Origin: Blastopirellula marina DSM 3645 | GTDB taxonomy: Bacteria > Planctomycetota > Planctomycetia > Pirellulales > Pirellulaceae | NCBI RefSeq assembly: GCF_000153105.1 | Contig: NZ_CH672376.1 | Location: 1,529,385-1,593,384, forward strand | Direction of reading: 5' to 3' | Length of the DNA stretch: 64,000 nt | Shown here: positions 1-64,000 of the stretch, one piece after another | Layout: each line of letters begins with the position of its first letter | Numbering within the stretch: the first letter of the stretch is position 1 | Made by a program: the position numbers and the translations under genes | The notes under the pieces: model-generated | What the model was told of the DNA's origin: nothing | Database searches by the model: none | Seen by the model: only the letters and a program-made list of their open reading frames with translations

Positions 1-65
1 GGGAAATAACGCAACGTCAAAACTTCAAAAAGCGCCAGCGAGCTAGTGGATCGGTTTTGGTTTGC

Positions 66-1007
66 CTACGCCGACGGCGCCGCCTGGTGCATGTGCACGT
101 CACTCTGCGGATACGGAATTGAGAAGCCGCGTTCGTCGAAGCCCAGTTTGACCTGTTCGGTCAAATCACACGAAACCGCCCAAAAGTCTTCCTTCTTGAC
201 CCAGCCGCGAACGATAAAGTTGACGCTGCTTGAAGCGAGTTCGGTCACGCGAACTTCCGGCGGCGGATCTTGGAGGATTCGTTCGTCGCTTTCCAACAGG
301 GCGATCAAATACTTCTTTACTTCCCGCAGATCATCGTCATAGCCGCAGCCAACGGTCAGATCAACGCGGCGGGTCGCGTTGCGTGAGTAGTTGATGATGT
401 TGCCGCTGGTGATGTTGCCGTTGGGGACGATGATCATCTTGTTGTCCGGCGTCTTCATCTGCGTGTGGAAAATCTGGACGGCGTCGACGATGCCCGACAC
501 TCCGCCGGCTTCCACAAAATCGCCGGCCGAAAAGGGACGAAAGAAAATGATCATCACGCCGGCGGCAAAATTCGCTAACGAGTTTTGCAGCGCCAAGCCA
601 ACCGCCAAACCAGCCGCCGCCAACACGGCCGCGACGCTGGTGGTATCAATCCCCAAGCGATCGAGCACGGCGACGATGACCAGCGTCAGGAAGAAACCAT
701 AGGCGATGTTCGAGAGAAACAGAGCAAGCGTTTGATCAACGCCTCCGCGATTCATCAGCCGTTTTAAGAATCCGCTCGCCCATAAAGCGACCAAGCGTCC
801 AACAAACAAAATCAGAATCGCCGTGACGATTCGCAGGATCCACTCGGGTCCTTGATCTTGCACAAAGACGACCGCCGAATTTCCCCAATTCTGCAAGTCG
901 GTCAGGGTTTGCGTCGCCTTTTCGCTAACGTCGATCGCGGCGGCGTTGTCGCCGGCTGGATTCTCACCCGGATTTTCTACTTGGGCCAGCAGCAGGTTGA
1001 AAAACAT
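66..1007 (-). CDS. MscS-family mechanosensitive channel
   Basis: Predicted inner-membrane channel that opens under membrane tension and releases solutes during osmotic downshock. The 313-residue protein has an N-terminal hydrophobic stretch and then three membrane segments at about residues 58-80, 98-122 and 126-157. The third is the Gly/Ala-rich pore helix typical of MscS (AAAGLAVGLALQNSLANF), ending in FFRPFSAGDFVE, the entry to the beta domain. The C-terminal alpha/beta region is of normal MscS length. The ATG start precedes a hydrophobic segment and then an acidic linker (about residues 10-50) not found in minimal MscS. The Rieske gene lies upstream on the same strand, 50 bp away. The family call is firm; the exact paralogue is not known. 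Confidence 0.92.
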   Translation of the reverse strand: MFFNLLLAQVENPGENPAGDNAAAIDVSEKATQTLTDLQNWGNSAVVFVQDQGPEWILRIVTAILILFVGRLVALWASGFLKRLMNRGGVDQTLALFLSNIAYGFFLTLVIVAVLDRLGIDTTSVAAVLAAAGLAVGLALQNSLANFAAGVMIIFFRPFSAGDFVEAGGVSGIVDAVQIFHTQMKTPDNKMIIVPNGNITSGNIINYSRNATRRVDLTVGCGYDDDLREVKKYLIALLESDERILQDPPPEVRVTELASSSVNFIVRGWVKKEDFWAVSCDLTEQVKLGFDERGFSIPYPQSDVHMHQAAPSA

Positions 1008-1057
1008 GGCAGTCGGTCCTTGTACATGTTAAGAAAGAAAATAGAGCTCGCATCCCG

Positions 1058-1378
1058 CTATTCTTTGGCGTTGACCCGCACCTGGATTTCATCCCCTTCG
1101 ACGCGAACGTCGAAACAATCGACCTTCACTTTCGGGTTATCAAGCCAAGCGCCGTCGCAAAGCTGGAAGCCCCACGCATGCCAGGGGCACATCACCACGC
1201 CATCTTCGACATAGCCGCCGGCCAGCGAAGCGCCCATGTGCGGACAAAAATCGTCGATCGCTTGATAGGTCCCATCGGCCAGGTGAAATACGGCCGCCAT
1301 GCGTCCGCTGACGTTGAACGCCTGGCCTTGTCCGGGGGGAATATCGCCAACTTTGGCGACGGTCACAAAATCTGCCAT
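1058..1378 (-). CDS. Rieske [2Fe-2S] ferredoxin-type protein (NirD-like)
   Basis: A 106-residue single-domain Rieske protein, the size of small ferredoxin components and of the nitrite reductase small subunit NirD. The two cluster-binding motifs are C45-P-H47 and C64-P-W-H67, the C-x-H and C-x2-H arrangement that gives two Cys and two His ligands. There is no signal peptide or membrane segment, so it is expected in the cytoplasm as an electron carrier. No nitrite reductase or dioxygenase gene is next to it, so the partner is unknown. The divergent TPR gene starts 133 bp away on the other strand. Confidence 0.9.
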   Translation of the reverse strand: MADFVTVAKVGDIPPGQGQAFNVSGRMAAVFHLADGTYQAIDDFCPHMGASLAGGYVEDGVVMCPWHAWGFQLCDGAWLDNPKVKVDCFDVRVEGDEIQVRVNAKE

Positions 1379-1511
1379 CTAAAATGCCCGAATGAAAAAG
1401 GGTTCGCCGCGGCGCCGAAGGGGGCTAGAATAGTACGTAAGCTGTCAGTCGCGACCATTTTACGCCTGAGCCGCGCTCGTTGACAGACCTTTCCCTTCCT
1501 CCTCCGATCGC

Positions 1512-4352
1512 ATGATGCCGCCCGCAAGCAATCGAAACCTCTCGCTCTTGACGTGCGCCGCCTGGCTGACGCTCTGTTGGATCGCCCAAGGGGCCGAGCC
1601 GACATCGGCCGAGTCTCTCTATTACGCCGGCAAATACGCCGAGGCGATCGCCGAACTGGAGCAAGTTGATCCGCCCGACGCAACCACCGCGTGGCTAACC
1701 GCCAAATCCCAAATCGCGATCGGCCAAGCGGCCGCGGCGACAAAGACATTAACCGCCGCGATCGAGCAAAAGCCGACCGCTCACTTGTACGCTCAGTTGG
1801 CCCGAATACAGTTTGACCAGGGTCACTGGGACGCAGCGTCCGCGAGTTGCAAAAAGGCGCTAGTGCTGGACGAGCGGCAACCGGTCGCACGCTGGACGGT
1901 CGCTCAACTCCACCGGGAGCGCGGCGAGTTAGAAGCAGCTGGCGCCGCCTACGAGTGGTTTGTCGACGACTTCAACGAAAACGACATCTCGGACGACCCC
2001 GACCAGTTGTATTACGCCGGACTGGGCGCGGCCGAGTTCGCTCGTTGGACGCAAAACAGCGAGCAGTTCAGCTACCTGGTCAACACGCTCTTTCCGACGA
2101 TCCTCAAGCGTTCACCCCAATATTGGCCCGCCCGACTCGCGGTAGCGGAACTGTTTGCTGAAAAGTTCAACCTGGGCTCCGCGCGCAGCGAGTGGACCAA
2201 GGCGCTGGAAATCAATTCCAGCTCGGCCGAGCTCTTCACGCTGAAGTCGCAAATGGACCTGACCGGCTACAACGTCGACCTGGCGATCGCCGCCGCCGAT
2301 CAAGCATTGGCGATTCGCAGCGATTACGTCCCGGCGCTAGAAGCCAAAGCGAAAGCGTACCTGGCCGATTTTCGCCCGCTCGAAGCGATCGCGGCGCTGA
2401 CGAAAGCTCGCGAGATCAATGACAAGCGTCAAGCGACCGCCGGCCTGTTAGCCGCCGCCTACTTGGCGGCCGACGGAGCGGCGCTCGAGACAAGCGAAGG
2501 AAGTTCGACCCGTTACGGAGAATTGATCGAAACGCAGTCTCTCTCCAATCCCCACTGCGGTGAGTTTTTCGCCTCGCTAGGAGAAGGCTGCGAGCTGCTG
2601 CGCAAGTATCCTTACGCCGCCAGCTTCTACCGTGCGGCGACCGAGCGAATGCCGCAACTCGTTCGTCCCCATGCCGAGTTGGGCATGGTGCTGATGCGGA
2701 TGGGAGAAGAGCCGGAGGCGCGTGCTGCCCTGGAAGCGGCGTTTCAGGCCGATCCCTTTCATGTCCGCGTGAAGAACACGTTGGAAGTATTGGACGTACT
2801 GGCCAACTACGAAACGCTGGAAACCGAGCATTTTCTCATTCGCTATGATCCGGAAAAAGACAAGCTGCTGGCCGAATACGCGGCTCGCCATTTAGAAGAC
2901 AACGTCTACGCGCCGATCTGCGCGGCCCTCGATTACGAACCGGCCGACAAAACGTTGATCGAGTTTTTCAACCAAGCGAAAAACACCAGCGGGCACGGCT
3001 GGTTCAGCGCTCGCATGGTCGGCTTGCCCTATATCGGCACGGTTGGCGCGTGTGCCGGCAAAATGATCGCGCTCGCTTCGCCATCGTCAATGCCGGAGAA
3101 ATACAACTGGGGCAATGTGCTGCGTCACGAATTTGTCCATGTCGTCAATTTGCAGCAGACCGATTTCAACATTCCCCATTGGTTTACGGAAGCGTTGGCC
3201 GTTACTTACGAGACCGACGTGCAGCCGCCTGATTGGAAACGACTGTTGGCGAAACGAATTGCGGCCAACGATTTGTTTGACCTGAACTCGATCAACTACG
3301 GCTTCATTCGTCCGCGTGACGGCGATGACTGGACCATGGCCTACTGCCAGGCGTTTCACTACGCCGTTTACTTGAAACAGCGCTTCGGTGACGACGCGCT
3401 GACCAAAATGCTCGCGGGATATGCCGAGTCGCTGACGACTGATCAGATTTTGGAGCGAACCTTTCAGACGCCGCAAGCCGATTTTGAGCGAGGTTATCGT
3501 GACTATCTGGTGACGGTCGTCCGTGATGTCGAAATCAAAGCCAGCGATAACGATAAGAGCTTCGCCCAGTTGATTCGTGACGCGCGCGATCAGCCGGAAG
3601 ACGCCGATACGCAGGCCGACGCCGCTTACGCTTATTTGCAACGCAAGTCGAACTCCAGCGCTCGCAAATTCGCGGAAAAAGCGATTGAGCTCGATCCGAG
3701 CCATCCGCTCGGCTTGTATGTGATGGCGCGACTCTTTCTCTCGATCGGGGACGCCCAAGAGACGCTGAAATTGCTGGAGCAAGCGACCGGCGATCGCTTT
3801 GATCGTCGTCCGGTGGCGCTGTTGGCCGGCTTGCGATTGAAACAAAAGGATTACCAGTCGGCGATCGAACTGTACGAGCGCGGCGCCAAAGCGGAGCCGG
3901 CGAGTGAAGAATGGACCGCAGCGCTGGTCCGCGTCCATCTGCTGCAAAAAGATGACGACGCGCTGCTGAAACTGCTGCCGATCCTGGCCGCGCAAAAACA
4001 TCACGACGTCGCGATTCGTAAAAAACTGGCGACCCTGTTAGCGGCTCGCGACGATTGGCGAGGCGCAGCGCGCTGGTCGGAAGAGGCGTTTCAGATTGAT
4101 GTGGCCGACGCCCAAGCGCATGAGATCAACGGCCGCGCCGAGCAAGAGCTCGATCACCCTCTGGCGGCGGCCCGTGAACTGGCGGTCGCTTTTCGCTTAT
4201 CCCCTGATCGAGTAGATTGGGGAATCGCCGCGGCCGAAGCGCTGATCGCTGTCAGTGACGAAGCGGCCGCGCGTGAAATTCTGGAAGCTGTGCTGAAACA
4301 TTCTCCGTCCTCCGCGGCGGCCCAACAGTTGTTAGAGCAAATCAAATCGTGA
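1512..4352 (+). CDS. Secreted TPR-repeat protein with a gluzincin metallopeptidase-like domain
   Basis: A 946-residue protein with an N-terminal signal segment (hydrophobic residues about 11-27, ending near AQGAE), so probably exported. Arrays of tetratricopeptide-like helices fill about residues 30-430 and 690-945. Between them is a peptidase-MA-like domain with H539-E-F-V-H543 as zinc ligands and E560 in the downstream WFTEALA segment as the likely third ligand, with E540 as catalytic base. This layout (TPR flanks around HExxH) is common in planctomycete envelope proteins, but substrates are not known. The stop codon overlaps the GTG start of the MazG-like gene, so the two are probably co-translated. 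The family is clear; the catalytic role is inferred. Confidence 0.82.
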   Translation: MMPPASNRNLSLLTCAAWLTLCWIAQGAEPTSAESLYYAGKYAEAIAELEQVDPPDATTAWLTAKSQIAIGQAAAATKTLTAAIEQKPTAHLYAQLARIQFDQGHWDAASASCKKALVLDERQPVARWTVAQLHRERGELEAAGAAYEWFVDDFNENDISDDPDQLYYAGLGAAEFARWTQNSEQFSYLVNTLFPTILKRSPQYWPARLAVAELFAEKFNLGSARSEWTKALEINSSSAELFTLKSQMDLTGYNVDLAIAAADQALAIRSDYVPALEAKAKAYLADFRPLEAIAALTKAREINDKRQATAGLLAAAYLAADGAALETSEGSSTRYGELIETQSLSNPHCGEFFASLGEGCELLRKYPYAASFYRAATERMPQLVRPHAELGMVLMRMGEEPEARAALEAAFQADPFHVRVKNTLEVLDVLANYETLETEHFLIRYDPEKDKLLAEYAARHLEDNVYAPICAALDYEPADKTLIEFFNQAKNTSGHGWFSARMVGLPYIGTVGACAGKMIALASPSSMPEKYNWGNVLRHEFVHVVNLQQTDFNIPHWFTEALAVTYETDVQPPDWKRLLAKRIAANDLFDLNSINYGFIRPRDGDDWTMAYCQAFHYAVYLKQRFGDDALTKMLAGYAESLTTDQILERTFQTPQADFERGYRDYLVTVVRDVEIKASDNDKSFAQLIRDARDQPEDADTQADAAYAYLQRKSNSSARKFAEKAIELDPSHPLGLYVMARLFLSIGDAQETLKLLEQATGDRFDRRPVALLAGLRLKQKDYQSAIELYERGAKAEPASEEWTAALVRVHLLQKDDDALLKLLPILAAQKHHDVAIRKKLATLLAARDDWRGAARWSEEAFQIDVADAQAHEINGRAEQELDHPLAAARELAVAFRLSPDRVDWGIAAAEALIAVSDEAAAREILEAVLKHSPSSAAAQQLLEQIKS

Positions 4353-4678
4353 ACCAAGAACCTGCGCCGCCGGTCGACGTCAGCTTGGGTCAATTTCAAA
4401 AATTGATCCGCGACATGTACTTTGAAAAGGACCAGACCCGCGGGGTCGAAGGAACCTTCATGTGGCTGATGGAGGAAGTTGGCGAGCTCTCGTCAGCGCT
4501 TCGCGGCGGAACGCATGAAGAGCGCGTGGGCGAGTTTGCCGACGTGCTGGCCTGGCTGACCACCATCGCCAACGTCGCCGGAGTCGATCTGGCTGACGCC
4601 GTAAATCAAAAATATGGGAGCGGCTGTCCAGGTTGTGGACAATTTCTATGCGTCTGCGATGACGCCGAAAAGCCGTAA
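4349..4678 (+). CDS. MazG-like nucleotide pyrophosphohydrolase
   Basis: A 109-residue all-alpha NTP pyrophosphatase domain of the MazG type, predicted to hydrolyse nucleoside triphosphates to monophosphates and so clear unwanted nucleotides. The metal-binding signature is E42-E43-x-x-E46 followed by E62-x-x-D65. After the core there is an extra Cys cluster (CPGCG then CVC, about residues 91-102) that may bind zinc; this tail is unusual. The GTG start overlaps the TGA of the TPR gene (GTGA), which suggests translational coupling although the functions look unrelated. The family is solid; the substrate is unknown. Confidence 0.85.
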   Translation: MNQEPAPPVDVSLGQFQKLIRDMYFEKDQTRGVEGTFMWLMEEVGELSSALRGGTHEERVGEFADVLAWLTTIANVAGVDLADAVNQKYGSGCPGCGQFLCVCDDAEKP

Positions 4679-4837
4679 AAATCGGTCCAATCGGCGTTAA
4701 CTTCCCGCGAAGTTGGCCAGCGGAGGCCCCGCGTCAACTCGCAGGAAAGCGGCCGGCTGATTATGCTAAATAGCTTCAAGCCATCCAACTTGGAACTCCG
4801 GTGGCGTCCCCCCTTTTGTGAGACACGTTCGACTTTG

Positions 4838-7030
4838 ATGTTGCTTCTCTGTCGCACCTTCCTAATTACGATCGTTCTCATCGCCACGTCGGCGTCCTCT
4901 TTATGGGCCGGCGAGTGGATGCAGCAGCGTCATGACATCGCCGAGATCGAAGCGAGCCTTGGTTTCGCTGGACGGTTCAAAGTCGGCGTGTGGTCGCCGA
5001 TTCGTGTCGCGATCACGGCCGGGTCCGAACCGCTGCAAGGCAAAATTCATATCGCCGCTTTCGATTCGGACGGAGTCCCGGTCGAACATCGCTGGCCTCA
5101 CGACGAAGCGGCCCAAATCGCCGCTGGCGAAACCAAGACGTTTGTCCTTCCGGTGAAGATCGGCCGCACCAGCAGCCGGATCGAAGTCATCCTCGAAAGC
5201 GAAGTCGACGGCGTCGTCAGTCGATCGGTCTGGCAAGCCGCCGTCGCCGATCTGGGACAACCGGTGCTCGCGAGCCAACAACTCTGGCTGCAATCAGGCG
5301 AATTAGTCGGCATTCAAGACATCTTGAACCAACAGCGCGTGCCTCCTAACGAATCATCGCAACTCGCTCAGATCGATCCCAGCCAACTGCCGGACGATTG
5401 GCGCATGCTAGAAGGGGTCGACCGTCTGCTGATTGTCAGCGGCGACTCCGCAGCGTGGCGCAAATTGCCGGCCGAGAAGTTGGCGGCGCTCGATTGGTGG
5501 GCCAAGCTAGGCGGACGCATCTTTCTCGCGGTTGGCGCCGATACCGAACAACTGTTGTCGGCGGACGCTCCCTTGGCTCGCTATCTCCCTGGCAAGTACG
5601 TCGGGTTTGAGGAAGAACGCCAAACGGCCGATCTCGAAAAATATGCGGGTAAAGTCACGCGGCTCGATCGCCCAGGCGCGCCAACTTTAGAGATCGCCAC
5701 GTTGGAAGACGCCAGCGGGATTGCGTTGGTCCAACTCGCGACGGCCAATCCAACTCCGTTGATCTCGATCGCTCCTTACGGATTTGGACTGATCGAATTT
5801 GTCGCATTCGATCTCAACTCGCAGCCGATCGCCGGCTGGGACGGTCGCAAGCCGTTGCTGGTCAAACTGCTGATCGGCGAGTCAGAGCAACAAGACTCTG
5901 GCATCGTCTCGTTGGCCGGACAAAGCGCCGCACATGTCGGCTACGAAGATCTCTCGGGACAATTGCGCGTCGCGCTCGATCAATTCCAAGGGGTCCATCT
6001 GATCTCATTTTTGTTGATCGGCGTGATTGTTGTCGGTTATCTGCTGTTGATCGGACCCGGCGACTACTTCTTGCTGAAACGCTACTTTCCCCGCATGGAA
6101 TGGACGTGGGTCACGTTTCCGCTGTTTGTGCTGTTGGCTTGCGGCGCTTCATGGGGGATCGCTTTTTGGGCGAAAGGCCATGAACTGCGGATGAATCAAG
6201 TCGACGTACTCGACTGCGATTTGGCCAGCCGCGTCGTCCGCTCCACCACGTGGGCCCATATCTACAGCCCGCAAACGCAGCGGCTCAACATTCAATTGCA
6301 CAATCAGTCCCCGGCGCAAGCGAGCGATTGGAAACAAATCCTCGCCTGGCAAGGTTTGCCAGGCAAATCGCTGGGCGGCATGGATTCGCGTCAGTCGCTC
6401 GCGACGGTGCAAAACCCGTACTACCTGGCCGAAGCGGATGACTCCGTATCGCTCGAGAACTTGCCGATTCAGATTTGGTCATCGCGCAGTTTGTTTGGTC
6501 GCGGCTGGGCGACGCTCGATGGCGAAGCCCCCAAACCGCTGACCGAAATCAGCAATCAACTACTCGACGGCGTGATTCGCAATCCGACCGAAATTGACCT
6601 GGAAGACGTCTACGTTTTCTACGGCCGCTGGGCTTGGCACTTTCCGAAATTTCCGGCCGGCGGCGTCTTGTCGCTTTCTGGCAAAGCCGGCAAGAACTCG
6701 GACAAGGTCTTACGCAAAACCCGGGTCTCCGACGCGCGCGACGTGTCGGAACTGTGGGACCGCGAAAACACCGATATCGACCGCATCATGGAAGTCGCCC
6801 TGTTTCACGAATCGGCAGGCGGTCGCGGCTATACGAATTTGATTCAGCGCTATCAGGGGTTCATCGACCTCTCGAAGCACTCGCAAACGCAACGCGCCGT
6901 ATTGGTCGGCAAGTCGGCCGAACCGGTCACGCAGTTGCAGATGACGGCTGCTGGATCGGGAGAGCCGCTTGCGCCGAAAACGGAACACTGGACCTACGTT
7001 CGCTTGATCTATCCGGTTGAGCCGGAATAA
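4838..7030 (+). CDS. Large membrane protein of unknown function, paired with an ABC ATPase
   Basis: The likely start is the ATG at 4838, which opens a clean signal segment (MLLLCRTFLITIVLIA, cleavage near LWAGE); the frame is open further upstream, but that part is not signal-like. About 730 residues. Residues about 25-395 look like an exported beta-rich region with an alpha/beta segment (WWAKLGGRIFLAVGAD) resembling glutamine-amidotransferase-like folds seen in gliding-type transport gene sets. Two hydrophobic segments follow at about 395-415 and 430-450, then a second exported-looking domain. An ABC ATPase begins 20 bp after the stop. I infer an envelope role together with that ATPase. No enzyme motif was recognised. 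Confidence 0.7.
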   Translation: MLLLCRTFLITIVLIATSASSLWAGEWMQQRHDIAEIEASLGFAGRFKVGVWSPIRVAITAGSEPLQGKIHIAAFDSDGVPVEHRWPHDEAAQIAAGETKTFVLPVKIGRTSSRIEVILESEVDGVVSRSVWQAAVADLGQPVLASQQLWLQSGELVGIQDILNQQRVPPNESSQLAQIDPSQLPDDWRMLEGVDRLLIVSGDSAAWRKLPAEKLAALDWWAKLGGRIFLAVGADTEQLLSADAPLARYLPGKYVGFEEERQTADLEKYAGKVTRLDRPGAPTLEIATLEDASGIALVQLATANPTPLISIAPYGFGLIEFVAFDLNSQPIAGWDGRKPLLVKLLIGESEQQDSGIVSLAGQSAAHVGYEDLSGQLRVALDQFQGVHLISFLLIGVIVVGYLLLIGPGDYFLLKRYFPRMEWTWVTFPLFVLLACGASWGIAFWAKGHELRMNQVDVLDCDLASRVVRSTTWAHIYSPQTQRLNIQLHNQSPAQASDWKQILAWQGLPGKSLGGMDSRQSLATVQNPYYLAEADDSVSLENLPIQIWSSRSLFGRGWATLDGEAPKPLTEISNQLLDGVIRNPTEIDLEDVYVFYGRWAWHFPKFPAGGVLSLSGKAGKNSDKVLRKTRVSDARDVSELWDRENTDIDRIMEVALFHESAGGRGYTNLIQRYQGFIDLSKHSQTQRAVLVGKSAEPVTQLQMTAAGSGEPLAPKTEHWTYVRLIYPVEPE

Positions 7031-7049
7031 CGCACCTTTAGGCGCCGCC

Positions 7050-7982
7050 ATGATCGAAACTCACGACCTGACGAAAAAATACGGCGACTTCTTTGCGATC
7101 AAAGGGATCGAGCTCGACCTGAAGCAAGGGGACGTGTTTGGCTTTATCGGCCCCAACGGGGCCGGCAAGACGACCACGATGCGAATCATCGCGACGCTGC
7201 TCAACCCGACCTGGGGCGAAGCCTACGTCTGCGGCCATTCGATCTACACCAATCCCAAAGAGATCCGCCGCCTGGTCGGATACATGCCTGACTTCTTTGG
7301 CGTGTACGACGACATGAAGGTGATCGAGTACCTCGAGTTCTTCGCCGCCGCCTATCGCATCCGCGGCGCCCAGCGACGCCAGGTATGCGACGAAATGCTC
7401 AACCTGGTCGATCTCGATTTCAAACGGGACGCGTTCGCCAATACGCTCTCACGCGGTCAGACGCAGCGTTTGGGCCTGGCTCGCGTGCTGCTGCATGATC
7501 CGCAAGTGCTGCTGCTGGACGAACCGGCGAGCGGTCTGGATCCTCGTGCTCGGATCGAGATGCGCAACTTGCTGAAGCGGTTGCGTGACATGGGAAAAAC
7601 GATCATCGTATCGAGCCACATTCTGCCCGAACTGGCCGATGTCTGTAACAAGATCGGGATCATCGATCGCGGCGTGATGTCGGTCAACGCATCGGTCGAA
7701 GAAGTGATGAAGCAAGTCCGCCAAAAGACGGTGCTGCATATCGGCGTCGACGGCGATCAGGAAGCGGCCGCCCAGGTCTTGGAAGGCTCCGAAATGGTCG
7801 AAAGCATTGAGCCGCGCCCGACTTACCTGATGGTGACCTTGAAAGAGGGAACCAGCGACTACAGCGATCTACCGACTTGGCTGATCCAAGCCGGCCACAA
7901 GCTGACCCTCTTCCGCGAAGAAGAAATCAATCTGGAGTCGGCGTTTATGGCGCTGACCAAGGGGATGGGGAAGAAGACGTAG
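7050..7982 (+). CDS. ABC transporter ATP-binding protein (CcmA-type)
   Basis: A 310-residue ATPase. Walker A is G34-PNGAGKT-41, the signature is LSRGQ (a variant of LSGGQ) and Walker B is LLLDEPASGLDP, followed by an H-loop in VSSHILPEL. The C-terminal 80 residues resemble the DUF4162-type extension of multidrug/export ABC ATPases. The start is the ATG at 7050, since conserved sequence begins at once (IETHDLTKKYG). A TTG further upstream would overlap the preceding gene. It sits 20 bp after the 2-TM membrane protein gene, with no classical permease beside it in this window, so the exporter it powers is not identified. Confidence 0.93.
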   Translation: MIETHDLTKKYGDFFAIKGIELDLKQGDVFGFIGPNGAGKTTTMRIIATLLNPTWGEAYVCGHSIYTNPKEIRRLVGYMPDFFGVYDDMKVIEYLEFFAAAYRIRGAQRRQVCDEMLNLVDLDFKRDAFANTLSRGQTQRLGLARVLLHDPQVLLLDEPASGLDPRARIEMRNLLKRLRDMGKTIIVSSHILPELADVCNKIGIIDRGVMSVNASVEEVMKQVRQKTVLHIGVDGDQEAAAQVLEGSEMVESIEPRPTYLMVTLKEGTSDYSDLPTWLIQAGHKLTLFREEEINLESAFMALTKGMGKKT

Positions 7983-7995
7983 TTTCGGCGAAACT
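7981..7995. terminator. Short hairpin between convergent genes
   Basis: AGTTTC and GAAACT, separated by three bases, form a 6-bp stem exactly in the 13-bp gap between the convergent ABC ATPase and lipoprotein genes. No long T-run follows on either strand, so a termination role is only suggested by position. Confidence 0.25.
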
Positions 7996-8508
7996 TTACA
8001 TTGTATGCAGTGTGATGATCCAAGTGTTATCCGGTCCTTTGATGATCGAACCATGCAAAAGAGGCGACTTGCCAATATTGCCCGCTTCAAAAGTATCCCC
8101 TTGGATCGAATAGACTCCACGTTCATCCGTTGCTTCCAGCATTGTCGCCGTACTATCGCGCAGCCATGCCGGCGTTGGCTCGCGCGAAAACAACACGACA
8201 TGCTCTCTTGGGGAGGGATCACCCAGTTCTGCGAGTTCGGCGTCGTTTCCCAATTTGACCACGGCGACCAAGCCCCAATCACCAAATCCAAAGTCATCCA
8301 TATTGGACCAGGTTTGCCACTGGCAAGACTGAACGTCTGCCGGCAGGTTGCAGAACTTTCGGAGTTCCCCCAGGTTGGTGCTGTCCGTTCCTAGTCGTAC
8401 TGCATGAGGGTTCGTTAATTGCGAACAAGAGCAGCCGGCGAACAGCGAGCTCAACGCAGCCAGAAGCGACGCAAGCAGAGTTCCGTTCCGTCGAATATTG
8501 GTATTCAT
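7996..8508 (-). CDS. Small lipoprotein of unknown function
   Basis: 170 residues from the ATG at 8508. The N-terminus MNTNIRRNGTLLASLL ends in a lipobox (LFAGC), so the protein should be lipidated on Cys and anchored in the envelope. The open frame continues upstream, but starting there would run into the previous gene and lose the signal. The mature part is short, with several Trp and acidic residues, and no family was recognised. It starts 16 bp after the stop of the Tim44/TerB-like gene, so it is probably co-transcribed with it. Confidence 0.72.
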   Translation of the reverse strand: MNTNIRRNGTLLASLLAALSSLFAGCSCSQLTNPHAVRLGTDSTNLGELRKFCNLPADVQSCQWQTWSNMDDFGFGDWGLVAVVKLGNDAELAELGDPSPREHVVLFSREPTPAWLRDSTATMLEATDERGVYSIQGDTFEAGNIGKSPLLHGSIIKGPDNTWIITLHTM

Positions 8509-8524
8509 TCGCAAGTTCTGGATT

Positions 8525-10684
8525 CTACTCATCCGGATGATAATTCTTCCGAATCTTGCGTCGATTGGCTGCTTTCCTCTGCTCCTGCAACTCCGTTTTT
8601 GCTTGGCGATAGAGCTCGGTTTTGCGTTTGGCGAGCAGTCGCGCAAAGTCATAGTCGGAAAGTCCGATTCGTTTACCGGTCGCGGCGATCACCTTTTGCT
8701 CGCGGGCGTCATAGTGACCATCGACCAGCGCCATGTCGATCATGGTCGTTAACCACTGGACGCCTGACGCGCGATGATCGGGCGTGGGTGATTCCAACGT
8801 TCCATTGGCGGCGTCGGTCAACATTCCCTGGACGCGGCTCAGCGGTACGCCATGCTTTTTGGCGACTTCCTTCAGCAGCTTTTGCTCTTTCTCGTCCAGC
8901 TTGCCATCCGCCGCTGCGACCTGCACGACCCAAGCGATCAAATCGACATCATCGATCTTGGCGTATTCTCGCAAGCTGCGGCCGTTGACCTGGGCGCGGT
9001 CCAAATCGCTTCCCGATACGTGCCGTACGATCTGGCTGACAACCATCGTTGGCTGTTGGTCAAACAAGGGACGATCAATATCCATACCTTCCGACGAACT
9101 GTTGGGAATCGCTGCAATCACCGTTTCGATTCCCTCATTCGCTTTTTTCCGCAAGTTACGCGCTTCATTGGCGCTGTACGGAATCCAATCAACCAACACC
9201 CAGTCGCTCGCGCCATCGTTGAGCACCATGTGACAAAACTCGCAAGCATGCGACGCGGCGTCCGACTCGGGGGCGCCACAACCGGGACACTGCAGCGACG
9301 AGACGCTCTTTTCGATCTTGGTCTGCACGCCGTGCTTACGCGCCAGCACCATCATCGTGCGTAGCGTGCTCGGCTCGCGCGACGTCTCTTGGCTCTCTCC
9401 ACTTTTCTTGTTGCGCCGGCCTGACCAACGAATATCGACCAAGGCGCGATCCAAATGCTTATCGGTGATCACCCCGATGACGTCGACCGCGCCGACGCCG
9501 CAATCGGTATAGAACGTCCGCTCTCGCGCGTTGAGCACTTTGCCATGCAGATCGCAAAACATGTCGTGCGCCACTTTATTCAACGGGCGCAGATCACCAT
9601 GTCGATCGGCCGTCACTTTGCGTGTGAAGATCACGCTCGCGCGATCTTCCAAGTGATGCGTGTTGAAGCCGGGATCATGCGAAATCCAATATCGCGTGGC
9701 GCTGTTCAGCCCCAGCGCGGCGTTGGGTTTCCAGACGCTGCTTTGCGTGATTTCGCTTAGCACCCAGTCATGCTCGCCGCTGCGTAGCAAACTTTCGCAC
9801 GAGCCGCAACGATCCCATTGGTTGATCTGAATCGATGCGCCGCAGTTGGGGCAATTTCCTTCGATTAGTCCCGCTTTTTGCGGCTTCGTCTGCGCTCCGC
9901 GGCGTCGCAGAAACGTCCAAACCTCAGAAAAAGACTCATTGCTTTTCGAGCCGGGGATCAGCTTGCCGGTCGTACGATCGACACGATAATCCTTGCCCCG
10001 CGCTTGGACTCGCAGCGAGATCACTTCAAACGCGTTTTGATCATTTCGGCTGGCGATGATTTCGATCGGCTCCATCTTCAGGATCCGCACGTCTTCGATC
10101 ACGTTGCGATAGCCAAGTTCGTGCTGTTCTGAAATTTGCAGCGAGAAACGTTCGTAAACGCCGTCCGAAACAAACGCGTGAATCGACGCCAGATCTTGAT
10201 CCGACCAGGCGCGTTGAATTTTGCCAAACGCGTTCTCGGCGCGTTGCTTGAACTGCGGCAGGTCAAACGACGGATCACTCTCCTTCAAAGCTTCCAGACA
10301 CGAGTCGATAAAGTCATGGTCCAGTTTGTGAAACGAGCGATGAATAAATCGCCGTTGCTGGCGCTCGTTGGCTTGCATGACATACCAAACGAAGACGATC
10401 GCGACGATGACAAAGGTTGGAATGCCGATGACCGGATGGCGAAAAAGAAAAAAGATGAGCGGCCCCAAATCGCCATGGCCTCCGCCGGAACCCGAAGAAA
10501 AATGGCCGCCGCCCGATCCGCTGGAAAAGGAACCGCCGCCGCCAGAAAACGATCCGCCGCTACCGGCGCGTCCCCAAGCATCAGGCGCAGGAACCAGAAT
10601 CAGTCCCCCGAGCAAAAACATGACGGCGATAGCACGGGCAATTCGCACAAGCAGACACTCAGGGGTTGAGAGGAGAAAATGCAA
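8525..10684 (-). CDS. Membrane protein with two Tim44-like modules, zinc ribbons and a TerB-like domain
   Basis: 719 residues with an unusual order of parts. An N-terminal signal/TM (about 14-36) is followed by a Gly/Ser repeat region (GGGGSFSSGSGGGHFSSGSG, about 40-72), a membrane segment (about 75-103) and a Tim44/YiiX-like domain (about 110-265, WSDQDLASIHAFVSDGVYERF). Then come a zinc ribbon (CPNCG...CGSCE, near 280-300), a second domain of the same general type (about 310-460), a second ribbon (CPGCG...CEFC, near 475-490) and a C-terminal TerB-like tellurite-resistance domain (about 590-690, AAADGKLDEKEQKLLKEVA and VDGHYDAREQKVIAATG). Tim44 and TerB domains are often found in membrane-associated stress proteins. 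The function is unknown; an envelope stress or protein-handling role is inference. Confidence 0.78.
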   Translation of the reverse strand: MHFLLSTPECLLVRIARAIAVMFLLGGLILVPAPDAWGRAGSGGSFSGGGGSFSSGSGGGHFSSGSGGGHGDLGPLIFFLFRHPVIGIPTFVIVAIVFVWYVMQANERQQRRFIHRSFHKLDHDFIDSCLEALKESDPSFDLPQFKQRAENAFGKIQRAWSDQDLASIHAFVSDGVYERFSLQISEQHELGYRNVIEDVRILKMEPIEIIASRNDQNAFEVISLRVQARGKDYRVDRTTGKLIPGSKSNESFSEVWTFLRRRGAQTKPQKAGLIEGNCPNCGASIQINQWDRCGSCESLLRSGEHDWVLSEITQSSVWKPNAALGLNSATRYWISHDPGFNTHHLEDRASVIFTRKVTADRHGDLRPLNKVAHDMFCDLHGKVLNARERTFYTDCGVGAVDVIGVITDKHLDRALVDIRWSGRRNKKSGESQETSREPSTLRTMMVLARKHGVQTKIEKSVSSLQCPGCGAPESDAASHACEFCHMVLNDGASDWVLVDWIPYSANEARNLRKKANEGIETVIAAIPNSSSEGMDIDRPLFDQQPTMVVSQIVRHVSGSDLDRAQVNGRSLREYAKIDDVDLIAWVVQVAAADGKLDEKEQKLLKEVAKKHGVPLSRVQGMLTDAANGTLESPTPDHRASGVQWLTTMIDMALVDGHYDAREQKVIAATGKRIGLSDYDFARLLAKRKTELYRQAKTELQEQRKAANRRKIRKNYHPDE

Positions 10685-10689
10685 AAGGG

Positions 10690-10725
10690 CGCTAGGTATT
10701 CGTCCGTCGAGACGAATTCTTAGCG
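10690..10725 (-). terminator. Stem-loop after the 162-residue gene
   Basis: A stem of about 15 bp (ATTCGTC/GACGAAT extended by CGCTA/TAGCG, with one mismatch) and a 6-base loop. On the minus strand it is followed by CCCTTTTGC. It lies 55 bp after the stop of the minus-strand gene ending at 10781 and just before the next minus-strand gene, fitting an intrinsic terminator. Confidence 0.5.
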
Positions 10726-10780
10726 GCGCCGGCGCATTTTAACGCGCAAACCGCAGCGAAACACGTAGTTTCGTACTGGT

Positions 10781-11269
10781 TTACTCGCGCTCTTCGAAGC
10801 AGGTTTTCCAGACTTCGGCGCCTTTTTCATGCTCGGCGACCCCGTGAAAGAACGACTTCATCGCCGTATCGGGATCACAGTCGTCGCACTTCTCCCAAGC
10901 CAACAGCATCGGCCGATGCACCTTAAACGCGCCGCTCTCGACCGGAACGTAGGGGACAGCGACGATCAGCTTAGATTCGGGCCATAGATAGGCGCGATGT
11001 TCCAGGATGATCGCATCGTGCGTCACCTCGTTAATCGTCACGCGACCATCAAAGACGAAGACGCCGTCGTCGGCCTCCATCTCGTTCGCTTCCAACCGCT
11101 CGACGCCGGCCTTCACCGCGACTTCCAGATCGTCATGCTCCAGACGCTCCATCTCCCGTTCTCCATCCGGAGTCGCGTAAGCGAGAATGGGGATCAGCAG
11201 GTCTCCATCCGAGACGCACCAAACAGCATGTGCGGCGAAAAACCCGCCCAGCTCTGCGGCAGCAATCAT
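10781..11269 (-). CDS. Conserved-looking acidic protein of unknown function
   Basis: A 162-residue cytoplasmic-type protein with no signal or membrane segment and many Glu and Asp residues. The ATG at 11269 is the first in the frame. It contains alternating short beta and helical stretches (DLLIPILAYATPDGEREMERL) and two nearby Cys (CDDCD) in the C-terminal half. No family was recognised. It is followed by a terminator-like hairpin and preceded 118 bp upstream by another small unknown gene on the same strand. Codon use matches its neighbours, which supports a real gene. Confidence 0.6.
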   Translation of the reverse strand: MIAAAELGGFFAAHAVWCVSDGDLLIPILAYATPDGEREMERLEHDDLEVAVKAGVERLEANEMEADDGVFVFDGRVTINEVTHDAIILEHRAYLWPESKLIVAVPYVPVESGAFKVHRPMLLAWEKCDDCDPDTAMKSFFHGVAEHEKGAEVWKTCFEERE

Positions 11270-11387
11270 GGGTGGTCTCCCTATTTTTCCAAAACAGTTT
11301 CAGGCGGCGAAGCGGCGCACGGCATCTCCGTCAATCCGATGCCGTTCCGTGGTCGGCAGGAAACATCGAAATAGCTGCGATCGCTAC

Positions 11388-11969
11388 TTAAGTAGCGTCT
11401 TCGCTGCGCACCAAGAACGACTCGATCATATCACGAAGATGATAAAAATCATCCCGCGCTTCGGTGACCGAAACATTGGGATTCACACGACGTAATTCTT
11501 TGACGAAGGCAACGAGATTAGCTTCGTAGGCAAAGTTCGTCAACTCGCGTGTGGTGACTTTGGGGGAGGGAAGTTGAAGATCAATGCGAGCAGGCCGCCA
11601 TGTGCCCCAGTCGAGTCCCTGGTGCAAATCGCCCCATTTATCGACATCTTTCGTGCAGTAAAAGCCTTCCACCAAGCTGACTCCCAGAAAAATACAGGTG
11701 GCGCATTTTTCGGGCACGTCGACTTTCGCGCGCAGGAATTCATTTTCCAACGAAACCGGCTCCGTGGGACCCTCGATTTCGCAGGCCCCATGATCCAAAT
11801 GGAGACTGTGATGAATCAGCGGCATCGCTCGCGTGCAGGCGCTTCCATACAAATGAGGGCACTCGGAGCACTTCATCGGAACGGCGCCGCGCGTTCCCTC
11901 ATACTCGTAGGGGACCGCTGGTTCGATGGGTCCATCTACTGGGCAGCGAGGGAAGTATTGCCGATGCAT
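11388..11969 (-). CDS. Cysteine-rich protein with repeated C-x2-C motifs, function unknown
   Basis: 193 residues from the ATG at 11969; a TTG seven codons upstream is possible. Two similar Cys groups are visible: CSECPHLYGSAC near residues 33-45 and CATCIFLGVSLVEGFYC near 88-104, each C-x2-C with a later Cys, together with CPVDG near the N-terminus. Such spacing suits zinc or an iron-sulfur cluster. The C-terminal third is helical. No signal peptide. It lies alone, 118 bp before the 162-residue gene on the same strand. The metal binding is inferred from spacing only. Confidence 0.6.
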   Translation of the reverse strand: MHRQYFPRCPVDGPIEPAVPYEYEGTRGAVPMKCSECPHLYGSACTRAMPLIHHSLHLDHGACEIEGPTEPVSLENEFLRAKVDVPEKCATCIFLGVSLVEGFYCTKDVDKWGDLHQGLDWGTWRPARIDLQLPSPKVTTRELTNFAYEANLVAFVKELRRVNPNVSVTEARDDFYHLRDMIESFLVRSEDAT

Positions 11970-12107
11970 CGTAACTCCCAAGGCGGTCAAGGATCAGGAA
12001 TTCATGGAGTTACTCAGAGTGAATACGCTCCAGCATACACCATTTTGGTCGACGGCTCAAAGAGACGCCATATCCGATGGGTGCAGATATCGCCACTAAC
12101 ACCGCAG

Positions 12108-12962
12108 TTAGGGATGCACAAAGGTCGCGGATGCAATCGGCTGGTTCAACTGCACATCCCGCAAATCGATTGTCCGCGTTTCGTGCGTCTCCAGTTTCGG
12201 CCATGCGGCAAGCGCCGCGCCGTCGGTAATCGCATGAAACTGAATCCGCCGCGGAACCGCGTCTTCCCGTCCCAAAGCGATGATCAGCGCTGCAGGCGTA
12301 CCTTCCGGAAGTTCGCTCCAGGCCGAGAATGCGCCGGACCGGATCTCCGCTGCGTGCTGCGGCAGTCGGCTAACAAGCGTGTCACGCTTTAAGACTCCCT
12401 TCAGCACAAAGACATCTTCGTCCGCTAGTTTTCCGGCGCCGACCAAGACCAGATCATATTCGGCTTTCAGCTGCGCTAGCAGTCCGGGAAGTCCCAACTC
12501 GGCCAGATGCATTTGAGGGCTATGCAGCGGAGTCGGCGGCTTTGTTTCGCTGGTCATCGTTTCTCGCTGCGTCGTGCAGCGCGTCCAAAGCATTCGCCCA
12601 TTGCTGATTTGCAACAAGCTCGCCTGCTCGACGCCGCGCAGTTTGAGTTCTAGTCGGCGGAGCAGCGCTCCTTTTTCCAGATAGTACCCCGATCCGGCCG
12701 CTGCCGGCGTGATGGTCGAATACTCCATCCGCGTGACGATCGACGAGCAGGCCAACACGCGGCGGATCGCGGCGGCCAGCAATTGATCGGCGTTACGACC
12801 GGCCGAAGTCAAGCTATCGCCGCTAGCAACATCGGCGGCAACCGCCTGCGAAGCAGGAGCAAGCAACGGCAAAGAGGGAAACTCGACGGCGCAAACGGCG
12901 GTGAAAACCGCTAGCACCACGGCTGCAGTCAGCAGTGTCACATTACGCCGATTATTGCTCAT
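12108..12962 (-). CDS. Exported LolA-like protein
   Basis: 284 residues with a signal anchor (LLTAAVVLAVFTAVCAV, about 9-25) and likely cleavage near QAVAADVA. The mature part has the pattern of planctomycete LolA/LppX-like outer-membrane lipid-binding proteins: a helix with AIRRVLACSSIVTRMEY, then a series of beta strands, with SNGRMLWT and RDTLVSRLPQ in the region where LolA-like proteins report a measured loss on a tested film-like sheet. This is a fold-level resemblance only. No partner LolCDE is adjacent. The ATG at 12962 faces the divergent envelope-protein gene, 298 bp away. Confidence 0.55.
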   Translation of the reverse strand: MSNNRRNVTLLTAAVVLAVFTAVCAVEFPSLPLLAPASQAVAADVASGDSLTSAGRNADQLLAAAIRRVLACSSIVTRMEYSTITPAAAGSGYYLEKGALLRRLELKLRGVEQASLLQISNGRMLWTRCTTQRETMTSETKPPTPLHSPQMHLAELGLPGLLAQLKAEYDLVLVGAGKLADEDVFVLKGVLKRDTLVSRLPQHAAEIRSGAFSAWSELPEGTPAALIIALGREDAVPRRIQFHAITDGAALAAWPKLETHETRTIDLRDVQLNQPIASATFVHP

Positions 12963-13260
12963 ATCAAGGTTTTGTCGGTTTTCCCAAAGATTCGCATCGT
13001 TCCGGGCCGAACATTAATGCCACGGAGTCTTCCTTGCGCGGTTTGTTCGTGCGGGAATTGGGATTGGCTGCTCGTCACGTCGAGCGGCGATTTTACGCTC
13101 TGTGACAGGAACAGGTCCACGTCAATCGGCGAATGCCGCCGGCGACGTTTGACAAATCAACTGAGTGAACCAAAACCGAACGATAGCGAATCGCTTTAAC
13201 TCTTGTACTGACCCGTGTCGGTTCCGAATCGGCGGCAAGAGCTGAGTGAGGGGGAAAACC
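12963..13260. promoter_or_regulatory. Divergent intergenic region
   Basis: A 298-bp gap between the minus-strand LolA-like gene and the plus-strand envelope-protein gene, so it should carry both promoters. A TTGACA hexamer is present around 13147-13155 on the plus strand, but no convincing -10 box follows at the usual distance. GAGGGGG just before the ATG at 13261 is a good ribosome binding site. No other structure was found. Confidence 0.35.
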
Positions 13261-14415
13261 ATGAGACAGACTTTCTGGAAGTGGGCCATGCTGTCGCTGA
13301 CGGCTGCGACGGTTGGCTGTCAAGCCATGCACACGCCGCACAACTTGCCGCCGGCGCAACAACTTCGTCATCCAGGCCCAGGCGTTGACGGTCCCGGTCC
13401 CGGAGTGCTGAATGGGCCGCCGATCCAACAAGCGTCAGCCATGATGCCGATGGATCCAAACATGGGTCTGGGAATGCCCGGACCAGCGTCGACCAGCCAG
13501 ATCTTGTTCGTCAAACCGGACGGGATGCAGGTTCAATGGGACGTAGGCGGCATCGGCTACTACGACTCGACGCCGCGCGTCGTGCCGTTCCCGGTCAACT
13601 TCCCCCAAGGCGGCATCTACCGCTTGAAGCTGACCAACATCCCGGGCGATCCCGGCGCCGAGCTGTACCCGACCATCGAAGTTGGTCCGGCCACTCCGCG
13701 TACTGACGCCTTCCTGGCTCACAATGCGATTCCGATTCAATTCACCGAAGAAGACTTTGCTCAGGTTCGTAGCGGCAACTTCGTAACGAAGGTGATCTAC
13801 CTGCCCGATCCCAACTATCAAGAGCTGGCCTTGGCCGACGTCGAAACGCTCGTCTCGACTCGTCTCGATCCCGGCGTCGACCCGATCATGGAAGCCGATC
13901 GCCGCGGCACGATCATGGCGATCACTCGCTTGGGTAACAAAGACCTGGAAATGCCGGGTGACGAACTGCAAGGCGGATTCGATCCGAACGTCATGGCCGG
14001 CGGCGGCATGATGCCGGCCATGGGTCCCGGCGGTCCGATGGGTTACCCCGGCTTGCCCGGCGGTCATCCTTACTCGGCTCCGTTTGTCGCCGGCGTCACC
14101 ACGCCTGAATATGGCATGCCGTACGTCGGCACGCCGATCGGGTTGCCTGGTCCGGCTCACATTCCGTTGGGCGGCCCGGCCGGATTGCAGAAGCACGTGA
14201 TAACCAATCACACGCACATGCACATTCCTGGTCCTACCGACAAGGTCAACATCCATGTCAAGCAGAAGCCGGGTCTGAGCTATCCGACTCCGCCGAACAA
14301 GGCTTGGATTGTGGAAGAAAACATGCACCACGCTCCGGCCTTCGGACAACCGCACGCCGATCGTCGCGAGTACATGCCGAGCCAGGGCGGCGGCGCCTAC
14401 TGCCCACCGCAGTAA
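13261..14415 (+). CDS. Lipoprotein of a planctomycete envelope family (paralogue A)
   Basis: 384 residues from the ATG at 13261, preceded by GAGGGGG. MRQTFWKWAMLSLTAATVGC gives a lipobox, so it should be a lipid-anchored envelope protein. The core (about 75-230) reads LTNIPGDPGAELYPTIEV followed by IQFTEEDFAQVRSGNFVTKV and matches the next gene's product, so they are tandem paralogues. The C-terminal half is Gly/Pro/Met-rich low-complexity sequence (GGGMMPAMGPGGPMGYPG), then a His-rich stretch (NHTHMHIPG). The role is unknown; a structural part of the cell envelope is likely. It is the first gene of a plus-strand group of three. Confidence 0.72.
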   Translation: MRQTFWKWAMLSLTAATVGCQAMHTPHNLPPAQQLRHPGPGVDGPGPGVLNGPPIQQASAMMPMDPNMGLGMPGPASTSQILFVKPDGMQVQWDVGGIGYYDSTPRVVPFPVNFPQGGIYRLKLTNIPGDPGAELYPTIEVGPATPRTDAFLAHNAIPIQFTEEDFAQVRSGNFVTKVIYLPDPNYQELALADVETLVSTRLDPGVDPIMEADRRGTIMAITRLGNKDLEMPGDELQGGFDPNVMAGGGMMPAMGPGGPMGYPGLPGGHPYSAPFVAGVTTPEYGMPYVGTPIGLPGPAHIPLGGPAGLQKHVITNHTHMHIPGPTDKVNIHVKQKPGLSYPTPPNKAWIVEENMHHAPAFGQPHADRREYMPSQGGGAYCPPQ

Positions 14416-14565
14416 GCGGATCGCTTCGGCCTTGAGGCCAACATGAAACCATCGGCACGGTCGACAGCTGCAAAGCGCGACCGTGCCTTTTCCCATGACA
14501 GGGGAACCGAGCGGACAAGGATGTTCGTTCCACATTGGCGCAGCCAGCAGCGAGACGGATCTTGC

Positions 14566-15405
14566 ATGAATAGCTCTACCCCCCAGAACCTGGCTTTGAC
14601 CTTGGGCATGGTCGCCGTGCTGACCTGCAGCACGCTCGCCTTCGCTCAAGAAACCCCCAATCCGCACAAGATCTATCACGAGGGTCTGCCGCCGGGCGCC
14701 ATCGGACAGTTGCAACTGTTGCAGAAACGCCCGGTCGCCGGCTGGTTTCAACCGGTCGAGATTGTTCCTCCGGCCGGAACCAAGGTCTCGTTCACCAACA
14801 ACGGGCAATTCGGACCGGACCTCCCGGCTCCGGCGATCGCCGGCTGTTTGATCGGTCAGGTCTATCGCATGCGGTTGAGCGAGATCCCGCTGAACCCCGG
14901 CGCCGAGCTGTACCCGACGGTCGAAGTGATTGATCGACTTTACCCACCGCCGGGCTTAGAACTGAAATACCCGATTCCGGTCCATATCACGCAGGAAGAA
15001 ATTCGCTACGCGATGGAAGGAAAGTTCGTGACGCGGATCATCTATCTCGAACCGCCGATCGACGCTGTTCCAGCGCGACAAGAGAAAGACTTTCAACCCT
15101 TCTTCGAGGTTCCTCCCGGCGGCGATCCGATTCAGATCGCCGACGAACTAGGGCGTCCCGTCGCGATTTTACGGATGGGATCGCGACAACCGTCGCAGGA
15201 AGAACCGCAGGGCGAATTTGATTATCGCTCGCCGCCGATCATGGTCTTTGACACCACCGCGATCCAACAGATGCCGCCGCAACGCGTCGAGCAGGAAGCG
15301 ATTCGCCAACCGGCGTATCCTCGCGTTCCGCCGACCGCTTATCTGCCGCCGAACGTTGCGGAGCGTCCGCAGTACGCTCCTCCCGGTAATGTACAAACTC
15401 GCTAA
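14566..15405 (+). CDS. Secreted envelope protein (paralogue B)
   Basis: 279 residues. The start is the ATG at 14566, which opens a good signal peptide (LALTLGMVAVLTCSTLAFA|Q); the upstream open frame has no signal. The core repeats the pattern of the previous gene (EIPLNPGAELYPTVEV, then VHITQEEIRYAMEGKFVTRIIYLEPP), with a Pro-rich tail (PPTAYLPPNVAERPQY). Unlike paralogue A it has signal peptidase I type cleavage, not a lipobox. Spacing to the next gene is 21 bp, so an operon is likely. Function unknown. Confidence 0.72.
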   Translation: MNSSTPQNLALTLGMVAVLTCSTLAFAQETPNPHKIYHEGLPPGAIGQLQLLQKRPVAGWFQPVEIVPPAGTKVSFTNNGQFGPDLPAPAIAGCLIGQVYRMRLSEIPLNPGAELYPTVEVIDRLYPPPGLELKYPIPVHITQEEIRYAMEGKFVTRIIYLEPPIDAVPARQEKDFQPFFEVPPGGDPIQIADELGRPVAILRMGSRQPSQEEPQGEFDYRSPPIMVFDTTAIQQMPPQRVEQEAIRQPAYPRVPPTAYLPPNVAERPQYAPPGNVQTR

Positions 15406-15426
15406 CACCTTCGCCGAATTGCCGTC

Positions 15427-16767
15427 ATGAAATTTCGGAACTTGCGACTACTCGCTTTGCTGGCCGCGGCGTTGGGGCTACTGACGGTCCCGGCTTGCAA
15501 AATCACCGACGTCAAAACGACGTACGGACCGACGAAGCCGATGTCTGGCATCGCTTTCAACGAAGAATCGCCAGCAGAGACGCCCGAAATGCCGGCGCCG
15601 ACGCCGCAATTTGCGGCTGCGCAGCCCAGTGAAGTTCCGCCGGTCGAAAATCAATATCCCATTCAACTAACCTCCGGCGAAGAACCGGCCAATGTGCCGC
15701 CTCCCGAGCATTATTATCAAGCGGTTGCGCCGATCCCCCAGCCGACTTCCAGCATGCCGTGCCCAGGCGGACCCTGTGGACCTGGCTATGGAAATTGCGG
15801 CCCCGGCGCCTACGGCTGCTATCCGGTCACTTCGTACGACACGACGCCCCCTTGTTGGCCCGAAGACGAATACATCTACGACGGCGGCGATCGCAACCAA
15901 CAGACAATGATCGGCGCCGACTTCAGTATGCGCGGTCTCGACATTGAAGACACCGTCGCCCACTACGACACGCTGGATGGCCAGCGGATTGTCACTCCCA
16001 GTAATCGCGTCTGCGTTTACGCGCCCCGCTTCGCCGCAGTCCGCAAGATCTACGGCTTGTCGGCCGGCCTGAAAAATCAACGTCTCGTTGCTAGCCGCGC
16101 CGACCTGGAACTGCAAGGACAGAATCACACCGGCATTGCGACCAACATCAATCAACCGGTGCAGCCAGAGCGAAATCTCGCCGCGCGCACGGCGACGATC
16201 TTCCGTGATCGCACGATGGGGGTCGGGCTCGAAAATCGCCAGATCTTGATCCAGTTTGTCAAAGAGTTCCAAGCCTACGAAGACTTCAGCATCATGAAGG
16301 TCGGCATCTACGACGCTTCGCAGAAAGCTCGCTTGGCGACCAGCATTCAGAATGCGATCGCGTGGACCGAAAACCAAGCGGTGCAGGTCACCATCGAAGG
16401 GCAACAGGCCCACGAGGGAACCTACGAAATGAACCCGCAGGAAGCGGTGATGTTCGACCTGCCGCCGGGCAAACCCCGCTTGCGAATTGTCAAAGCGGCT
16501 TCGACCGACGACGCCCAACCCGGCGATATCGTCGAATTCACGCTTCGCTTCGACAACCTCGGCGATCAGCGAATCGGCAATGTGACGATCATCGACAACT
16601 TGTCGCCTCGCTTGGAACTGATCGAAGATTCGGCGCAGTGCAGCATCGACGCCGCATTCTTAACCCAGCCGAACGAAAAAGAATCGCTGATCCTCCGCTG
16701 GGAGATCAAGGACGCGCTCGAGGTCGGCGAAGGGGGCGTCTGCCGCTTCAAATGTCGCGTTCGCTAA
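15427..16767 (+). CDS. Lipoprotein with a C-terminal DUF11 domain
   Basis: 446 residues. The signal LLALLAAALGLLTVPAC ends in a lipobox Cys. A Pro/Glu-rich linker (about 35-150, with CPGGPCGPGYGNCGPGAYGC) leads to a middle domain (150-340) and a C-terminal DUF11 (conserved-repeat) Ig-like domain (about 350-446), with the signature PGDIVEFTLRFDNLGDQRIG and VTIIDNLSPRLELI. DUF11 domains are found in cell-wall and surface proteins. With the two upstream genes this makes an envelope gene group. The middle domain is not recognised. Confidence 0.75.
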   Translation: MKFRNLRLLALLAAALGLLTVPACKITDVKTTYGPTKPMSGIAFNEESPAETPEMPAPTPQFAAAQPSEVPPVENQYPIQLTSGEEPANVPPPEHYYQAVAPIPQPTSSMPCPGGPCGPGYGNCGPGAYGCYPVTSYDTTPPCWPEDEYIYDGGDRNQQTMIGADFSMRGLDIEDTVAHYDTLDGQRIVTPSNRVCVYAPRFAAVRKIYGLSAGLKNQRLVASRADLELQGQNHTGIATNINQPVQPERNLAARTATIFRDRTMGVGLENRQILIQFVKEFQAYEDFSIMKVGIYDASQKARLATSIQNAIAWTENQAVQVTIEGQQAHEGTYEMNPQEAVMFDLPPGKPRLRIVKAASTDDAQPGDIVEFTLRFDNLGDQRIGNVTIIDNLSPRLELIEDSAQCSIDAAFLTQPNEKESLILRWEIKDALEVGEGGVCRFKCRVR

Positions 16768-16778
16768 CGGACGAGCGA

Positions 16779-19700
16779 TTACTCACCGCGTAAAGCGGGA
16801 ATCAGCGGCGTTCGCAACGAAGCTCGCGCAGTCCATCGCCCCGCGATCAAGCCTACGACGAAGATCAGCCCCAGCATCACCGTCAAAGTCGCCCACGGAA
16901 CGCCTGCTGCGCCAAACAGCATATGCGGCAAGACCGCGACCAGGGCCGCTAACACGCCGGTCGCCAGTCCGGCGCTCAACAGCGCTGCGTTCTCGAGCAG
17001 CACCAGCCGAACCAAACGATCGCGGCGAAATCCGGCCGCTTGCAGCAGCGCCAATTCGCCGCGACGTTCAATCACGTTGCGTGCCTGAACCGTCGCCAAC
17101 CCAAAGGTTCCCAGCAACAAGCCGAGCGCGCCGAGACTCTGAAACGTCGAGAGATACGTATTTTGCACCGCCAACAAGTCGATCAGTTTCTGCTTGGCGT
17201 CGGTCGCGTCAAATCCATCTTCGCTCAAACGATCTTCCAAGATCGATGCGACTTCTTCCGTTTCTCCCGGCGGCGTTTGAATCAAAAACATGCGGTAGCC
17301 GCTGGTATCGGGAAAGCGGTCGAGCAAGTTCCCTTCGCTGACAATCAAGCTCCCTTGCAGAATGCTGTTCGAGAGGAGCCCGGCGACCTGATACTTGGTG
17401 GTCCGTCCATCCGGATCGGTCGTCTCGAAGGTTTCGCCCACACCGCCAAACAGATGCAGCGCGTACATCGCCGTGTTTTTATCGAGCGCGCATGGAATCG
17501 GCGCGTTCTCACCATCGGCAGGCTTCTCAAGCACGAGCCAGGGATTCGCCTGCTCTTCTGGCGTGGTCGCCGCTGAGCCTGCCCATTCGAACTGCGCTGC
17601 GCCCTCTTGCGAGTAGTGGGAGATCATCTGCGGCGTCGCTCCCAGCACGCGCGGACTGTTCGACTGATACAAGTTCAAACAACTCGCATCGTCCCCCGGT
17701 TGCATCCGCATCGCCAAGAGGGTCGATTTCGCCAAGAGCGGTTCGTCGCTTTCGCGAAAACCTTGATCGTAGCGGCCGGCCGGCGAATTCAGGTCGTGAA
17801 AGATCGGCTGCGTGCTTTCGGCGATCAAGTCTACGCCGCCGGTTCCGCTTTCCGTCGGAGCCAAACGAAAACTGCTGATCGCGATGATTAAAAACGACGC
17901 CGCGCCGACCAGTCCAATCGTCAACGTACTGCGGCCCGGATTGCGCGCCGCGTTGCTCAGCGCTAACTGCGATAATTGGAACCCAACGCCGGCGGAACGT
18001 TCGGTCGCGCGCCACTGCAGATACCGTCGCTCCAGAAACATCAGCGCCGCCAACATCGCGGCGCCGGCCCCAAAGAAGGCCCCTGCCTGGGCTTCGCCGG
18101 CCAGCGCGGTCGCCAATACGGCTAATCCGATCGAAGCTGCAATCAGCGCTCCACCGGCGTAAATCATCCAACGCCCTTTTCCTGGCTGGTGATCTTGCGA
18201 TGCGGCGGTCTGCCCGGCCAACAAAGCTCGCGGCGAAGTTTTCCGCAACCGCCGCAGCGCCCAAAGGATAGCGCCCAACGAAGCGAATACGCCGCTCGTC
18301 AAACCAATCAGCAGCGTCGCCGGATTGTCGAGATGTAATTGCAAAAACGGCGTCACTACCGCAGCGACCCACCATGTGCGCAGTCCATACAGCATCACCC
18401 AGGCATAGCCGACGCCTAGGATCACCCCCACCAATCCGCCTAGCGAAGCGACGATCGTCGCTTCGATCAACAGCATCGCGCGAATCGCTTTCATCCTCAG
18501 GCCAACGGCCGCTTCGAGTCCAATCTGTCGAGCGCGCTGGTCGACGCCTAATTGGAACAGCAGCAGCGTCAGCATCAGCGCCGCCGCAATAATGAACATG
18601 CTGAAACCGAGAAACAACCCGTTGAACGGCGTCGTGCCGCTGGCCGCTCGCAGCGCATTCTGGCGCGCCGGCAAAAAGCGGAAACCAAGCTCTTCTTTGT
18701 GCTGATTGAGCTCGGCCTCGATGCCTGCGATCAGTTTTTCTTTCGCCATCGCAGTGACCGGAACCCGAATCGACGTCGCGTCGCCAAACCGGCTTCCCCA
18801 CAATTTTTTGCCGGCGCTGAGCGAAACGTAGGCCTTCGGCGTGGTCCGATAGTTTTCCCAATAGGCGTCATCGACTCCGCGGATCCGACGATTGTCGAAC
18901 GGAAACGGCGGATCCCAATCGTCGATCGAATCTTGATCGGTGATCCCTTCCACTTCCGGCGTTAAGTCAGGATCATTCGCGGTGGTCGGCGGCTTATCGT
19001 ACTCGGCCGGTCGCCGCCGTGACGCGGGACTGTCAGGCTCGGTCAATGGAGTGATCGCTGCAACCGTAAACAGACTGGTCGTCTCTTTGGCGATTCCATG
19101 CGAACTTTCTGGCTCAAAGTAAGCGAGTTCGATCGGATCACCGATCGCGGCCCCCAATTGTTCGGCCGACCATGAGTTCAAAATGATTTCATCCTCGGCG
19201 AGCATTCGAATCGGTTCGCCAGCGGTATCAAGCAGCGGGTAAGCGAGCGCACCGGGATCAAGCGCCGTCACTGTCGAATAAGGAATCGCCTGATTGTCGG
19301 TTGACTCTTTTTCAATCGATGTCGTCAGGTAAGTAAAAGTTGGAAACGCCTGCCGGCCGGCCGCTTTCAAAATCGCGGCTTCCGCCGCATCGCTAATGAT
19401 CATCCGCGACGAACTGAGCTGGTAGTAGTCGTAGATCGTTTGCGGATCTGCGCCTTCTGCGGCGAACTCTTGCCGCACCTGATCCAAGCGATAGCCGAAA
19501 TCATCCAGGCCAAGCGTCAACTCGCCCGCAAGTTCTTCGGCGGTTTGATCGGGATCACGTGCAGCCAGCAAAATCGCGTTCGCTTTGCCCGACAGGTCCA
19601 GCGACTCTTCCAATCGCTGTAGCGGGACAAACGCGTTCAGAGGCGCCTGTTGGTTCGGAAACAGTCCGAATCTTCCCAATCCCTGGGCGGGAATAATCGC

Positions 19701-20246
19701 GGCGACTTTCAACCGGGGAATTCCCCGCACGCGGCCTGACTTCTTCCCCAGCGGACTATCGGCCGGCACGTCATTGGACGATGGCAAGCGAATCGCCACC
19801 TCATCGCCGACGGCGACGTTCAACTCGGCCGCTAGCGGCGCATTTAAGACGATTGAGTTCTCGCCGTCGAACTTGGGCGGCTTCGCGTTGGGGTTCAGCC
19901 GCCAAAACGAATCATTCACGCCAAAGATCGAGACTCCCCCGGCCAGGCGAAGATGTTCGCCGGCATGTTCGACGCTGCCGCGCAGCAAGATCAGCGGCGC
20001 GGTTCGTTCGGCGCCGGAGGCCAGTTGCGTCGCTCGATGCTGGGCGAAAAAGCGATCCGCCAAAACAACGTGCGTGACCTCGCCCAAACGATCCAACGAC
20101 AAATCCCGCAGGCTCCCCTGAACCGAATCGCCGACCAGCAGCGCACCGGTCAAGACAGCAGTCGCCGCGGCGACTCCCAGTCCCACCGCCAGGTTGATCG
20201 AGAAATAATAACGTGCGCTGCGAAGCGCAAGTCGCATTTGATCCAT
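16779..20246 (-). CDS. Large FtsX/MacB-type ABC transporter permease
   Basis: 1155 residues from the ATG at 20246, chosen because AGGAG sits about 9 bases before it; the frame is open to an ATG at 20288 overlapping the ATPase gene. One N-terminal membrane segment (about 15-38) is followed by a long exported region, three FtsX-type segments (about 545-690), two more (about 710-750), a second exported region and a final FtsX bundle (about 1040-1150). ARQIGLEAAVGLRMKAIRAM and ERRGELALLQAAGFRRDRLV are the cytoplasmic coupling segments that repeat in such permeases. Such double-unit permeases move lipoproteins or other molecules out of the membrane with a LolD-like ATPase, here the next gene upstream. 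Confidence 0.9.
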   Translation of the reverse strand: MDQMRLALRSARYYFSINLAVGLGVAAATAVLTGALLVGDSVQGSLRDLSLDRLGEVTHVVLADRFFAQHRATQLASGAERTAPLILLRGSVEHAGEHLRLAGGVSIFGVNDSFWRLNPNAKPPKFDGENSIVLNAPLAAELNVAVGDEVAIRLPSSNDVPADSPLGKKSGRVRGIPRLKVAAIIPAQGLGRFGLFPNQQAPLNAFVPLQRLEESLDLSGKANAILLAARDPDQTAEELAGELTLGLDDFGYRLDQVRQEFAAEGADPQTIYDYYQLSSSRMIISDAAEAAILKAAGRQAFPTFTYLTTSIEKESTDNQAIPYSTVTALDPGALAYPLLDTAGEPIRMLAEDEIILNSWSAEQLGAAIGDPIELAYFEPESSHGIAKETTSLFTVAAITPLTEPDSPASRRRPAEYDKPPTTANDPDLTPEVEGITDQDSIDDWDPPFPFDNRRIRGVDDAYWENYRTTPKAYVSLSAGKKLWGSRFGDATSIRVPVTAMAKEKLIAGIEAELNQHKEELGFRFLPARQNALRAASGTTPFNGLFLGFSMFIIAAALMLTLLLFQLGVDQRARQIGLEAAVGLRMKAIRAMLLIEATIVASLGGLVGVILGVGYAWVMLYGLRTWWVAAVVTPFLQLHLDNPATLLIGLTSGVFASLGAILWALRRLRKTSPRALLAGQTAASQDHQPGKGRWMIYAGGALIAASIGLAVLATALAGEAQAGAFFGAGAAMLAALMFLERRYLQWRATERSAGVGFQLSQLALSNAARNPGRSTLTIGLVGAASFLIIAISSFRLAPTESGTGGVDLIAESTQPIFHDLNSPAGRYDQGFRESDEPLLAKSTLLAMRMQPGDDASCLNLYQSNSPRVLGATPQMISHYSQEGAAQFEWAGSAATTPEEQANPWLVLEKPADGENAPIPCALDKNTAMYALHLFGGVGETFETTDPDGRTTKYQVAGLLSNSILQGSLIVSEGNLLDRFPDTSGYRMFLIQTPPGETEEVASILEDRLSEDGFDATDAKQKLIDLLAVQNTYLSTFQSLGALGLLLGTFGLATVQARNVIERRGELALLQAAGFRRDRLVRLVLLENAALLSAGLATGVLAALVAVLPHMLFGAAGVPWATLTVMLGLIFVVGLIAGRWTARASLRTPLIPALRGE

Positions 20247-20271
20247 GCCGACCATCTCCTGCGCGCGTCGT

Positions 20272-20940
20272 TTAGGTAAGGCGTCCATCGTCGAGACTTC
20301 GCCGCGCGGCGAACATCTCGGCCAACTCCATGCTATGCGTCACCGCGATCAGCATCGCGTTCTCTTGCGATTGCAAATCGAGCAACAGTCGACCGATCGT
20401 TTCGGCGTTGGTCCGATCGAGATTGCCGGTCGGTTCGTCCGCCAACAGCAGTCGCGGCTGATGAATCAAACTGCGTGCGACGGCGACCCGTTGCCGTTCG
20501 CCGCCAGAAAGTTCTGCGGGTCGATGACTGATTCGCGACGTGAGTCCGACCCCGTCGATTAAATACTTGGCCCGCTCGACGGCCTCGTTGGATGCGGCGC
20601 CGCCGGCCAATGTTGGCACCAATACATTCTCCAGCACCGACAACTGCGGCAGCAGGTGATGGTCCTGAAAGATGAACCCGATTTTGCGATTACGGAAATC
20701 GGCCAGTTGCGGCTCGGCCAGCTCAAACGGATTTTGTCCATCGAGCGCCACGCCGCCGCTCGTCGGCGACTCGAGCGCGCCAAGACAGTAGAGCAGCGTG
20801 CTCTTGCCGGAACCACTCGGACCAATGATCGCGAGATTTTCGCCAGCATTGAGCGCTAGATCGGCTTGCTGGAGCACGACCAGCGGCTCACCGCGGGTCG
20901 GATATTCTTTACGCAGCGAAACAACGTCGAGATCGGACAT
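20272..20940 (-). CDS. LolD/MacB-type ABC ATPase
   Basis: 222 residues from the ATG at 20940; upstream codons overlap the previous gene and are not conserved in this family. Walker A is GPSGSGKST, the signature is LSGGERQRVAVAR and Walker B is LLLADEPTGNLD, followed by the H-loop in AVTHSMELAEMF. The LADEPTGNLD form marks the LolD/MacB/FtsE group. It begins 14 bp after the prenyltransferase-fold gene and ends just before the FtsX permease, so the two are very likely one transporter. The substrate is not known; it could be a lipoprotein or small molecule. Confidence 0.93.
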   Translation of the reverse strand: MSDLDVVSLRKEYPTRGEPLVVLQQADLALNAGENLAIIGPSGSGKSTLLYCLGALESPTSGGVALDGQNPFELAEPQLADFRNRKIGFIFQDHHLLPQLSVLENVLVPTLAGGAASNEAVERAKYLIDGVGLTSRISHRPAELSGGERQRVAVARSLIHQPRLLLADEPTGNLDRTNAETIGRLLLDLQSQENAMLIAVTHSMELAEMFAARRSLDDGRLT

Positions 20941-20954
20941 GGCGGCGAGTGCGT

Positions 20955-21878
20955 CTAAGGATGCAAGATCGCGAGGCCGCCTAAGCCGTAAAACGTATAT
21001 TCGACATCGGCGACTTCGTCCCAAACGGCGCCAAAGAAGCCGCCGCCCGGTTGTTGTAATCCTTCAACGTAACGCATCGCTGCGGCGGTGTCGATCTCGT
21101 GCAATGCGCCCAGATCGGTCAGCGTCAGACAGCCGGTAAAAGTACTTAGCAGATCGGCGATCGGAATCCGCGTGTTGGCTCGCAGTCCCCCTTCGTCATT
21201 TTGCATTTCGAGCAAAAAGTCGATCGCGCCGTCGGCTACTTCTTGATCCAACCCATCAATGATCCGCAGCGCGCCGATCGCAGCGGCTGTGGGATTGGTG
21301 CCGGCTCGCTTACTAGCTCGAATCTCGCGAAAGCCGCCATCCTCGGCTTCTTGCGAAAGCAGAAAATCGCGAATTCGCTCGGGCTGTACGATCGGGCGCT
21401 CCAGCAATTGCAAACAGAGAAGCACCAAGAACGTGTGATACGTGCTGCTGGCCGATCCCAGTTCTCCCTTGGCGTAACCCCCGTCTTCGCGACGCAATTT
21501 CTCAAGCGCCGCGGCGACTTGCTCGCGCCAGTCTTCGTTGGCGCCGGCAAAGACTTCGACTCCGGCGCTATTTTCCAGCAGACCGGCGCCATAGATCAAG
21601 GAAAGAAAATCGACGATCGTCTCTTGCCCGCCGAGTCGCGAGCGCAAAAAGTCGCATGCTCGGTCCGCTAGATCTCCGTGCAACTCGCCCAGGATCGCCA
21701 ACGAGCGGAGCGCGAATGACGTGTAATAGAGATCGCTGGGACCTTCACGCCCCCCAAAACCGCCGTCGGCTTGCTGTCGGGCGGCAATGAATTGCGTGTG
21801 GCGATCACGGATCTCGACGTCGACTTCGCCCAGCCCCATCGCAATGCGAACCGTCAATTCCGGCAGATAGTTGTTCAT
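20955..21878 (-). CDS. Prenyltransferase/squalene-oxidase repeat protein
   Basis: 307 residues of helical repeats with the QxxxGGF/G pattern (QQADGGFGGREGPSDLYYTSFALRSL, EDGGYAKGELGSASSTYHT, NDEGGLRANTR, GGGFFGA), the alpha-alpha barrel seen in protein prenyltransferase beta subunits and terpene cyclases. In protein prenyltransferases the zinc ligands are an Asp, a Cys two residues later and a His; here the corresponding region reads IADLLSTF and later EYTFYG, so the Cys and His look replaced. It probably does not prenylate proteins in the usual way. It sits 18 bp after a thioesterase and 14 bp before a LolD-like ATPase. Confidence 0.75.
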   Translation of the reverse strand: MNNYLPELTVRIAMGLGEVDVEIRDRHTQFIAARQQADGGFGGREGPSDLYYTSFALRSLAILGELHGDLADRACDFLRSRLGGQETIVDFLSLIYGAGLLENSAGVEVFAGANEDWREQVAAALEKLRREDGGYAKGELGSASSTYHTFLVLLCLQLLERPIVQPERIRDFLLSQEAEDGGFREIRASKRAGTNPTAAAIGALRIIDGLDQEVADGAIDFLLEMQNDEGGLRANTRIPIADLLSTFTGCLTLTDLGALHEIDTAAAMRYVEGLQQPGGGFFGAVWDEVADVEYTFYGLGGLAILHP

Positions 21879-21896
21879 CAGCTCGGACCGGTCGTT

Positions 21897-22319
21897 CTAG
21901 GCGACAAGATAAGGGGTGATCTTATCGCGAAACCAAGTAGGCGTTTCGATCGACTGCGGCGGCAGCGCATGATAGATGCGACAACAAACGGCGGTCGTTT
22001 CGCCGGTCGCGACCGGTCGACCGTCATGCGAGAATTTGAATCCGTACGTCACGCTTTTGGCGCCCATCTTTTTTACGACGATCGAAATATCGATCTCGTC
22101 TTCAAAGCGAACCGGACTTTGAAAGTCGCAGCGGATCGAGACTCGCGGCCAACTGATCGTCGCATCGCCGTCCGGCGTATGGACCGAAAGTCCCACATGC
22201 CGCAGGAACTCGTGCTCGACTTGTTCCATATAAACGGCGAACGCCGAGAAGTGCATGATGCCGGCGGCGTCGGTGTCACGAAATTCGACCCGTCGCTTTG
22301 TGTGATAAACCTCAGGCAT
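21897..22319 (-). CDS. 4-hydroxybenzoyl-CoA-type (hotdog) thioesterase
   Basis: 140 residues of the YbgC/FadM-like hotdog family, predicted to hydrolyse acyl-CoA thioesters. RRVEFRDTDAAGIMHFSAFAVYMEQ holds the catalytic Asp and the core helix; the SVTYGFKFS strand and the remaining beta strands are of normal length. It is the first gene of a minus-strand group with the prenyltransferase-fold protein and the LolD/FtsX-type transporter, all within 20 bp of each other. The substrate acyl chain is not known. Confidence 0.88.
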   Translation of the reverse strand: MPEVYHTKRRVEFRDTDAAGIMHFSAFAVYMEQVEHEFLRHVGLSVHTPDGDATISWPRVSIRCDFQSPVRFEDEIDISIVVKKMGAKSVTYGFKFSHDGRPVATGETTAVCCRIYHALPPQSIETPTWFRDKITPYLVA

Positions 22320-22362
22320 GGCGCAAGCTCATCTTTGGCGTTCCATTCAAATCAGCGCACGC

Positions 22363-22388
22363 AAAAAGCCTGCACAGGTGGGCAGGCT
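22363..22388 (-). terminator. Intrinsic terminator after rpsR
   Basis: A 7-bp hairpin (AGCCTGC/GCAGGCT, 8-base loop) followed on the minus strand by TTTTTGC. It lies 50 bp past the rpsR stop and just before the thioesterase operon, so it should end the rpsR transcript. Confidence 0.75.
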
Positions 22389-22439
22389 TCCTTCGTTCGC
22401 GACGTGCGTCGGCAGGGACATCCTTTCTAGGAAAGGATG

Positions 22440-22709
22440 CTAGTCCTTCACGTACGGCAACAAAGCCATGAATCGGGCGCGTTTGATCGCCTGCGTCACA
22501 GCGTGCTGGCTAACCGCGGTGCACCCGCTCTTGCGACGACCGACGATCCGGCCATGGCGATTGGTCAGCTTTTTCAGCAGCTCAACGTCTTTGTAATCCA
22601 CGAACATCGGTCGCGGGCGTTTGCCATCGACGAAGATCGGGTCTTTGCGTGTGACGCGGGCTTTGGTCTTCGCCCGTTTACGAGCCTTGAATCGGTTGGC
22701 AGGCTTCAT
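22440..22709 (-). CDS. rpsR: 30S ribosomal protein S18
   Basis: An 89-residue protein with the S18 core: FVDYKDVELLKKLTNRHGRIVGRRKSG, then AVTQAIKRARFMALLPYV at the C-terminus. A basic N-terminal extension (MKPANRFKARKRAKTKAR) precedes it. It binds S6 and 16S rRNA in the platform of the small subunit. In many bacteria rpsR lies between rpsF and rplI; here neither is nearby. The terminator downstream (22363-22388) fits a single-gene transcript, or one shared with the symporter gene upstream on the same strand. Confidence 0.95.
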   Translation of the reverse strand: MKPANRFKARKRAKTKARVTRKDPIFVDGKRPRPMFVDYKDVELLKKLTNRHGRIVGRRKSGCTAVSQHAVTQAIKRARFMALLPYVKD

Positions 22710-22858
22710 AGCATCCTATGGAATCGAAAAAGCTACTATCGATTGTTTTGTATCGAGTCGAAACCTCAGATTTTAACGGAATCGCGGCCGACAGCAAGGG
22801 CCGAACAGCAGGTTGTCAGAACCCGCACGATTGTCGCAAACCAAAGGGTAACAGTCAC

Positions 22859-24409
22859 TTACGAGTCTTTCGCCGGGAAAAACTTTTGCAAGGTTTCTTC
22901 GCTAGGCCGGGGAGTTACCAGCGAAACGAGGATTAAAGCGAGCGTCGAACCGGCCAACATCGGAGCAACCGGCATCATATCCAGCACCGAATAGTGTGGG
23001 TTTCCAGCAAAGTCCGACTGGTAGAAAAAGTAGCACCACAGGCTGATCGCCGTAATCACCGACGCGTAAGCCCCCGCTTTGGTGAGACCTTTCCAGTACA
23101 ACGCCGCGAGAACCAGCGGAAACAGCGCCGAGAACCCGCTGAAACACCAGACGCCCAGAGTGAAGACGCGGCGGTAGTCGAGCAGGCTGAGCCCGTAGGT
23201 GATCGCGACGATCAAGATAATGAACGTCCGCGCAATCATGACGATTTGCTTGTCGGTGAAGCGATTTTTGCCGCCGTAGTGGACGACGATATCGTTGGTG
23301 AAGATCGTGCCGACGCAGAGGAACTGACTATCCAGCGACGACATGATCGCCGCCAAGACGCCGGCGGTCAAAAAGCCGCCCAGAACGTCGCCCGAAAAAC
23401 GCTTCACCAAAAATGGCAAAATCGCGTTGGCGTTGGCGTCCACCGCCGGCGGAATCGGCACCAAGTTGCCAGCCGCCCAAGCCCCGATCAACACGCACGG
23501 CGCCCAAACGATCATGATGAACAGCGGATGAGCGACGACCGCCAGTTTAAAGTTGCTTGCTTTACGAGCGGTCAACCAGTGCTGAAACAAGTGCGGGAAC
23601 ATGCCAACCGATAACGGCACAAACATATAGGTTGCGAATCTTAAGTACGACATGCTGGGATTCCCGGCTCGCACCAGTTTGTCGCGGGGGATCGATTCGG
23701 AGGCGGCGACCAGGTTCGCCCATAGACCTTCTTTTCCGCCGATCTGCGAGGCAATGACGAAAAAGGCGACCAAGCCCAGCACCATAAAGACAATCGTCTG
23801 AAAAGTATTGGCCCAAGCGGTGCCGCGCATCCCGCCAAAAAAGACGTAGGTCAACACCACGCCGCAAATCACCAGACTTCCCAGCCATCCTGGCACGCCA
23901 CCTTGCGTCGATTCAAACCAAACCGGAAAAGCGCCGCGGGTCACCGCGGTGACCACCGTGCCGGAAGCCATGACGCCGATCAACAAGTAAGGAATCACCA
24001 GTCCAACCAACACTGGGAACAGCAGGAGCCCCAGCTTGTCGCTCTCGAGTCGATCGCGGAAAAACTCGATCTGCGTCGTATAGCCATATTTTCGGCCCAA
24101 CGACCAAAGTTTGACGCCGAGCACAAAAAAGCAGAGCGAGTGAATGATCCCGCTGGAAGAAGCCAGCAATCCGTAGACGCCGACCCCTTCTTTGTACGAT
24201 TCGCCGGTCGAACCGACGAGCGCGAACGCCGTCATCGTGGTGCCGAAGATCGACATCAGCAGCAAGAACGGGCCGATTGAATGGCTCGCCAACATGTAGT
24301 CTTTGCTCGAACCGCTAAAGAGGCGGTTCGAAAACAAGCCGAGCGCCAGCAGCAGCGCCAAGTAAAAGCAAATGATGACTAGTTGAGTGACGCCGGGTTC
24401 AAACACCAT
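22859..24409 (-). CDS. Sodium/solute symporter (SSS family)
   Basis: 516 residues from the ATG at 24409, two bases past the stop of the DUF3311 gene. About 13 membrane segments are visible. Family hallmarks are FGTTMTAFALVGSTGESYKEGVGVYG (sodium site region), YVFFGGMRGTAWANTFQTIVF and FLTAGVLAAIMSSLDSQFL, the last being the SSS signature. It should import an organic solute with sodium. The pairing with a short DUF3311 membrane protein is common for this class. The solute is unknown. Confidence 0.93.
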   Translation of the reverse strand: MVFEPGVTQLVIICFYLALLLALGLFSNRLFSGSSKDYMLASHSIGPFLLLMSIFGTTMTAFALVGSTGESYKEGVGVYGLLASSSGIIHSLCFFVLGVKLWSLGRKYGYTTQIEFFRDRLESDKLGLLLFPVLVGLVIPYLLIGVMASGTVVTAVTRGAFPVWFESTQGGVPGWLGSLVICGVVLTYVFFGGMRGTAWANTFQTIVFMVLGLVAFFVIASQIGGKEGLWANLVAASESIPRDKLVRAGNPSMSYLRFATYMFVPLSVGMFPHLFQHWLTARKASNFKLAVVAHPLFIMIVWAPCVLIGAWAAGNLVPIPPAVDANANAILPFLVKRFSGDVLGGFLTAGVLAAIMSSLDSQFLCVGTIFTNDIVVHYGGKNRFTDKQIVMIARTFIILIVAITYGLSLLDYRRVFTLGVWCFSGFSALFPLVLAALYWKGLTKAGAYASVITAISLWCYFFYQSDFAGNPHYSVLDMMPVAPMLAGSTLALILVSLVTPRPSEETLQKFFPAKDS

Positions 24410-24411
24410 GA

Positions 24412-24642
24412 TTACTCTTCCCCCTTCTTTTCTTCCATCTGCTGTTCGATGTATTCCAGTTCTTGCGGCCAAGCGAACTGAACCGCCAGGAACCAGGTGA
24501 TCCCGGCCCCCAACGAAATACAAACCTGATACAGCAGTGTCACGGGGATAAAGCCAAATACGAGATTGGCGTTGTCCCAATTCCAGAAGTCCTGATGCAA
24601 AATGATCAGGGCCACGACGAGAGACCAAACGAGGTATTTCAT
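24412..24642 (-). CDS. DUF3311-type small membrane protein
   Basis: 76 residues with two membrane segments (about 3-20 and 35-57) and a charged C-terminus (YIEQQMEEKKGEE). The start is the ATG at 24642; the open frame upstream is not membrane-like. Its size, HQDFWNWDN between the two segments, and its place two bases before an SSS symporter match the DUF3311 family, whose members assist or accompany such symporters. No catalytic motif. Confidence 0.82.
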   Translation of the reverse strand: MKYLVWSLVVALIILHQDFWNWDNANLVFGFIPVTLLYQVCISLGAGITWFLAVQFAWPQELEYIEQQMEEKKGEE

Positions 24643-24866
24643 GATGCAGACGTGCGCGGGAAAGGCATGGCGTCGCTTGCTACCGGTGCAAACAACAGTT
24701 GTTTCAACGCCTATCTTAGAAGAACCAAGCGATGGGCGAAAGCCAAATCCAAAGAAAAAGATCACCGCGGGGAATCGAGGACGCGGATGCGGTGCTCAAG
24801 TCGCTCTCGGCGCCAATGCTCTTACGGCGTCTTCGACGGAAGAGCAGGTCGCCGGGCCCGACGTGA

Positions 24867-25427
24867 TTAAGGGGTGACGATCTCTAGCAACTCAACGGCC
24901 GGTTCGCCGTCGCAGAAGATCAATGCGGTGCGACCATAGATGACGTCGCCGGGGGCCAATGCGAGCAAATCTCGCAATTCTTCGCCCGGCGCGACGCGCC
25001 AGAGACTGGTCAGTTGCACTTGACGCAACACGTTGCGCGTGATCAAAACGCGACCGACCGGAATCTTTTCGCTTTTGATCTCGCGTTCGACAATTTCACT
25101 AAGAAAATCACAGTGCAAACGAACGATGCCAAACTGCACGACCTTGCCGTCGCTTTGCCGTGACAACAGGATCTTCCGTGAATAGGCCGATCCTACCGTC
25201 AGCGTATCGAGCACTTGCACATCGACCGGCGAATCATGAAAGCGTTCGACCGTGACCGTCATGTGATGATCGTGGGCCAACAGTTCGGCAAACGGTTCCG
25301 GCGTCTCGGCGGCGGAAACCTCGGTGAAGTCCCCCAATTCGCTCGGATTGCGATAGAACAGCCGCACCAACTCATCCAAGTCAGGCGTCGTGCGTTGACG
25401 GTCGTTCAACTTCACTCCCTTTCGCAA
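24867..25427 (-). CDS. Chorismate lyase-like protein (DUF98)
   Basis: 186 residues. The core resembles chorismate pyruvate-lyases: MTVTVERFHDSPV opens the barrel, Y82-S-R84-KILL carries an Arg at the place of the chorismate-binding Arg, and EKIPVGRVLIT (about 120-130) matches the PLG-type turn ahead of the last helix. UbiC-type enzymes convert chorismate to 4-hydroxybenzoate and pyruvate. This would give an aromatic head group next to a polyprenyl synthase, whose gene ends 27 bp upstream. No signal. The fold assignment is fairly good; the exact product (2-, 3- or 4-hydroxybenzoate) is not decided. Confidence 0.72.
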   Translation of the reverse strand: MRKGVKLNDRQRTTPDLDELVRLFYRNPSELGDFTEVSAAETPEPFAELLAHDHHMTVTVERFHDSPVDVQVLDTLTVGSAYSRKILLSRQSDGKVVQFGIVRLHCDFLSEIVEREIKSEKIPVGRVLITRNVLRQVQLTSLWRVAPGEELRDLLALAPGDVIYGRTALIFCDGEPAVELLEIVTP

Positions 25428-25454
25428 TCCAGAAGTCAGTCGGTGGGCATGGTC

Positions 25455-27305
25455 TCAGGCGGGCGTGACAGCCATGTCGGCCGTCAACATGTGCATGACG
25501 ATCGGCGGCTGCGATGCGGCCGGGTCATCCAGAATCGTGTCAATCAAGTAGTACATCAGTCGGCGCAGTTCTTCCGGCTCGAGCTGATCGGCAATTTCTT
25601 CGGCGCGGGATCGGTATTTATCGATCAAACGTTCGGCGGCGTCGAACACGCCAGCCGTGGCGTACAACTGGCGAACTTGCGCGACTCGCGACGCCGGACT
25701 TTGCGAATCATCGCTGATTAGTTGGATCAGTTCTGTACGATTCGCCTCATTCAGATTTTCTAACGCCAACGCCCACAAAACGGTCGGTCGGCCACCCAAG
25801 ACGTCGCCGCCAGCAGACAGCTTGTTATCGCTGTCGCCGCGCCAATCTTTCAGATCGTTCAAAATCTGGAAGGCGACTCCCACGTGTCTGGCGAACTGCC
25901 GCATCGAATTGGAATAATCCTCTTCCGTTCCACTTAACAGCACGCCGCATTGCAGGGCCGCCTCAAACGCGGGGGAAGTCTTCAACGCGTAGATCTTCAA
26001 CGCATCGACCGGTTTCAGCGACTTGTCCGCAGCGTCGCGCCAGAGGAGTTCGGCGCCCTGCCCTTCGGACAATCGCATGTGGGCGTCGGCCAGACAGTCG
26101 ATGATGCGGCCGGCGGTTTCGCCCCCCAACTGCGCCATATCGCGACTGACCAAGCGATACCCCAGGCCGATCATGTAGTCGCCCAGATTGATCGCCGTCG
26201 GCACGCCGTACTTGCGGTGAATCGTGACGTCGCCGTAGCGGTAGGCGTCGTCATCTTCGATATCGTCATGGACCAGCGACGCTTTGTGAAAGGTCTCAAT
26301 CGCGAGCGCGGTCCGCTTGACCGAGTCCGAATATTCGCCGACACGCGCCGCGCCGCCGGCCGAAGTCCCTTCGCCGCCGGTCAAAGCGTCATAGACGGCC
26401 AGCGTGGTGAAGGGTCGCGAATACTTTCCGCCGCGAGCTAGAAAATCGAGCGCCAGTTTTTCGGTCGCTGAGATCGGATCGAGCGCCGCCGCTCCGTGAC
26501 CGTTAACTTCGGCCAGGCTCGGACCTTTGCGTTGCGGCTGCACCAGACGGGTCAGTTCTTCCGGCTCAAACATCGCCGAAGCGGCTCGCATCAAGTGAAC
26601 ATAGCTGCGGGTCGTTTGCTGCGGTTGTTGATGCGGCACTTGGATCATGTCATGAACCCAGTCCTCATCGACCGACGTATTGCGACAATCGCTCGAGAGC
26701 AGCGGGACCGCCATGCAGGGGATGCCGGCGAGCAAGATTTTATCAATCGCTTTTTCAAGCACGTTCAAACAAGCGACGCCGACGATCGCGTCGACGTGCC
26801 CGCTGACGATGATCTTCAGTACGATCGGCGAACCTTCGGCGACCAGCACCTTGTAGCCCATTTCTTCGGCGATGGTCCGGTAGTCGGCGATGCTGCAAGC
26901 TCCGCACGTTTTGCAGTCGAGGCCAAACTGGTCATAGTCGGCCGGGCAACCTTCGGCATGTTTCAGACAATGCGGCAACAGAAACAGCCGTCGCTCATGC
27001 GGCACGGCGGCGACCTGATCGCGCCAAAACTCGGAAGCGAACATCACCATGGTCCAGCCGACATAACTGTCAGGTTGGTTTAAACCGGTCAACAGATCGC
27101 GGACGACTTTCTCCATCTCGTCCTTCGGCAAGGGACGAGACTTGTCGAGACCAGCCGCTACCTGCACGCAGGCGGCGCGGATCGTCTCGCGCAACTGCTT
27201 CGACGAAGGGACCTGCTTCAAGTGCGCCGTCTGACGACGACGCGACTTGCGTTTGCGGCCCGGCTCGGAGTCTGCGCTATTGGAGTCGATCGGTGCAATT
27301 GCCAA
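25455..27305 (-). CDS. DUF116-polyprenyl synthase fusion
   Basis: 616 residues in two parts. Residues about 75-220 are a DUF116 domain with clustered Cys (C113, C120, C131, C134, C137; C-K-T-C-G-A-C) that could bind a metal. Residues about 280-610 are an isoprenyl diphosphate synthase. The first Asp-rich motif is D347-D-I-E-D351, and the second is N483-D-L-K-D487, with Asn for the first Asp. FHKASLVHDD and AINLGDYMIG are typical. The chain-length product cannot be read off. It lies 13 bp after the terpene cyclase and 27 bp before the chorismate-lyase-like gene. The fusion of DUF116 to a prenyl synthase is the odd point. Confidence 0.88.
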   Translation of the reverse strand: MAIAPIDSNSADSEPGRKRKSRRRQTAHLKQVPSSKQLRETIRAACVQVAAGLDKSRPLPKDEMEKVVRDLLTGLNQPDSYVGWTMVMFASEFWRDQVAAVPHERRLFLLPHCLKHAEGCPADYDQFGLDCKTCGACSIADYRTIAEEMGYKVLVAEGSPIVLKIIVSGHVDAIVGVACLNVLEKAIDKILLAGIPCMAVPLLSSDCRNTSVDEDWVHDMIQVPHQQPQQTTRSYVHLMRAASAMFEPEELTRLVQPQRKGPSLAEVNGHGAAALDPISATEKLALDFLARGGKYSRPFTTLAVYDALTGGEGTSAGGAARVGEYSDSVKRTALAIETFHKASLVHDDIEDDDAYRYGDVTIHRKYGVPTAINLGDYMIGLGYRLVSRDMAQLGGETAGRIIDCLADAHMRLSEGQGAELLWRDAADKSLKPVDALKIYALKTSPAFEAALQCGVLLSGTEEDYSNSMRQFARHVGVAFQILNDLKDWRGDSDNKLSAGGDVLGGRPTVLWALALENLNEANRTELIQLISDDSQSPASRVAQVRQLYATAGVFDAAERLIDKYRSRAEEIADQLEPEELRRLMYYLIDTILDDPAASQPPIVMHMLTADMAVTPA

Positions 27306-27318
27306 GGGAGAACATTCC

Positions 27319-29151
27319 TTAATGATCGGAAGATGTAGTTACTGTCTCTGGCGCAGGCGGGACGCTGGCGTTGGCTTGCAGCGCGGCGCCGAGTGACGTA
27401 ACCGTCATGACTCTCGGGTAGAGCTTTTCATAATACCACAGCTTCGAGAAGTAAAAACCGATTGGCGTACAGTTGACGTAGCTTCCTTCTTCAACCCTCT
27501 GGCAGAGCCAACCGACCGCTGGAGGGACAATTTCCGCCGAAATATTGGAGTTTTCCGCCGCAAACAGGGCTTCGATCGCCAGCGCCGTCTCTTCGACGCT
27601 GCTCTCGCCTGGCCCCCCGCAAAGAGTAGAAATACTCGGTCCGCCTCCAAAACCGCCATCTTCATTTTGCCGCGCAGCCAGCCACGCGGCCCCTCTTTGG
27701 GCTGTTTCGGACGACATTTTTCCGAGGTCGCGATACGCCAGCAAAACCTTTACGGTCCCATAAATCGGGTTTTCGTCGTCATGGATATCTTGGTTACCAA
27801 ACCAAAGCGGCAACCAAGAACCATCGTCACGCTGTTGTTTTTGGAGATAACGCAAACCGCGTTCAATTGCCCGCTCTACCGGCAGGTCCCCCAGTTCGCT
27901 TCGCCAAGCGTGCAGCGCTCGAATCGCATGCGCAGTCAAATCACTGCCGCTGCGATCAAACGGCTGCGTCCCCCAACCTGCACAAAAGGTGGGCCAGCCG
28001 CCGTCGCTATTCTGCAAGTCGAGCAGCCAACGTGCGCCGCTGATCGCTGCGCTCGCAATCTGGCGACGCGTTTCATTGTCGGCGCGAGGGGAATGAAAAA
28101 AATGTGCGATCGCTAACATAGCCCCCGGAGTATCGTCGGCATCGGGGACCGAACCGCTGAGATCGGTCCATCCCCAACCTCCAGGATCGGCGCCGGTAAA
28201 GGGATGCGTCTCTTGGTATTGGTTCGCTAGTACCCATGGCAAGCAGTCGAGCTCGGCGATATCGTCTCCGCCGGTCGCCAGCGCGCTGATCGAGAGGGTC
28301 GTCACCCAGTTGGCGAGATTCGAGTCAATCGGCCAACTGCCATCTTCGCGCACCGAGTCGACCAAAAATTGCACGCCGTTTTGCGCCACCGGATGGCTCG
28401 CATTACCGATGCTCGCCAGACTCATGACGACAAAACTGGTCAGCGGAGCCGCTTCCAGATAACCGCCGCTCGCCGGTTGCATCCGCTCTAGCACCGCGAG
28501 ACTCTTCTTCACCGCCGCCCCACGCAGACCCCGCATCAGCGGATTGAAGGGAGGCCGATGGAAGTAGCGTGCTTGCCCGATTGCGACCAGCGCCGGGATC
28601 GCATAGCTGACGACCGGCAGCTTCACCAACTTGTAAAACTTCTGCGGCAGGCAAGCGAGTTCAAACGGCAGCGGCGAAACCTCGCGCCAATCCACCAGCC
28701 CCGCCAACGCATAATTGGTCAAAATCGGCACGGCGAACGTTTTGTCTTTGCCGTAGCGTCGGCGCAAGCCGGGGATGCCCCCTTGCGCTTCGATATAGTT
28801 CTCGGCGAAGGCAAGCTGCTCAAACAACGCCTCGCGACGCTCGGCGATCGTTAGCGCGGCGACCGCCAACATGGTGGTCGCAATGTTCGAATAACTGCGA
28901 TCGGTGTCGCCCCAGCCGCCGTCGGGGTTTTGATGTTCGGTAAGATATCGCACTCCCCCCTCAATCAGCGGCATCAAACGCTCGCTTTGGGCCGGATCAT
29001 GCCGCACCACTAACTGTAGGGCGCTGACCGCCGTGGCTGTCGACAAGGCCGATGTCGACAACTCGCCGGTCCAATGCCCTTGCCCATTACGCTGCGCAAG
29101 CAGATCATCGCGGGCAATCGCATAGCAGCGCTGAAGTCGATCTTGGTCCAT
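27319..29151 (-). CDS. Squalene-hopene cyclase-like class II terpene cyclase
   Basis: 610 residues from the ATG at 29151; a TTG two codons upstream is possible. About seven QW-type repeats are visible (QNPDGGWGD, EDGSWPID, SDGGWPTF, RDDGSWLPLWFG, NEDGGFGG). The catalytic class II acid motif is D337-A-D-D340, within PDADDTPG, equivalent to DVDDTA in squalene-hopene cyclase. The length is close to bacterial SHC (about 630-720). It should cyclise a linear isoprenoid, protonated rather than ionised. The polyprenyl synthase is 13 bp downstream. Whether the substrate is squalene or a polyprenyl product is open. A radical SAM gene starts on the opposite strand 185 bp away. Confidence 0.88.
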   Translation of the reverse strand: MDQDRLQRCYAIARDDLLAQRNGQGHWTGELSTSALSTATAVSALQLVVRHDPAQSERLMPLIEGGVRYLTEHQNPDGGWGDTDRSYSNIATTMLAVAALTIAERREALFEQLAFAENYIEAQGGIPGLRRRYGKDKTFAVPILTNYALAGLVDWREVSPLPFELACLPQKFYKLVKLPVVSYAIPALVAIGQARYFHRPPFNPLMRGLRGAAVKKSLAVLERMQPASGGYLEAAPLTSFVVMSLASIGNASHPVAQNGVQFLVDSVREDGSWPIDSNLANWVTTLSISALATGGDDIAELDCLPWVLANQYQETHPFTGADPGGWGWTDLSGSVPDADDTPGAMLAIAHFFHSPRADNETRRQIASAAISGARWLLDLQNSDGGWPTFCAGWGTQPFDRSGSDLTAHAIRALHAWRSELGDLPVERAIERGLRYLQKQQRDDGSWLPLWFGNQDIHDDENPIYGTVKVLLAYRDLGKMSSETAQRGAAWLAARQNEDGGFGGGPSISTLCGGPGESSVEETALAIEALFAAENSNISAEIVPPAVGWLCQRVEEGSYVNCTPIGFYFSKLWYYEKLYPRVMTVTSLGAALQANASVPPAPETVTTSSDH

Positions 29152-29336
29152 CAACAAGGCGGTATCCAGGCGGCGGAAGGGAGGGAATAGACGGGGTTAT
29201 TCAGTTTACGTGCCAGCGGCGCGACTGTCGACGGAGCCGCGTTCCTGTCTTCCCGCGGCTCTTGGTGGTAGAATGAACGACAGATCGCTTGCCCGCAATT
29301 TCCCCTTCGACTCTATCCCTCGACCGTGCTGAGCTT
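29152..29336. promoter_or_regulatory. Divergent region between terpene cyclase and radical SAM genes
   Basis: A 185-bp gap that should carry the promoters of the cyclase operon (minus) and the radical SAM gene (plus). No clear promoter hexamers or long palindromes were seen. Its interest is the shared, head-to-head control of the two transcription units. Confidence 0.4.
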
Positions 29337-30650
29337 ATGTATCTGCGACTCGCCAAACGAGCTCTTCTAGAAACTGACAAACGCCTGGTCGCCAAATTCG
29401 CTTGGCTGATGGGCTACAAGGGTCTGCGAAGCGTCGTCAAGCACAAATCGAGACTCAAGCGGGGCGAGTTCTTCCCCCCGTTCCTCTATATCTCGGTCAT
29501 CAACAGCTGCAATCTTCGCTGTCAGGGGTGCTGGGTCGATGTCGCGGCGAAGCAAGAGAAAATTGATATCGCCGCGATGGACAGTTTGTTAAACCAGGCG
29601 AAAGCGATGGGCAATTCGTTTTTCGGCATCTTGGGGGGCGAACCCTTCATGCATGCCGATTTGCTCGAAATCTTCGCGCGCCATCCCGACGCCTACTTTC
29701 AAGTTTTCACCAACGGGCATTTCATCACCGACGAAGTCGCCAAAGAACTTCGCCGACTCGGCAACGTCACGCCGCTGATCAGCATTGAAGGCTCCGAGAT
29801 CATCAGCGACGAGCGTCGCGGTCGCGGCGGCGTCTATAGCAAGTCGATCGAGGGGATCGAAAACTGCACCCGCAATAAGTTGCTGACCGGCGTCTGCACC
29901 AGCTTGTGCCAAACGAACTATGACGACCTGCTGCAAGAGAAGTGGATTGACCGCCTGATTGAGATGGGGGTCTTCTACACGTGGTACCACATCTACCGCA
30001 TCGTGGGCCCCGAGCCGAATCCGCAATTGGCGCTGACGCCAGAGCAACAGTACCAGGCCCGCAAGTTTGTCGTCGAGATGCGTTGTAAGAAGCCGATTGC
30101 GATCATCGACGCCTACTACGATGCGGATGGCAACGCGCTATGTCCGGCCGCGACCGGGTTCACGCATCACATTTCGCCCTACGGCGATATCGAACCTTGC
30201 CCGGTGATCCAGTTCGCCAAAGAGTCGATCCATGACGAGCGACCGCTGAAAGAGGTTTTCAACGAATCCGAATTCTTACGCGGCTTTCGCGAGTTGGCCG
30301 CCGGCAGCACGCGCGGCTGCATCATCTTGGAGCGTCCCGATCTGCTGAACGAATACGCGCGGAAGAACGAAGCGAAGGACACGACGGTTCGCGGCGCCGC
30401 CTATCAAGAGCTTGACGAACTGCAGACCAACCCTTCGCAGTACAATCCAGGCCGCGAAGTGCCCGAGAAAAGCTGGGCCTATTGGCTGCTGAAGAAGTTC
30501 GCCTTCCATGACTATGGCGCGTATGGTCGGCACTTCGAGCTGAAAAACTGGCGCCCGACCATCAAAGATGGCGAAGCGATCAACCAGTCGCCGTCGCATC
30601 CGCCGCTAGTGCAATTGGAAACGACAATTCCGACATCGGCCGACAAGTAG
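29337..30650 (+). CDS. Radical SAM protein with a C-terminal SPASM-like Cys region
   Basis: 437 residues from the ATG at 29337, the first that is followed by conserved-looking sequence. The radical SAM cluster motif is C58-NLR-C62-QG-C65. FGILGGEPFMHADLLE supplies the SAM-binding GGEP. In the C-terminal half CPAATGFTHHISPYGDIEPCPV resembles the Cys-rich part of SPASM/twitch domains, which bind a second Fe-S cluster. It is not like HpnH of hopanoid synthesis in sequence. It faces the terpene cyclase operon, so I infer a role in modifying that product. The actual reaction is unknown. Confidence 0.85.
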   Translation: MYLRLAKRALLETDKRLVAKFAWLMGYKGLRSVVKHKSRLKRGEFFPPFLYISVINSCNLRCQGCWVDVAAKQEKIDIAAMDSLLNQAKAMGNSFFGILGGEPFMHADLLEIFARHPDAYFQVFTNGHFITDEVAKELRRLGNVTPLISIEGSEIISDERRGRGGVYSKSIEGIENCTRNKLLTGVCTSLCQTNYDDLLQEKWIDRLIEMGVFYTWYHIYRIVGPEPNPQLALTPEQQYQARKFVVEMRCKKPIAIIDAYYDADGNALCPAATGFTHHISPYGDIEPCPVIQFAKESIHDERPLKEVFNESEFLRGFRELAAGSTRGCIILERPDLLNEYARKNEAKDTTVRGAAYQELDELQTNPSQYNPGREVPEKSWAYWLLKKFAFHDYGAYGRHFELKNWRPTIKDGEAINQSPSHPPLVQLETTIPTSADK

Positions 30651-30720
30651 ACGCAAACGTGAGGGTGGGGGGAGCAAAAACCGAAATCGCTTCCACCATC
30701 ACCAATCGATATAGCCGGTT

Positions 30721-30829
30721 TGCGTAACCCACCGAACCTGCTTACAGCAAACACGTCCTTGGTGGGTTGCGCAAGCGATGATGTTGCGCGAAATTGGTCG
30801 CCGGCATTCGCTTGCTCCATCCACCCTAC
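30721..30829. repeat. Dispersed repeat, divergent copy 1
   Basis: Shares GGTGGGTTGCGCAAGCGA and CGCTTGCTCCATCCACCC with three other copies at 31844, 32527 and 34505. The left part is diverged. It fills much of the 280-bp gap between the radical SAM and phosphatase genes. Confidence 0.55.
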
Positions 30830-30930
30830 GGCGATCCTGCCCCTTTTCTACTTTCGCTTCTGTGGCGTCACGGCCTAACGGAAACTAGAATGTTCGCAAG
30901 CTTATCAATTGGCTGGCGGAGAATCTTGTG

Positions 30931-31818
30931 ATGCAAATTGCCCCGATGCTGCTTCTGCCGATCTTGTTGGCCGCCGATCCCATGCCGCCGGAAGGGCCCG
31001 CCGCTAAGCAAGTTGATCCGCCGGGCGTGCACAATCTGTTTCAAGTCACGCCGCGCGTTTGGAGCGGCAGTCAGCCGCATGGCGTCGCAGGGTTTGAGTC
31101 GCTCGCGAAGCTGGGCGTCCAAGTGATCGTTTCGGTCGACGGCGCCAAACCAGAGATCGCCGCCGCGAAAAAACAGGGCCTGAAGTACATTCATATTCCT
31201 TTTGGCTATGACGGCGTGCCCGGCGACGCTCAAGCTCAACTGGCCGAAGTGATGAAGCAGTACCCGGGTCAGATTTACTTCCATTGCCATCACGGCAAAC
31301 ATCGCGGCCCCGCCGGCGTCGCGATCGCTTGCCTGGCCGAAGGTTCACTGAACACCGCTCAAGCCGAAGCGTTCATGCATCAGGCCGGCACCAGCGGCGA
31401 CTATACCGGACTCTGGAAAAACGTGCACGAGTTCACACCGCTGCCCCCCAATGCTCCCCGCCCCAAGTTGGTCGAAGTCGCCCAGGTCGAGTCGCTCGCC
31501 GCCGCGATGGCCGACATCGATCGAATCTATGACAACCTGGTGCTGATCGACAAAGCCCAGTGGAATACACCAGCCGATCACCCCGATCTGACGCCGGTCG
31601 GCGAAGCATTGATCTTGCGCGAGGGACTGCACGAAGCAGGTCGCTTGCTGGCGGAGGACGAGTACGACGTTAAGTTCCGACAGCTGCTGCAATCGTCAGA
31701 AGCGATCGCGCTAACAATCGAGACGAAATTAAAGCGCGGCGACAAGTCAGGCCTGAGCGACGATCTGGCGAAGCTCAAAAAGTCATGCAACGCTTGCCAT
31801 GCCGACTATCGGAACTAG
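30931..31818 (+). CDS. Dual-specificity phosphatase with a C-terminal cytochrome c'-like domain
   Basis: 295 residues from the ATG at 30931; a GTG sits one codon upstream. A short signal-like N-terminus (MQIAPMLLLPILLA) suggests export. Residues about 35-165 are a DSP/PTP-like domain, with the signature H118-C119-HHGKH-R125 (C-x5-R) where Cys is the nucleophile and Arg the phosphate ligand. Residues about 180-295 are helical and end in C286-NA-C289-H290 followed by ADYRN, the C-x-x-C-H haem attachment form found at the end of cytochrome c' proteins. A periplasmic phosphatase with a haem domain is unusual; the partner and substrate are unknown. Confidence 0.78.
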   Translation: MQIAPMLLLPILLAADPMPPEGPAAKQVDPPGVHNLFQVTPRVWSGSQPHGVAGFESLAKLGVQVIVSVDGAKPEIAAAKKQGLKYIHIPFGYDGVPGDAQAQLAEVMKQYPGQIYFHCHHGKHRGPAGVAIACLAEGSLNTAQAEAFMHQAGTSGDYTGLWKNVHEFTPLPPNAPRPKLVEVAQVESLAAAMADIDRIYDNLVLIDKAQWNTPADHPDLTPVGEALILREGLHEAGRLLAEDEYDVKFRQLLQSSEAIALTIETKLKRGDKSGLSDDLAKLKKSCNACHADYRN

Positions 31819-31843
31819 TTGGTCCGTCACAACGGCTCTTCAT

Positions 31844-31968
31844 GTAGGTTGGGTGCAGCGGAGCGAAACCCAACAAGGGGATAGCAAGTTGAAGGTGGGT
31901 TGCGCAAGCGAGGGACGTTGAACGCGCGAAGTCGAGTTCTCCGCGCTTGCTCCATCCACGCTACCTGA
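31844..31968. repeat. Dispersed repeat, copy 2
   Basis: Begins GTAGGTTGGGTGCAGCGGAG, passes through ACCCAAC (pairing with the first GTTGGGT), GGTGGGTTGCGCAAGCGA and CGCGAAGTCGAGTTCTCCGCG, and ends CGCTTGCTCCATCCACG. It is nearly identical to copy 4 at 34505. It runs into the 3' end of the minus-strand gene that stops at 31961. Confidence 0.8.
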
Positions 31969-32410
31969 ATTTCAACGCGCGTCGCGCTTTGAGTAGCCTA
32001 ATCTCAACACCCGTCGCCGCCGCTTGGGCAAGGAGGCTATCCACTGCAGACCCCTCTCCGTTTCGAAACTTCATATCGGTAAAGTCTGCGAGTTTTTTCG
32101 CCGTTTTCAGATAGGCTTCTAATATCGCCAAACGAGCCTCCGGCGTTTCCGCTGCTTCGATTTCGGCCTCATGCAGTTTGATTTGCACAGTGAGGAGCCG
32201 GTCATAGTTGGATTCTCCCCCATTCTCGAATTGGACCGCCAGCAACTCGCTGACCTTACGTAGCTGGTCAACACGTCGGTTTAACAACTGCTGAATCTGC
32301 GATTCAGTGGGGCTGTTGGCGTCGTCTTGTCCAAAGGCGCTGGGAAGATTGACCGAAACCGAGAGCGCCACGAGAAGAAATGGCGTCGTGAAGCGAGAGA
32401 AGATTCCCAT
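31961..32410 (-). CDS. Small exported helical protein of unknown function
   Basis: 149 residues from the ATG at 32410, preceding a signal peptide (FTTPFLLVALSVSVNLPSAFGQ) with likely cleavage after FG. The mature part is nearly all helical and charged (EIEAAETPEARLAILEAYLKTAKKLADF), like the helices of TolC-type or coiled-coil envelope proteins, but too short to be a full one. Its last codons lie inside a dispersed repeat, so the real C-terminus may have been changed by that insertion. Confidence 0.6.
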   Translation of the reverse strand: MGIFSRFTTPFLLVALSVSVNLPSAFGQDDANSPTESQIQQLLNRRVDQLRKVSELLAVQFENGGESNYDRLLTVQIKLHEAEIEAAETPEARLAILEAYLKTAKKLADFTDMKFRNGEGSAVDSLLAQAAATGVEIRLLKARRALKFR

Positions 32411-32526
32411 GGCAAGCTCCAATCTAAGCAGGCATAGATATTCGGCCACCCGACGTGGCGTTACATAGCTGCATCATAAACGATCGCAAGTTCGGCCCCA
32501 AACCTTCCATGACGTGAGCCGCATCC

Positions 32527-32642
32527 GTTGGGCGGAGCAAAACCCAACAAGGCGCTCGCAAGTTAAAGATGGGATGCGCAAACGGACGACGTTGAACGCG
32601 CGAAGTCGAGTTCTCCGCAATCGCTCCATCGACCCTACCTGA
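32527..32642. repeat. Dispersed repeat, copy 3
   Basis: Shares ACCCAACAAGGC, CGCGAAGTCGAGTTCTCCGC and a CGCTCCAT...CCCTACCT end with copies 2 and 4, with scattered substitutions (AAGATGGGATGCGCAAACGG in place of AAGGTGGGTTGCGCAAGCGA). Confidence 0.75.
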
Positions 32643-32889
32643 CTTGGGGAAAGGAAGCGACTAACGGAGTGCCCCTATTTTTCTGGTGATCGCACGTTCA
32701 TTGTTCTTATCGCCCCTTTGCAGAAGCCAAATTCTAGGCGGCGGAGTTTGCGAAAAAATCAGGGGGTCAAATTGAGCGACACCGACAGTTCTGGGCTCAT
32801 TTCGCTCTGTACACGTTAAAAAGCTCACCCTTTTTAGGTGAATTGCGAAGTTCAATCTTCCGGAATGATTTCTAATAGAACGCAGGTTA

Positions 32890-32907
32890 CTTGCTTTGAA
32901 TAGCAAG
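32890..32907 (+). repeat. Small hairpin with GAAT loop, copy 1
   Basis: CTTGCT and AGCAAG form a 6-bp stem with loop TTGAAT. A very similar hairpin (TTTGCT, loop ACGAAT, AGCAAA) lies at 34041-34058, just before the next gene. This copy is 100 bp before the DUF1559 start. Confidence 0.5.
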
Positions 32908-33006
32908 GATCGCGATACGCCAGAGCTTCTTTGCTTTGATTTGTCGCTTCGTGATTTCGCTTTTCTTACGAATTCGCCCCCATCCCTCGAACGATTGAGG
33001 AACCCC

Positions 33007-33936
33007 ATGCAACGCCGCTTACGAGAAAGCCGTTTGGCTTTCACCCTTGTTGAACTGCTGGTCGTCATCGCCATTATCGGCGTCTTGATTGCGCTCTTGT
33101 TGCCGGCAGTTCAGCAGGCGCGTGAAGCTGCTCGCCGGATGCAATGCAGCAACAATTTGAAACAGCTCGGCCTAGCGTTCCACAATTTTCACGACACCTA
33201 CGGCACTTTGCCTCCGGCGGTGATCGGAAATGAGTTCGGAACCTTTTTTCCGCTGCTGTTTCCGCAAATGGAATTGCAGAACGTTCAAGATCAACTTGAT
33301 ATGACCGCGAAATTTACCAGCGGCGACAACAACACGTTCATCAAGAGTCCCGCGGCGTCGATACCGGCGCTGCTCTGCCCTAGTCGCCGCTCAGGAGTTC
33401 AACAGACTCCGCAGGGCGCCGCGGCCGACTATGCGACCACGGGCAACCGAGAATCGTCGGACGACTGCGATCGCTTTGAACAGGGAGGGGCCAGTCCGAA
33501 TGTTCATTACGGAGCATTGATTCACTCCACCGGAGGAACCGTCAGCGGAAACCAGATCACCGGCTGGCGGTCGCAAACCAAGTTCGCCAGCATTACTGAC
33601 GGTCTCTCAAACACCTCGTTGCTCGGCGAAAAACATGTCGCCCAAGACAACCTCAATAAAGAGGCGAGCGACGGCGACGGGACGTTCTACTTTTGGTACA
33701 CCAGCAACTGGAGGACGTGGACGATCGTGCGAAACTCGAAGTGGACGATCATTCGGGAACCCAATTATCACCGCGAAAACAGCGGTTTCCAAAAGAGATT
33801 CGGCAGTTACCATCCCGGCATCGCCCAATTCTTGTTTTGCGATGGAAGCGTCCACAACGTGGCGACCATCGTGGATCCGGTCAATTTGTACCTGATGGCG
33901 GATCGCCGCGACGGCAGGACTTACCGACTGGATTAG
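33007..33936 (+). CDS. DUF1559 protein with prepilin-type N-terminus
   Basis: 309 residues. The start is the ATG at 33007, since the prepilin-like leader begins soon after ([28 protein letters not shown]). FTLVELL is the methylation/cleavage motif and the following hydrophobic segment the pilin-type helix. [21 protein letters not shown] and [10 protein letters not shown] are the standard start of DUF1559, and [15 protein letters not shown] is its C-terminal hallmark. Planctomycetes carry many such proteins; the exact function is not settled, with an extracellular fibre or surface role proposed. The next gene is the usual small lipoprotein partner. Confidence 0.95.
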
Positions 33937-33963
33937 GTCCTCTCTAGCGGTGGTTTACTGGCT

Positions 33964-34006
33964 AGTGCGAACCGCAGACGACGAGCGTTTCGCACTTGAT
34001 TTTTTT
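33964..34006 (+). terminator. Intrinsic terminator after the DUF1559 gene
   Basis: An 8-bp stem (AGTGCGAA/TTCGCACT) with a 17-base loop, followed by TGATTTTTTT. It is 28 bp past the stop, in the right orientation for the DUF1559 gene. Confidence 0.7.
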
Positions 34007-34040
34007 CAGATTACCGGGCAGGCAAACAGACTCGCTGTTG

Positions 34041-34058
34041 TTTGCTACGAATAGCAAA
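34041..34058 (+). repeat. Small hairpin with GAAT loop, copy 2
   Basis: TTTGCT and AGCAAA, loop ACGAAT, ending 9 bp before the GTG start of the lipoprotein gene. It covers the normal ribosome binding position, so it could affect translation. It matches the hairpin at 32890 in stem and loop. Confidence 0.5.
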
Positions 34059-34067
34059 GGTTGACTC

Positions 34068-34475
34068 GTGAAGAAAACAAGAGGATATGCTTCCAGCACT
34101 TTGTTGGCGGCGGTATTAATGCTCCATTTGACCGGTTGCAGTCCCGGCGGAATCGCGACCTATCCAACCTCGGGCAAAGTGACCTATACCGATGGTTCGC
34201 CTGTCACCGGCGGACTTATCATCTTTGCGGACTCAGAGCAGAACATCAGTTCCGAAGGGGTCATCGAGTCGGATGGGTCCTATTACATGGGAACCTATTC
34301 CGGAGATGACGGAGTTCCCCAGGGAAACTACCAAGTCACCATCCAGGGATTCAGCGAATATGGCAAGCAATCCCAGATAGCCGGGAAGTTCGCCAACCGA
34401 GAAAGAACTCCGCTCGAAGCGAAAGTAGAAGGAGCGAACAGCTCACTCGACTTCCAAGTCGAGCGGGCTCGCTAG
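34068..34475 (+). CDS. Small lipoprotein accompanying DUF1559
   Basis: 135 residues from a GTG. The signal ends in a lipobox (LMLHLTGC). The mature part is a carboxypeptidase-regulatory-like beta sandwich (SGKVTYTDGSPVTGGLIIFAD, then VIESDGSYYMGTYSGDDGVPQGNYQVTIQG), the usual form of the small protein encoded after DUF1559 genes in planctomycetes. Probably outer-membrane or periplasmic and of structural or binding role. The terminator ahead of it (33964-34006) suggests it has its own promoter or depends on read-through. Confidence 0.85.
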   Translation: MKKTRGYASSTLLAAVLMLHLTGCSPGGIATYPTSGKVTYTDGSPVTGGLIIFADSEQNISSEGVIESDGSYYMGTYSGDDGVPQGNYQVTIQGFSEYGKQSQIAGKFANRERTPLEAKVEGANSSLDFQVERAR

Positions 34476-34504
34476 TTTTTGTTCGCGCCAAAAAATTCCG
34501 TCAT

Positions 34505-34627
34505 GTAGGTTGGGTGCAGCGGAGCGAAACCCAACAGGGCGTTCGCAAGTCGAAGGTGGGTTGCGCAAGCGAGGGAAGTTGATCGCGCGAAGTCGAGTTC
34601 TCCGCGCTTGTTCCACCCACCCTGACG
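34505..34627. repeat. Dispersed repeat, copy 4
   Basis: Almost identical to copy 2 (starts GTAGGTTGGGTGCAGCGGAG, contains GGTGGGTTGCGCAAGCGAGG and GTCGAGTTCTCCGCGCTTG). It occupies the gap between the convergent lipoprotein and MCE genes. Confidence 0.8.
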
Positions 34628-34632
34628 GACAT

Positions 34633-35709
34633 CTACTTGATCCCCGATTGCCCTCGCTTCAGCGCCCCACGGACCCCAATAATCCCTGGGTCGCGGGCGA
34701 TCTTGTCGGTGAAGACGCGGACGTCGTTGATGATCGGCTTGAGCTTGGCCGAGATCTCTTGGACGTTTTCGGCCGCTTCGTTCAGATTCTGATAGAGCTG
34801 CGGATTGTTCATGATCTGTCCCAGCGAACCATCCGGATTGTTGGCGGCCCGGGCCAGGCGAGCGAGTTGCTCGATCATCTCACTTAGATTCTCGGTGCTG
34901 GTCTCCAAGTTGGCGATCAGCTGTTCTCCCTTTTCGCCCAGCGGCTCGGTAAAGCCTTCCAGGTTCTCGAGATTGCGGTCCGCTTTGTCGACGACGCCTT
35001 GCATGCGTTCGATCAACGCTCGAGATTCGTTTAACGTTTCGGGCAAGCCTTCCAGCGCCTCGTGCAAACGTTTGTTCAGCTCTTCGTCGGCGACCAGATT
35101 GTTGATCGCTAACATTGCGTTATCAAATCGATCGAGCGCCAGTTCTGATTTCTGCAGGATCCGTTGGAATTGATTTCCATTCCCCACCAGCATCTCGTTC
35201 GCGTTGTGCGCGAACGTGCCGACTTCGCGGCCTGCTTGATCGATGGTGGAAAGCGCCGTGGCCATTTGCCCTTCAAGATTCCGCAGCGTGTCCAACGGAT
35301 TGTTCGCGACGAGGCCTTCGATCATCGCCTTGTCCTGCAATACGGTGACCTGCTGCGTGGGACGTTCGCCCGGCACGAACTCAAGCAACGCATCCCCCAA
35401 GATCGACCCGGAAGTAATGCGGCAAACATCATTCGAGCGCGGCATATACTTGCGGTCGATTTTGAGCGTCACCAGCACGTCGCGGTCTTCTTGCAGCGCA
35501 ACGTCGCTGACGCGGCCGATCAAAATGCCGGAGGTCCGCACCGGCGTATCGACCGTCACGCCGGGCGCCTGATCAAAGACGACGTAGAGCGTATTTCGAT
35601 CGGTGACCAGCGTCGGGAATTCGCCCAACAAGAAGAAGAGAATGCCGGCGATCATCAGCGCCGCCAGCATGACGACTCCCACGCGAAATTGTAAAATGCG
35701 ATCATCCAT
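34633..35709 (-). CDS. MlaD-like MCE-domain lipid transport protein
   Basis: 358 residues. An N-terminal membrane anchor (about 7-28) is followed by one MCE domain (about 38-118, TLYVVFDQAPGVTVDTPVRTSGILIGRV) and a long helical C-terminus (about 130-345) rich in Leu/Glu with coiled-coil character. MCE proteins carry phospholipids between inner and outer membranes. The helical tail is longer than in E. coli MlaD and like PqiB/LetB or Mce types, which extend across the periplasm. It follows the ATPase gene by 6 bp. Confidence 0.9.
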   Translation of the reverse strand: MDDRILQFRVGVVMLAALMIAGILFFLLGEFPTLVTDRNTLYVVFDQAPGVTVDTPVRTSGILIGRVSDVALQEDRDVLVTLKIDRKYMPRSNDVCRITSGSILGDALLEFVPGERPTQQVTVLQDKAMIEGLVANNPLDTLRNLEGQMATALSTIDQAGREVGTFAHNANEMLVGNGNQFQRILQKSELALDRFDNAMLAINNLVADEELNKRLHEALEGLPETLNESRALIERMQGVVDKADRNLENLEGFTEPLGEKGEQLIANLETSTENLSEMIEQLARLARAANNPDGSLGQIMNNPQLYQNLNEAAENVQEISAKLKPIINDVRVFTDKIARDPGIIGVRGALKRGQSGIK

Positions 35710-35715
35710 GTCGCG

Positions 35716-36543
35716 TTATACTCCCGCCGCTTCGCGCATTTCCATGATCCGTTCGCCCGCTTCGCCATGCACAAATTGCGTGACGCGACGATCGGTGCAC
35801 TCGTCGAGTCCCTCCGGCGGTCCATCGTACAAGATCTGCGGCTCATCCCCTTTTAAGCGGCTTGCCGGATAAAGCATCAGCACGCGATCGGCTACTTTAC
35901 GGGCTGTCCGCATGTCATGCGTCACCACAATGCTAGTGACGGGGTAGCGCGACCGGGTTCGCAAGATCAGCTCGTTGATGACGTCGCTCATGATCGGATC
36001 GAGTCCCGTCGTCGGCTCGTCGTACAACATCACCTCGGGCTTGAGGGCCAACGAACGCGCCAGTCCGACTCGTTTTTGCATGCCGCCGGAGAGCTCAGCC
36101 GGCTTCTTCCAGACGATCGAATCGGGCAGACCGACGTCGGCCAGCAAGCCAAACACGATCTGGCGAATCTCTTCGATCGGCTTACGAGTATGTTGCTTCA
36201 AGGGAAAAGCGACGTTTTGTCCGATCGTCATACTGTCGAACAGCGCAGCCCCTTGAAAGACGAACCCATAGCGGATCCGTTCTTTGGTCAGCTCTCGTTC
36301 CGAAATCTTGTGCAGGTTTTTTCCTTCGAACGTCACCTGACCCTGCGTCGGGCGAATCAGCGCGATCATCGTCTTCAACAGCACCGTCTTGCCGCATCCG
36401 CTTTCGCCGATGATCGCCAACGTTTGCCCACGGGGAATCTTGATCGAGATATCGCGCAGCACCGTCTGACTGCCGAACTGCACATGCAGCGAATCGACAT
36501 CCAGAATCGGCTCGGAATGATCTTCTTCTAACCGCGCGTGCAA
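35716..36543 (-). CDS. mlaF: MlaF-like ABC ATPase
   Basis: 275 residues. Walker A is GESGCGKTVLLK, the signature is LSGGMQKRVGLAR and Walker B is VMLYDEPTTGLDP, with the H-loop in VVTHDMRTAR. LSGGMQKRVGLARSLALKPE is diagnostic for the Mla/Ttg2A class. It starts 3 bp past the permease stop and ends 6 bp before the MCE gene, making one operon for retrograde or anterograde phospholipid transport. Confidence 0.93.
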   Translation of the reverse strand: MHARLEEDHSEPILDVDSLHVQFGSQTVLRDISIKIPRGQTLAIIGESGCGKTVLLKTMIALIRPTQGQVTFEGKNLHKISERELTKERIRYGFVFQGAALFDSMTIGQNVAFPLKQHTRKPIEEIRQIVFGLLADVGLPDSIVWKKPAELSGGMQKRVGLARSLALKPEVMLYDEPTTGLDPIMSDVINELILRTRSRYPVTSIVVTHDMRTARKVADRVLMLYPASRLKGDEPQILYDGPPEGLDECTDRRVTQFVHGEAGERIMEMREAAGV

Positions 36544-36546
36544 CGT

Positions 36547-37443
36547 TTAACCTCCGCTAATGGAGACGACATGATCGGGCCACATATAGTTATAAATCGA
36601 GTCGAGCCCAATCCCGAGCGCCAAGTCGATCGCCAAAATAAAGACGAACGAATAGACGAACGCCGCGGTCGCAGCTCGGCCGACCCCTTCGGCGCCAGCT
36701 TCGCAGTGGAACCCGCGATGGCAACTGACGATCGCAATCGTCCCGCCAAAGAAGACGCTCTTGATGAGACCATAGAAAATATCCCACGACTGCACAAACT
36801 GCTCGGAGTTGTACATGTAGTAGTGTTGATCGATCCCCAGAATATTGACCGAGTAAAAGTAGCCGCCGACAAACCCCATGAAGTCGGCCATCACCGTCAG
36901 CGCCGGGATAAGAATCACGCAGGCCAAGAACCGCGGCACCACGAGGTAATGAATCGGATTGGTCCCCATGCTATCGAGCGCGTCGATCTGCTCGGTCACG
37001 CGCATCGTTCCCAACTCGGCAGCCATAGCGCTGCCGACGCGACCGGCTAACATCGTTGCGGCGAGCACCGGCCCTAGTTCGCGGACCAGGGTCATGTTGA
37101 TCACGGCGCCTAGTCGCGTCTCGAGCCCCAGTTGCCGGAATTGAAAGTAGCTTTGGACGGCCAACACCATGCCGATAAACGTACCAGTCAGCGCCACCAC
37201 CGGCAAACTCATCACGCCGACCTGGTAGAAGTTGGGAACCAACGTTTCGCGTTTCGGCAGGCGATTAAAGAGCCACTGCATGGTCCGCAGCGCGAACAGC
37301 GACATGTCGCCAACGGCGATCGTAAATTCGATCCCCAACGTTCCCCAATCGGCGATCCAATTGAAAAACGCCTCTTCGATCCAAGTCAACTGACGTGGTC
37401 GCGGGGGAGGAGTCGGGTTTGTAGGGGCGGTTCCGGTCGCCAT
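36547..37443 (-). CDS. mlaE: MlaE-like ABC permease
   Basis: 298 residues with the MlaE permease pattern: TFIGMVLAVQSYFQFRQLG, LVRELGPVLAATMLAGRVGSAMAAELGTMRVTEQIDALDSMG (the conserved coupling helix) and KSVFFGGTIAIVSCHRGFHCEAGAEGVGRA near the C-terminus. About five membrane segments. An N-terminal Pro-rich cytoplasmic stretch (PTNPTPPPRPRQL) precedes them. It is the first gene of the permease-ATPase-MCE operon. Confidence 0.93.
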   Translation of the reverse strand: MATGTAPTNPTPPPRPRQLTWIEEAFFNWIADWGTLGIEFTIAVGDMSLFALRTMQWLFNRLPKRETLVPNFYQVGVMSLPVVALTGTFIGMVLAVQSYFQFRQLGLETRLGAVINMTLVRELGPVLAATMLAGRVGSAMAAELGTMRVTEQIDALDSMGTNPIHYLVVPRFLACVILIPALTVMADFMGFVGGYFYSVNILGIDQHYYMYNSEQFVQSWDIFYGLIKSVFFGGTIAIVSCHRGFHCEAGAEGVGRAATAAFVYSFVFILAIDLALGIGLDSIYNYMWPDHVVSISGG

Positions 37444-37631
37444 CGTTTTCGGTCGTTGACGATGCGTGCTAGCTACTCTCGAGATGCGCGCGCAGCTCGG
37501 GGGATCCTCATTAACGTCGACTAGTGTCGTTGATCGGCTTGAGGAAAGCTGCGCCGCTTGGCGAAGGTTTGCTTACGGCGCCTGAAATAGGAGCTGAATT
37601 GGTTGTGATTCGGCTGCTGGCGCTAGCGTTG

Positions 37632-38576
37632 CTAGTCCATGGTTGTTTCATCATGCGACCATGGATCGGCCTCGGCAATGGTTGGCGATTCGTTCTTCAC
37701 GTTCGGCTGGACTAGCGTACCGCTGGTCACCAAACGAAATTCGTAACCGCCGAAGCGAACCATCGATAAGATCAGCGATAGCAAGAAACCTTGGGTGACA
37801 TTCATCAGCAGGAACATCAAGACGATCTTGCCTAAATCTGGCGGCGCTCCGCCTCCGGAGAGAAAAAAAAACACGGCGACCTCGCTGATCGTCACCAAGA
37901 CGCAAATCCCGGCCAGCACCAGATAACGAGGTGCGAAAGAGATTCGGTAAGACAAGATGATCGCCGGCAAGGTGATCGTGAGATTCACGACCGTGAAAAT
38001 TCCGACGCCAATGATCGGCCTATTGTTGAGCGAGGGAAACACGATGGGAAACTCAAATGCTTTCAGCAACCCGCACGTCACGCTTAGTAAGAAGATCCCT
38101 CCGATCAGATGCTGCAAATGAAAATGTTGCGCCCCTTCCAAGGAAGCGTCGCGGTGAAGTAAGCGTCGACGGGACGCAACTCGATACAGAAAGAAGCTCC
38201 CGGTCGCGGCGATCAGTCCCCACAACAGCATCGCCGCTAACATCGACCGGTCTTCGTCTGAAAAAAGATACCGTGAGCGGACCGCCGCGCCTTGCTGATG
38301 AACGACAAAAACCAACGTCATCGCCAACAGCGCCCAAGGAATCCGTACGACCATTCTCCCCGGTCCCATCGCGCTCCAGATAGCGATCAGGTCAATCTGC
38401 ACCACATACGCTCCCATGCAGATGGCCTGGATGAATTCAGTGGCGAAGCCATACCTGGCTTGAAACGCTCGCGTCACATAATAGTCAAACGCCAGAAAGC
38501 CGATCACCAACAACAGGAGCAGCGCAATCCGCCAACCACGCGAAGTTTCTAGCCGCTGCTCCGTCGATTCTTGCAT
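37632..38576 (-). CDS. Multi-pass membrane protein of unknown function
   Basis: 314 residues with about eight membrane segments from residue 15 to 275 (IALLLLLVIGFLAFDYYVTRAF onward) and a hydrophilic C-terminal tail of about 40. No transporter motif or catalytic residues were recognised. It lies alone: a divergent membrane protein gene (38648) starts 71 bp upstream, and the Mla operon starts 188 bp downstream on the same strand. Confidence 0.65.
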   Translation of the reverse strand: MQESTEQRLETSRGWRIALLLLLVIGFLAFDYYVTRAFQARYGFATEFIQAICMGAYVVQIDLIAIWSAMGPGRMVVRIPWALLAMTLVFVVHQQGAAVRSRYLFSDEDRSMLAAMLLWGLIAATGSFFLYRVASRRRLLHRDASLEGAQHFHLQHLIGGIFLLSVTCGLLKAFEFPIVFPSLNNRPIIGVGIFTVVNLTITLPAIILSYRISFAPRYLVLAGICVLVTISEVAVFFFLSGGGAPPDLGKIVLMFLLMNVTQGFLLSLILSMVRFGGYEFRLVTSGTLVQPNVKNESPTIAEADPWSHDETTMD

Positions 38577-38647
38577 GCCGCCGCGATCCCGCCTAATCTA
38601 ACGATCTGAAGTTCCCCCCGATTGTACCGTGGGTGTTTAAAGAATGC

Positions 38648-39343
38648 ATGGAAGAAAACTCTCGCTTCGAGCCGACGCCAAAGCGATTTCGCCCGCTGCA
38701 GTTTCAACTTGCTCAAGTGGCCGTCTTCATCACCGCGACTGCGATTCTGTTGATATTTTCGGCGCCATGGATTCGTGCTTTTAACGCGGCGCAATGGATG
38801 ATGATCTTGCGTGGCGCGATTTGCCTGATTGTCGGTGCGATCGTCTTCTGGACCTTTTTTGAACAACTCCGTCGCAACGCAATACTTCGCGCCGAAGGAC
38901 TTTTGCTGGTCGTGGAGGATCAAAGGGCCATTCGCTGGAAGACTTGGAGAAGCGCCTTTTTAGTGATCCTTTTCTTTTGTCCGGTTTTCCTGTTACTGTT
39001 TCAAGTCCATCTACAGGGCAAGTCAAACCCGCCGACATCGTGGATGCTCGAAGCAATGAATCTGCTTCCGCCTGTCGCGATGGAACTGCAGTTCATTTTG
39101 ATACTGCGGTCCTCGGACGCACCGCAGTTCCGCGAAAATGGTCTACTTCTGTGCTGGATGCTCTACCCCTGGGAAGACTTCAAATCTTATCGCTGGAGTG
39201 GTTATCAGCCCAACCAATTGCAATTGCTCGGCAGCATTCAGATTCAGGTCGAACCGGCAAAGTGCGAGCAAGTCGAAGCAATCTTGCGCACACACCTGAC
39301 AGGTTTTATACAATCGCCTGGAACTTCGCATTCTGAAGATTGA
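38648..39343 (+). CDS. Membrane protein with a PH-like (DUF5673-type) C-terminus
   Basis: 231 residues from the ATG at 38648. Four membrane segments (about 24-42, 51-71, 100-120 and 130-150) precede a soluble part: ENGLLLCWMLYPWEDFKSYRW then LLGSIQIQVEPAKCEQVEAIL. This alternation resembles the DUF5673/bPH-like domain found on small bacterial membrane proteins. A similar stretch (EGLLLVVEDQRAIRWKTW) precedes the third segment, so the unit may be duplicated. Function unknown. Divergent from the gene at 37632. Confidence 0.62.
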   Translation: MEENSRFEPTPKRFRPLQFQLAQVAVFITATAILLIFSAPWIRAFNAAQWMMILRGAICLIVGAIVFWTFFEQLRRNAILRAEGLLLVVEDQRAIRWKTWRSAFLVILFFCPVFLLLFQVHLQGKSNPPTSWMLEAMNLLPPVAMELQFILILRSSDAPQFRENGLLLCWMLYPWEDFKSYRWSGYQPNQLQLLGSIQIQVEPAKCEQVEAILRTHLTGFIQSPGTSHSED

Positions 39344-39418
39344 CACATCGCCGCTGCGAAGCCAAAATCGGGCGACTCGTCACACTCCTTCCTTGAACTT
39401 CGTCAAAGAGAATTCGAT

Positions 39419-40345
39419 ATGCGATCTCGCAGCATCCTGGCGCCCGAGTGGTGGGACTTCACAACGCTCGACCGTGAGCTACTGGACGATGCGGCCCGCG
39501 TCACGCCGGAGGATCTGCTCGGCTTTTCTCGCGAAGGTTTTGAGGTGCGGATGTATGACACGCTCGAAGATTTCTATCTAGCCGAAGCGCTCGAATACAT
39601 CACCGCTTGGAAACAAGCGACCGCCGACAATCCGTGCGGCATCTGCGGCCCGATTGGGCCGACCGAACAACTGCCGCTGGTCGCGCGGCTGGTCAACGAG
39701 TTAGAGATCGATCTGAAGCATGCCCACTTTTGGGGCATGGACGAATGGGTCATCGACGGCAAAGAAGTGCCGTTTGAATTTCCGCTCGGATTCGCCAAAG
39801 CCGATCACGACATGTTGTTTGACAAGATCAAGCCCGAACTACGGATGCCGACCGAGAACATCCACTTCCCCAAAGTCGACGCGGCCGAATATATCGCGTC
39901 GTGGGATCAGGCGCGCTGCCTGGTCATGCAAGGTGGTCAGGGAGACGCGAAACACTGGGCGTTCAACGATCCCTTCCCGCGAACCGGCGACTATGTCGAC
40001 GCGCCGCCCACTCCAGAAGAATACCGTCAGCTCGGCACCCGCGTCGTTGATCTTCACCCGGTGACGGTGATGCAAAACGCGCGCACCTCTGGCGGCGGCG
40101 TCGTGACTGAAGTTCCCCTTTCGGCGGTGACCGTCGGACCGAAAGAGACCTGGAAGTCAGAATGCGTTTCGATCTGGCAAGCCGGCGCGCATGACAACCC
40201 GTTTGGTCAACGTTTGACGGCGCTGATGATCGCCAAGAAGATTCCTGATTCGGCGGTGCCGATGTCGTTGTTGGCGGATCATCCGAATGTTCGCTTCAAC
40301 TACTTCCGCGGCGGTTTGGGAACTTGCACGGTTCAAATGCACTAA
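39419..40345 (+). CDS. Glucosamine-6-phosphate deaminase-like sugar isomerase
   Basis: 308 residues of the NagB/6-phosphogluconolactonase fold. [17 protein letters not shown] is the phosphate-binding start, [11 protein letters not shown] gives the D-E-W version of the DEY/DEW motif, and [16 protein letters not shown] occupies the place of the G-x-G-x-D-G-H-I-A-F-N loop with one more residue between Asp and His. That insertion makes the assignment as a standard NagB less sure. The next gene, a PIG-L deacetylase, overlaps it by one base (TAATG), which suggests a shared amino-sugar pathway: deacetylation followed by deamination. Confidence 0.8.
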
Positions 40346-41121
40346 TGAAGCGTTCTGCTCTGGCCATTGCGGCTCATCCCGACGATATCGAGTTCCTCAT
40401 GGCGGGCTCCCTGATGGCGCTCGCCGACGCCGGCTACGAAATCCATTATTGGAACGTCGCCGATGGCTGCTGCGGCAGCATGACGACCGATCGTGAGACG
40501 ACCGCCCGGATTCGTCTGGCCGAAGCCCAGGCGGCGGCCGCGGCGATCGGCGCGCAATTTCACGCGCCGCTGTGCGCTGATCTAGAGGTGATCTATTCGC
40601 TCGAACTCTTGGCGCAGGTGACTTCAGTCATGCGGGCCATCGAGCCGGAGATCGTGCTCACACATGCGCCCAGCGATTATATGGAAGACCACATGCAAGT
40701 CGCTCGCTTGGCGGTAACCGGCGCATTTTGCCGCGGCATGCCTAACTTTTCGGTCAATCCGCCGCAGGCGATCACCCAGCAAAAGGTGACGGTCTATCAC
40801 GCCCAGCCGTATCAAAATCGAGACCCGCTAGGCAAACTGGTCATGCCAGAGCTGTTTGTCGATACGTCGGATCTGGTCGAACGGAAAGTCGACATGCTGG
40901 CCTGTCACAAAAGCCAGAAAGAGTGGCTCGACCAAAGCCAGGGGATGGGCTCGTATCTCGAAGCGCTCCGCGATTTGGATCGCCAAATGGGTCATCTGTC
41001 AGAGACCTACGCATTTGCCGAAGGTTGGCGGCGGCATCTGCACGCCGGATTTTGCGATCCCGGCGATGACCCCTTGGCCGTCGCGCTGGCGTCGCGCGTC
41101 GTTCGTAATCCAGCTTACTAA
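40345..41121 (+). CDS. PIG-L/LmbE-type N-deacetylase
   Basis: 258 residues. AIAAHPDDIEFLMAGSLMAL carries the A-H-P-D-D zinc/catalytic motif and HAPSDYMEDHMQVARLA carries the second, H-x-x-D-x-x-x-D-H-x-x form of zinc ligand. Family members remove acetyl from N-acetylglucosaminyl groups in sugars or cell-wall precursors. The ATG overlaps the stop of the sugar isomerase (TAATG), so translational coupling is expected. The specific substrate is not known. Confidence 0.9.
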   Translation: MKRSALAIAAHPDDIEFLMAGSLMALADAGYEIHYWNVADGCCGSMTTDRETTARIRLAEAQAAAAAIGAQFHAPLCADLEVIYSLELLAQVTSVMRAIEPEIVLTHAPSDYMEDHMQVARLAVTGAFCRGMPNFSVNPPQAITQQKVTVYHAQPYQNRDPLGKLVMPELFVDTSDLVERKVDMLACHKSQKEWLDQSQGMGSYLEALRDLDRQMGHLSETYAFAEGWRRHLHAGFCDPGDDPLAVALASRVVRNPAY

Positions 41122-41213
41122 CCCATTTGGCTCGCCCTGCCCTTCCCTTGGCGCGGCTGTTACAATGACGAGAATAGTCGTTCTAACAATTAAATGGGAT
41201 CGGGGAGCCGGTG

Positions 41214-41786
41214 ATGGAAAGTCTCGAAAAGCTAGTATTCATGTTGCTGGGCGTTGCGTTAACGGCAATTTGCTGGGGATCGTACGGCGCGGTGTTGCAT
41301 GAAGGGCAAGCAAGACTAGGGGGTTCTTTCAAACCGCTGATCTGCGTCGGTTTCGCCTATTTTGTCGTTGCGATTCTGATCCCCGGAGCGATTCTCGCTT
41401 CGCAAGGCAAGCTGTGGGAAGGTTGGTCCTTTAGCGGCATCGGCTGGAGCAGCGCCGCAGGCGTCTTCGGTACGCTGGGCGCATTAGGGATTGTTTTAGC
41501 TTTCAGCGCCGGCAGCAGCGCATCGAAACCATGGATCGTGATGCCGCTCGTTTTTGGGACGGCGCCGATCATCATCACGGTCATCTCGATGACGACCAAA
41601 GGTCTGTGGGGCCAAGCCAATCCGTTTTACTTCGCCGGCCTGATTTTGATTGTCGCCGGCGCCGTGACAGTTCTCTTTTTCGCTCCCCGCGCCAAACCGC
41701 ACGCTGCGGCCGATCACGGCAAAACGGCGTCCGCGGCTGAGAAACCAGCCGATCCTGCCCATGAAGCCAAGCCTGCCGCTGACTAG
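41214..41786 (+). CDS. Five-segment membrane protein, DMT-like
   Basis: 190 residues from the ATG at 41214; a GTG one codon upstream is possible. Five hydrophobic segments of about 20 residues (about 8-28, 41-61, 75-96, 104-125, 135-155) and a charged Ala/Pro/His tail (HAAADHGKTASAAEKPADPA). The pattern resembles half of a DMT-type transporter (EamA-like), but no full family signature is present. The next gene starts 12 bp after, so they are probably in one transcript. Confidence 0.65.
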   Translation: MESLEKLVFMLLGVALTAICWGSYGAVLHEGQARLGGSFKPLICVGFAYFVVAILIPGAILASQGKLWEGWSFSGIGWSSAAGVFGTLGALGIVLAFSAGSSASKPWIVMPLVFGTAPIIITVISMTTKGLWGQANPFYFAGLILIVAGAVTVLFFAPRAKPHAAADHGKTASAAEKPADPAHEAKPAAD

Positions 41787-41798
41787 CGGGAGCCGATG

Positions 41799-42149
41799 AT
41801 GAACGAATCCAGCAACGATCAACAGCTGATGCAGGCGATCGACGACCAACTGGCGCATCTCTGGATGGTTCGCACGTTTCTCAAGCATGCCGAAGAAACG
41901 GAAGAAGACGACGAATTACAGGAAGTCGCGCGAGCATTGTACGACTACATGCTCGCGCTCGGAGCGCCGCTCGAAAGCGGCGATGCGGCCGCCTATCTGA
42001 AACAGGCGAAGAAGAAGCTCTCCAAACTGCGCCGCGCCGGCGAGTTGTTCCAAGAGATCCAACCCGAGATCTCGGACCACACCAACTTCCGAATGGCCGC
42101 CGCTAGTTGCCGTACCGTGATCGCCGAGTTAGAGCGACTGCTCGTGTAG
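41799..42149 (+). CDS. Small helical cytoplasmic protein of unknown function
   Basis: 116 residues, all helical, acidic in the first half (EETEEDDELQEVARAL) and basic in the second (KQAKKKLSKLRRAGE). No signal or membrane segment, no motif recognised. It follows the membrane protein gene closely and ends just before the inverted repeat at 42146. Start: the second of two consecutive ATGs (ATGATG). Confidence 0.65.
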   Translation: MNESSNDQQLMQAIDDQLAHLWMVRTFLKHAEETEEDDELQEVARALYDYMLALGAPLESGDAAAYLKQAKKKLSKLRRAGELFQEIQPEISDHTNFRMAAASCRTVIAELERLLV

Positions 42150-42207
42150 GTCAGGCCTTGGCCCACTGAAGTTCGGCACGATAATTGGGCCAAGGCTTGA
42201 CCTATAC
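42146..42207. terminator. Long inverted repeat between convergent genes
   Basis: GTAGGTCAGGCCTTGGCCCA and its near-reverse complement TGGGCCAAGGCTTGACCTA form a stem of about 18 bp with one G-T pair and a 20-base loop. It sits between the convergent helical protein and queE genes, and overlaps the last codons of the first. Placement fits a bidirectional terminator; the GTAGGTC start is also typical of small dispersed palindromes. Confidence 0.55.
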
Positions 42208-42214
42208 GGGAGCA

Positions 42215-42901
42215 TCACGTTCCCCGCAGCGCGCCAAACCATTCGATCTGCCGCCGCGGACCAAATTGCAATTGATGCTGATCGCACCAAGGCTCGAGCC
42301 AGGTTCGAATCGCTTCCAACTCACCGGCCTCGGTTCCTTGCGGCATCATAAAGACCGTTTGGCGATTGATCTGCGGATACAGGTCAAGATAGCGGAGCAC
42401 CTCTTCTGCGTCGGCCGGGCGATCGATCACAAACTTGAACTGATAAGCGTGCTCGTCGATCAGTTGCCGTATCACCTCCGGCGCCTTCCGCGTTTGCTCG
42501 TGCCGGCGGCGCCAGCGAGGATGATCATCCAACGGCGGCGCCGAGTTCGACATTTTTGGACTGATCGACATCACGTCGCAGGTCAGCGGCAAATAAAGGG
42601 TGCCGGCCGTTTCGATAGTGATGTGACGACCCGCGACATGGATCCCCTCGCACAGCGGGATCATCTCGGCGAACAACATCGGTTCGCCTCCGGTCAACAC
42701 CACATGATCGCAGTCCAACAGGGCGATCCTGCCCAGGATCTCGGCGACCGACAGATCTTCCCCTTCCGGCTTCCACGAAGCATGCGGCGTATCGCAAAAC
42801 CAGCAGCGGAGATTGCAGCCTGAGGCGCGCACAAACGTGCTCGTGACGCCGGTCAGAGCGCCTTCTCCTTGAATCGATCGATATATTTCGGCGATGCGCA
42901 C
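42215..42901 (-). CDS. queE: 7-carboxy-7-deazaguanine synthase
   Basis: 228 residues of the radical SAM enzyme QueE, which contracts 6-carboxytetrahydropterin to 7-carboxy-7-deazaguanine in queuosine synthesis. [13 protein letters not shown] opens the protein in the usual way, C29-NLR-C33-WF-C36 is the cluster motif, and [12 protein letters not shown] gives the SAM-binding GGEP. It is divergent from queF (42993), another step in the same pathway, with 91 bp between them. Confidence 0.94.
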
Positions 42902-42992
42902 GCGTTTGGACTGCGGTTTAGGTGTGAGCCCGCTTTTCGTCGCGGGTCGGTTAAGCCAAAATACCAGTTTACCGTGTAGGAGTGACGCGCAA

Positions 42993-43379
42993 ATGGCGAC
43001 ACAGTTTCGCGATATTCTAGAAACTTTCGAAAATCAGAACCCTGATCGCGATTACAACATCGAGATCGTCTGTCCCGAATTTACGTCGGTTTGCCCGAAA
43101 ACGGGGCAGCCTGACTTTGGGACGCTGATTTTCAACTATATCCCCGAAGAGAAGTGCGTCGAGCTGAAAAGCCTGAAGATGTATCTTCAGGCCTTTCGCA
43201 ACGAGGGAATCTTCTACGAAAACGTCACCAATCGTATTCTGGACGACTTGGTCGCCGTGCTCGAGCCCCGCTGGATGCACCTGGAAGCGAAGTTCACGCC
43301 GCGCGGCGGAATCAGCACCAACGTGACGGTCGAGCACTACGCCGAAACGCCGGAAGAGGACGAGGAAGAAGAAGCCTAA
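42993..43379 (+). CDS. queF: preQ0 reductase (7-cyano-7-deazaguanine reductase)
   Basis: 128 residues from the ATG at 42993, with AGGAG ten bases before it. The nucleophile is C34 in [15 protein letters not shown], with Asp 41 nearby, and [16 protein letters not shown] (about 57-72) is the substrate-binding helix. It is the short (unimodular) QueF form that reduces preQ0 to preQ1 with NADPH. The position opposite queE fits a paired queuosine precursor locus. No preQ1 riboswitch was seen ahead of it. Confidence 0.95.
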
Positions 43380-43386
43380 TCGCCAA

Positions 43387-43875
43387 CTAATAAGCGATCG
43401 CCGATTCGCCCCTCTTCCAGAGGTCGAACAATTCGCGGCAAGCCGCTCGCTCGACGTCGCTGATAAGTCGCGTTGAGCTCCCCCCTTGTTCATAGAGCGA
43501 GCGAGCGGGGACCCGCAGCTCGTTAAAGCCGGCTGCTGCGGCGTCGTCGATGGTCGCCCCGTAGTAGATCTCGGCGACCCGCGCCCAATGTAGCGCCGCC
43601 GCGCACATCGGGCAAGGCTCGCAAGTCGTTGCGACCTGGGCCCTGGGGAGCAAGATTTCGCCCACTTTTTGGCAGGCGACACGCAGCGCCGTCACCTCGG
43701 CATGCGCGGTCGCATCGACCGTTTGCAGCACAAGATTGTGAGACACGGCGACCACTTCTCCATCAACGGCGATCGCACAGCCAAACGGCGACTGCCTGGC
43801 GGCGATCCCCTGTTTGGCCTTCTCAATGGCCAGTTGCATCAGTTCCACGGGCGAAATCATGGGGGTTTTCGTCAT
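43387..43875 (-). CDS. Nucleoside/guanine deaminase-family protein
   Basis: 162 residues. The zinc site is H58-A-E60 in TAHAEVTALR and P87-C88-P-M-C91, the deaminase signature. The overall pattern (ISPVELMQLAIEKAKQG, FNELRVPARSLYEQG) is closer to guanine deaminases and related small deaminases than to TadA, although tRNA-specific function is not excluded. It ends 7 bp from the convergent queF gene and is divergent from the sulfatase. Confidence 0.88.
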   Translation of the reverse strand: MTKTPMISPVELMQLAIEKAKQGIAARQSPFGCAIAVDGEVVAVSHNLVLQTVDATAHAEVTALRVACQKVGEILLPRAQVATTCEPCPMCAAALHWARVAEIYYGATIDDAAAAGFNELRVPARSLYEQGGSSTRLISDVERAACRELFDLWKRGESAIAY

Positions 43876-43937
43876 AAAATCGGGAGAGGTGAGCGAATTG
43901 GACTGCGTACAATAGTAGAGTCGCCCGACTCAGGCGA

Positions 43938-43954
43938 CAGGGAAATTTTCCCTG
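43938..43954. promoter_or_regulatory. Perfect palindrome between deaminase and sulfatase
   Basis: CAGGGAAA, one base, TTTCCCTG: a 17-base inverted repeat in the divergent gap, 31 bp before the sulfatase start. It could be an operator for the sulfatase. Inference from position only. Confidence 0.35.
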
Positions 43955-43985
43955 CCTACGCTACTCGACGCTAGATTGGATCCCA

Positions 43986-45464
43986 ATGCAATCTCTGCAA
44001 AATCTCGCGCTTGCCGCTGGTCTTGTCGGAACTCTGTTGGCCAGCGGCGCTGCCGCCGAAAAGCCCAAAAACATCGTTCTTATTTACGCCGATGACATCG
44101 GTTACGGGGATTTCAGCTGTTACGGCGCGAAGTCGTTCTCGACCCCCAACGTGGATCGGCTCGCCCAAGAGGGGCTGCAGTTTACCGACGCACACTGTGG
44201 ATCGGCGACTTGCACCCCGTCGCGTTATTCGCTGCTGACCGGCCGTTACGCATGGCGACAAAAGGGAACCGGCATTTTGCCGGGTGACGCGGCGTTGATT
44301 ATCCCGACCGATGAGGTAACCCTCCCCTCGATGCTGCGAGACGCCGGCTACAAGACCGGCGTCGTCGGCAAATGGCATCTCGGAATCGGCATAGGAAACG
44401 TCAATTGGAACGACAAAGTGGCTCCTGGACCGCTGGAAGTCGGTTTCGACTATTCGTTTCTGATCCCGGCCACCGGCGACCGCGTTCCGTGCGTCTACCT
44501 CGAGAATCACCATGTCGTCGGTCTCGATCCCAACGATCCGATCGAAGTCAGCTACGCGAAAAAGGTGGGCGACGAGCCGACCGGCAAAGACCATCCCGAA
44601 CTGCTGAAGATGGGACTCTCGCATGGCCATGACAAGACCATTATTAACGGCGTCAGCCGCATCGGTTACATGTCTGGCGGCAAGTCGGCCCGCTGGGTCG
44701 ACGAGGACATGGCCGACACGATCACCGCAAAAGCAGTCGCGTTTATCGACGACAACGCCGACCAACCGTTCTTCCTTTACTTTTCGACGCACGACATTCA
44801 CGTCCCCCGCGTTCCGCACCCTCGGTTCGTCGGCAAAAGCGGCCACGGCCCGCGTGGCGACGCGATCCTGCAGTTTGACTGGTGCGTCGGCCAGGTGCTG
44901 GACGCGCTGGATCGTTACAACTTAACCGACGATACGCTCGTCATCTTGTCGAGCGACAATGGCCCGGTGCTAGACGACGGCTACAAAGACCAAGCGGTCG
45001 AACTGATCGGCGACCACAAACCGGCTGGCCCGTTTCGCGGCGGAAAATATAGTGACTACGAAGGGGGAACCCGCGTGCCGACGATCGTCCGTTGGCCCCA
45101 TGTCGTGCAGCCCGGTGAGTCAGAGGCGCTCGTTTGCCAGATTGATCTGTTGACCTCGCTCGCCAAGCTGACAGGGCAAACGCTGCCGGCGGAGGCCGCT
45201 CCGGACAGTCTCGACGTCATGGAAGCGCTGCTTGGTAAGTCGACGCTCGGTCGTAGCGAACTGGTCGAACATGCCCGACAACTGTCGCTCCGCGTCGGAG
45301 ACTGGAAGTACATCGAGCCGCGTCGCAACGACAAGGATCAACTCTTCAATTTGTCGCAAGACATCGGCGAAACCAAGAACTTAGCCAAGGCTTCGCCCGA
45401 GAAGCTGAAAGAATTGAAAGCCCGCTTGAAGGTGATTCGCCAAGCGGACCGCACGCGAGAGTAA
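43986..45464 (+). CDS. Secreted Cys-type sulfatase
   Basis: 492 residues with a signal peptide (AAGLVGTLLASGAAAEK). The formylglycine motif is C76-T-P-S-R80 in CTPSRYSLLTGRYAWR, with D36-D37 at the calcium site (YADDIGYGDF) and KWHLG as the substrate/sulfate Lys-His. A maturation enzyme converts the Cys to formylglycine. Planctomycetes have many such enzymes for sulfated algal polysaccharides; the actual substrate is not known. The C-terminal domain is the usual subdomain (LFNLSQDIGETKNLA). The divergent gene is the deaminase. Confidence 0.94.
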   Translation: MQSLQNLALAAGLVGTLLASGAAAEKPKNIVLIYADDIGYGDFSCYGAKSFSTPNVDRLAQEGLQFTDAHCGSATCTPSRYSLLTGRYAWRQKGTGILPGDAALIIPTDEVTLPSMLRDAGYKTGVVGKWHLGIGIGNVNWNDKVAPGPLEVGFDYSFLIPATGDRVPCVYLENHHVVGLDPNDPIEVSYAKKVGDEPTGKDHPELLKMGLSHGHDKTIINGVSRIGYMSGGKSARWVDEDMADTITAKAVAFIDDNADQPFFLYFSTHDIHVPRVPHPRFVGKSGHGPRGDAILQFDWCVGQVLDALDRYNLTDDTLVILSSDNGPVLDDGYKDQAVELIGDHKPAGPFRGGKYSDYEGGTRVPTIVRWPHVVQPGESEALVCQIDLLTSLAKLTGQTLPAEAAPDSLDVMEALLGKSTLGRSELVEHARQLSLRVGDWKYIEPRRNDKDQLFNLSQDIGETKNLAKASPEKLKELKARLKVIRQADRTRE

Positions 45465-45641
45465 AGCAAAACCGCAAGCCAATCGACGGCGGGGCCCGGT
45501 GCAAGCAGCGCAGGGGCCGCTGTGCGGCCCAAGGAAAGCGGTTCATCGTAGCAAGCAAATTTGCAGGGCGGCTGGTCCGCACGGCGGACCCTAGTTTTGC
45601 TCTACCAGCGGCGATGTTGGTTGAGAAATAACGCCGCGCGT
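45465..45641. other. Gap with two GC-rich hairpins
   Basis: Between the convergent sulfatase and nqrM genes. GGGCCGC, TGT, GCGGCCC (45514-45530) and GGTCCGC, ACG, GCGGACC (45574-45590) are two 7-bp stems with 3-base loops. Neither has a T-run, but they could end both transcripts. No gene. Confidence 0.45.
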
Positions 45642-45902
45642 TTACGAATGAACCGGGTGCTCGTCGGTCGCGGTCGGATGAGAATCGCAGTCGCCGGATT
45701 CTTGGGGACGCTTGCCCTGGCCCGAGCATTCCGGTGACGGCGTCGTGCAAGCGTCGCAGATCGGATTGCCGACCGAGTCGCGGAAGTTATTTAGCCCGCC
45801 GCAACTTCCCTTGATGCTGCGGTTGCTGATGATGACGCCGATCGCCATCCCCGCCAATGCGATGGCGAACACTCCGGCGGCGATTAAAAAAGTGAGTAGC
45901 AC
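45642..45902 (-). CDS. nqrM: Na+-NQR maturation protein NqrM
   Basis: 86 residues with one membrane segment (LLTFLIAAGVFAIALAGMAIGVIIS) followed by SIKGSCGGLNN and further Cys (CDACTTPSPEC, CDSH). S-x-K-G-S-C-G-G-L is the NqrM signature; the protein delivers the iron for the Fe site between NqrD and NqrE. It follows apbE by 3 bp, at the end of the nqr operon. The N-terminal ATG at 45902 fits the known length. Confidence 0.9.
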   Translation of the reverse strand: MLLTFLIAAGVFAIALAGMAIGVIISNRSIKGSCGGLNNFRDSVGNPICDACTTPSPECSGQGKRPQESGDCDSHPTATDEHPVHS

Positions 45903-45905
45903 AGG

Positions 45906-46916
45906 TTACTCTCCACGCTGAGGCCACAACGACGTGCGGCGTACGACCGGCCCATCCGCGCCGCGGATGAGAAACAACACGGCCAATTTGTTTTGTTCCG
46001 CCCAATTGTATCCACGCTCTGGTCCCAAGACCATGAGCGTCGTCGCGAAAGCGTCGGCCGCGGCGCAATCGGCATGCAACACGCTGACCGACGCGGGAGG
46101 ATGCGGCAGCGGACGCCCTGTTTGGGGATCAATCGTGTGAGAATAGATCTGACCATCCTCCACAAAATGTTGTCGATAATCTCCGGAAGTCGCCAGTGAT
46201 TGGTTCGACAGTTCGACGATCTCTTGAATCGCTCTGGCGCCGGGGGTCGGTTTCTCGATCGCGATCCGCCATAGCGAGCCGTCGCTCTTGCGTCCGACGG
46301 CGCGTACTTCACCGCCGATTTCGACCATGTACGATTGGGCGCCTGAGTCGGCGACCAGTTGGGCGATCTGGTCGACGCCGTAGCCTTTGGCGATCGCCGA
46401 AAGATCGACATACAACGCGTCTCGTGACTTTTTCAGGGCCGGAGGATCGAGTCGAACCTCGAGCTTGGCGTCTCCCACGTTGGCCAGGGCGGCGGCGATC
46501 GCTTCGTCGCTGGGGACTTTTTCAGGACGATTGTCAGGGCCAAAACTCCAGAGATTGACCAGCGGGCCGACGGTCACGTCAAACGCGCCGTCGCTCTGCT
46601 CGCTAATTTCTTTGGCCCGTGCAACAACGTCGGCCAACGCCTGCGAGACGGGAAACCAATTTCCCGCCGGGCTTTGATTGAAACGCGAGAGTTCCGAATC
46701 TGGAATATAGGTCGACATCTGCTGGTTGATTTCGACCAGCCGCTCGTCCACCTGCTTTTGCAGCGACGCTGTCGAGAAGTCGGCGCCGGACGCGATCAAC
46801 TTGACCGAGTAGGTCGTCCCCATCGTCCGCCCTGTTAACTCGACAGGAGCGGAGTGGTTGGGACTACAGCCGACCACCAAAAGCAGCAAGCATGCTGCTC
46901 TGGTCAGCGTGATCAT
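45906..46916 (-). CDS. apbE: FAD:protein FMN transferase ApbE
   Basis: 336 residues from the ATG at 46916; the upstream in-frame codons overlap nqrF, and this start gives a lipoprotein signal (AACLLLLVVGC). GRTMGTTYSVKL opens the family, ALYVDLSAIAKGYGVDQIA is the central motif, and SYMVEIGGEVRAVG follows. It attaches FMN to Thr of NqrB and NqrC, whose genes are upstream in the same operon. It starts 4 bp past the nqrF stop. Confidence 0.93.
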   Translation of the reverse strand: MITLTRAACLLLLVVGCSPNHSAPVELTGRTMGTTYSVKLIASGADFSTASLQKQVDERLVEINQQMSTYIPDSELSRFNQSPAGNWFPVSQALADVVARAKEISEQSDGAFDVTVGPLVNLWSFGPDNRPEKVPSDEAIAAALANVGDAKLEVRLDPPALKKSRDALYVDLSAIAKGYGVDQIAQLVADSGAQSYMVEIGGEVRAVGRKSDGSLWRIAIEKPTPGARAIQEIVELSNQSLATSGDYRQHFVEDGQIYSHTIDPQTGRPLPHPPASVSVLHADCAAADAFATTLMVLGPERGYNWAEQNKLAVLFLIRGADGPVVRRTSLWPQRGE

Positions 46917-46920
46917 ACGT

Positions 46921-48159
46921 TTAGCCGCCGAAGTCATCGTAGGCGATATTTTCTGGCGGAACGCCGAGGTCATCCAGCATTTTGAACACCGCCTGATTCA
47001 TCATCGGCGGACCGCAGATGTAATACTCGATGTCTTCCGGAGCCGGATGGTTCTTCAAGTAGTTCTCGAGGAGAACCTGGTGAATGAACCCTTTCAGACC
47101 GGTCCAGTTGTCTTCCGGCAACGCATCCGAGAGCGCGATGTTGAACTTAAAGTTCGGAAAGTCCTTTTCAATGTCGCGGAATTCGTCGACATAGAACAGT
47201 TCGCGAACGCTCCGACCGCCGTACCAAAACGAAACTTTGCGGTTGGTCTTTCGTTCTTTGAACAGTTCAAAGATGTGACTGCGAAGCGGAGCCATGCCGG
47301 CGCCGCCGCCGATGTAGACCATTTCGTTTTCGGTGTCTTTAATGAAGAACTCGCCGTACGGGCCCGAGATCGTCACCTTATCGCCAGGCTTCTTGCTAAA
47401 GATATAGCTGGAAGCTTTACCCGGCGGAGTTCCTTCGGGGGCTCGCGGCGGCGGCGAAGCGATCCGGACGTTGAGCATGATGATGCCCTTTTCGCCGGGG
47501 TAGTTCGCCATCGAGTAAGCGCGAATCACCGGCTCATCCACTTTGGACACATACCGCCAAATGTTGAACTTATCCCAGTCTTCATGATATTCCTTGTCGA
47601 CGACGAAGTCCTTGTAGGCGACTTCGTGTTCCGGAATTTCGATCTGGATGTAGCCGCCCGCCTTGAAGTCGACTTCCTCGCCTTCGGGCAGCTTCAGCTT
47701 GAACTCTTTGATGAAGGTCGCGACGTTGTCGTTCGAGATGACCTCGCAATCCCACTTCTTCGTTTCAAACGCTTCGTGGGGAACTTCGATGCTCATGTCC
47801 TGCTTGACCGCGACCTGGCACGACAAGCGATAGCCTTCGCGGGCTTGCTGGTTGTTGATGTGCGATTTTTCGGTCGGCAGAATATCACCGCCGCCCGAAT
47901 GAATTTTCACTTTGCACTGAGCACAGGTTCCGCCGCCGCCGCACGCGGACGAGACGAAGATGCCCTGGTCGGCTAGCGCATTGAGCAATTTACCGCCGGC
48001 GGGGACATGAACTTCTTTTTGCTCATTGATCACGAGCTTCACGTCGCCGGCGGCGACAAGCACCGACTTGGCGGCAAGAATGATCGCCACCAGCGCCAGC
48101 ACGAGAACCGTGAACATCGCGACGCCGACGGGAATCAGGATGAATTGATATTCCTGCAT
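46921..48159 (-). CDS. nqrF: Na+-NQR subunit F (NADH dehydrogenase, FAD, 2Fe-2S)
   Basis: 412 residues. A membrane segment (about 7-30) is followed by a 2Fe-2S ferredoxin domain with C73, C79, C82 and C114 as cluster ligands, then an FAD/NADH reductase domain: [11 protein letters not shown] is the FAD-binding part and [15 protein letters not shown] and YYCGPPMMN make the NADH-binding part. This subunit takes electrons from NADH. Start: the ATG at 48159, 40 bp past nqrE. Confidence 0.96.
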
Positions 48160-48199
48160 GACTCTATACTTTTCGACTAAAAGTCACTGAAATCGGGAA

Positions 48200-48811
48200 T
48201 TACAGCATGCCGCCAAACGACATGAACGCCAAAGCCATGAGGCCGGCGGTGATGAACGTGATGCCGAGTCCTTTCAGACCATCCGGCACGTCGCTGTATT
48301 TCAGCTTTTCGCGAACGCCGGCCAAAGCGACGATCGCCAACGCCCAGCCGACTCCGGCGAAGACGCCGTAAACGCAGCTTTGCGTAAAGTTGTAATCACG
48401 CTCGACCATGAACAACGAACCGCCCAAAATCGCGCAGTTGACCGTGATCAACGGCAGAAAGATGCCGAGCGCGGTATACAACGGCGGAAAGTAACGATCG
48501 AGCGCCATTTCCAAGATCTGCACAATCGCCGCGATAACGCCGATGTAAATGATCAATCCGAGAAACGTGAGGTCCATATCGGCCAGATCCGAGCTGATCC
48601 AAGCAAGTTGCCCTTTCTTCAGCAGATGCTGATAGATCAGGTTGTTCGCCGGAATCGTGATCGCCATCACTGCGATCACCGCGGCGCCCAGCCCGAGGGC
48701 CGTCTTCACGTTTTTGGAAACGGCGAGAAACGTGCACATCCCCAAAAAGAAGGCGAGCGCGAGATTTTCGCTGAAGACCGCTTTCAGTGCAATATTGACG
48801 TAGTCAGCCAT
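48200..48811 (-). CDS. nqrE: Na+-NQR subunit E
   Basis: 203 residues, about six membrane segments. [17 protein letters not shown] near the N-terminus and [21 protein letters not shown] carry the conserved Cys that hold the membrane iron site with NqrD. It spans the bilayer in inverted repeat with NqrD. The gene is 2 bp past nqrD and 40 bp before nqrF. Confidence 0.96.
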
Positions 48812-48813
48812 GT

Positions 48814-49452
48814 TTAGCCCTCCGTCTCTACCTGGTCAGGACGGAATGTCCGCAAGACCCAAATGATGATGCCGATGATGAAAAACGCACTCGGCGGCAA
48901 GACCATCAGCCCGTTGGTCGTGTACCAGCCGGAATCTTTGACTGCGTCGTACAGCGGCAGAATAGTAATGCCGAACAAGGTTCCAAAACCGAACAGTTCG
49001 CGGAAGAAGGCGACGATCAACAGAATCAAGCTATAGCCGAGTCCATTGCCGATGCCGTCCAAAAAGCTCATGCCGGGTTCGTGCTTCATCGCGTAGGCTT
49101 CAGCACGTCCCATCACGATACAGTTGGTAATGATCAAACCGACGAACACCGACAGCTCTTTGCTGATGTTGAACGCGTAGGCTTTCAAAAATTGGTCGAC
49201 GATGATCACGAGCGATGCGATGATCGTCATCTGCACGATGATGCGGATGCTGCTGGGGATGAACTTGCGAACCAGACTAACGCTCAGGTTCGAGAACCCC
49301 GTCACCACCGTCACCGCCAACGCCATCGTCAGGGCTTTGTCCATTTTGGACGTCACCGCCAACGCCGAACAAATGCCGAGCACTTGCAGTGCGATCGGAT
49401 TGTTGGTGAAGACCGGCGACAGCAGGATCTCTTTCGTGGTCTCTTTAGCCAT
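48814..49452 (-). CDS. nqrD: Na+-NQR subunit D
   Basis: 212 residues, about six membrane segments. The ends of the helices include [17 protein letters not shown] and [18 protein letters not shown], the Cys-bearing segments paired with those in NqrE. The start overlaps nqrC by 8 bp, which suggests coupled translation in the operon. Confidence 0.96.
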
Positions 49453-50251
49453 TGAAGTCTCCCTTGCGAACTTTCGCCAAAAATGGACCGAAGCCGCCTG
49501 GGCCTAGCCAGTAGCGAACCATCGTATCAACCCCTTTGGTCGTGATCGTAGCGCCTGACAGGCCGTCGATGTTGGTATCAATGCCGCCGGTCTGCCCTGC
49601 CTTCGTGACCGAAACGACGACCTTGCCGTCGTCTTCGACCGCTTGGGTGCCGGGCCACTGGGCTTTCCAATCTGGGTTGTCGACTTCGCCGCCGAGCCCT
49701 GGAGTTTCGCCATGCGAGTAGTAAGTCAAACCTTTGATCGTCTGGGCGTCTCCCTCAAGAGCGATGAAGCCCTTCATGGTCGACCACAGTCCTTTGCCGT
49801 AGAACGGCAACACAATCACGTCGATCTGGCCCTCTTTCTTCAGCAAAAAGACCTGCGAATATTTGGGGCGCTCTTTGATGTCACCCAGCTTTTCAGCAGC
49901 CGGAGCATCGGTAGGAATTTTTTCCATCTTCGGTTTGTCATCCAACGAATCGGCCGCAATCGGGTCTTCTTCCCGATTATCAACACGTTCGCCGGTGTCG
50001 AGGTCGATCACGATCGTCTCGACGCTGTTGTACAACTCGGTGATCTTGGCGTCGCTGACATCTTCGACTTTGCCTTCTTTGTCCTTCGGCAACGCGCCGG
50101 CGGCAGCCAGAATATTCTTCTGCTGATCCAGCTTTTCGTTTTCGACTTGAGTCGGTTTCAGGAGGACTGCCGTCGCCGAAACCGCTATCGAACAAACGAT
50201 GCAAAGGACGGCGGCCACCAGGAACGTTCCGCCTACGCTATCACGACGCAT
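49445..50251 (-). CDS. nqrC: Na+-NQR subunit C (covalent FMN)
   Basis: 268 residues with one membrane segment (about 9-31) and a periplasmic domain. D229-G-L-S-G-A-T235 is the flavinylation motif, with T235 expected to carry FMN placed by ApbE. A stretch rich in Asp/Glu (about 85-125) is longer than in the Vibrio protein. Overlaps nqrB by 11 bp and nqrD by 8 bp. Confidence 0.95.
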
Positions 50252-51491
50252 AGCGAGCCATCCTTCTGTTGATGTTTCCTTGAATCACGAAGTAGTCGAT
50301 CAGCGGCGCCATCACGTTACCAAACAAGATGGCGAGCATGATCCCTTCCGGGAACGCGGGGTTGATGCCGCGAATCAAGATCGTCAGTACGCCGACCAGG
50401 ATCCCGTAAAACCACTTTCCTTTTTCCGTCATCGCCGCCGAAACCGGGTCGGTCACCATAAAGACGCAACCGAAGGCGAAACCGCCGATCACCAGATGCC
50501 ACCACGGCGGCAATGCGAACAACGCGGAGGTTTCCAATCCCGAAAGACTCGCGAGCCAAAAGACGCCCGAGGTTCCCACGGCGCCCAACACAGTTGCGGC
50601 CATGATCTTCCACGAGCCGACGCCGGTCAGGATCAAAAAGGCGGCGCCCAGCAAACATGCCAGAGCTGATGTTTCGCCCATCGAACCGGTGATCGTCCCG
50701 AGGAACGCTTGCATCCAAGTAATCCCCTGACCGTCGACTCCTTGCAGAATCTGCGAAAGCCCCACGTCCAGATTGTCTTTGTTCTCGGCCAACGCCCCTA
50801 GGGTGGTCGCGCCGCTAAAACCATCGGCAGCAATCCAAACGTTGCCGGTGATCTGATTCGGGTAAGCGAAGTAAAGGAACGCACGAGCCGTGAGGGCCGG
50901 ATTCAGAAAGTTCTTGCCGGTGCCGCCAAAAACTTCCTTGCCGATCAACACGCCGAAGGCGATGCCTAAAGCGACTTGCCAGAGTGGAATCGTCGGCGGC
51001 AACGTCAGCGGAAAGAGCATCCCGGTAACCAGGAACCCTTCGTTGACTTCATGCTTGCGAACGATTCCGAAGATCACCTCGATAATCCCGCCGACCGTCA
51101 TCGTGACGATGTAGACCGGCAGAAAGTAGATCGCGCCCAGCACGATATTGTCGAGCAAGCTGCCGGGGTCGTGAGCCATTCCCAGTGACGTGAACAGACT
51201 CTCTTGCCAGTTCTCCGGCGCAGTGCCGGCTTCAGCGTGAATCGCTGAGTTGGCTTGGTAGCCGGTGTTCCACATCGCCATCAAGATGCACGGCGTGAGC
51301 GCGATGACGACAAACACCATCATCCGCTTCAGGTCGAGACCATCTCGCACATGGGTCGTACCGTGCGTGATTTCGCCTGGCGTGTAAAGGAACGTATCTC
51401 CCGCTTCATACAGCGGATAGAGTCGTTCGAGCTTGCCGCCTTCCTCAAACAGAGGAGCGGCGCGATCGAGTAGGTTGCGTATAAACTTCAT
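50241..51491 (-). CDS. nqrB: Na+-NQR subunit B (covalent FMN, sodium path)
   Basis: 416 residues with about ten membrane segments. D223-G-F-S-G-A-T229 is the flavinylation motif (T229 takes FMN), [21 protein letters not shown] is a conserved loop, and [20 protein letters not shown] is the pore half-helix. This subunit holds the ion channel. It starts 2 bp past nqrA. Confidence 0.96.
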
Positions 51492-51493
51492 GG

Positions 51494-52849
51494 TTACCCC
51501 TCGGCCTCAATGCGGTCTAGGTTCTTCCGCAGGGCGCTGCCGAAGTCGTGCTTGCCGGTATCGACGTAGGAACAAAGCGCCAAATCTTCTTCATCCAATT
51601 CCAAGGCGCCCAGCGCCTGAGCCGATTCCATATCGTTCACCACCAGCGACTTGAGCAGTGCTGTCGGTTCGATATCGAGCGGCATCACTTTTTCATACAT
51701 CCCGGTCGGGATGATCGCGCGATGACTTCCCTCACTGCTGGTCGTGAAGTCATATTCGCGACCTCCGCCGGTCAGGGCCGACATGAACACCGACTTGGTC
51801 GAGAACTTGCCGAACCCGAGCGTCAGCCAACCCAGGAAGTCGCGGTTGCGACCTTCTTCCAGCACCGAAATCTGATTGTGGTAACGTCCCAGGAACGTAT
51901 GCGGCTCTGCACAAGTTCGGCCCCAAAAGACCGAGCCCGAAATCACGCGAGGATCGACTCCATTCAGCTGACCGTCAGTCAACTGCGTCAGGTCGGCGCC
52001 CAACGCCGCTTCGATCAAGCGCGGCTTGCTCACGGCGGGTCCCGCCAGCGAGAGGATTCGCTTGACGTTCAGTCGGCCGGTCTTGAACAGCGTACCGATC
52101 GCCAACACGTCTTGATAACCGATGTGCCAGACGGCGCGATCGCGCCCCGCCGGGAACAAGCAATGAATATGCGTTCCAGGCAAGCCGGCAGGATGTGGGC
52201 CATCGAATTCGACAACTTCGGCGAATTCCAGGCCTTCACCCGGGATGTCAGCGCCAGGAGCACGACAGACGAACATCGGTCCATCGGTTAATTTACTCAG
52301 CGCTTCCAAACCGGCCGTGAACTCCGCTTTCTGCGGGCCGATCACGACTGCGGGATCAGCCGCCAACGGATGGCTGTCGATCGCCGTAATGAACAGCGCT
52401 CTCGGCGTTTGCGTCGGCGATGGAGTCCGACCAAAGGGCCGTTGTCGCAGCGCTGGCCACAGGCCGGCGGCCAACATTCCCTCGACCACTTGCTGGCGAG
52501 TCAGATTCAAGAGCGATTGATCGCCATGCGAGGCGAACTCGACTTGTTCGTCCCCTTCACGCTCGATCACGACCGACAAAAACCGACGCTTGGCGCCGCG
52601 GTTAACCGCAACAACCTTTCCGGCGGCCGGCGATGTGAACATCACGCCGGGATTCTTTTTGTCTTCAAACAGGGCCTGACCAAGTTTGACCGAATCCCCT
52701 TCGGCAACAAACATCGTCGGCCGCATGCCGATGTAGTCCTCGCCAAGGAGACCGAATCGGGTCACCGCTCCGGCCGACTCGATGGACTGCTGAGGACGAC
52801 CCGAAATCGGCAGATCGAGCCCTCGTTTCAATGTAATAGTTCGTGGCAT
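51494..52849 (-). CDS. nqrA: Na+-NQR subunit A
   Basis: 451 residues of the peripheral quinone-side subunit. [14 protein letters not shown] near the N-terminus, [20 protein letters not shown], and the [24 protein letters not shown] section are typical. Full family length. It begins the operon, and the 440-bp gap upstream holds the likely promoter and a palindrome at 52926. Confidence 0.96.
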
Positions 52850-53289
52850 CCGCGGCTCCGAACGGGCGAATCTTGGCCCTGGAAATTACTGCGTATCGCT
52901 GCGTAACGTAGCGAGCAAACTGAGTTTGTGAAAACTTTCACAATGTATAGGACATGTAGGCCTGGGAAATGCTTTTCAATCGTCTGCGGCGAACAAAGGA
53001 AGCTGTGCAGTTAACGCTCGCCGTGAAGAAGATGCCTACACCCAGGCATGCCCGAATAATTGCCTCGCTATCCTCAAAATAATATCGGTTGTGCAGGGAG
53101 TCGCAAGGGGAGAATTCCTCGCCCTACGAATCCAAGCCCCTTTTTGCGAGGTCCTAACTTGCGTTTTGAGCGGCGATAAGCGAACGCAACGAACCCCGGG
53201 CGAAATGTGGGCAAATACCGATCCGTTAAAAAACAACGACAAAAAACTCTCTGCCGTAATCACTCTGCGGCAATTTAATTCATTGTCGC
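52850..53289. promoter_or_regulatory. Upstream region of the nqr operon
   Basis: 440 bp with no convincing gene; the single sizeable minus-strand frame (53036-53293) has no family pattern. It should hold the nqrA promoter. It includes the palindrome at 52926-52943. The part near 53200-53290 is more A/T-rich than its surroundings. Confidence 0.5.
52926..52943. promoter_or_regulatory. Palindromic operator candidate upstream of nqrA
   Basis: TTGTGAAA, two bases, TTTCACAA, a perfect 18-base inverted repeat whose centre is about 85 bp before the nqrA start. This is the form of a dimeric repressor or activator site. No regulator gene is next to it. Confidence 0.45.
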
Positions 53290-54042
53290 TCATTGCGGAC
53301 GCGGCATTAATATTTTTTCATCTTCATGAAGTGCAGAAGATACCAGCACGCGTGATGCGCCGATCGCCAATTGCGCTGCGATATCGGCCGATGTCTGCAT
53401 CCCACCTCCAGTAATCCACTCGACTCCCGCAAGTTGCGTCGACAACTCGCGGCACAGCATCTCGGTTCCGGTCCCCCTCCCCTGCCCAATGTGAGCCAGA
53501 TCGAGCAACACAATTCGCCTAACGCCGCACTCAAACGCGCGTTGCGCTACTTCTTCGGGACGAATCGCCGCACCCACAATCCGTAACGGACGACCATGCC
53601 GCAAATCAAGACTGAACGTCACGTCGTCGCCAAATTCGGCCGCGATCTGCTCCAGATCTTCCCAGCGTCGCAGCGTCTCGAGCCCGACAATCACGGATGC
53701 GACATTCTCTCGTGCCAGCACTTCGATCACGCGTTGGCAATCGGCAAGCGTCGCCAATCCGGCGTCGAGATGCAGCCGCAGACCGGCCTCTGCGATTTTC
53801 CGCCAATCTTCAACTTGCGGTCGACCGTCTAGAATCGCATCCAGATCCGCGACGTATGCATCCTCAAACGAATACGCGGTAACCATCGCTGCGGCGACGT
53901 CGCCAGGCTTTGATGAAGCGCACAACTTGCTTTCGATCGGACGATAGCGACGCCGCAAGCCGCCGACGCCGCGCACCACGTGCCGGTCTTTCAAATCGAT
54001 CACCGGCAAGATCACCGGCGGCAACTTAGAAAGTGAAGTCAA
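53290..54042 (-). CDS. HisA/HisF-like TIM-barrel protein
   Basis: 250 residues of the HisA fold: VIDLKDRHVVRGVGG at the first strand, VADLDAILDG in the place of HisA's catalytic Asp, LDAGLATLADCQ, SVIVGLETL, LDLRHGRPL and VEWITGGGMQT for the phosphate site. Similar proteins occur near methanopterin C1 genes in planctomycetes, and it is not certain that this one acts in histidine synthesis. No ATG opens the frame; a TTG at 54042 or 54024 or a GTG at 54015 must be used. The 54042 choice overlaps the upstream cyclase-like gene by 17 bp. Confidence 0.78.
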   Translation of the reverse strand: MTSLSKLPPVILPVIDLKDRHVVRGVGGLRRRYRPIESKLCASSKPGDVAAAMVTAYSFEDAYVADLDAILDGRPQVEDWRKIAEAGLRLHLDAGLATLADCQRVIEVLARENVASVIVGLETLRRWEDLEQIAAEFGDDVTFSLDLRHGRPLRIVGAAIRPEEVAQRAFECGVRRIVLLDLAHIGQGRGTGTEMLCRELSTQLAGVEWITGGGMQTSADIAAQLAIGASRVLVSSALHEDEKILMPRPQ

Positions 54043-55525
54043 TGGACTGATCAGAGTAGAGAGGCATATGGCGATAGTAAACTTCTAGGATCATCGCCGC
54101 CAAACAGGTCGTGTACAATCGCCCCCCCTCCTCAAAGTAAGGGTCGTCAAAGCGCCAGCTTCCCGCCTCGTACAACTTTGTCGATTGCGACTGCACCAGG
54201 TAGTTGCTTAGCTTGTCGTTCCACTTCGTCCACGCAGGCCCGCCTTGGTGCGCCATCACGTTGGTCGCGTAGTAGTTGAAATACATGTCACGCTGCGAGG
54301 GCCCCTCGGTCGCGAGAAACTTCGCTCCCCGTTGCAATCGCCGATCATTGCGACGCCATCCCAGATACATCCGTGACAACAGTCCGATCGCCGTTGTCGT
54401 CGGCCGCTTCCCCGGCCGCTGATATCCATAGTAGGCGCCGGCGTCGGTTTGCACCGTATCGAGAAAGTACTCCGCCAGACCAACTTTGGCGGACGAAACT
54501 TGCAGCCCGCCGATCAAGGCGCTCTTCAGCGCCATCAATTGCCAACCATAAACCGACGTATCGCCTGGCTCGCCCGGTTGATAGCGCCACCCGCCTTCGA
54601 GATGCTGCGCGAACTCAATAAACTTCACCGCCTCCTGAGCATCCTGGCGCAGATCAGGATCTTCGGTCATGGCGTACGCTTCGCACAGCGCGATCGCCGC
54701 CAAGCCGTGACAATACATGCCAAACTTACTGCCGCCGGTCAGATCGCCTCCTCGATTGCTGACGATCATGTTCGTTCTCAGATAGTAGAGCCCCTTAGCA
54801 ACCGTCTCTTGATAGGGACTTTCACGCAGATGCGTGTAACCCTTGCCCAAAAACGGCAGCAGCGCCAGACCGGTCGCGCCGGTCAACGCATGCGCGGTTC
54901 CCGGATCGGTAGCACGCGCTCCCTGAGGGCCGTTGCGATGATTGAAGTCCCAATGACCATCGTCGTTTTGCTGCGCAGCGATCCAGGCCAACGCGCGTTC
55001 GACGGCGTCTTGCGTCGCTTGTGAGCCTCCGCGCTGCTGCAGCAAACCTGGTTGCTTGGCGGGATCTCTTCCTTCAAATCCACCGGCGCCGGCCGGCGGT
55101 ACGTAAGTCAGCGTCGCCGAATCCGAGAACTGCAACGCCGGGGACGGAATCGAAGCGATTGGCGCTGCGGACGGAGCAGTCTGCGCCAGTTGCTGCGCCA
55201 ACTCCTCAAGCGCAAAAGTCGAATCGTTGATGACTTCCCCCTGGATGTCCGCAACTTCCGGCTGCCACTTGGGGATCTCGGTAATCGGAACAGTCGGGTC
55301 GGCTTCGCCGAGAATGATCCCCGGCGGGCCTTCTCGTCGATCGTCGCGCAAGATCCACAATCCAAGCGCCAGCACCACCAATAAATGAAACAGCAAACTG
55401 AACATCCAGCCAGCCGAGCCTTGAAAACGGCGCGACAGCCACAGCACGAGCGCATTCTCCTTCTTCCTGACCCGCGAAGGAGCCGGAGACTCGGCGACAT
55501 TTGTCGATGCCGAAAGGATGCGCAT
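54026..55525 (-). CDS. Membrane-anchored squalene-cyclase-fold protein (paralogue 1)
   Basis: 499 residues. A basic cytoplasmic N-terminus and one membrane segment (about 39-60, FSLLFHLLVVLALGLWI) are followed by an Ala/Pro linker and a cyclase-like alpha barrel (about 165-490). The repeats read QNDDGHWDFNHRNGP, HLEGGWRYQPGEPGDTSVYGWQLMALKSA, DAGAYYGYQRPGKRPTTTAIGL and YYATNVMAHQGG. The same order is found in the 57578 gene, so they are paralogues. No DxDD or zinc motif was found, so catalysis is doubtful. The gene overlaps the HisA-like gene at its 3' end. Confidence 0.8.
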   Translation of the reverse strand: MRILSASTNVAESPAPSRVRKKENALVLWLSRRFQGSAGWMFSLLFHLLVVLALGLWILRDDRREGPPGIILGEADPTVPITEIPKWQPEVADIQGEVINDSTFALEELAQQLAQTAPSAAPIASIPSPALQFSDSATLTYVPPAGAGGFEGRDPAKQPGLLQQRGGSQATQDAVERALAWIAAQQNDDGHWDFNHRNGPQGARATDPGTAHALTGATGLALLPFLGKGYTHLRESPYQETVAKGLYYLRTNMIVSNRGGDLTGGSKFGMYCHGLAAIALCEAYAMTEDPDLRQDAQEAVKFIEFAQHLEGGWRYQPGEPGDTSVYGWQLMALKSALIGGLQVSSAKVGLAEYFLDTVQTDAGAYYGYQRPGKRPTTTAIGLLSRMYLGWRRNDRRLQRGAKFLATEGPSQRDMYFNYYATNVMAHQGGPAWTKWNDKLSNYLVQSQSTKLYEAGSWRFDDPYFEEGGRLYTTCLAAMILEVYYRHMPLYSDQSIDFTF

Positions 55526-55835
55526 AAATCGCTACCACCGAAACAATGAGTACGCGCCGCACAATCGGCGCGCAGCACCAGGATCACCGTCAACTATAGC
55601 TTGATTGAAACTGCAAGCGTGACGCAAATATTGCGTGTCAAAAGTACGCGAGCTCACTCAATCCCTTTTGCGCGAACATCCATCGTCAGACCGCGATCCG
55701 AGTAGCCCACAGAGCGGGCCTCTTTCGAGGTAAAATATTCTTCGCAATCCCTTCAAAAACAGGAAAGCGGGCGAGAAATCTCGTAAAATCGCTTTCGCAG
55801 GCTGTACTGCTTCGAACCATGCGAAAGCGAACTCC
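55526..55835. promoter_or_regulatory. Divergent intergenic region
   Basis: 310 bp between divergent cyclase-fold and beta-propeller genes, which must carry both promoters. No repeat, hairpin or RNA gene was recognised. Confidence 0.4.
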
Positions 55836-57458
55836 ATGAAATCGATTCGTCTCTTTTGGCTTCTGACGTTTCTCGTCACCTGGTCAACAGCCCCTAAGAC
55901 GCCTTGCTTGAAGGGGGCGGAACCTCCGCACATCCAGGATATCGTCGCCGCCGGCCGCCAGACTCAGGAACGACTGGCCACCGACACGGCAGCCTGGACG
56001 ACGGTATTGGAATTGCCCAATGATCTCTTCGCAGAGGTCGATACCGTTCGCGCTGCGGACATGGAAAAGCAAGTGATTCGCTTAACCAAAGGCGATAGCA
56101 GATTGGAAATTGCCGAAATCATCAGCAGGGAGGGGCTGTGGTACGTCACGACCAAAGAAGGCAATTTCAAATACCGTCCCTTCGAAGCGCCGCTGTCATT
56201 TCCCGCCGCCTATTTCTTTCTGGCGAGAAGTGAAATCCGCATGATCGTCGACGAAATCGATGAAGCGGTGAATTTCGCAGGCGTCGCTGACAATGTCGCC
56301 ACCTATCGCATGCCGCTGCCTGAGGCCAATGCGCAGCAAATCAAGTCAGCCCTGAAGATGATCAAGGACGCGGAAACCCGTTCTCCCGATAGCGTGAATC
56401 AAAAAATGCGGGACACGAAGCAGATGCTGGAAGGGACCCTCAACACCGGCATCGAGGTGAAGCTCGACATAACGAATGGAGTCATCCTTAAAGATGGCGT
56501 CTTCAAAAAGCAAGTTTGGTTCAAAAACTTTCGCTGGGTTCCCGCATCAGAAGACTCACAGTTCGATATCAGTCAGCAACAATGGACCGATCGGACGCAG
56601 CCCCTAGCGAATCAAGAGTCGCTTCGTGACTTAATCACGATCGCAAATCAACCGTTATGGCGCCCCGGCACGCCCGACGGGGATATGAATTTGCTGCTCT
56701 TGAATATCCGCACGGGAGACTTCCGCCGACTCCCCTATCAACACGGCGTCGCCCTGGGAGGCTGCTTTTCAAAAGACCGATCCCGGGTCTACTTGGCCGG
56801 CAATCTTCCGCTGGAAGGCAGCATGTGCCTCTTTGAGATCGATCTGCTCTCGGGCGAAAACATTCGAATTGGGGGGCCAGAACTGCAGTCCGGCATGGTC
56901 TTATCATGCGTCCTGTCGCCTGACGATCGATATTTGGCCGTCTTGAAACAAGCAACCGGAAAGGGGCCGCTTGATTTTCAGATTTACATTCATGACCTCG
57001 AAACTGGAGAAACCCGTCCGCTAGGCGAAACCATGGATACCGGCTTCCCCTCTTGGCTGCCGGACGGCAAGGGGATCGTGCTGGTGACCCGCGAGTACGC
57101 CGCGCTCGACAAGCCTTCGATCAATACCGTTTGCCGCATGGATCTGAGCGGAAAAATCACCTCGCTGTTGCAAGGCTCTAGCCCGGTAATGCTCATGTCA
57201 GAGTCGCGCATCATGTACGAAAATAATGAGACCGATCTTTGGTATTCTTGCGACCTTGATGGCAAAGATGTCCAAATGATCGGCGATGGCCTGAAAGGCT
57301 ATGGCTTCCCGACCGCAAGTCCCGACGGGAATCAGGTGATCATGATGAAATTTGGCGGAGCAGAAGGGCCGCGGCCTTATCTCGTCGAGATTTCATCGGG
57401 CCAAGCGACGCCGATCCCTGCTGGTCCTGGCCTCTGGGCGTATCCAGCCTGGCGATAA
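55836..57458 (+). CDS. Exported protein with a LolA-like part and a TolB-like beta-propeller
   Basis: 540 residues with a signal peptide (LFWLLTFLVTWSTA). Residues about 30-270 form a beta-rich domain that resembles LolA/DUF2092-type sensors (LEIAEIISREGLWYVTTKEGNFKY, NTGIEVKLDITNGVIL). Residues about 280-540 contain WD40-like PD40 repeats (SPDDRYLAVLKQ, LPDGKGIVLVTREY, SPDGNQVIMMKF), so a propeller, likely for binding. It lies between two squalene-cyclase-fold paralogues, which hints at a shared envelope role. Confidence 0.72.
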   Translation: MKSIRLFWLLTFLVTWSTAPKTPCLKGAEPPHIQDIVAAGRQTQERLATDTAAWTTVLELPNDLFAEVDTVRAADMEKQVIRLTKGDSRLEIAEIISREGLWYVTTKEGNFKYRPFEAPLSFPAAYFFLARSEIRMIVDEIDEAVNFAGVADNVATYRMPLPEANAQQIKSALKMIKDAETRSPDSVNQKMRDTKQMLEGTLNTGIEVKLDITNGVILKDGVFKKQVWFKNFRWVPASEDSQFDISQQQWTDRTQPLANQESLRDLITIANQPLWRPGTPDGDMNLLLLNIRTGDFRRLPYQHGVALGGCFSKDRSRVYLAGNLPLEGSMCLFEIDLLSGENIRIGGPELQSGMVLSCVLSPDDRYLAVLKQATGKGPLDFQIYIHDLETGETRPLGETMDTGFPSWLPDGKGIVLVTREYAALDKPSINTVCRMDLSGKITSLLQGSSPVMLMSESRIMYENNETDLWYSCDLDGKDVQMIGDGLKGYGFPTASPDGNQVIMMKFGGAEGPRPYLVEISSGQATPIPAGPGLWAYPAWR

Positions 57459-57522
57459 TCCCAATGCTTTCCAGCGGCGCCCATGAGACTCCGCTTGGCG
57501 TTTGCTGCACTCGCAACAAAAA

Positions 57523-57547
57523 GAGCCGCTCTCTAAGGAAGCGGCTC
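57523..57547 (-). terminator. Intrinsic terminator
   Basis: GAGCCGCT, 9-base loop, AGCGGCTC, followed on the minus strand by TTTTTGTTG. It ends the 57578 gene (minus); since it lies 65 bp after the propeller stop it may also act on the plus strand. Confidence 0.7.
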
Positions 57548-57577
57548 ATTTGCTACGCAATATCCCCAACGACCTGC

Positions 57578-59104
57578 TTACAGCGGAAAGTCTTCTTCCG
57601 ATGCGGTGTTCTTATAGATCGGCAGGTGACGGTAGTAAACTTCCAACGTTAGCAGCGATAGCGAAGTGTTGTAGAGCCGCCCACCTTTGTCGGTGAACCC
57701 GCCGGTGAAATGCCAGCTACCGGCTTCGGGCTGCCCCTCTTTGACCTGTGAGTTGATCAAGAAGTCGCGCTGCTTCACGTTCCAGGCTTCCCATTTGGCG
57801 CCGCCATGGTGACGCATCACCTGCGTTGCGTAATAGTTGTAGTACATGTTGGCTCCGCCGCCCAACGACGGGCCCTGGCCAGCCAGATAGTCGACCCCCT
57901 TCTCCAGAGCCGGGTTTTCTTTCTTCCAGCCCAGATACATGCGGCACAACAGCCCGACGGCCGTCATCGACGCCTTGGCGCCGGGATCGGCGTAGCCATA
58001 CTTGGCGCCGCCGTCCGACTGGACTGAATCAAGGAACTTCATCGAGCCGGCAATCGTGTTACGCGGAACCTCTAAGTAGCCCATATGGCCGCTCTTCAGC
58101 GCCATTAACTGCCAACCAACCACCGAAGTATCGCCGGCCTGGCGCGGTTTGTAACGCCATCCGCCCCCGACCGGATCCTGGCATGCGACGATATAGTTCA
58201 GCGAAGCCTGGGCGGGCGCCATCAAGTTTTTGTCTTGCGTCATCGCATAGGCTTCACATAGTGCGATCGACCCCAGACCATGCGAATACATATTCCCCTG
58301 GGCGTCGACCAGGCTCCCTTCGCGGCCGCGAACTTGCATCAAGCGAACCAGCGCCGTCAGTCCGGCGTTTACCTGCTTCTTGTACTTGCCCTCTTTATGC
58401 GTATGGCCTGAGCCTAAAAACGGCAACAAGCCCATCGCGGTCGCTGCTCGGGGAGAATTGCTAAACTCGCCAAAGTTTTTCGATTCGCCTGGCTTTTTGG
58501 CGCCGCGACGATGATCAAAATTCCAGGTCCCATCTGGCAGTTGATGGTCGGCGATCCATTTGATGCCGTTGACCACGGCCGCTTCGCTGCCGCCGTTTCC
58601 GCCCCCTTCGCTCAACATTTTGGTGCGCGTCGCCTGACCGCGGCCGCTAGTGCCGTTACCAGTCAATCCGGCGTTGTCGGTCATCATGTCTGAGAAGGGC
58701 GCCGTCTGATCCGCAAAGTCGACTAGGTCGAGCTGCTGCGTCGCCGCTTCCATCTCTTGAAAATCGGAGACGATGTTTTCTTCTGCGATAACCGCTTCTT
58801 CCATTTGCTCTGGCGGCTTGTCGAAGTCGAGCTTCATTTCATCGATCGGCTCGAATTCTTCCATGACAAATTCGTCGATCTCTTCCGCATCGGCGGTGTC
58901 GTCGACGGTGATCTCACGCTGCTGATTCATCTTTTGCGCGACCGGCAACAAGACCAGCACCAAAATCAGCAAGAAGTGGACAACCAGACTGACCAGCCAC
59001 GAAGGAACCGCGGTCAGCAGCAAAAATCGGCTGCTTACTGCGGGACGGACATCATCTTCATGATCCGGTTCGATATCGTTCTGGGGAGCATTGGGAGTGG
59101 CCAT
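57578..59104 (-). CDS. Membrane-anchored squalene-cyclase-fold protein (paralogue 2)
   Basis: 508 residues. One membrane segment (about 30-55, WLVSLVVHFLLILVLVLLP), then a very acidic linker (about 68-120, DDTADAEEIDEFVMEEFEPID) and the same barrel as the 54026 product (LPDGTWNFDHRRGA, GGGWRYKPRQAGDTSVVGWQLMALKSGHMGY, YYNYYATQVMRHHGGA). The extracellular or periplasmic side is uncertain. No catalytic acid motif was seen. The acidic linker replaces the Ala/Pro linker of paralogue 1. Confidence 0.8.
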   Translation of the reverse strand: MATPNAPQNDIEPDHEDDVRPAVSSRFLLLTAVPSWLVSLVVHFLLILVLVLLPVAQKMNQQREITVDDTADAEEIDEFVMEEFEPIDEMKLDFDKPPEQMEEAVIAEENIVSDFQEMEAATQQLDLVDFADQTAPFSDMMTDNAGLTGNGTSGRGQATRTKMLSEGGGNGGSEAAVVNGIKWIADHQLPDGTWNFDHRRGAKKPGESKNFGEFSNSPRAATAMGLLPFLGSGHTHKEGKYKKQVNAGLTALVRLMQVRGREGSLVDAQGNMYSHGLGSIALCEAYAMTQDKNLMAPAQASLNYIVACQDPVGGGWRYKPRQAGDTSVVGWQLMALKSGHMGYLEVPRNTIAGSMKFLDSVQSDGGAKYGYADPGAKASMTAVGLLCRMYLGWKKENPALEKGVDYLAGQGPSLGGGANMYYNYYATQVMRHHGGAKWEAWNVKQRDFLINSQVKEGQPEAGSWHFTGGFTDKGGRLYNTSLSLLTLEVYYRHLPIYKNTASEEDFPL

Positions 59105-59518
59105 AAACGTTTACCTTCGCTCCGCGACATTCGCGCGGGAACATTCCTTGAACGCAGAAAAGAAAAGAGTCGGATGCAGATTTGCCGCAGGGAAAAGGAG
59201 GACGCCGGCAAGAATATGCCGAAAGTCAACAAATCTTCAACAAAATCAATTTTAGAGGGTACCAACCGCCGCCACACCCCCTAACAGGGGCCATTCTTGC
59301 CGTTGAGCCTCACTAGGACATTCGTTTCTACCCTTCACGAATATTCCACGAGAATCTAACGTTCCCAAAATTGTGAAGTACTCAGCCGGATTGATGAATC
59401 TGCTTTCCGGCGGAAAGGGACTAGCCGACTCCCCATGTCATTCGGTATATTGCGGGATTCCAACCCATAGATTGAGTATCACTCTAATCCACTTGAAGCT
59501 GTCCAGGGATCCGGCGTC
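59105..59518. other. Long intergenic region without a gene
   Basis: 414 bp between the divergent cyclase-fold gene and rpmG. A small hairpin (CCCCT, AAC, AGGGG at 59278-59290) is the only structure seen. No tRNA was recognised despite the common pairing of rpmG with tRNA genes. Confidence 0.5.
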
Positions 59519-59683
59519 ATGGCCAAAAAGAGCAAAAAAGCAGAAACCGTCTTTCTCGTATGCGAGGAATCGGGCGACTACAACTACACCCTGAAACGCA
59601 AGCCGGGCGGCGAAAAGCTAAAGCTCAAGAAATATTGCCCGCGCCTGCGCAAGCACACTTGGCACAACGAAAAGAAAAAGTAG
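59519..59683 (+). CDS. rpmG: 50S ribosomal protein L33
   Basis: A 54-residue protein that begins [17 protein letters not shown] and ends [20 protein letters not shown], the L33 C-terminal hallmark. The four-Cys zinc form is not present: only Cys 15 and Cys 40 remain, so it is of the zinc-free type. Position: alone, 134 bp before recJ on the same strand. L33 binds near the E site of the large subunit. Confidence 0.93.
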
Positions 59684-59817
59684 TCTCGGACTATTTTGCC
59701 GCGACGATCCGCTGCGAACTGTCACATCTCTGGCGGTTCGTTGATTTTTGGGCCGATATGCGTCAGACTCACGTCCGTTTCGAATCGCATCGCCACGGAC
59801 TGGAGTAACTTTCCGCT

Positions 59818-61581
59818 ATGGAAAAGCGCTGGCGCATTTTTCCGCACGACGCTGCCCGCATCCGACAGCTCGAGCAATCGGCTGGAGTTCCCCCGGTTGT
59901 CGCCCAGCTTCTCATCAGCCGCGGCATTTGCGATCCCAATGCGATTCGCGGCTTTCTCGAAGCGAAATTCTCGGACCTGCGCGACCCGGACCTGCTTCCC
60001 GGCGTTACTGCCGCCGTCGAACGTATTGATGCGGCGATCAAAGCCAAACGCCGCATTACCATCTACGGCGACTACGACGCCGACGGCATCACCGGATCGG
60101 CGATTCTCTATCGCTGCCTGCAAACGCTTGGCGCCGACGTCGGCTATTACGTTCCCAGCCGCTTTGACGAAGGCTACGGCCTAAACAGCGAAGCGTTGGA
60201 AAAGCTGGTCCAACGTGGAACCCATCTGCTGATCACCGTCGACTGCGGTATCGCCAGCGTCAAAGAAGCGGACCGCGCAAAAGAGCTGGGTCTGGAACTG
60301 ATCATTACCGACCATCACGAGATGGCCGAGCGACTGCCCGACGCGGCGGCGATTGTCCATCCGCGCCTGCCTGGAACCAACTATCCCTTCGGCGGACTTT
60401 GCGGCGCCGGCGTCGCTTTCAAACTTGCCTGGGCGCTCTGTCAAAAAGCGAGCAACGCCCGGCGCGTCACCGACCGGCTGCGCAATTTTCTGCTGACCGC
60501 CGTCGGCCTGGCGTCGATCGGCACCGTCGCCGACGTTGTGCCGCTCTTGGACGAAAATCGCCTGATCGTCCGTCACGGCCTGAACTGCCTGCGCGAGCAT
60601 TCCGTTCCCGGCATCGAAGCATTGCTGGAAGTCGCGAAGCTCGGTGACAAGAAGCAACTAACCAGCGAAGACATCGGGTTTATGATCGGCCCTCGCCTGA
60701 ATGCGGCGGGCCGACTTGGCCAAGCGCAGCTAGCGATCGAACTGCTGACGACCGATTCGCCCGAACGCGCCCGAGCGCTGGCCGAGTACATTCATCAGCT
60801 GAACGACAGCCGCGGCAGTCTCGAACGCAGCATTAATCTCGCCGCTCAAAAGCAAGCCAAAGAAGAGTTCGATCCGGTCAACGATCCGGCCCTCGTCCTA
60901 GCTGGGCATGGTTGGCACGTCGGCGTGATCGGAATTGTCGCCGGTCGGTTGGCCGAAAAATACAATCGTCCGGTCATTCTGATCGCGCTCGATCAAGCAG
61001 GCGTAAAGCCCGGCGTCGGCTCGGCGCGCAGCGCATGCGGCTTGAATCTGCACGAAGCGCTCAAATCTTGCGAGCATCATTTGCTCGGTTGCGGCGGACA
61101 TGCGGCCGCGGCGGGCCTACAGATTTCGCCAGACAAGATCGAAGCTTTTCGCGCCGAGTTCCTCGAATACGCCGCCAGCGAAGTCACCGACGAATCGCAA
61201 ATCGCCGAACTCGCGATCGACGCCGAAGCCCCGATCAGCCAACTGACGTTCAAGACGATCACCCAAATCGAAATGCTCGCCCCATTTGGTGCAGGAAACC
61301 GTCGCCCCATTATGTGCGCCAGCGGCGCCAAGTTGGTCGACAAACCGAAACGGATCGGCGGCGGCGAGCGCCATCTGTCGGTCCATCTAGAGCATCACGG
61401 AGTCCGCATCCGCGGCGTCGCCTTCGGCCAAGGAGACTGGGCCGAACCGCTCGCCAAACATGACGGGCTGCTCGATATCGCCTTCCAACCGGTCATCAAC
61501 AACTTCCGCGGCCGAAACAACGTCGAGCTGCAATTGGTCGACTGGAAACCGCACGAAGCCAACAACCCGCCACCGGCCTAG
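59818..61581 (+). CDS. recJ: Single-stranded-DNA-specific exonuclease RecJ
   Basis: 587 residues with the DHH phosphoesterase motifs: ITIYGDYDADGITGS, LLITVDCGIASV, LIITDHHE (catalytic D-H-H), and the DHHA1 part GCGGHAAAAGLQI near 420. Full-length for the bacterial form. It digests single-stranded DNA 5' to 3' in recombination and mismatch repair. RpmG precedes it and tRNA-Pro follows 220 bp later. Confidence 0.95.
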   Translation: MEKRWRIFPHDAARIRQLEQSAGVPPVVAQLLISRGICDPNAIRGFLEAKFSDLRDPDLLPGVTAAVERIDAAIKAKRRITIYGDYDADGITGSAILYRCLQTLGADVGYYVPSRFDEGYGLNSEALEKLVQRGTHLLITVDCGIASVKEADRAKELGLELIITDHHEMAERLPDAAAIVHPRLPGTNYPFGGLCGAGVAFKLAWALCQKASNARRVTDRLRNFLLTAVGLASIGTVADVVPLLDENRLIVRHGLNCLREHSVPGIEALLEVAKLGDKKQLTSEDIGFMIGPRLNAAGRLGQAQLAIELLTTDSPERARALAEYIHQLNDSRGSLERSINLAAQKQAKEEFDPVNDPALVLAGHGWHVGVIGIVAGRLAEKYNRPVILIALDQAGVKPGVGSARSACGLNLHEALKSCEHHLLGCGGHAAAAGLQISPDKIEAFRAEFLEYAASEVTDESQIAELAIDAEAPISQLTFKTITQIEMLAPFGAGNRRPIMCASGAKLVDKPKRIGGGERHLSVHLEHHGVRIRGVAFGQGDWAEPLAKHDGLLDIAFQPVINNFRGRNNVELQLVDWKPHEANNPPPA

Positions 61582-61801
61582 CGACCAGCAACGCATTGCC
61601 GCCTGACAAACATCGCCACCGATTTAGCAGAAGCCAACCCTCTCAACACATGAAGTCGGAAGTCCTTTGTCGCATTTGGGTTACGCCCCCAATTTTTCTG
61701 CGAACCGGCCATGTCGTTGTCGCCTCCTGCTATTGACGCTCAGGCATCGGACATCTATAAACGGACTTTCGACCTGAGGGATTTATCCGAACAGGTAGAA
61801 T

Positions 61802-62184
<383 letters not shown>

Positions 62185-62439
62185 ATGGACCACATGACCG
62201 CCGGCCTCTCTGTCCTCGATCAATCGTTCAATCCCCCCCTCATGTTTAATGCAGTCTTCTATGCGACGTGCCCAGAATGCGGCCAAAACGCCAACATTGG
62301 AAGCGTTCGATCGGGCAATTTAGTCATCACGTGCCCCACTTGTGACAAGGGGAAAGTACACGACGACATTCAATACAAAGATTTCATCAAGCAACTAGTT
62401 CGGAGGCTCGCAAACAGCCAAGACAACATGCATTCCTAG
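62185..62439 (+). CDS. Small zinc-ribbon protein of unknown function
   Basis: 84 residues. C29-PEC32-G then C50-PTC53-D make a plausible C-x2-C zinc ribbon, with a helical tail (YKDFIKQLVRRLANSQ). No family recognised. It lies between tRNA-Pro and the broken TIR gene, 63 bp before it, so it may belong to the same accessory block. Confidence 0.55.
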   Translation: MDHMTAGLSVLDQSFNPPLMFNAVFYATCPECGQNANIGSVRSGNLVITCPTCDKGKVHDDIQYKDFIKQLVRRLANSQDNMHS

Positions 62440-62502
62440 GCAAACACAAACCAACCGTGACATGCAACACAAGACGCATTCGCGTAGCCGCAGGGACCTC
62501 AA

Positions 62503-62736
62503 GTGTATAAGTACGATTTCGGATTCTCTTTCGCTGGCGAAGACCGCGAGTACGCGAAAGCCCTAGCTCAATTGGTAAAGCGGGAGAGCGTCCGCGTATT
62601 CTATGACGAAGACTTCGAGGCGGACCTTTGGGGACAAGATGTATACCAAGGATTCCAGCAGGTCTACGGAAAGGATTGCCGCTTCTTTGTTCCATTCATT
62701 TCGGCCAACTATATCGCGAAGAATTTGGAATTGCCC
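62503..62736 (+). pseudogene. TIR-domain gene truncated by an IS5-family remnant
   Basis: The GTG at 62503 opens YKYDFGFSFAGEDREYAKAL, then VRVFYDEDFEADLWGQDVY and FFVPFISANYIAKN, the first two-thirds of a TIR domain (TIR_2 group). The E and D in YDEDF fit the NADase-like acidic site. TIR proteins of this kind commonly act in phage defence or cell death. After about position 62736 the frame enters an IS, reading about ten more residues to a stop at 62769, so the C-terminal part is lost. Non-functional or at least damaged. Confidence 0.75.
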
Positions 62737-63158
62737 CTTTTTTTGCCGGAGCAAAGCTGCCGTCCATAAAAATTTCGTCCCAGTTGATGCGGCCTTGCTC
62801 ATCGAGTTCGTCGATGAACGCATGCCACATATCGACAAAGACGCCAGCTTCCTCCCATTCGGCCAATCGTCGCCAGCAAGTGCTTGGCGAGGGATACCAA
62901 TCGGGCAAGTCCTTCCAGCGGGCTCCGCTGCGAAGCACCCACAAAATACCTTCAAAACAGGCCCGATCGTCCGCCCGAGGCCTGCCACAACGACGTGTTG
63001 TCGGGACCTCAGGAATGAACGGCCTTACCATTTCCCACTGCTCATCGGTGAGCAACACTCCACGCCTGCCTGCCATCGAAGAACTCCTTTCGATGGTAGG
63101 TGTAACGCAAATCGTTACCTGGCGCAAGCTTATAACGCTAGGGTTTTGAAACAGCCTC
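62735..63158 (-). mobile_element. IS5-family (IS427-like) remnant, one end missing
   Basis: One outer inverted repeat is visible: the plus-strand sequence GGGTTTTGAAACAGCCTC (63141-63158), read on the minus strand as GAGGCTGTTTCAAAACCC, a usual end for this group. The other end, along with orfB, is gone; the left border is the join to the TIR gene near 62735. The remaining part encodes orfA only. Confidence 0.75.
62738..63076 (-). pseudogene. IS5-family transposase orfA fragment
   Basis: 113 residues from the ATG at 63076 up to the break. LTDEQWEMVRPFIPEVP and GRPRADDRACFEGILWVLRSGARWKDLP are the DUF4096-type N-terminal part, and W-D-E-I-F-M-D-G-S-F the first catalytic Asp region. It ends in PAKKG on A7 followed by GG, the slippery heptamer used for frameshift to orfB in this group. 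orfB is absent, so the transposase cannot act alone. Confidence 0.8.
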
Positions 63159-63207
63159 TAGAGCGGGCCTCGACTGAAGCGGACGATGCGCCGTTTTCTT
63201 GGGCAAT

Positions 63208-64000
63208 CTATTTACTTTGCGGGCTCATCAGTTGGTTCAATGGATCCGCCATCACGAGCTGCTCCCAGGTTGCGATTGGTTGGTTCCATGACTTGTTCGG
63301 CAAAGGCTCGGCTAGCGGCAGGATCCAATCGGTTCGGCGGTCGAGATCGCCGGAGGTTAAATCGACGTTCGGCGAAATCAAAAGCTGAGGTCTGCGACCA
63401 TTGAGTGAGCAGAGCACGAAAGCTCGTACTTCAACATCCGCAAAGCCGTGGGCTCGACACTTCCGTTCGATCTGCTGGGAGAATGCCCGAATGAGCTGCG
63501 GATCCCGCGACATTCGGGCTAGCTGATACGAGTTGAGTTCGTTCTGCAAAGGGAAGACGCCGTGACGGCCGGTAACCGCATCGTAAATGTGAAAACGAAT
63601 CGCGGAAGTCTTGCCGCGCAGCATCATGTGCCAGGCGAAATAATGGCCCCGTTCGGTCCAATTGACGTTGCCTGGATAGAGCCAATGCCGCAGCGGCAAC
63701 GTCACTTGAACAACGCACCAAATCGCCAGCAAGGTCAACAGCGCCGTTCGCCGCCATGGTGCGGCGCGAATGACAGAGATGTCTGGCGGTTCAACGATCC
63801 CCTTCCCCACACGAAATTGCCGAGGCCAATTGGGTTCGAGAAAAATCGTCGTCAGGGCGATCATGATCCAGGGAAAGATCCCAATCGGAAACAAGACCGA
63901 ATTGGTCGCATGAAAAATGACCACCAGGCAAAACGCGAATTTCCGCGTTCGTTTCCAAAGCAAGCAGGGAACGATCAACAAATCAAAAAACAGACCGCCC
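63208..64000 (-). CDS. HTTM-domain (gamma-carboxylase-like) membrane protein, partial
   Basis: The frame is open to the window edge (the last visible codons read GGLFFDLLIVPCLLWKRTR), so the N-terminal part is cut off. Membrane segments and the HTTM motif ATNSVLFPIGIFPWIM mark the vitamin K-dependent gamma-carboxylase-like family. The 263 visible residues hold at least three membrane segments, then a soluble part (WLYPGNVNWTERGHYFAWHMMLRGK). Its stop lies 49 bp beyond the IS remnant. Confidence 0.85.
   Translation of the reverse strand, partial: GGLFFDLLIVPCLLWKRTRKFAFCLVVIFHATNSVLFPIGIFPWIMIALTTIFLEPNWPRQFRVGKGIVEPPDISVIRAAPWRRTALLTLLAIWCVVQVTLPLRHWLYPGNVNWTERGHYFAWHMMLRGKTSAIRFHIYDAVTGRHGVFPLQNELNSYQLARMSRDPQLIRAFSQQIERKCRAHGFADVEVRAFVLCSLNGRRPQLLISPNVDLTSGDLDRRTDWILPLAEPLPNKSWNQPIATWEQLVMADPLNQLMSPQSK

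Follow-up and report, generated by a model that had tools for sequence, protein, structure and literature searches.

What does a planctomycete make with a class II terpene cyclase whose gene is followed by a polyprenyl synthase and a chorismate-lyase-like protein, and faces a radical SAM gene on the other strand? Membranes are shaped by polycyclic terpenoids, among them hopanoids and sterols, which also serve as molecular fossils, and the best-known cyclisation routes begin with squalene. A cyclase with its own dedicated prenyl synthase, conserved as a set, would imply a lipid that is central to an important phylum and, if true, perhaps a new class of terpenoid in membranes, next to the hopanoids and sterols. 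A literature search found no paper describing such a set in planctomycetes. The main text of an essential-gene study of P. limnophila contains none of the terms asked (PMC10632474), and in the accessible part of a quinone survey the only mention of Planctomycetota is in a figure legend (PMC13386864). For triterpenes, cyclisation from squalene is given as the usual route in the accessible part of a study of fungal synthases (PMC9177416).

The window analysed is a stretch of 64,000 nucleotides of Blastopirellula marina DSM 3645 (contig NZ_CH672376.1, positions 1,529,385 to 1,593,384). Its open reading frames (Table 1) bear out the layout and gaps described in the initial annotation: three minus-strand genes, encoding a cyclase (CYC), a DUF116-polyprenyl synthase fusion (DPPS) and a lyase-like protein (LYA), are separated by 13 bp (27306-27318) and 27 bp (25428-25454), and a radical SAM gene (RSAM) begins 185 bp from CYC on the other strand. 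The divergent gap is counted from the likely CYC start, ATG 29151, to the family-conserved RSAM start, ATG 29337 (M17, invariant in alignment A3), upstream of which lies an in-frame TTG at 29289. LYA may start later than annotated, at TTG 25409, where the ribosome site is better, and the DPPS-LYA gap would then exceed 27 bp. The conserved block is larger than first described and extends to about 16779.

Table 1. Features of the conserved block, with coordinates in the window.
Feature	Position	Strand	Basis	Module
Large FtsX/ADOP-like permease, partner of the ABC ATPase	16779..20288	-	NCBIfam ADOP, 48.7 bits, under cut-off	M2
ABC transporter ATPase	20272..21024	-	PF00005	M2
PT, 307-aa prenyltransferase-type alpha-alpha toroid protein	20955..21878	-	PF00432, 72.8 bits	M1
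4HBT-type thioesterase	21897..22319	-	PF13279	M2
Sodium:solute symporter family protein	22859..24628	-	PF00474	M2
DUF3311 small protein, symporter partner	24412..24765	-	PF11755	
LYA, predicted chorismate-lyase-like protein of DUF98/UbiC fold	24867..25427	-	AF2 model, Foldseek, UbiC alignment, distribution	M2
DPPS, DUF116 and trans-polyprenyl diphosphate synthase fusion	25455..27305	-	PF01976, PF00348, alignment A4	
CYC, SHC-fold class II terpene cyclase	27319..29157	-	PF13243, 133.6 bits; PF13249, 85.3 bits	
RSAM, radical SAM protein	29337..30650 (ORF from 29289)	+	PF04055, 58.4 bits	M1

The gene set is not a chance grouping, because CYC is present in 66 of 294 sampled Planctomycetota genomes and, of 73 testable named loci, 66 have DPPS downstream of CYC on the same strand, 63 of them at a distance of no more than 400 bp. 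Within the window's class the CYC set was found in 20 of 21 sampled genomes. Phi coefficients with CYC across the 294 genomes, which take no account of shared ancestry, are 0.92 for DPPS, 0.93 for a ferredoxin termed c3 and 0.89 for RSAM; all four genes occur in 53 genomes. Among 11 distant genomes chosen by hand, nine have the four grouped together, accompanied by a GcvH-like protein in eight, a CobW GTPase in seven and PT in seven. These genes constitute a module, M1, made up of CYC, DPPS, c3 and RSAM, mostly with the GcvH-like protein, the CobW GTPase and PT. B. marina carries CYC, DPPS, RSAM and PT in the window, and the GcvH-like protein and c3 in a second operon. The GcvH-like protein, the ferredoxin, the CobW GTPase and the toroid protein had not figured in the initial annotation. 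The genes described there do form a conserved terpenoid locus, but the lyase is no fixed partner. RSAM (strong orthologs in 59 of 294 genomes) keeps its place in the set through the co-occurrence just given, yet only 18 of the best 80 named loci include it.

CYC itself has the features of a DxDD class II cyclase, as had been proposed, with the acid motif PDADDT and both SQHop domains, N and C. The pattern D[A/G]DD[T/S] is present in all 29 extracted relatives, as DADDT in 26, the pattern being itself the selection rule. In the PDB alignment H410 falls on the His of A. acidocaldarius SHC, which we take to be catalytic. Ten CYC sequences form a separate clade (support 95/98) beside SHC and squalene-cyclase types, and CYC is not an ordinary hopene cyclase; five small class II cyclase references form a clade of their own (100/100), with CYC outside it and nearer to the SHC/squalene cyclases. 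The NCBIfam hopene_cyclase model gives CYC 123.9 bits (cut-off 431.1) and the true SHC of the same genome 651.5. That SHC lies with HpnH at another locus, both above cut-off, and HpnC, HpnD and HpnE stand in a row elsewhere, HpnD just under its cut-off; no hpn gene was found among ten window proteins scanned by profile. An ordinary hopanoid locus was rejected on the basis of the separate clade and the placement of SHC/HpnH and HpnCDE. The EETA and K-x-LY motifs of CYC were considered as a sign of a diphosphate substrate and dropped, being absent from the five small class II references. A PDB search with the C-terminus of CYC gave nothing decisive.

Does CYC then use squalene? It could be a second triterpene cyclase drawing on HpnCDE squalene, with DPPS serving another purpose or making a farnesyl donor. 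The SHC fold, the SHC-type acid motif and the tree position all accord with this, as do the squalene genes of this genome and the detection of a squalene/phytoene synthase (PF00494) in 51 of 65 CYC genomes. However, PF00494 is undetected in the other 14, which are mostly drafts that may miss genes yet include two genomes of 99% completeness and a third of 96%; among good-quality CYC genomes 7 of 38 lack it. CYC is moreover tied to DPPS in distribution and position, and HpnCDE and SHC are located elsewhere in the genome. On balance a second triterpene cyclase appears unlikely. Since a detectable PF00494 is missing from 14 of 65 CYC genomes, a prenyl diphosphate made by DPPS is the likelier substrate, and to judge from gene content CYC probably does not need squalene. 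As CYC is not the usual hopanoid enzyme and is probably squalene-independent, M1 points to a lipid of a new kind.

The proposed source of that substrate is indeed a prenyl synthase fused to a Cys-rich DUF116 domain, both parts being recognised by Pfam (DUF116 at residues 74-221; PF00348 at 286-538, 153.5 bits). The first Asp-rich motif, DDIED, is kept; the second, NDLKD, has Asn in first place. The residue five before the DDxxD motif bears on the chain length of prenyl synthases. This genome has three such synthases, DPPS among them, and in DPPS the residue is Ala, which L156 shares and the short-chain-type L157 does not. DPPS was counted in 70 of 294 genomes after removal of six matches to the synthase part alone, a few retained ones being partial at contig ends. 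Across 22 rows of alignment A4 the DUF116 part has seven invariant Cys, and the domain is probably an Fe-S or metal site; a fold search with its model (pLDDT 78.9) gave no match at E<=0.001. DUF116 is of unknown function in Pfam, and M1 would give it a testable setting.

Redox features recur among the other members of M1. RSAM has a CxxxCxxC motif and three conserved C-terminal Cys (alignment A3), and the lipoyl Lys is present in 22 of 22 aligned GcvH-like proteins. PT is assigned to M1 from its position in distant operons, where it adjoins DPPS or CYC (L120, L121, L123, L124, L125, L128, L129 and L130). Judged by eye in alignment A7 at what we take to be the zinc-ligand positions of the protein prenyltransferase beta subunit (Asp, Cys, His), it keeps the Asp and has Leu and Tyr in place of Cys and His, two of the zinc ligands. 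A redox or sulfur-cofactor pathway, with the cyclised prenyl chain as no more than a membrane anchor, would suit the redox genes of the operon, the lipoyl Lys and the cysteine-desulfurase-like genes of L120, L121 and L131, of which those scanned all fell short of the curated NCBIfam cut-offs. Desulfurase-like genes were noticed, however, in just 3 of 12 distant regions, and two of the best conserved M1 members are terpenoid enzymes, which makes such a pathway very improbable.

What, then, is the role of LYA? The window protein has no Pfam match and exceeds no Pfam or NCBIfam cut-off; a relative scores 13.9 bits (cut-off 22). Its AF2 model is confident (pLDDT 92.9), with the DUF98 protein 2NWI as best Foldseek match (E 7.1e-8, TM 0.66/0.76) and E. 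coli UbiC also found (1fw9, TM 0.54/0.60); UTRA domains share this fold. The catalytic residues of E. coli UbiC are R76 and E155, numbered without the first Met; a MAFFT alignment places them on R84 and E182 of LYA, the former nearly invariant and the latter the same in all 33 rows, and the hhalign stretch covers R84 only. The chorismate-lyase features noted initially are thereby upheld, and LYA is predicted to be chorismate-lyase-like. Because a PDB profile search with the LYA alignment was weak (2NWI at E 0.066, below a chance match to Nup50 at E 0.0076), this assignment is based on the fold search together with the alignment to UbiC.

The distribution of LYA differs from that of CYC. It lies downstream of DPPS in 36 of 59 testable loci and occurs in 34 of 66 CYC genomes; the other 32 lack it at E<=1e-8, and 9 of 43 LYA genomes lack CYC. 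The lyase is therefore not the fixed partner in one operon that had been supposed. Among the 15 CYC genomes of family f3, ten have 0.2 to 4.3 Mb between LYA and CYC and five have LYA on another contig. This family is the other large one of the class, and Thalassoglobus seems to belong there. A HemN-like radical SAM gene is present in 42 of 43 LYA genomes and lies within 110 bp of LYA in seven of the nine without CYC. Eight LYA regions from CYC-less genomes were fetched for comparison of neighbours: five hold homologs of the FtsX/ADOP-like permease (L142, L143, L146, L147, L148), five of the ABC ATPase, four of the 4HBT thioesterase, three of the symporter (L146, L147, L148) and one of the DUF3311 protein (L146). 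LYA was also seen without any of these neighbours (L150, L151). LYA thus belongs to a second module, M2, with the HemN-like gene. Here M2 comprises LYA, the thioesterase, the symporter and the ABC/FtsX exporter, with the HemN-like gene elsewhere in the genome; relatives add a ligase, an aldehyde dehydrogenase (ALDH), an iron-dependent alcohol dehydrogenase (Fe-ADH), a flavoprotein and a glycosyltransferase. The window is accordingly two interleaved modules, and the separate distributions of LYA and CYC, together with the M2 neighbours of LYA, weaken the case for a single four-gene meroterpenoid operon.

A meroterpenoid could still arise if 4-hydroxybenzoate from LYA were joined to the DPPS chain by a prenyltransferase not seen here, with CYC cyclising the prenyl part and RSAM tailoring it. 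The position of LYA directly after DPPS, its UbiC catalytic residues and its presence in about half of CYC genomes accord with this, and the PDB matches of CYC include 7xkx, taken here to be MstE, a cyclase whose substrate is reported to be a prenylated hydroxybenzoate. Against it stand the genomes with one gene and not the other, the distance between the two in f3, and the recurrent CYC neighbours scanned, none of which was seen to be of UbiA type; the only member of the UbiA family encountered, at an M2 locus (L155), is a heme o synthase. The idea is possible, compatible with the data yet not required by them, and we consider it improbable. Of the proposal that the locus makes a cyclised terpenoid or a hydroxybenzoate-derived meroterpenoid, the conserved terpenoid locus stands, and the lyase as a fixed partner does not.

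The reading preferred here, to which we give an even chance, is that the window holds two interleaved pathways, M1 making a squalene-free polycyclic terpenoid lipid and M2 a 4-hydroxybenzoate product. DPPS would condense IPP to a medium- or long-chain all-trans prenyl diphosphate, which CYC would protonate through its DxDD acid and fold into rings. RSAM would then modify the product by radical chemistry, receiving electrons through c3 and possibly also the lipoyl arm of the GcvH-like protein, and the DUF116 domain could couple redox supply to the chain-making enzyme. In M2, chorismate would yield 4-hydroxybenzoate, and a product derived from it would be processed and exported. What is firm in this account is the content and order of the genes, their co-occurrence, the fold and the catalytic residues; substrates, chain length, order of steps, the Fe-S site and the electron path are what we infer. 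Several observations weigh against the two-pathway reading: PF00494 in most CYC genomes, the proximity of CYC to SHC/squalene cyclases, the failed diphosphate motif test, CYC genomes without strong RSAM (9 of 66) or c3 (5 of 66), the LYA genes of L150 and L151 with no M2 neighbour seen, and a DUF116 domain with no significant structural match. Where the modules are interleaved, in Pirellulales, M1 and M2 may act together after all. More tentatively, M1 could be a near-universal lipid pathway of the window's class, in which the chain folded by the class II cyclase is a long head-to-tail prenyl diphosphate in place of squalene, an Fe-S domain is part of the synthase, and a relay of lipoyl carrier, ferredoxin and radical SAM enzyme completes the product.

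How do these proteins compare with known systems? CYC shares with SHC of the hopanoid pathway the fold, the DxDD acid, the repeats and the YGT motif, and its His matches that of A. acidocaldarius SHC, which one of four SHCs compared possesses; it differs in its own clade, its tie to DPPS and its occurrence in genomes without a detected squalene synthase. With the class II prenyl-diphosphate cyclases of labdane/drimane type it has in common the likely kind of substrate and a prenyl synthase partnership, but it is longer (about 610 aa against 515 aa). RSAM resembles HpnH, the adenosyl-hopene enzyme, in being a radical SAM protein beside an SHC-like cyclase, but scores 41 bits with the HpnH model (TIGR03470; cut-off 225), whereas the genome's true HpnH, at 525.8 bits, adjoins its SHC. 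LYA has the fold and the two catalytic residues of UbiC and DUF98 (Rv2949c-like) chorismate lyases, and differs in its lack of a Pfam match. Finally, large terpenes would be made without squalene both here and by the fungal non-squalene triterpene synthases, which in the accessible part of their description are class I chimeric enzymes, whereas M1 pairs a class II cyclase with a separate synthase (PMC9177416).

The open reading frames, coordinates and gaps described in the initial annotation are confirmed in the window. The cyclase (CYC) has the acid motif PDADDT; the middle gene, claimed to join DUF116 to a prenyl synthase, proves by domain search to be a genuine fusion of DUF116 and polyprenyl synthase (DPPS). 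The radical SAM gene (RSAM) has its conserved start at ATG 29337, from which the reported 185 bp divergent gap follows. The reading frame following RSAM has weak tyrosine-phosphatase-like and cytochrome c' domain matches, all under cut-off.

Features of the window, of the rest of its genome and of distant loci
Feature	Location	Detail
CYC	window 27319-29157 (-)	cyclase
DPPS	window 25455-27305 (-)	DUF116-polyprenyl synthase
LYA	window 24867-25427 (-)	chorismate-lyase-like
RSAM	window 29337-30650 (+)	radical SAM
PT	window 20955-21878 (-)	prenyltransferase-type toroid
ORF following RSAM	window 30928-31818	
M1 part of minus-strand block	window (-)	PT, DPPS, CYC
M2 part of minus-strand block	window (-)	FtsX, ABC, 4HBT, SSF, DUF3311, LYA
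Squalene-hopene cyclase (SHC), 691 aa, adjoining HpnH	own genome, L116 7356-10591 region	651.5 bits vs cut-off 431.1
HpnH, adjoining SHC	own genome, L116 7356-10591 region	525.8 bits vs cut-off 225
HpnC, HpnD, HpnE, consecutive	own genome, L118 6268-9544	HpnC and HpnE above cut-off; HpnD 252.8 vs 278.6
PQQ-propeller, HemN-like rSAM10, GcvH-like, c3 operon	own genome, L117 9232-13329	C2, about 1893.2-1897.3 kb
Small Cys protein	L121 11726-12082; L120 7309-7680; L130 13444-13845	YCxCAY ... ACxPRAV
Cysteine-desulfurase-like (class-V aminotransferase)	L120 14560-15756; L121 13885-15039; L131 14422-15564	adjoins M1

Gene order, the check proposed initially, was compared in 80 named loci, the best among 453 confirmed relatives. 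In 66 of them CYC is followed by a same-strand DPPS (within 400 bp in 63, at 1.2-1.4 kb in 3); otherwise the contig ends first (7), DPPS lies elsewhere in the locus (1) or is absent (6). Within these best 80, LYA follows DPPS in 36 of the 66 (absent in 23, unjudgeable in 7); the locus includes RSAM in 18 of the 80 and has it divergently placed in 11. Longer runs, none complete for every gene, occur in L044, L078, L091, L096 and L109, with all or part of the series ligase, ALDH, Fe-ADH, PQQ-propeller, rSAM10, GcvH-like protein and the ferredoxin c3, then RSAM, CYC, DPPS and LYA. The PQQ-propeller to c3 operon lies 0.3 Mb from CYC in the window's genome and within the CYC locus in some relatives; the lipoyl Lys is present in all 22 aligned GcvH-like proteins.

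Twelve regions of 11 distant genomes were chosen for clustering in the search rows or lack of squalene/phytoene synthase (PF00494), not at random. In nine of these genomes (L120-L125, L129-L131) c3, RSAM, DPPS and CYC lie together, with other reading frames intervening in L124; c3 or DPPS is hidden in the ORF table of some regions and was placed by family searches. GcvH-like protein accompanies the quartet in eight of the nine, the CobW-type GTPase c41 in seven, PT in seven, and a small Cys protein was seen in four. In G126 the genes are split between contigs, and G284 (L128) lacks strong RSAM. This clustering and these partners define a terpenoid module, M1. The small Cys protein resembles a stand-alone N-terminal domain of c3, its Cys mostly gone from the Planctomycetia form; cysteine-desulfurase-like genes adjoin M1 in three distant genomes.

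Across 294 sampled Planctomycetota genomes, with E cut-offs differing among families, CYC occurs in 66 (E<=1e-30), c3 in 63 (E<=1e-30), DPPS in 70 (76 matches less six to the prenyl-synthase part alone; some kept are partial at contig ends, that of G098 spanning only the synthase part), RSAM in 59 (E<=1.8e-128; 21 weaker of 80 at E<=1e-60 dropped), LYA in 43 (E<=1e-8) and rSAM10 in 59 (E<=1e-110). By statistics that ignore ancestry, CYC co-occurs with c3 in 61 genomes (phi 0.93, Fisher p = 1.9e-54), DPPS in 64 (0.92), RSAM in 57 (0.89), rSAM10 in 47 (0.69) and LYA in 34 (0.56), and LYA with rSAM10 in 42 (0.80); the quartet CYC, DPPS, c3 and RSAM is full in 53. By the kinship column, 20 of 21 sampled genomes of the window's class have CYC. 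The exception, G087, also lacks c3 and strong RSAM and retains LYA, rSAM10 and a DPPS-like gene. Two CYC matches lie on separate contigs (C72, C41) in G187, and G105 has two DPPS-type matches. Close CYC copies in MAGs labelled Verrucomicrobia, Methylacidiphilum and Kuenenia (L051, L065, L075, L099, L105, L106) may reflect transfer or mislabelling.

Is CYC simply the hopanoid enzyme of this genome? The window's genome has its ordinary hopanoid genes at L116 and L118, and CYC scores far under the NCBIfam cut-offs. Grouping with ordinary hopene cyclases, initially named as telling against the proposal, was not found: in a midpoint-rooted tree of 21 rows (10 CYC, 4 SHC, 2 squalene-cyclase-type, 5 small class II), CYC forms a single clade (95/98) beside SHC and squalene-cyclase types (100/99), with the small class II enzymes apart (100/100). 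With separate genuine SHC/Hpn loci, its own clade and low scores, CYC is not the usual hopanoid enzyme. PF00494 is found by domain search in 51 of the 65 other CYC genomes, and in 31 of the 38 with completeness of 90% or more and contamination of 5% or less; because 14 of the 65 lack it, the evidence speaks against squalene, with the reservation that these 14 are mostly drafts. A squalene-free route is probable. Three PF00348 proteins, DPPS among them, are encoded in the window's genome. The chain-length rule for prenyl synthases uses the residue five before DDxxD, which is Ala in DPPS and L156 and Tyr in the short-chain-type L157; the Ala suggests a DPPS product longer than C20.

LYA, initially likened to chorismate lyase, gave zero matches in the Pfam domain search. 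Its AF2 model from a 33-row alignment (pLDDT 92.9) has as top Foldseek match the DUF98 protein 2NWI (E 7.1e-8), followed by UTRA domains and E. coli UbiC (TM 0.53-0.62), which bears out a DUF98/UbiC-type fold. In a MAFFT alignment with E. coli K-12 UbiC, R84 and E182 align with the active-site Arg and Glu, R76 and E155 when numbered without the first Met; one hhalign comparison (probability 58%, E 9.7e-5) includes R84 and excludes E182. Since UTRA domains share the fold, sequence and model make lyase activity only likely.

Among nine LYA genomes lacking CYC, rSAM10 lies within 110 bp of LYA in seven, on another contig in G087 and nowhere in G281. LYA regions of eight (all except G009; some contigs short) contain homologs of window genes (FtsX 5, ABC 5, 4HBT 4, SSF 3, DUF3311 1) and varying subsets of a halogenase/geranylgeranyl-reductase-like flavoprotein, ligase, ALDH, Fe-ADH and glycosyltransferase. 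In the LYA regions of six CYC genomes, rSAM10 adjoins LYA in L149, L152 and L155, SSF and DUF3311 homologs occur only in L155, and L150 and L151 showed no SSF, DUF3311 or rSAM10 neighbour. LYA's neighbours loosely define a second module, M2, and because of them the window's minus-strand block is read as M2 interleaved with M1.

On the best reading, DPPS would make a prenyl chain from which CYC would form rings, radical tailoring supplied by c3 and the lipoyl carrier would follow, DUF116 would be a metal site and M2 would be a 4-hydroxybenzoate route. PT resembles a prenyltransferase toroid without zinc ligands, judged at the FTase positions, and may bind the prenyl chain. A structure search found no significant relative of DUF116; the one paper found naming it (PMC5898192) describes DUF116 proteins, in the portion available, as predicted metal binders bearing a CxxCxxC motif. 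CYC is present in Gemmata MAGs (L078, L088); the available portion of a study of three Gemmata strains gives MK-6 as predominant quinone, and so reports no 4-hydroxybenzoate-type quinone there (PMC10817699). No title or abstract start among the open-licence papers that the searches turned up describes the CYC/DPPS/RSAM/c3 set. The set is real, conserved and unexplained; its individual genes are of known kinds, and their combination, with the probable squalene-free route, is new as far as the open-licence literature searched shows.
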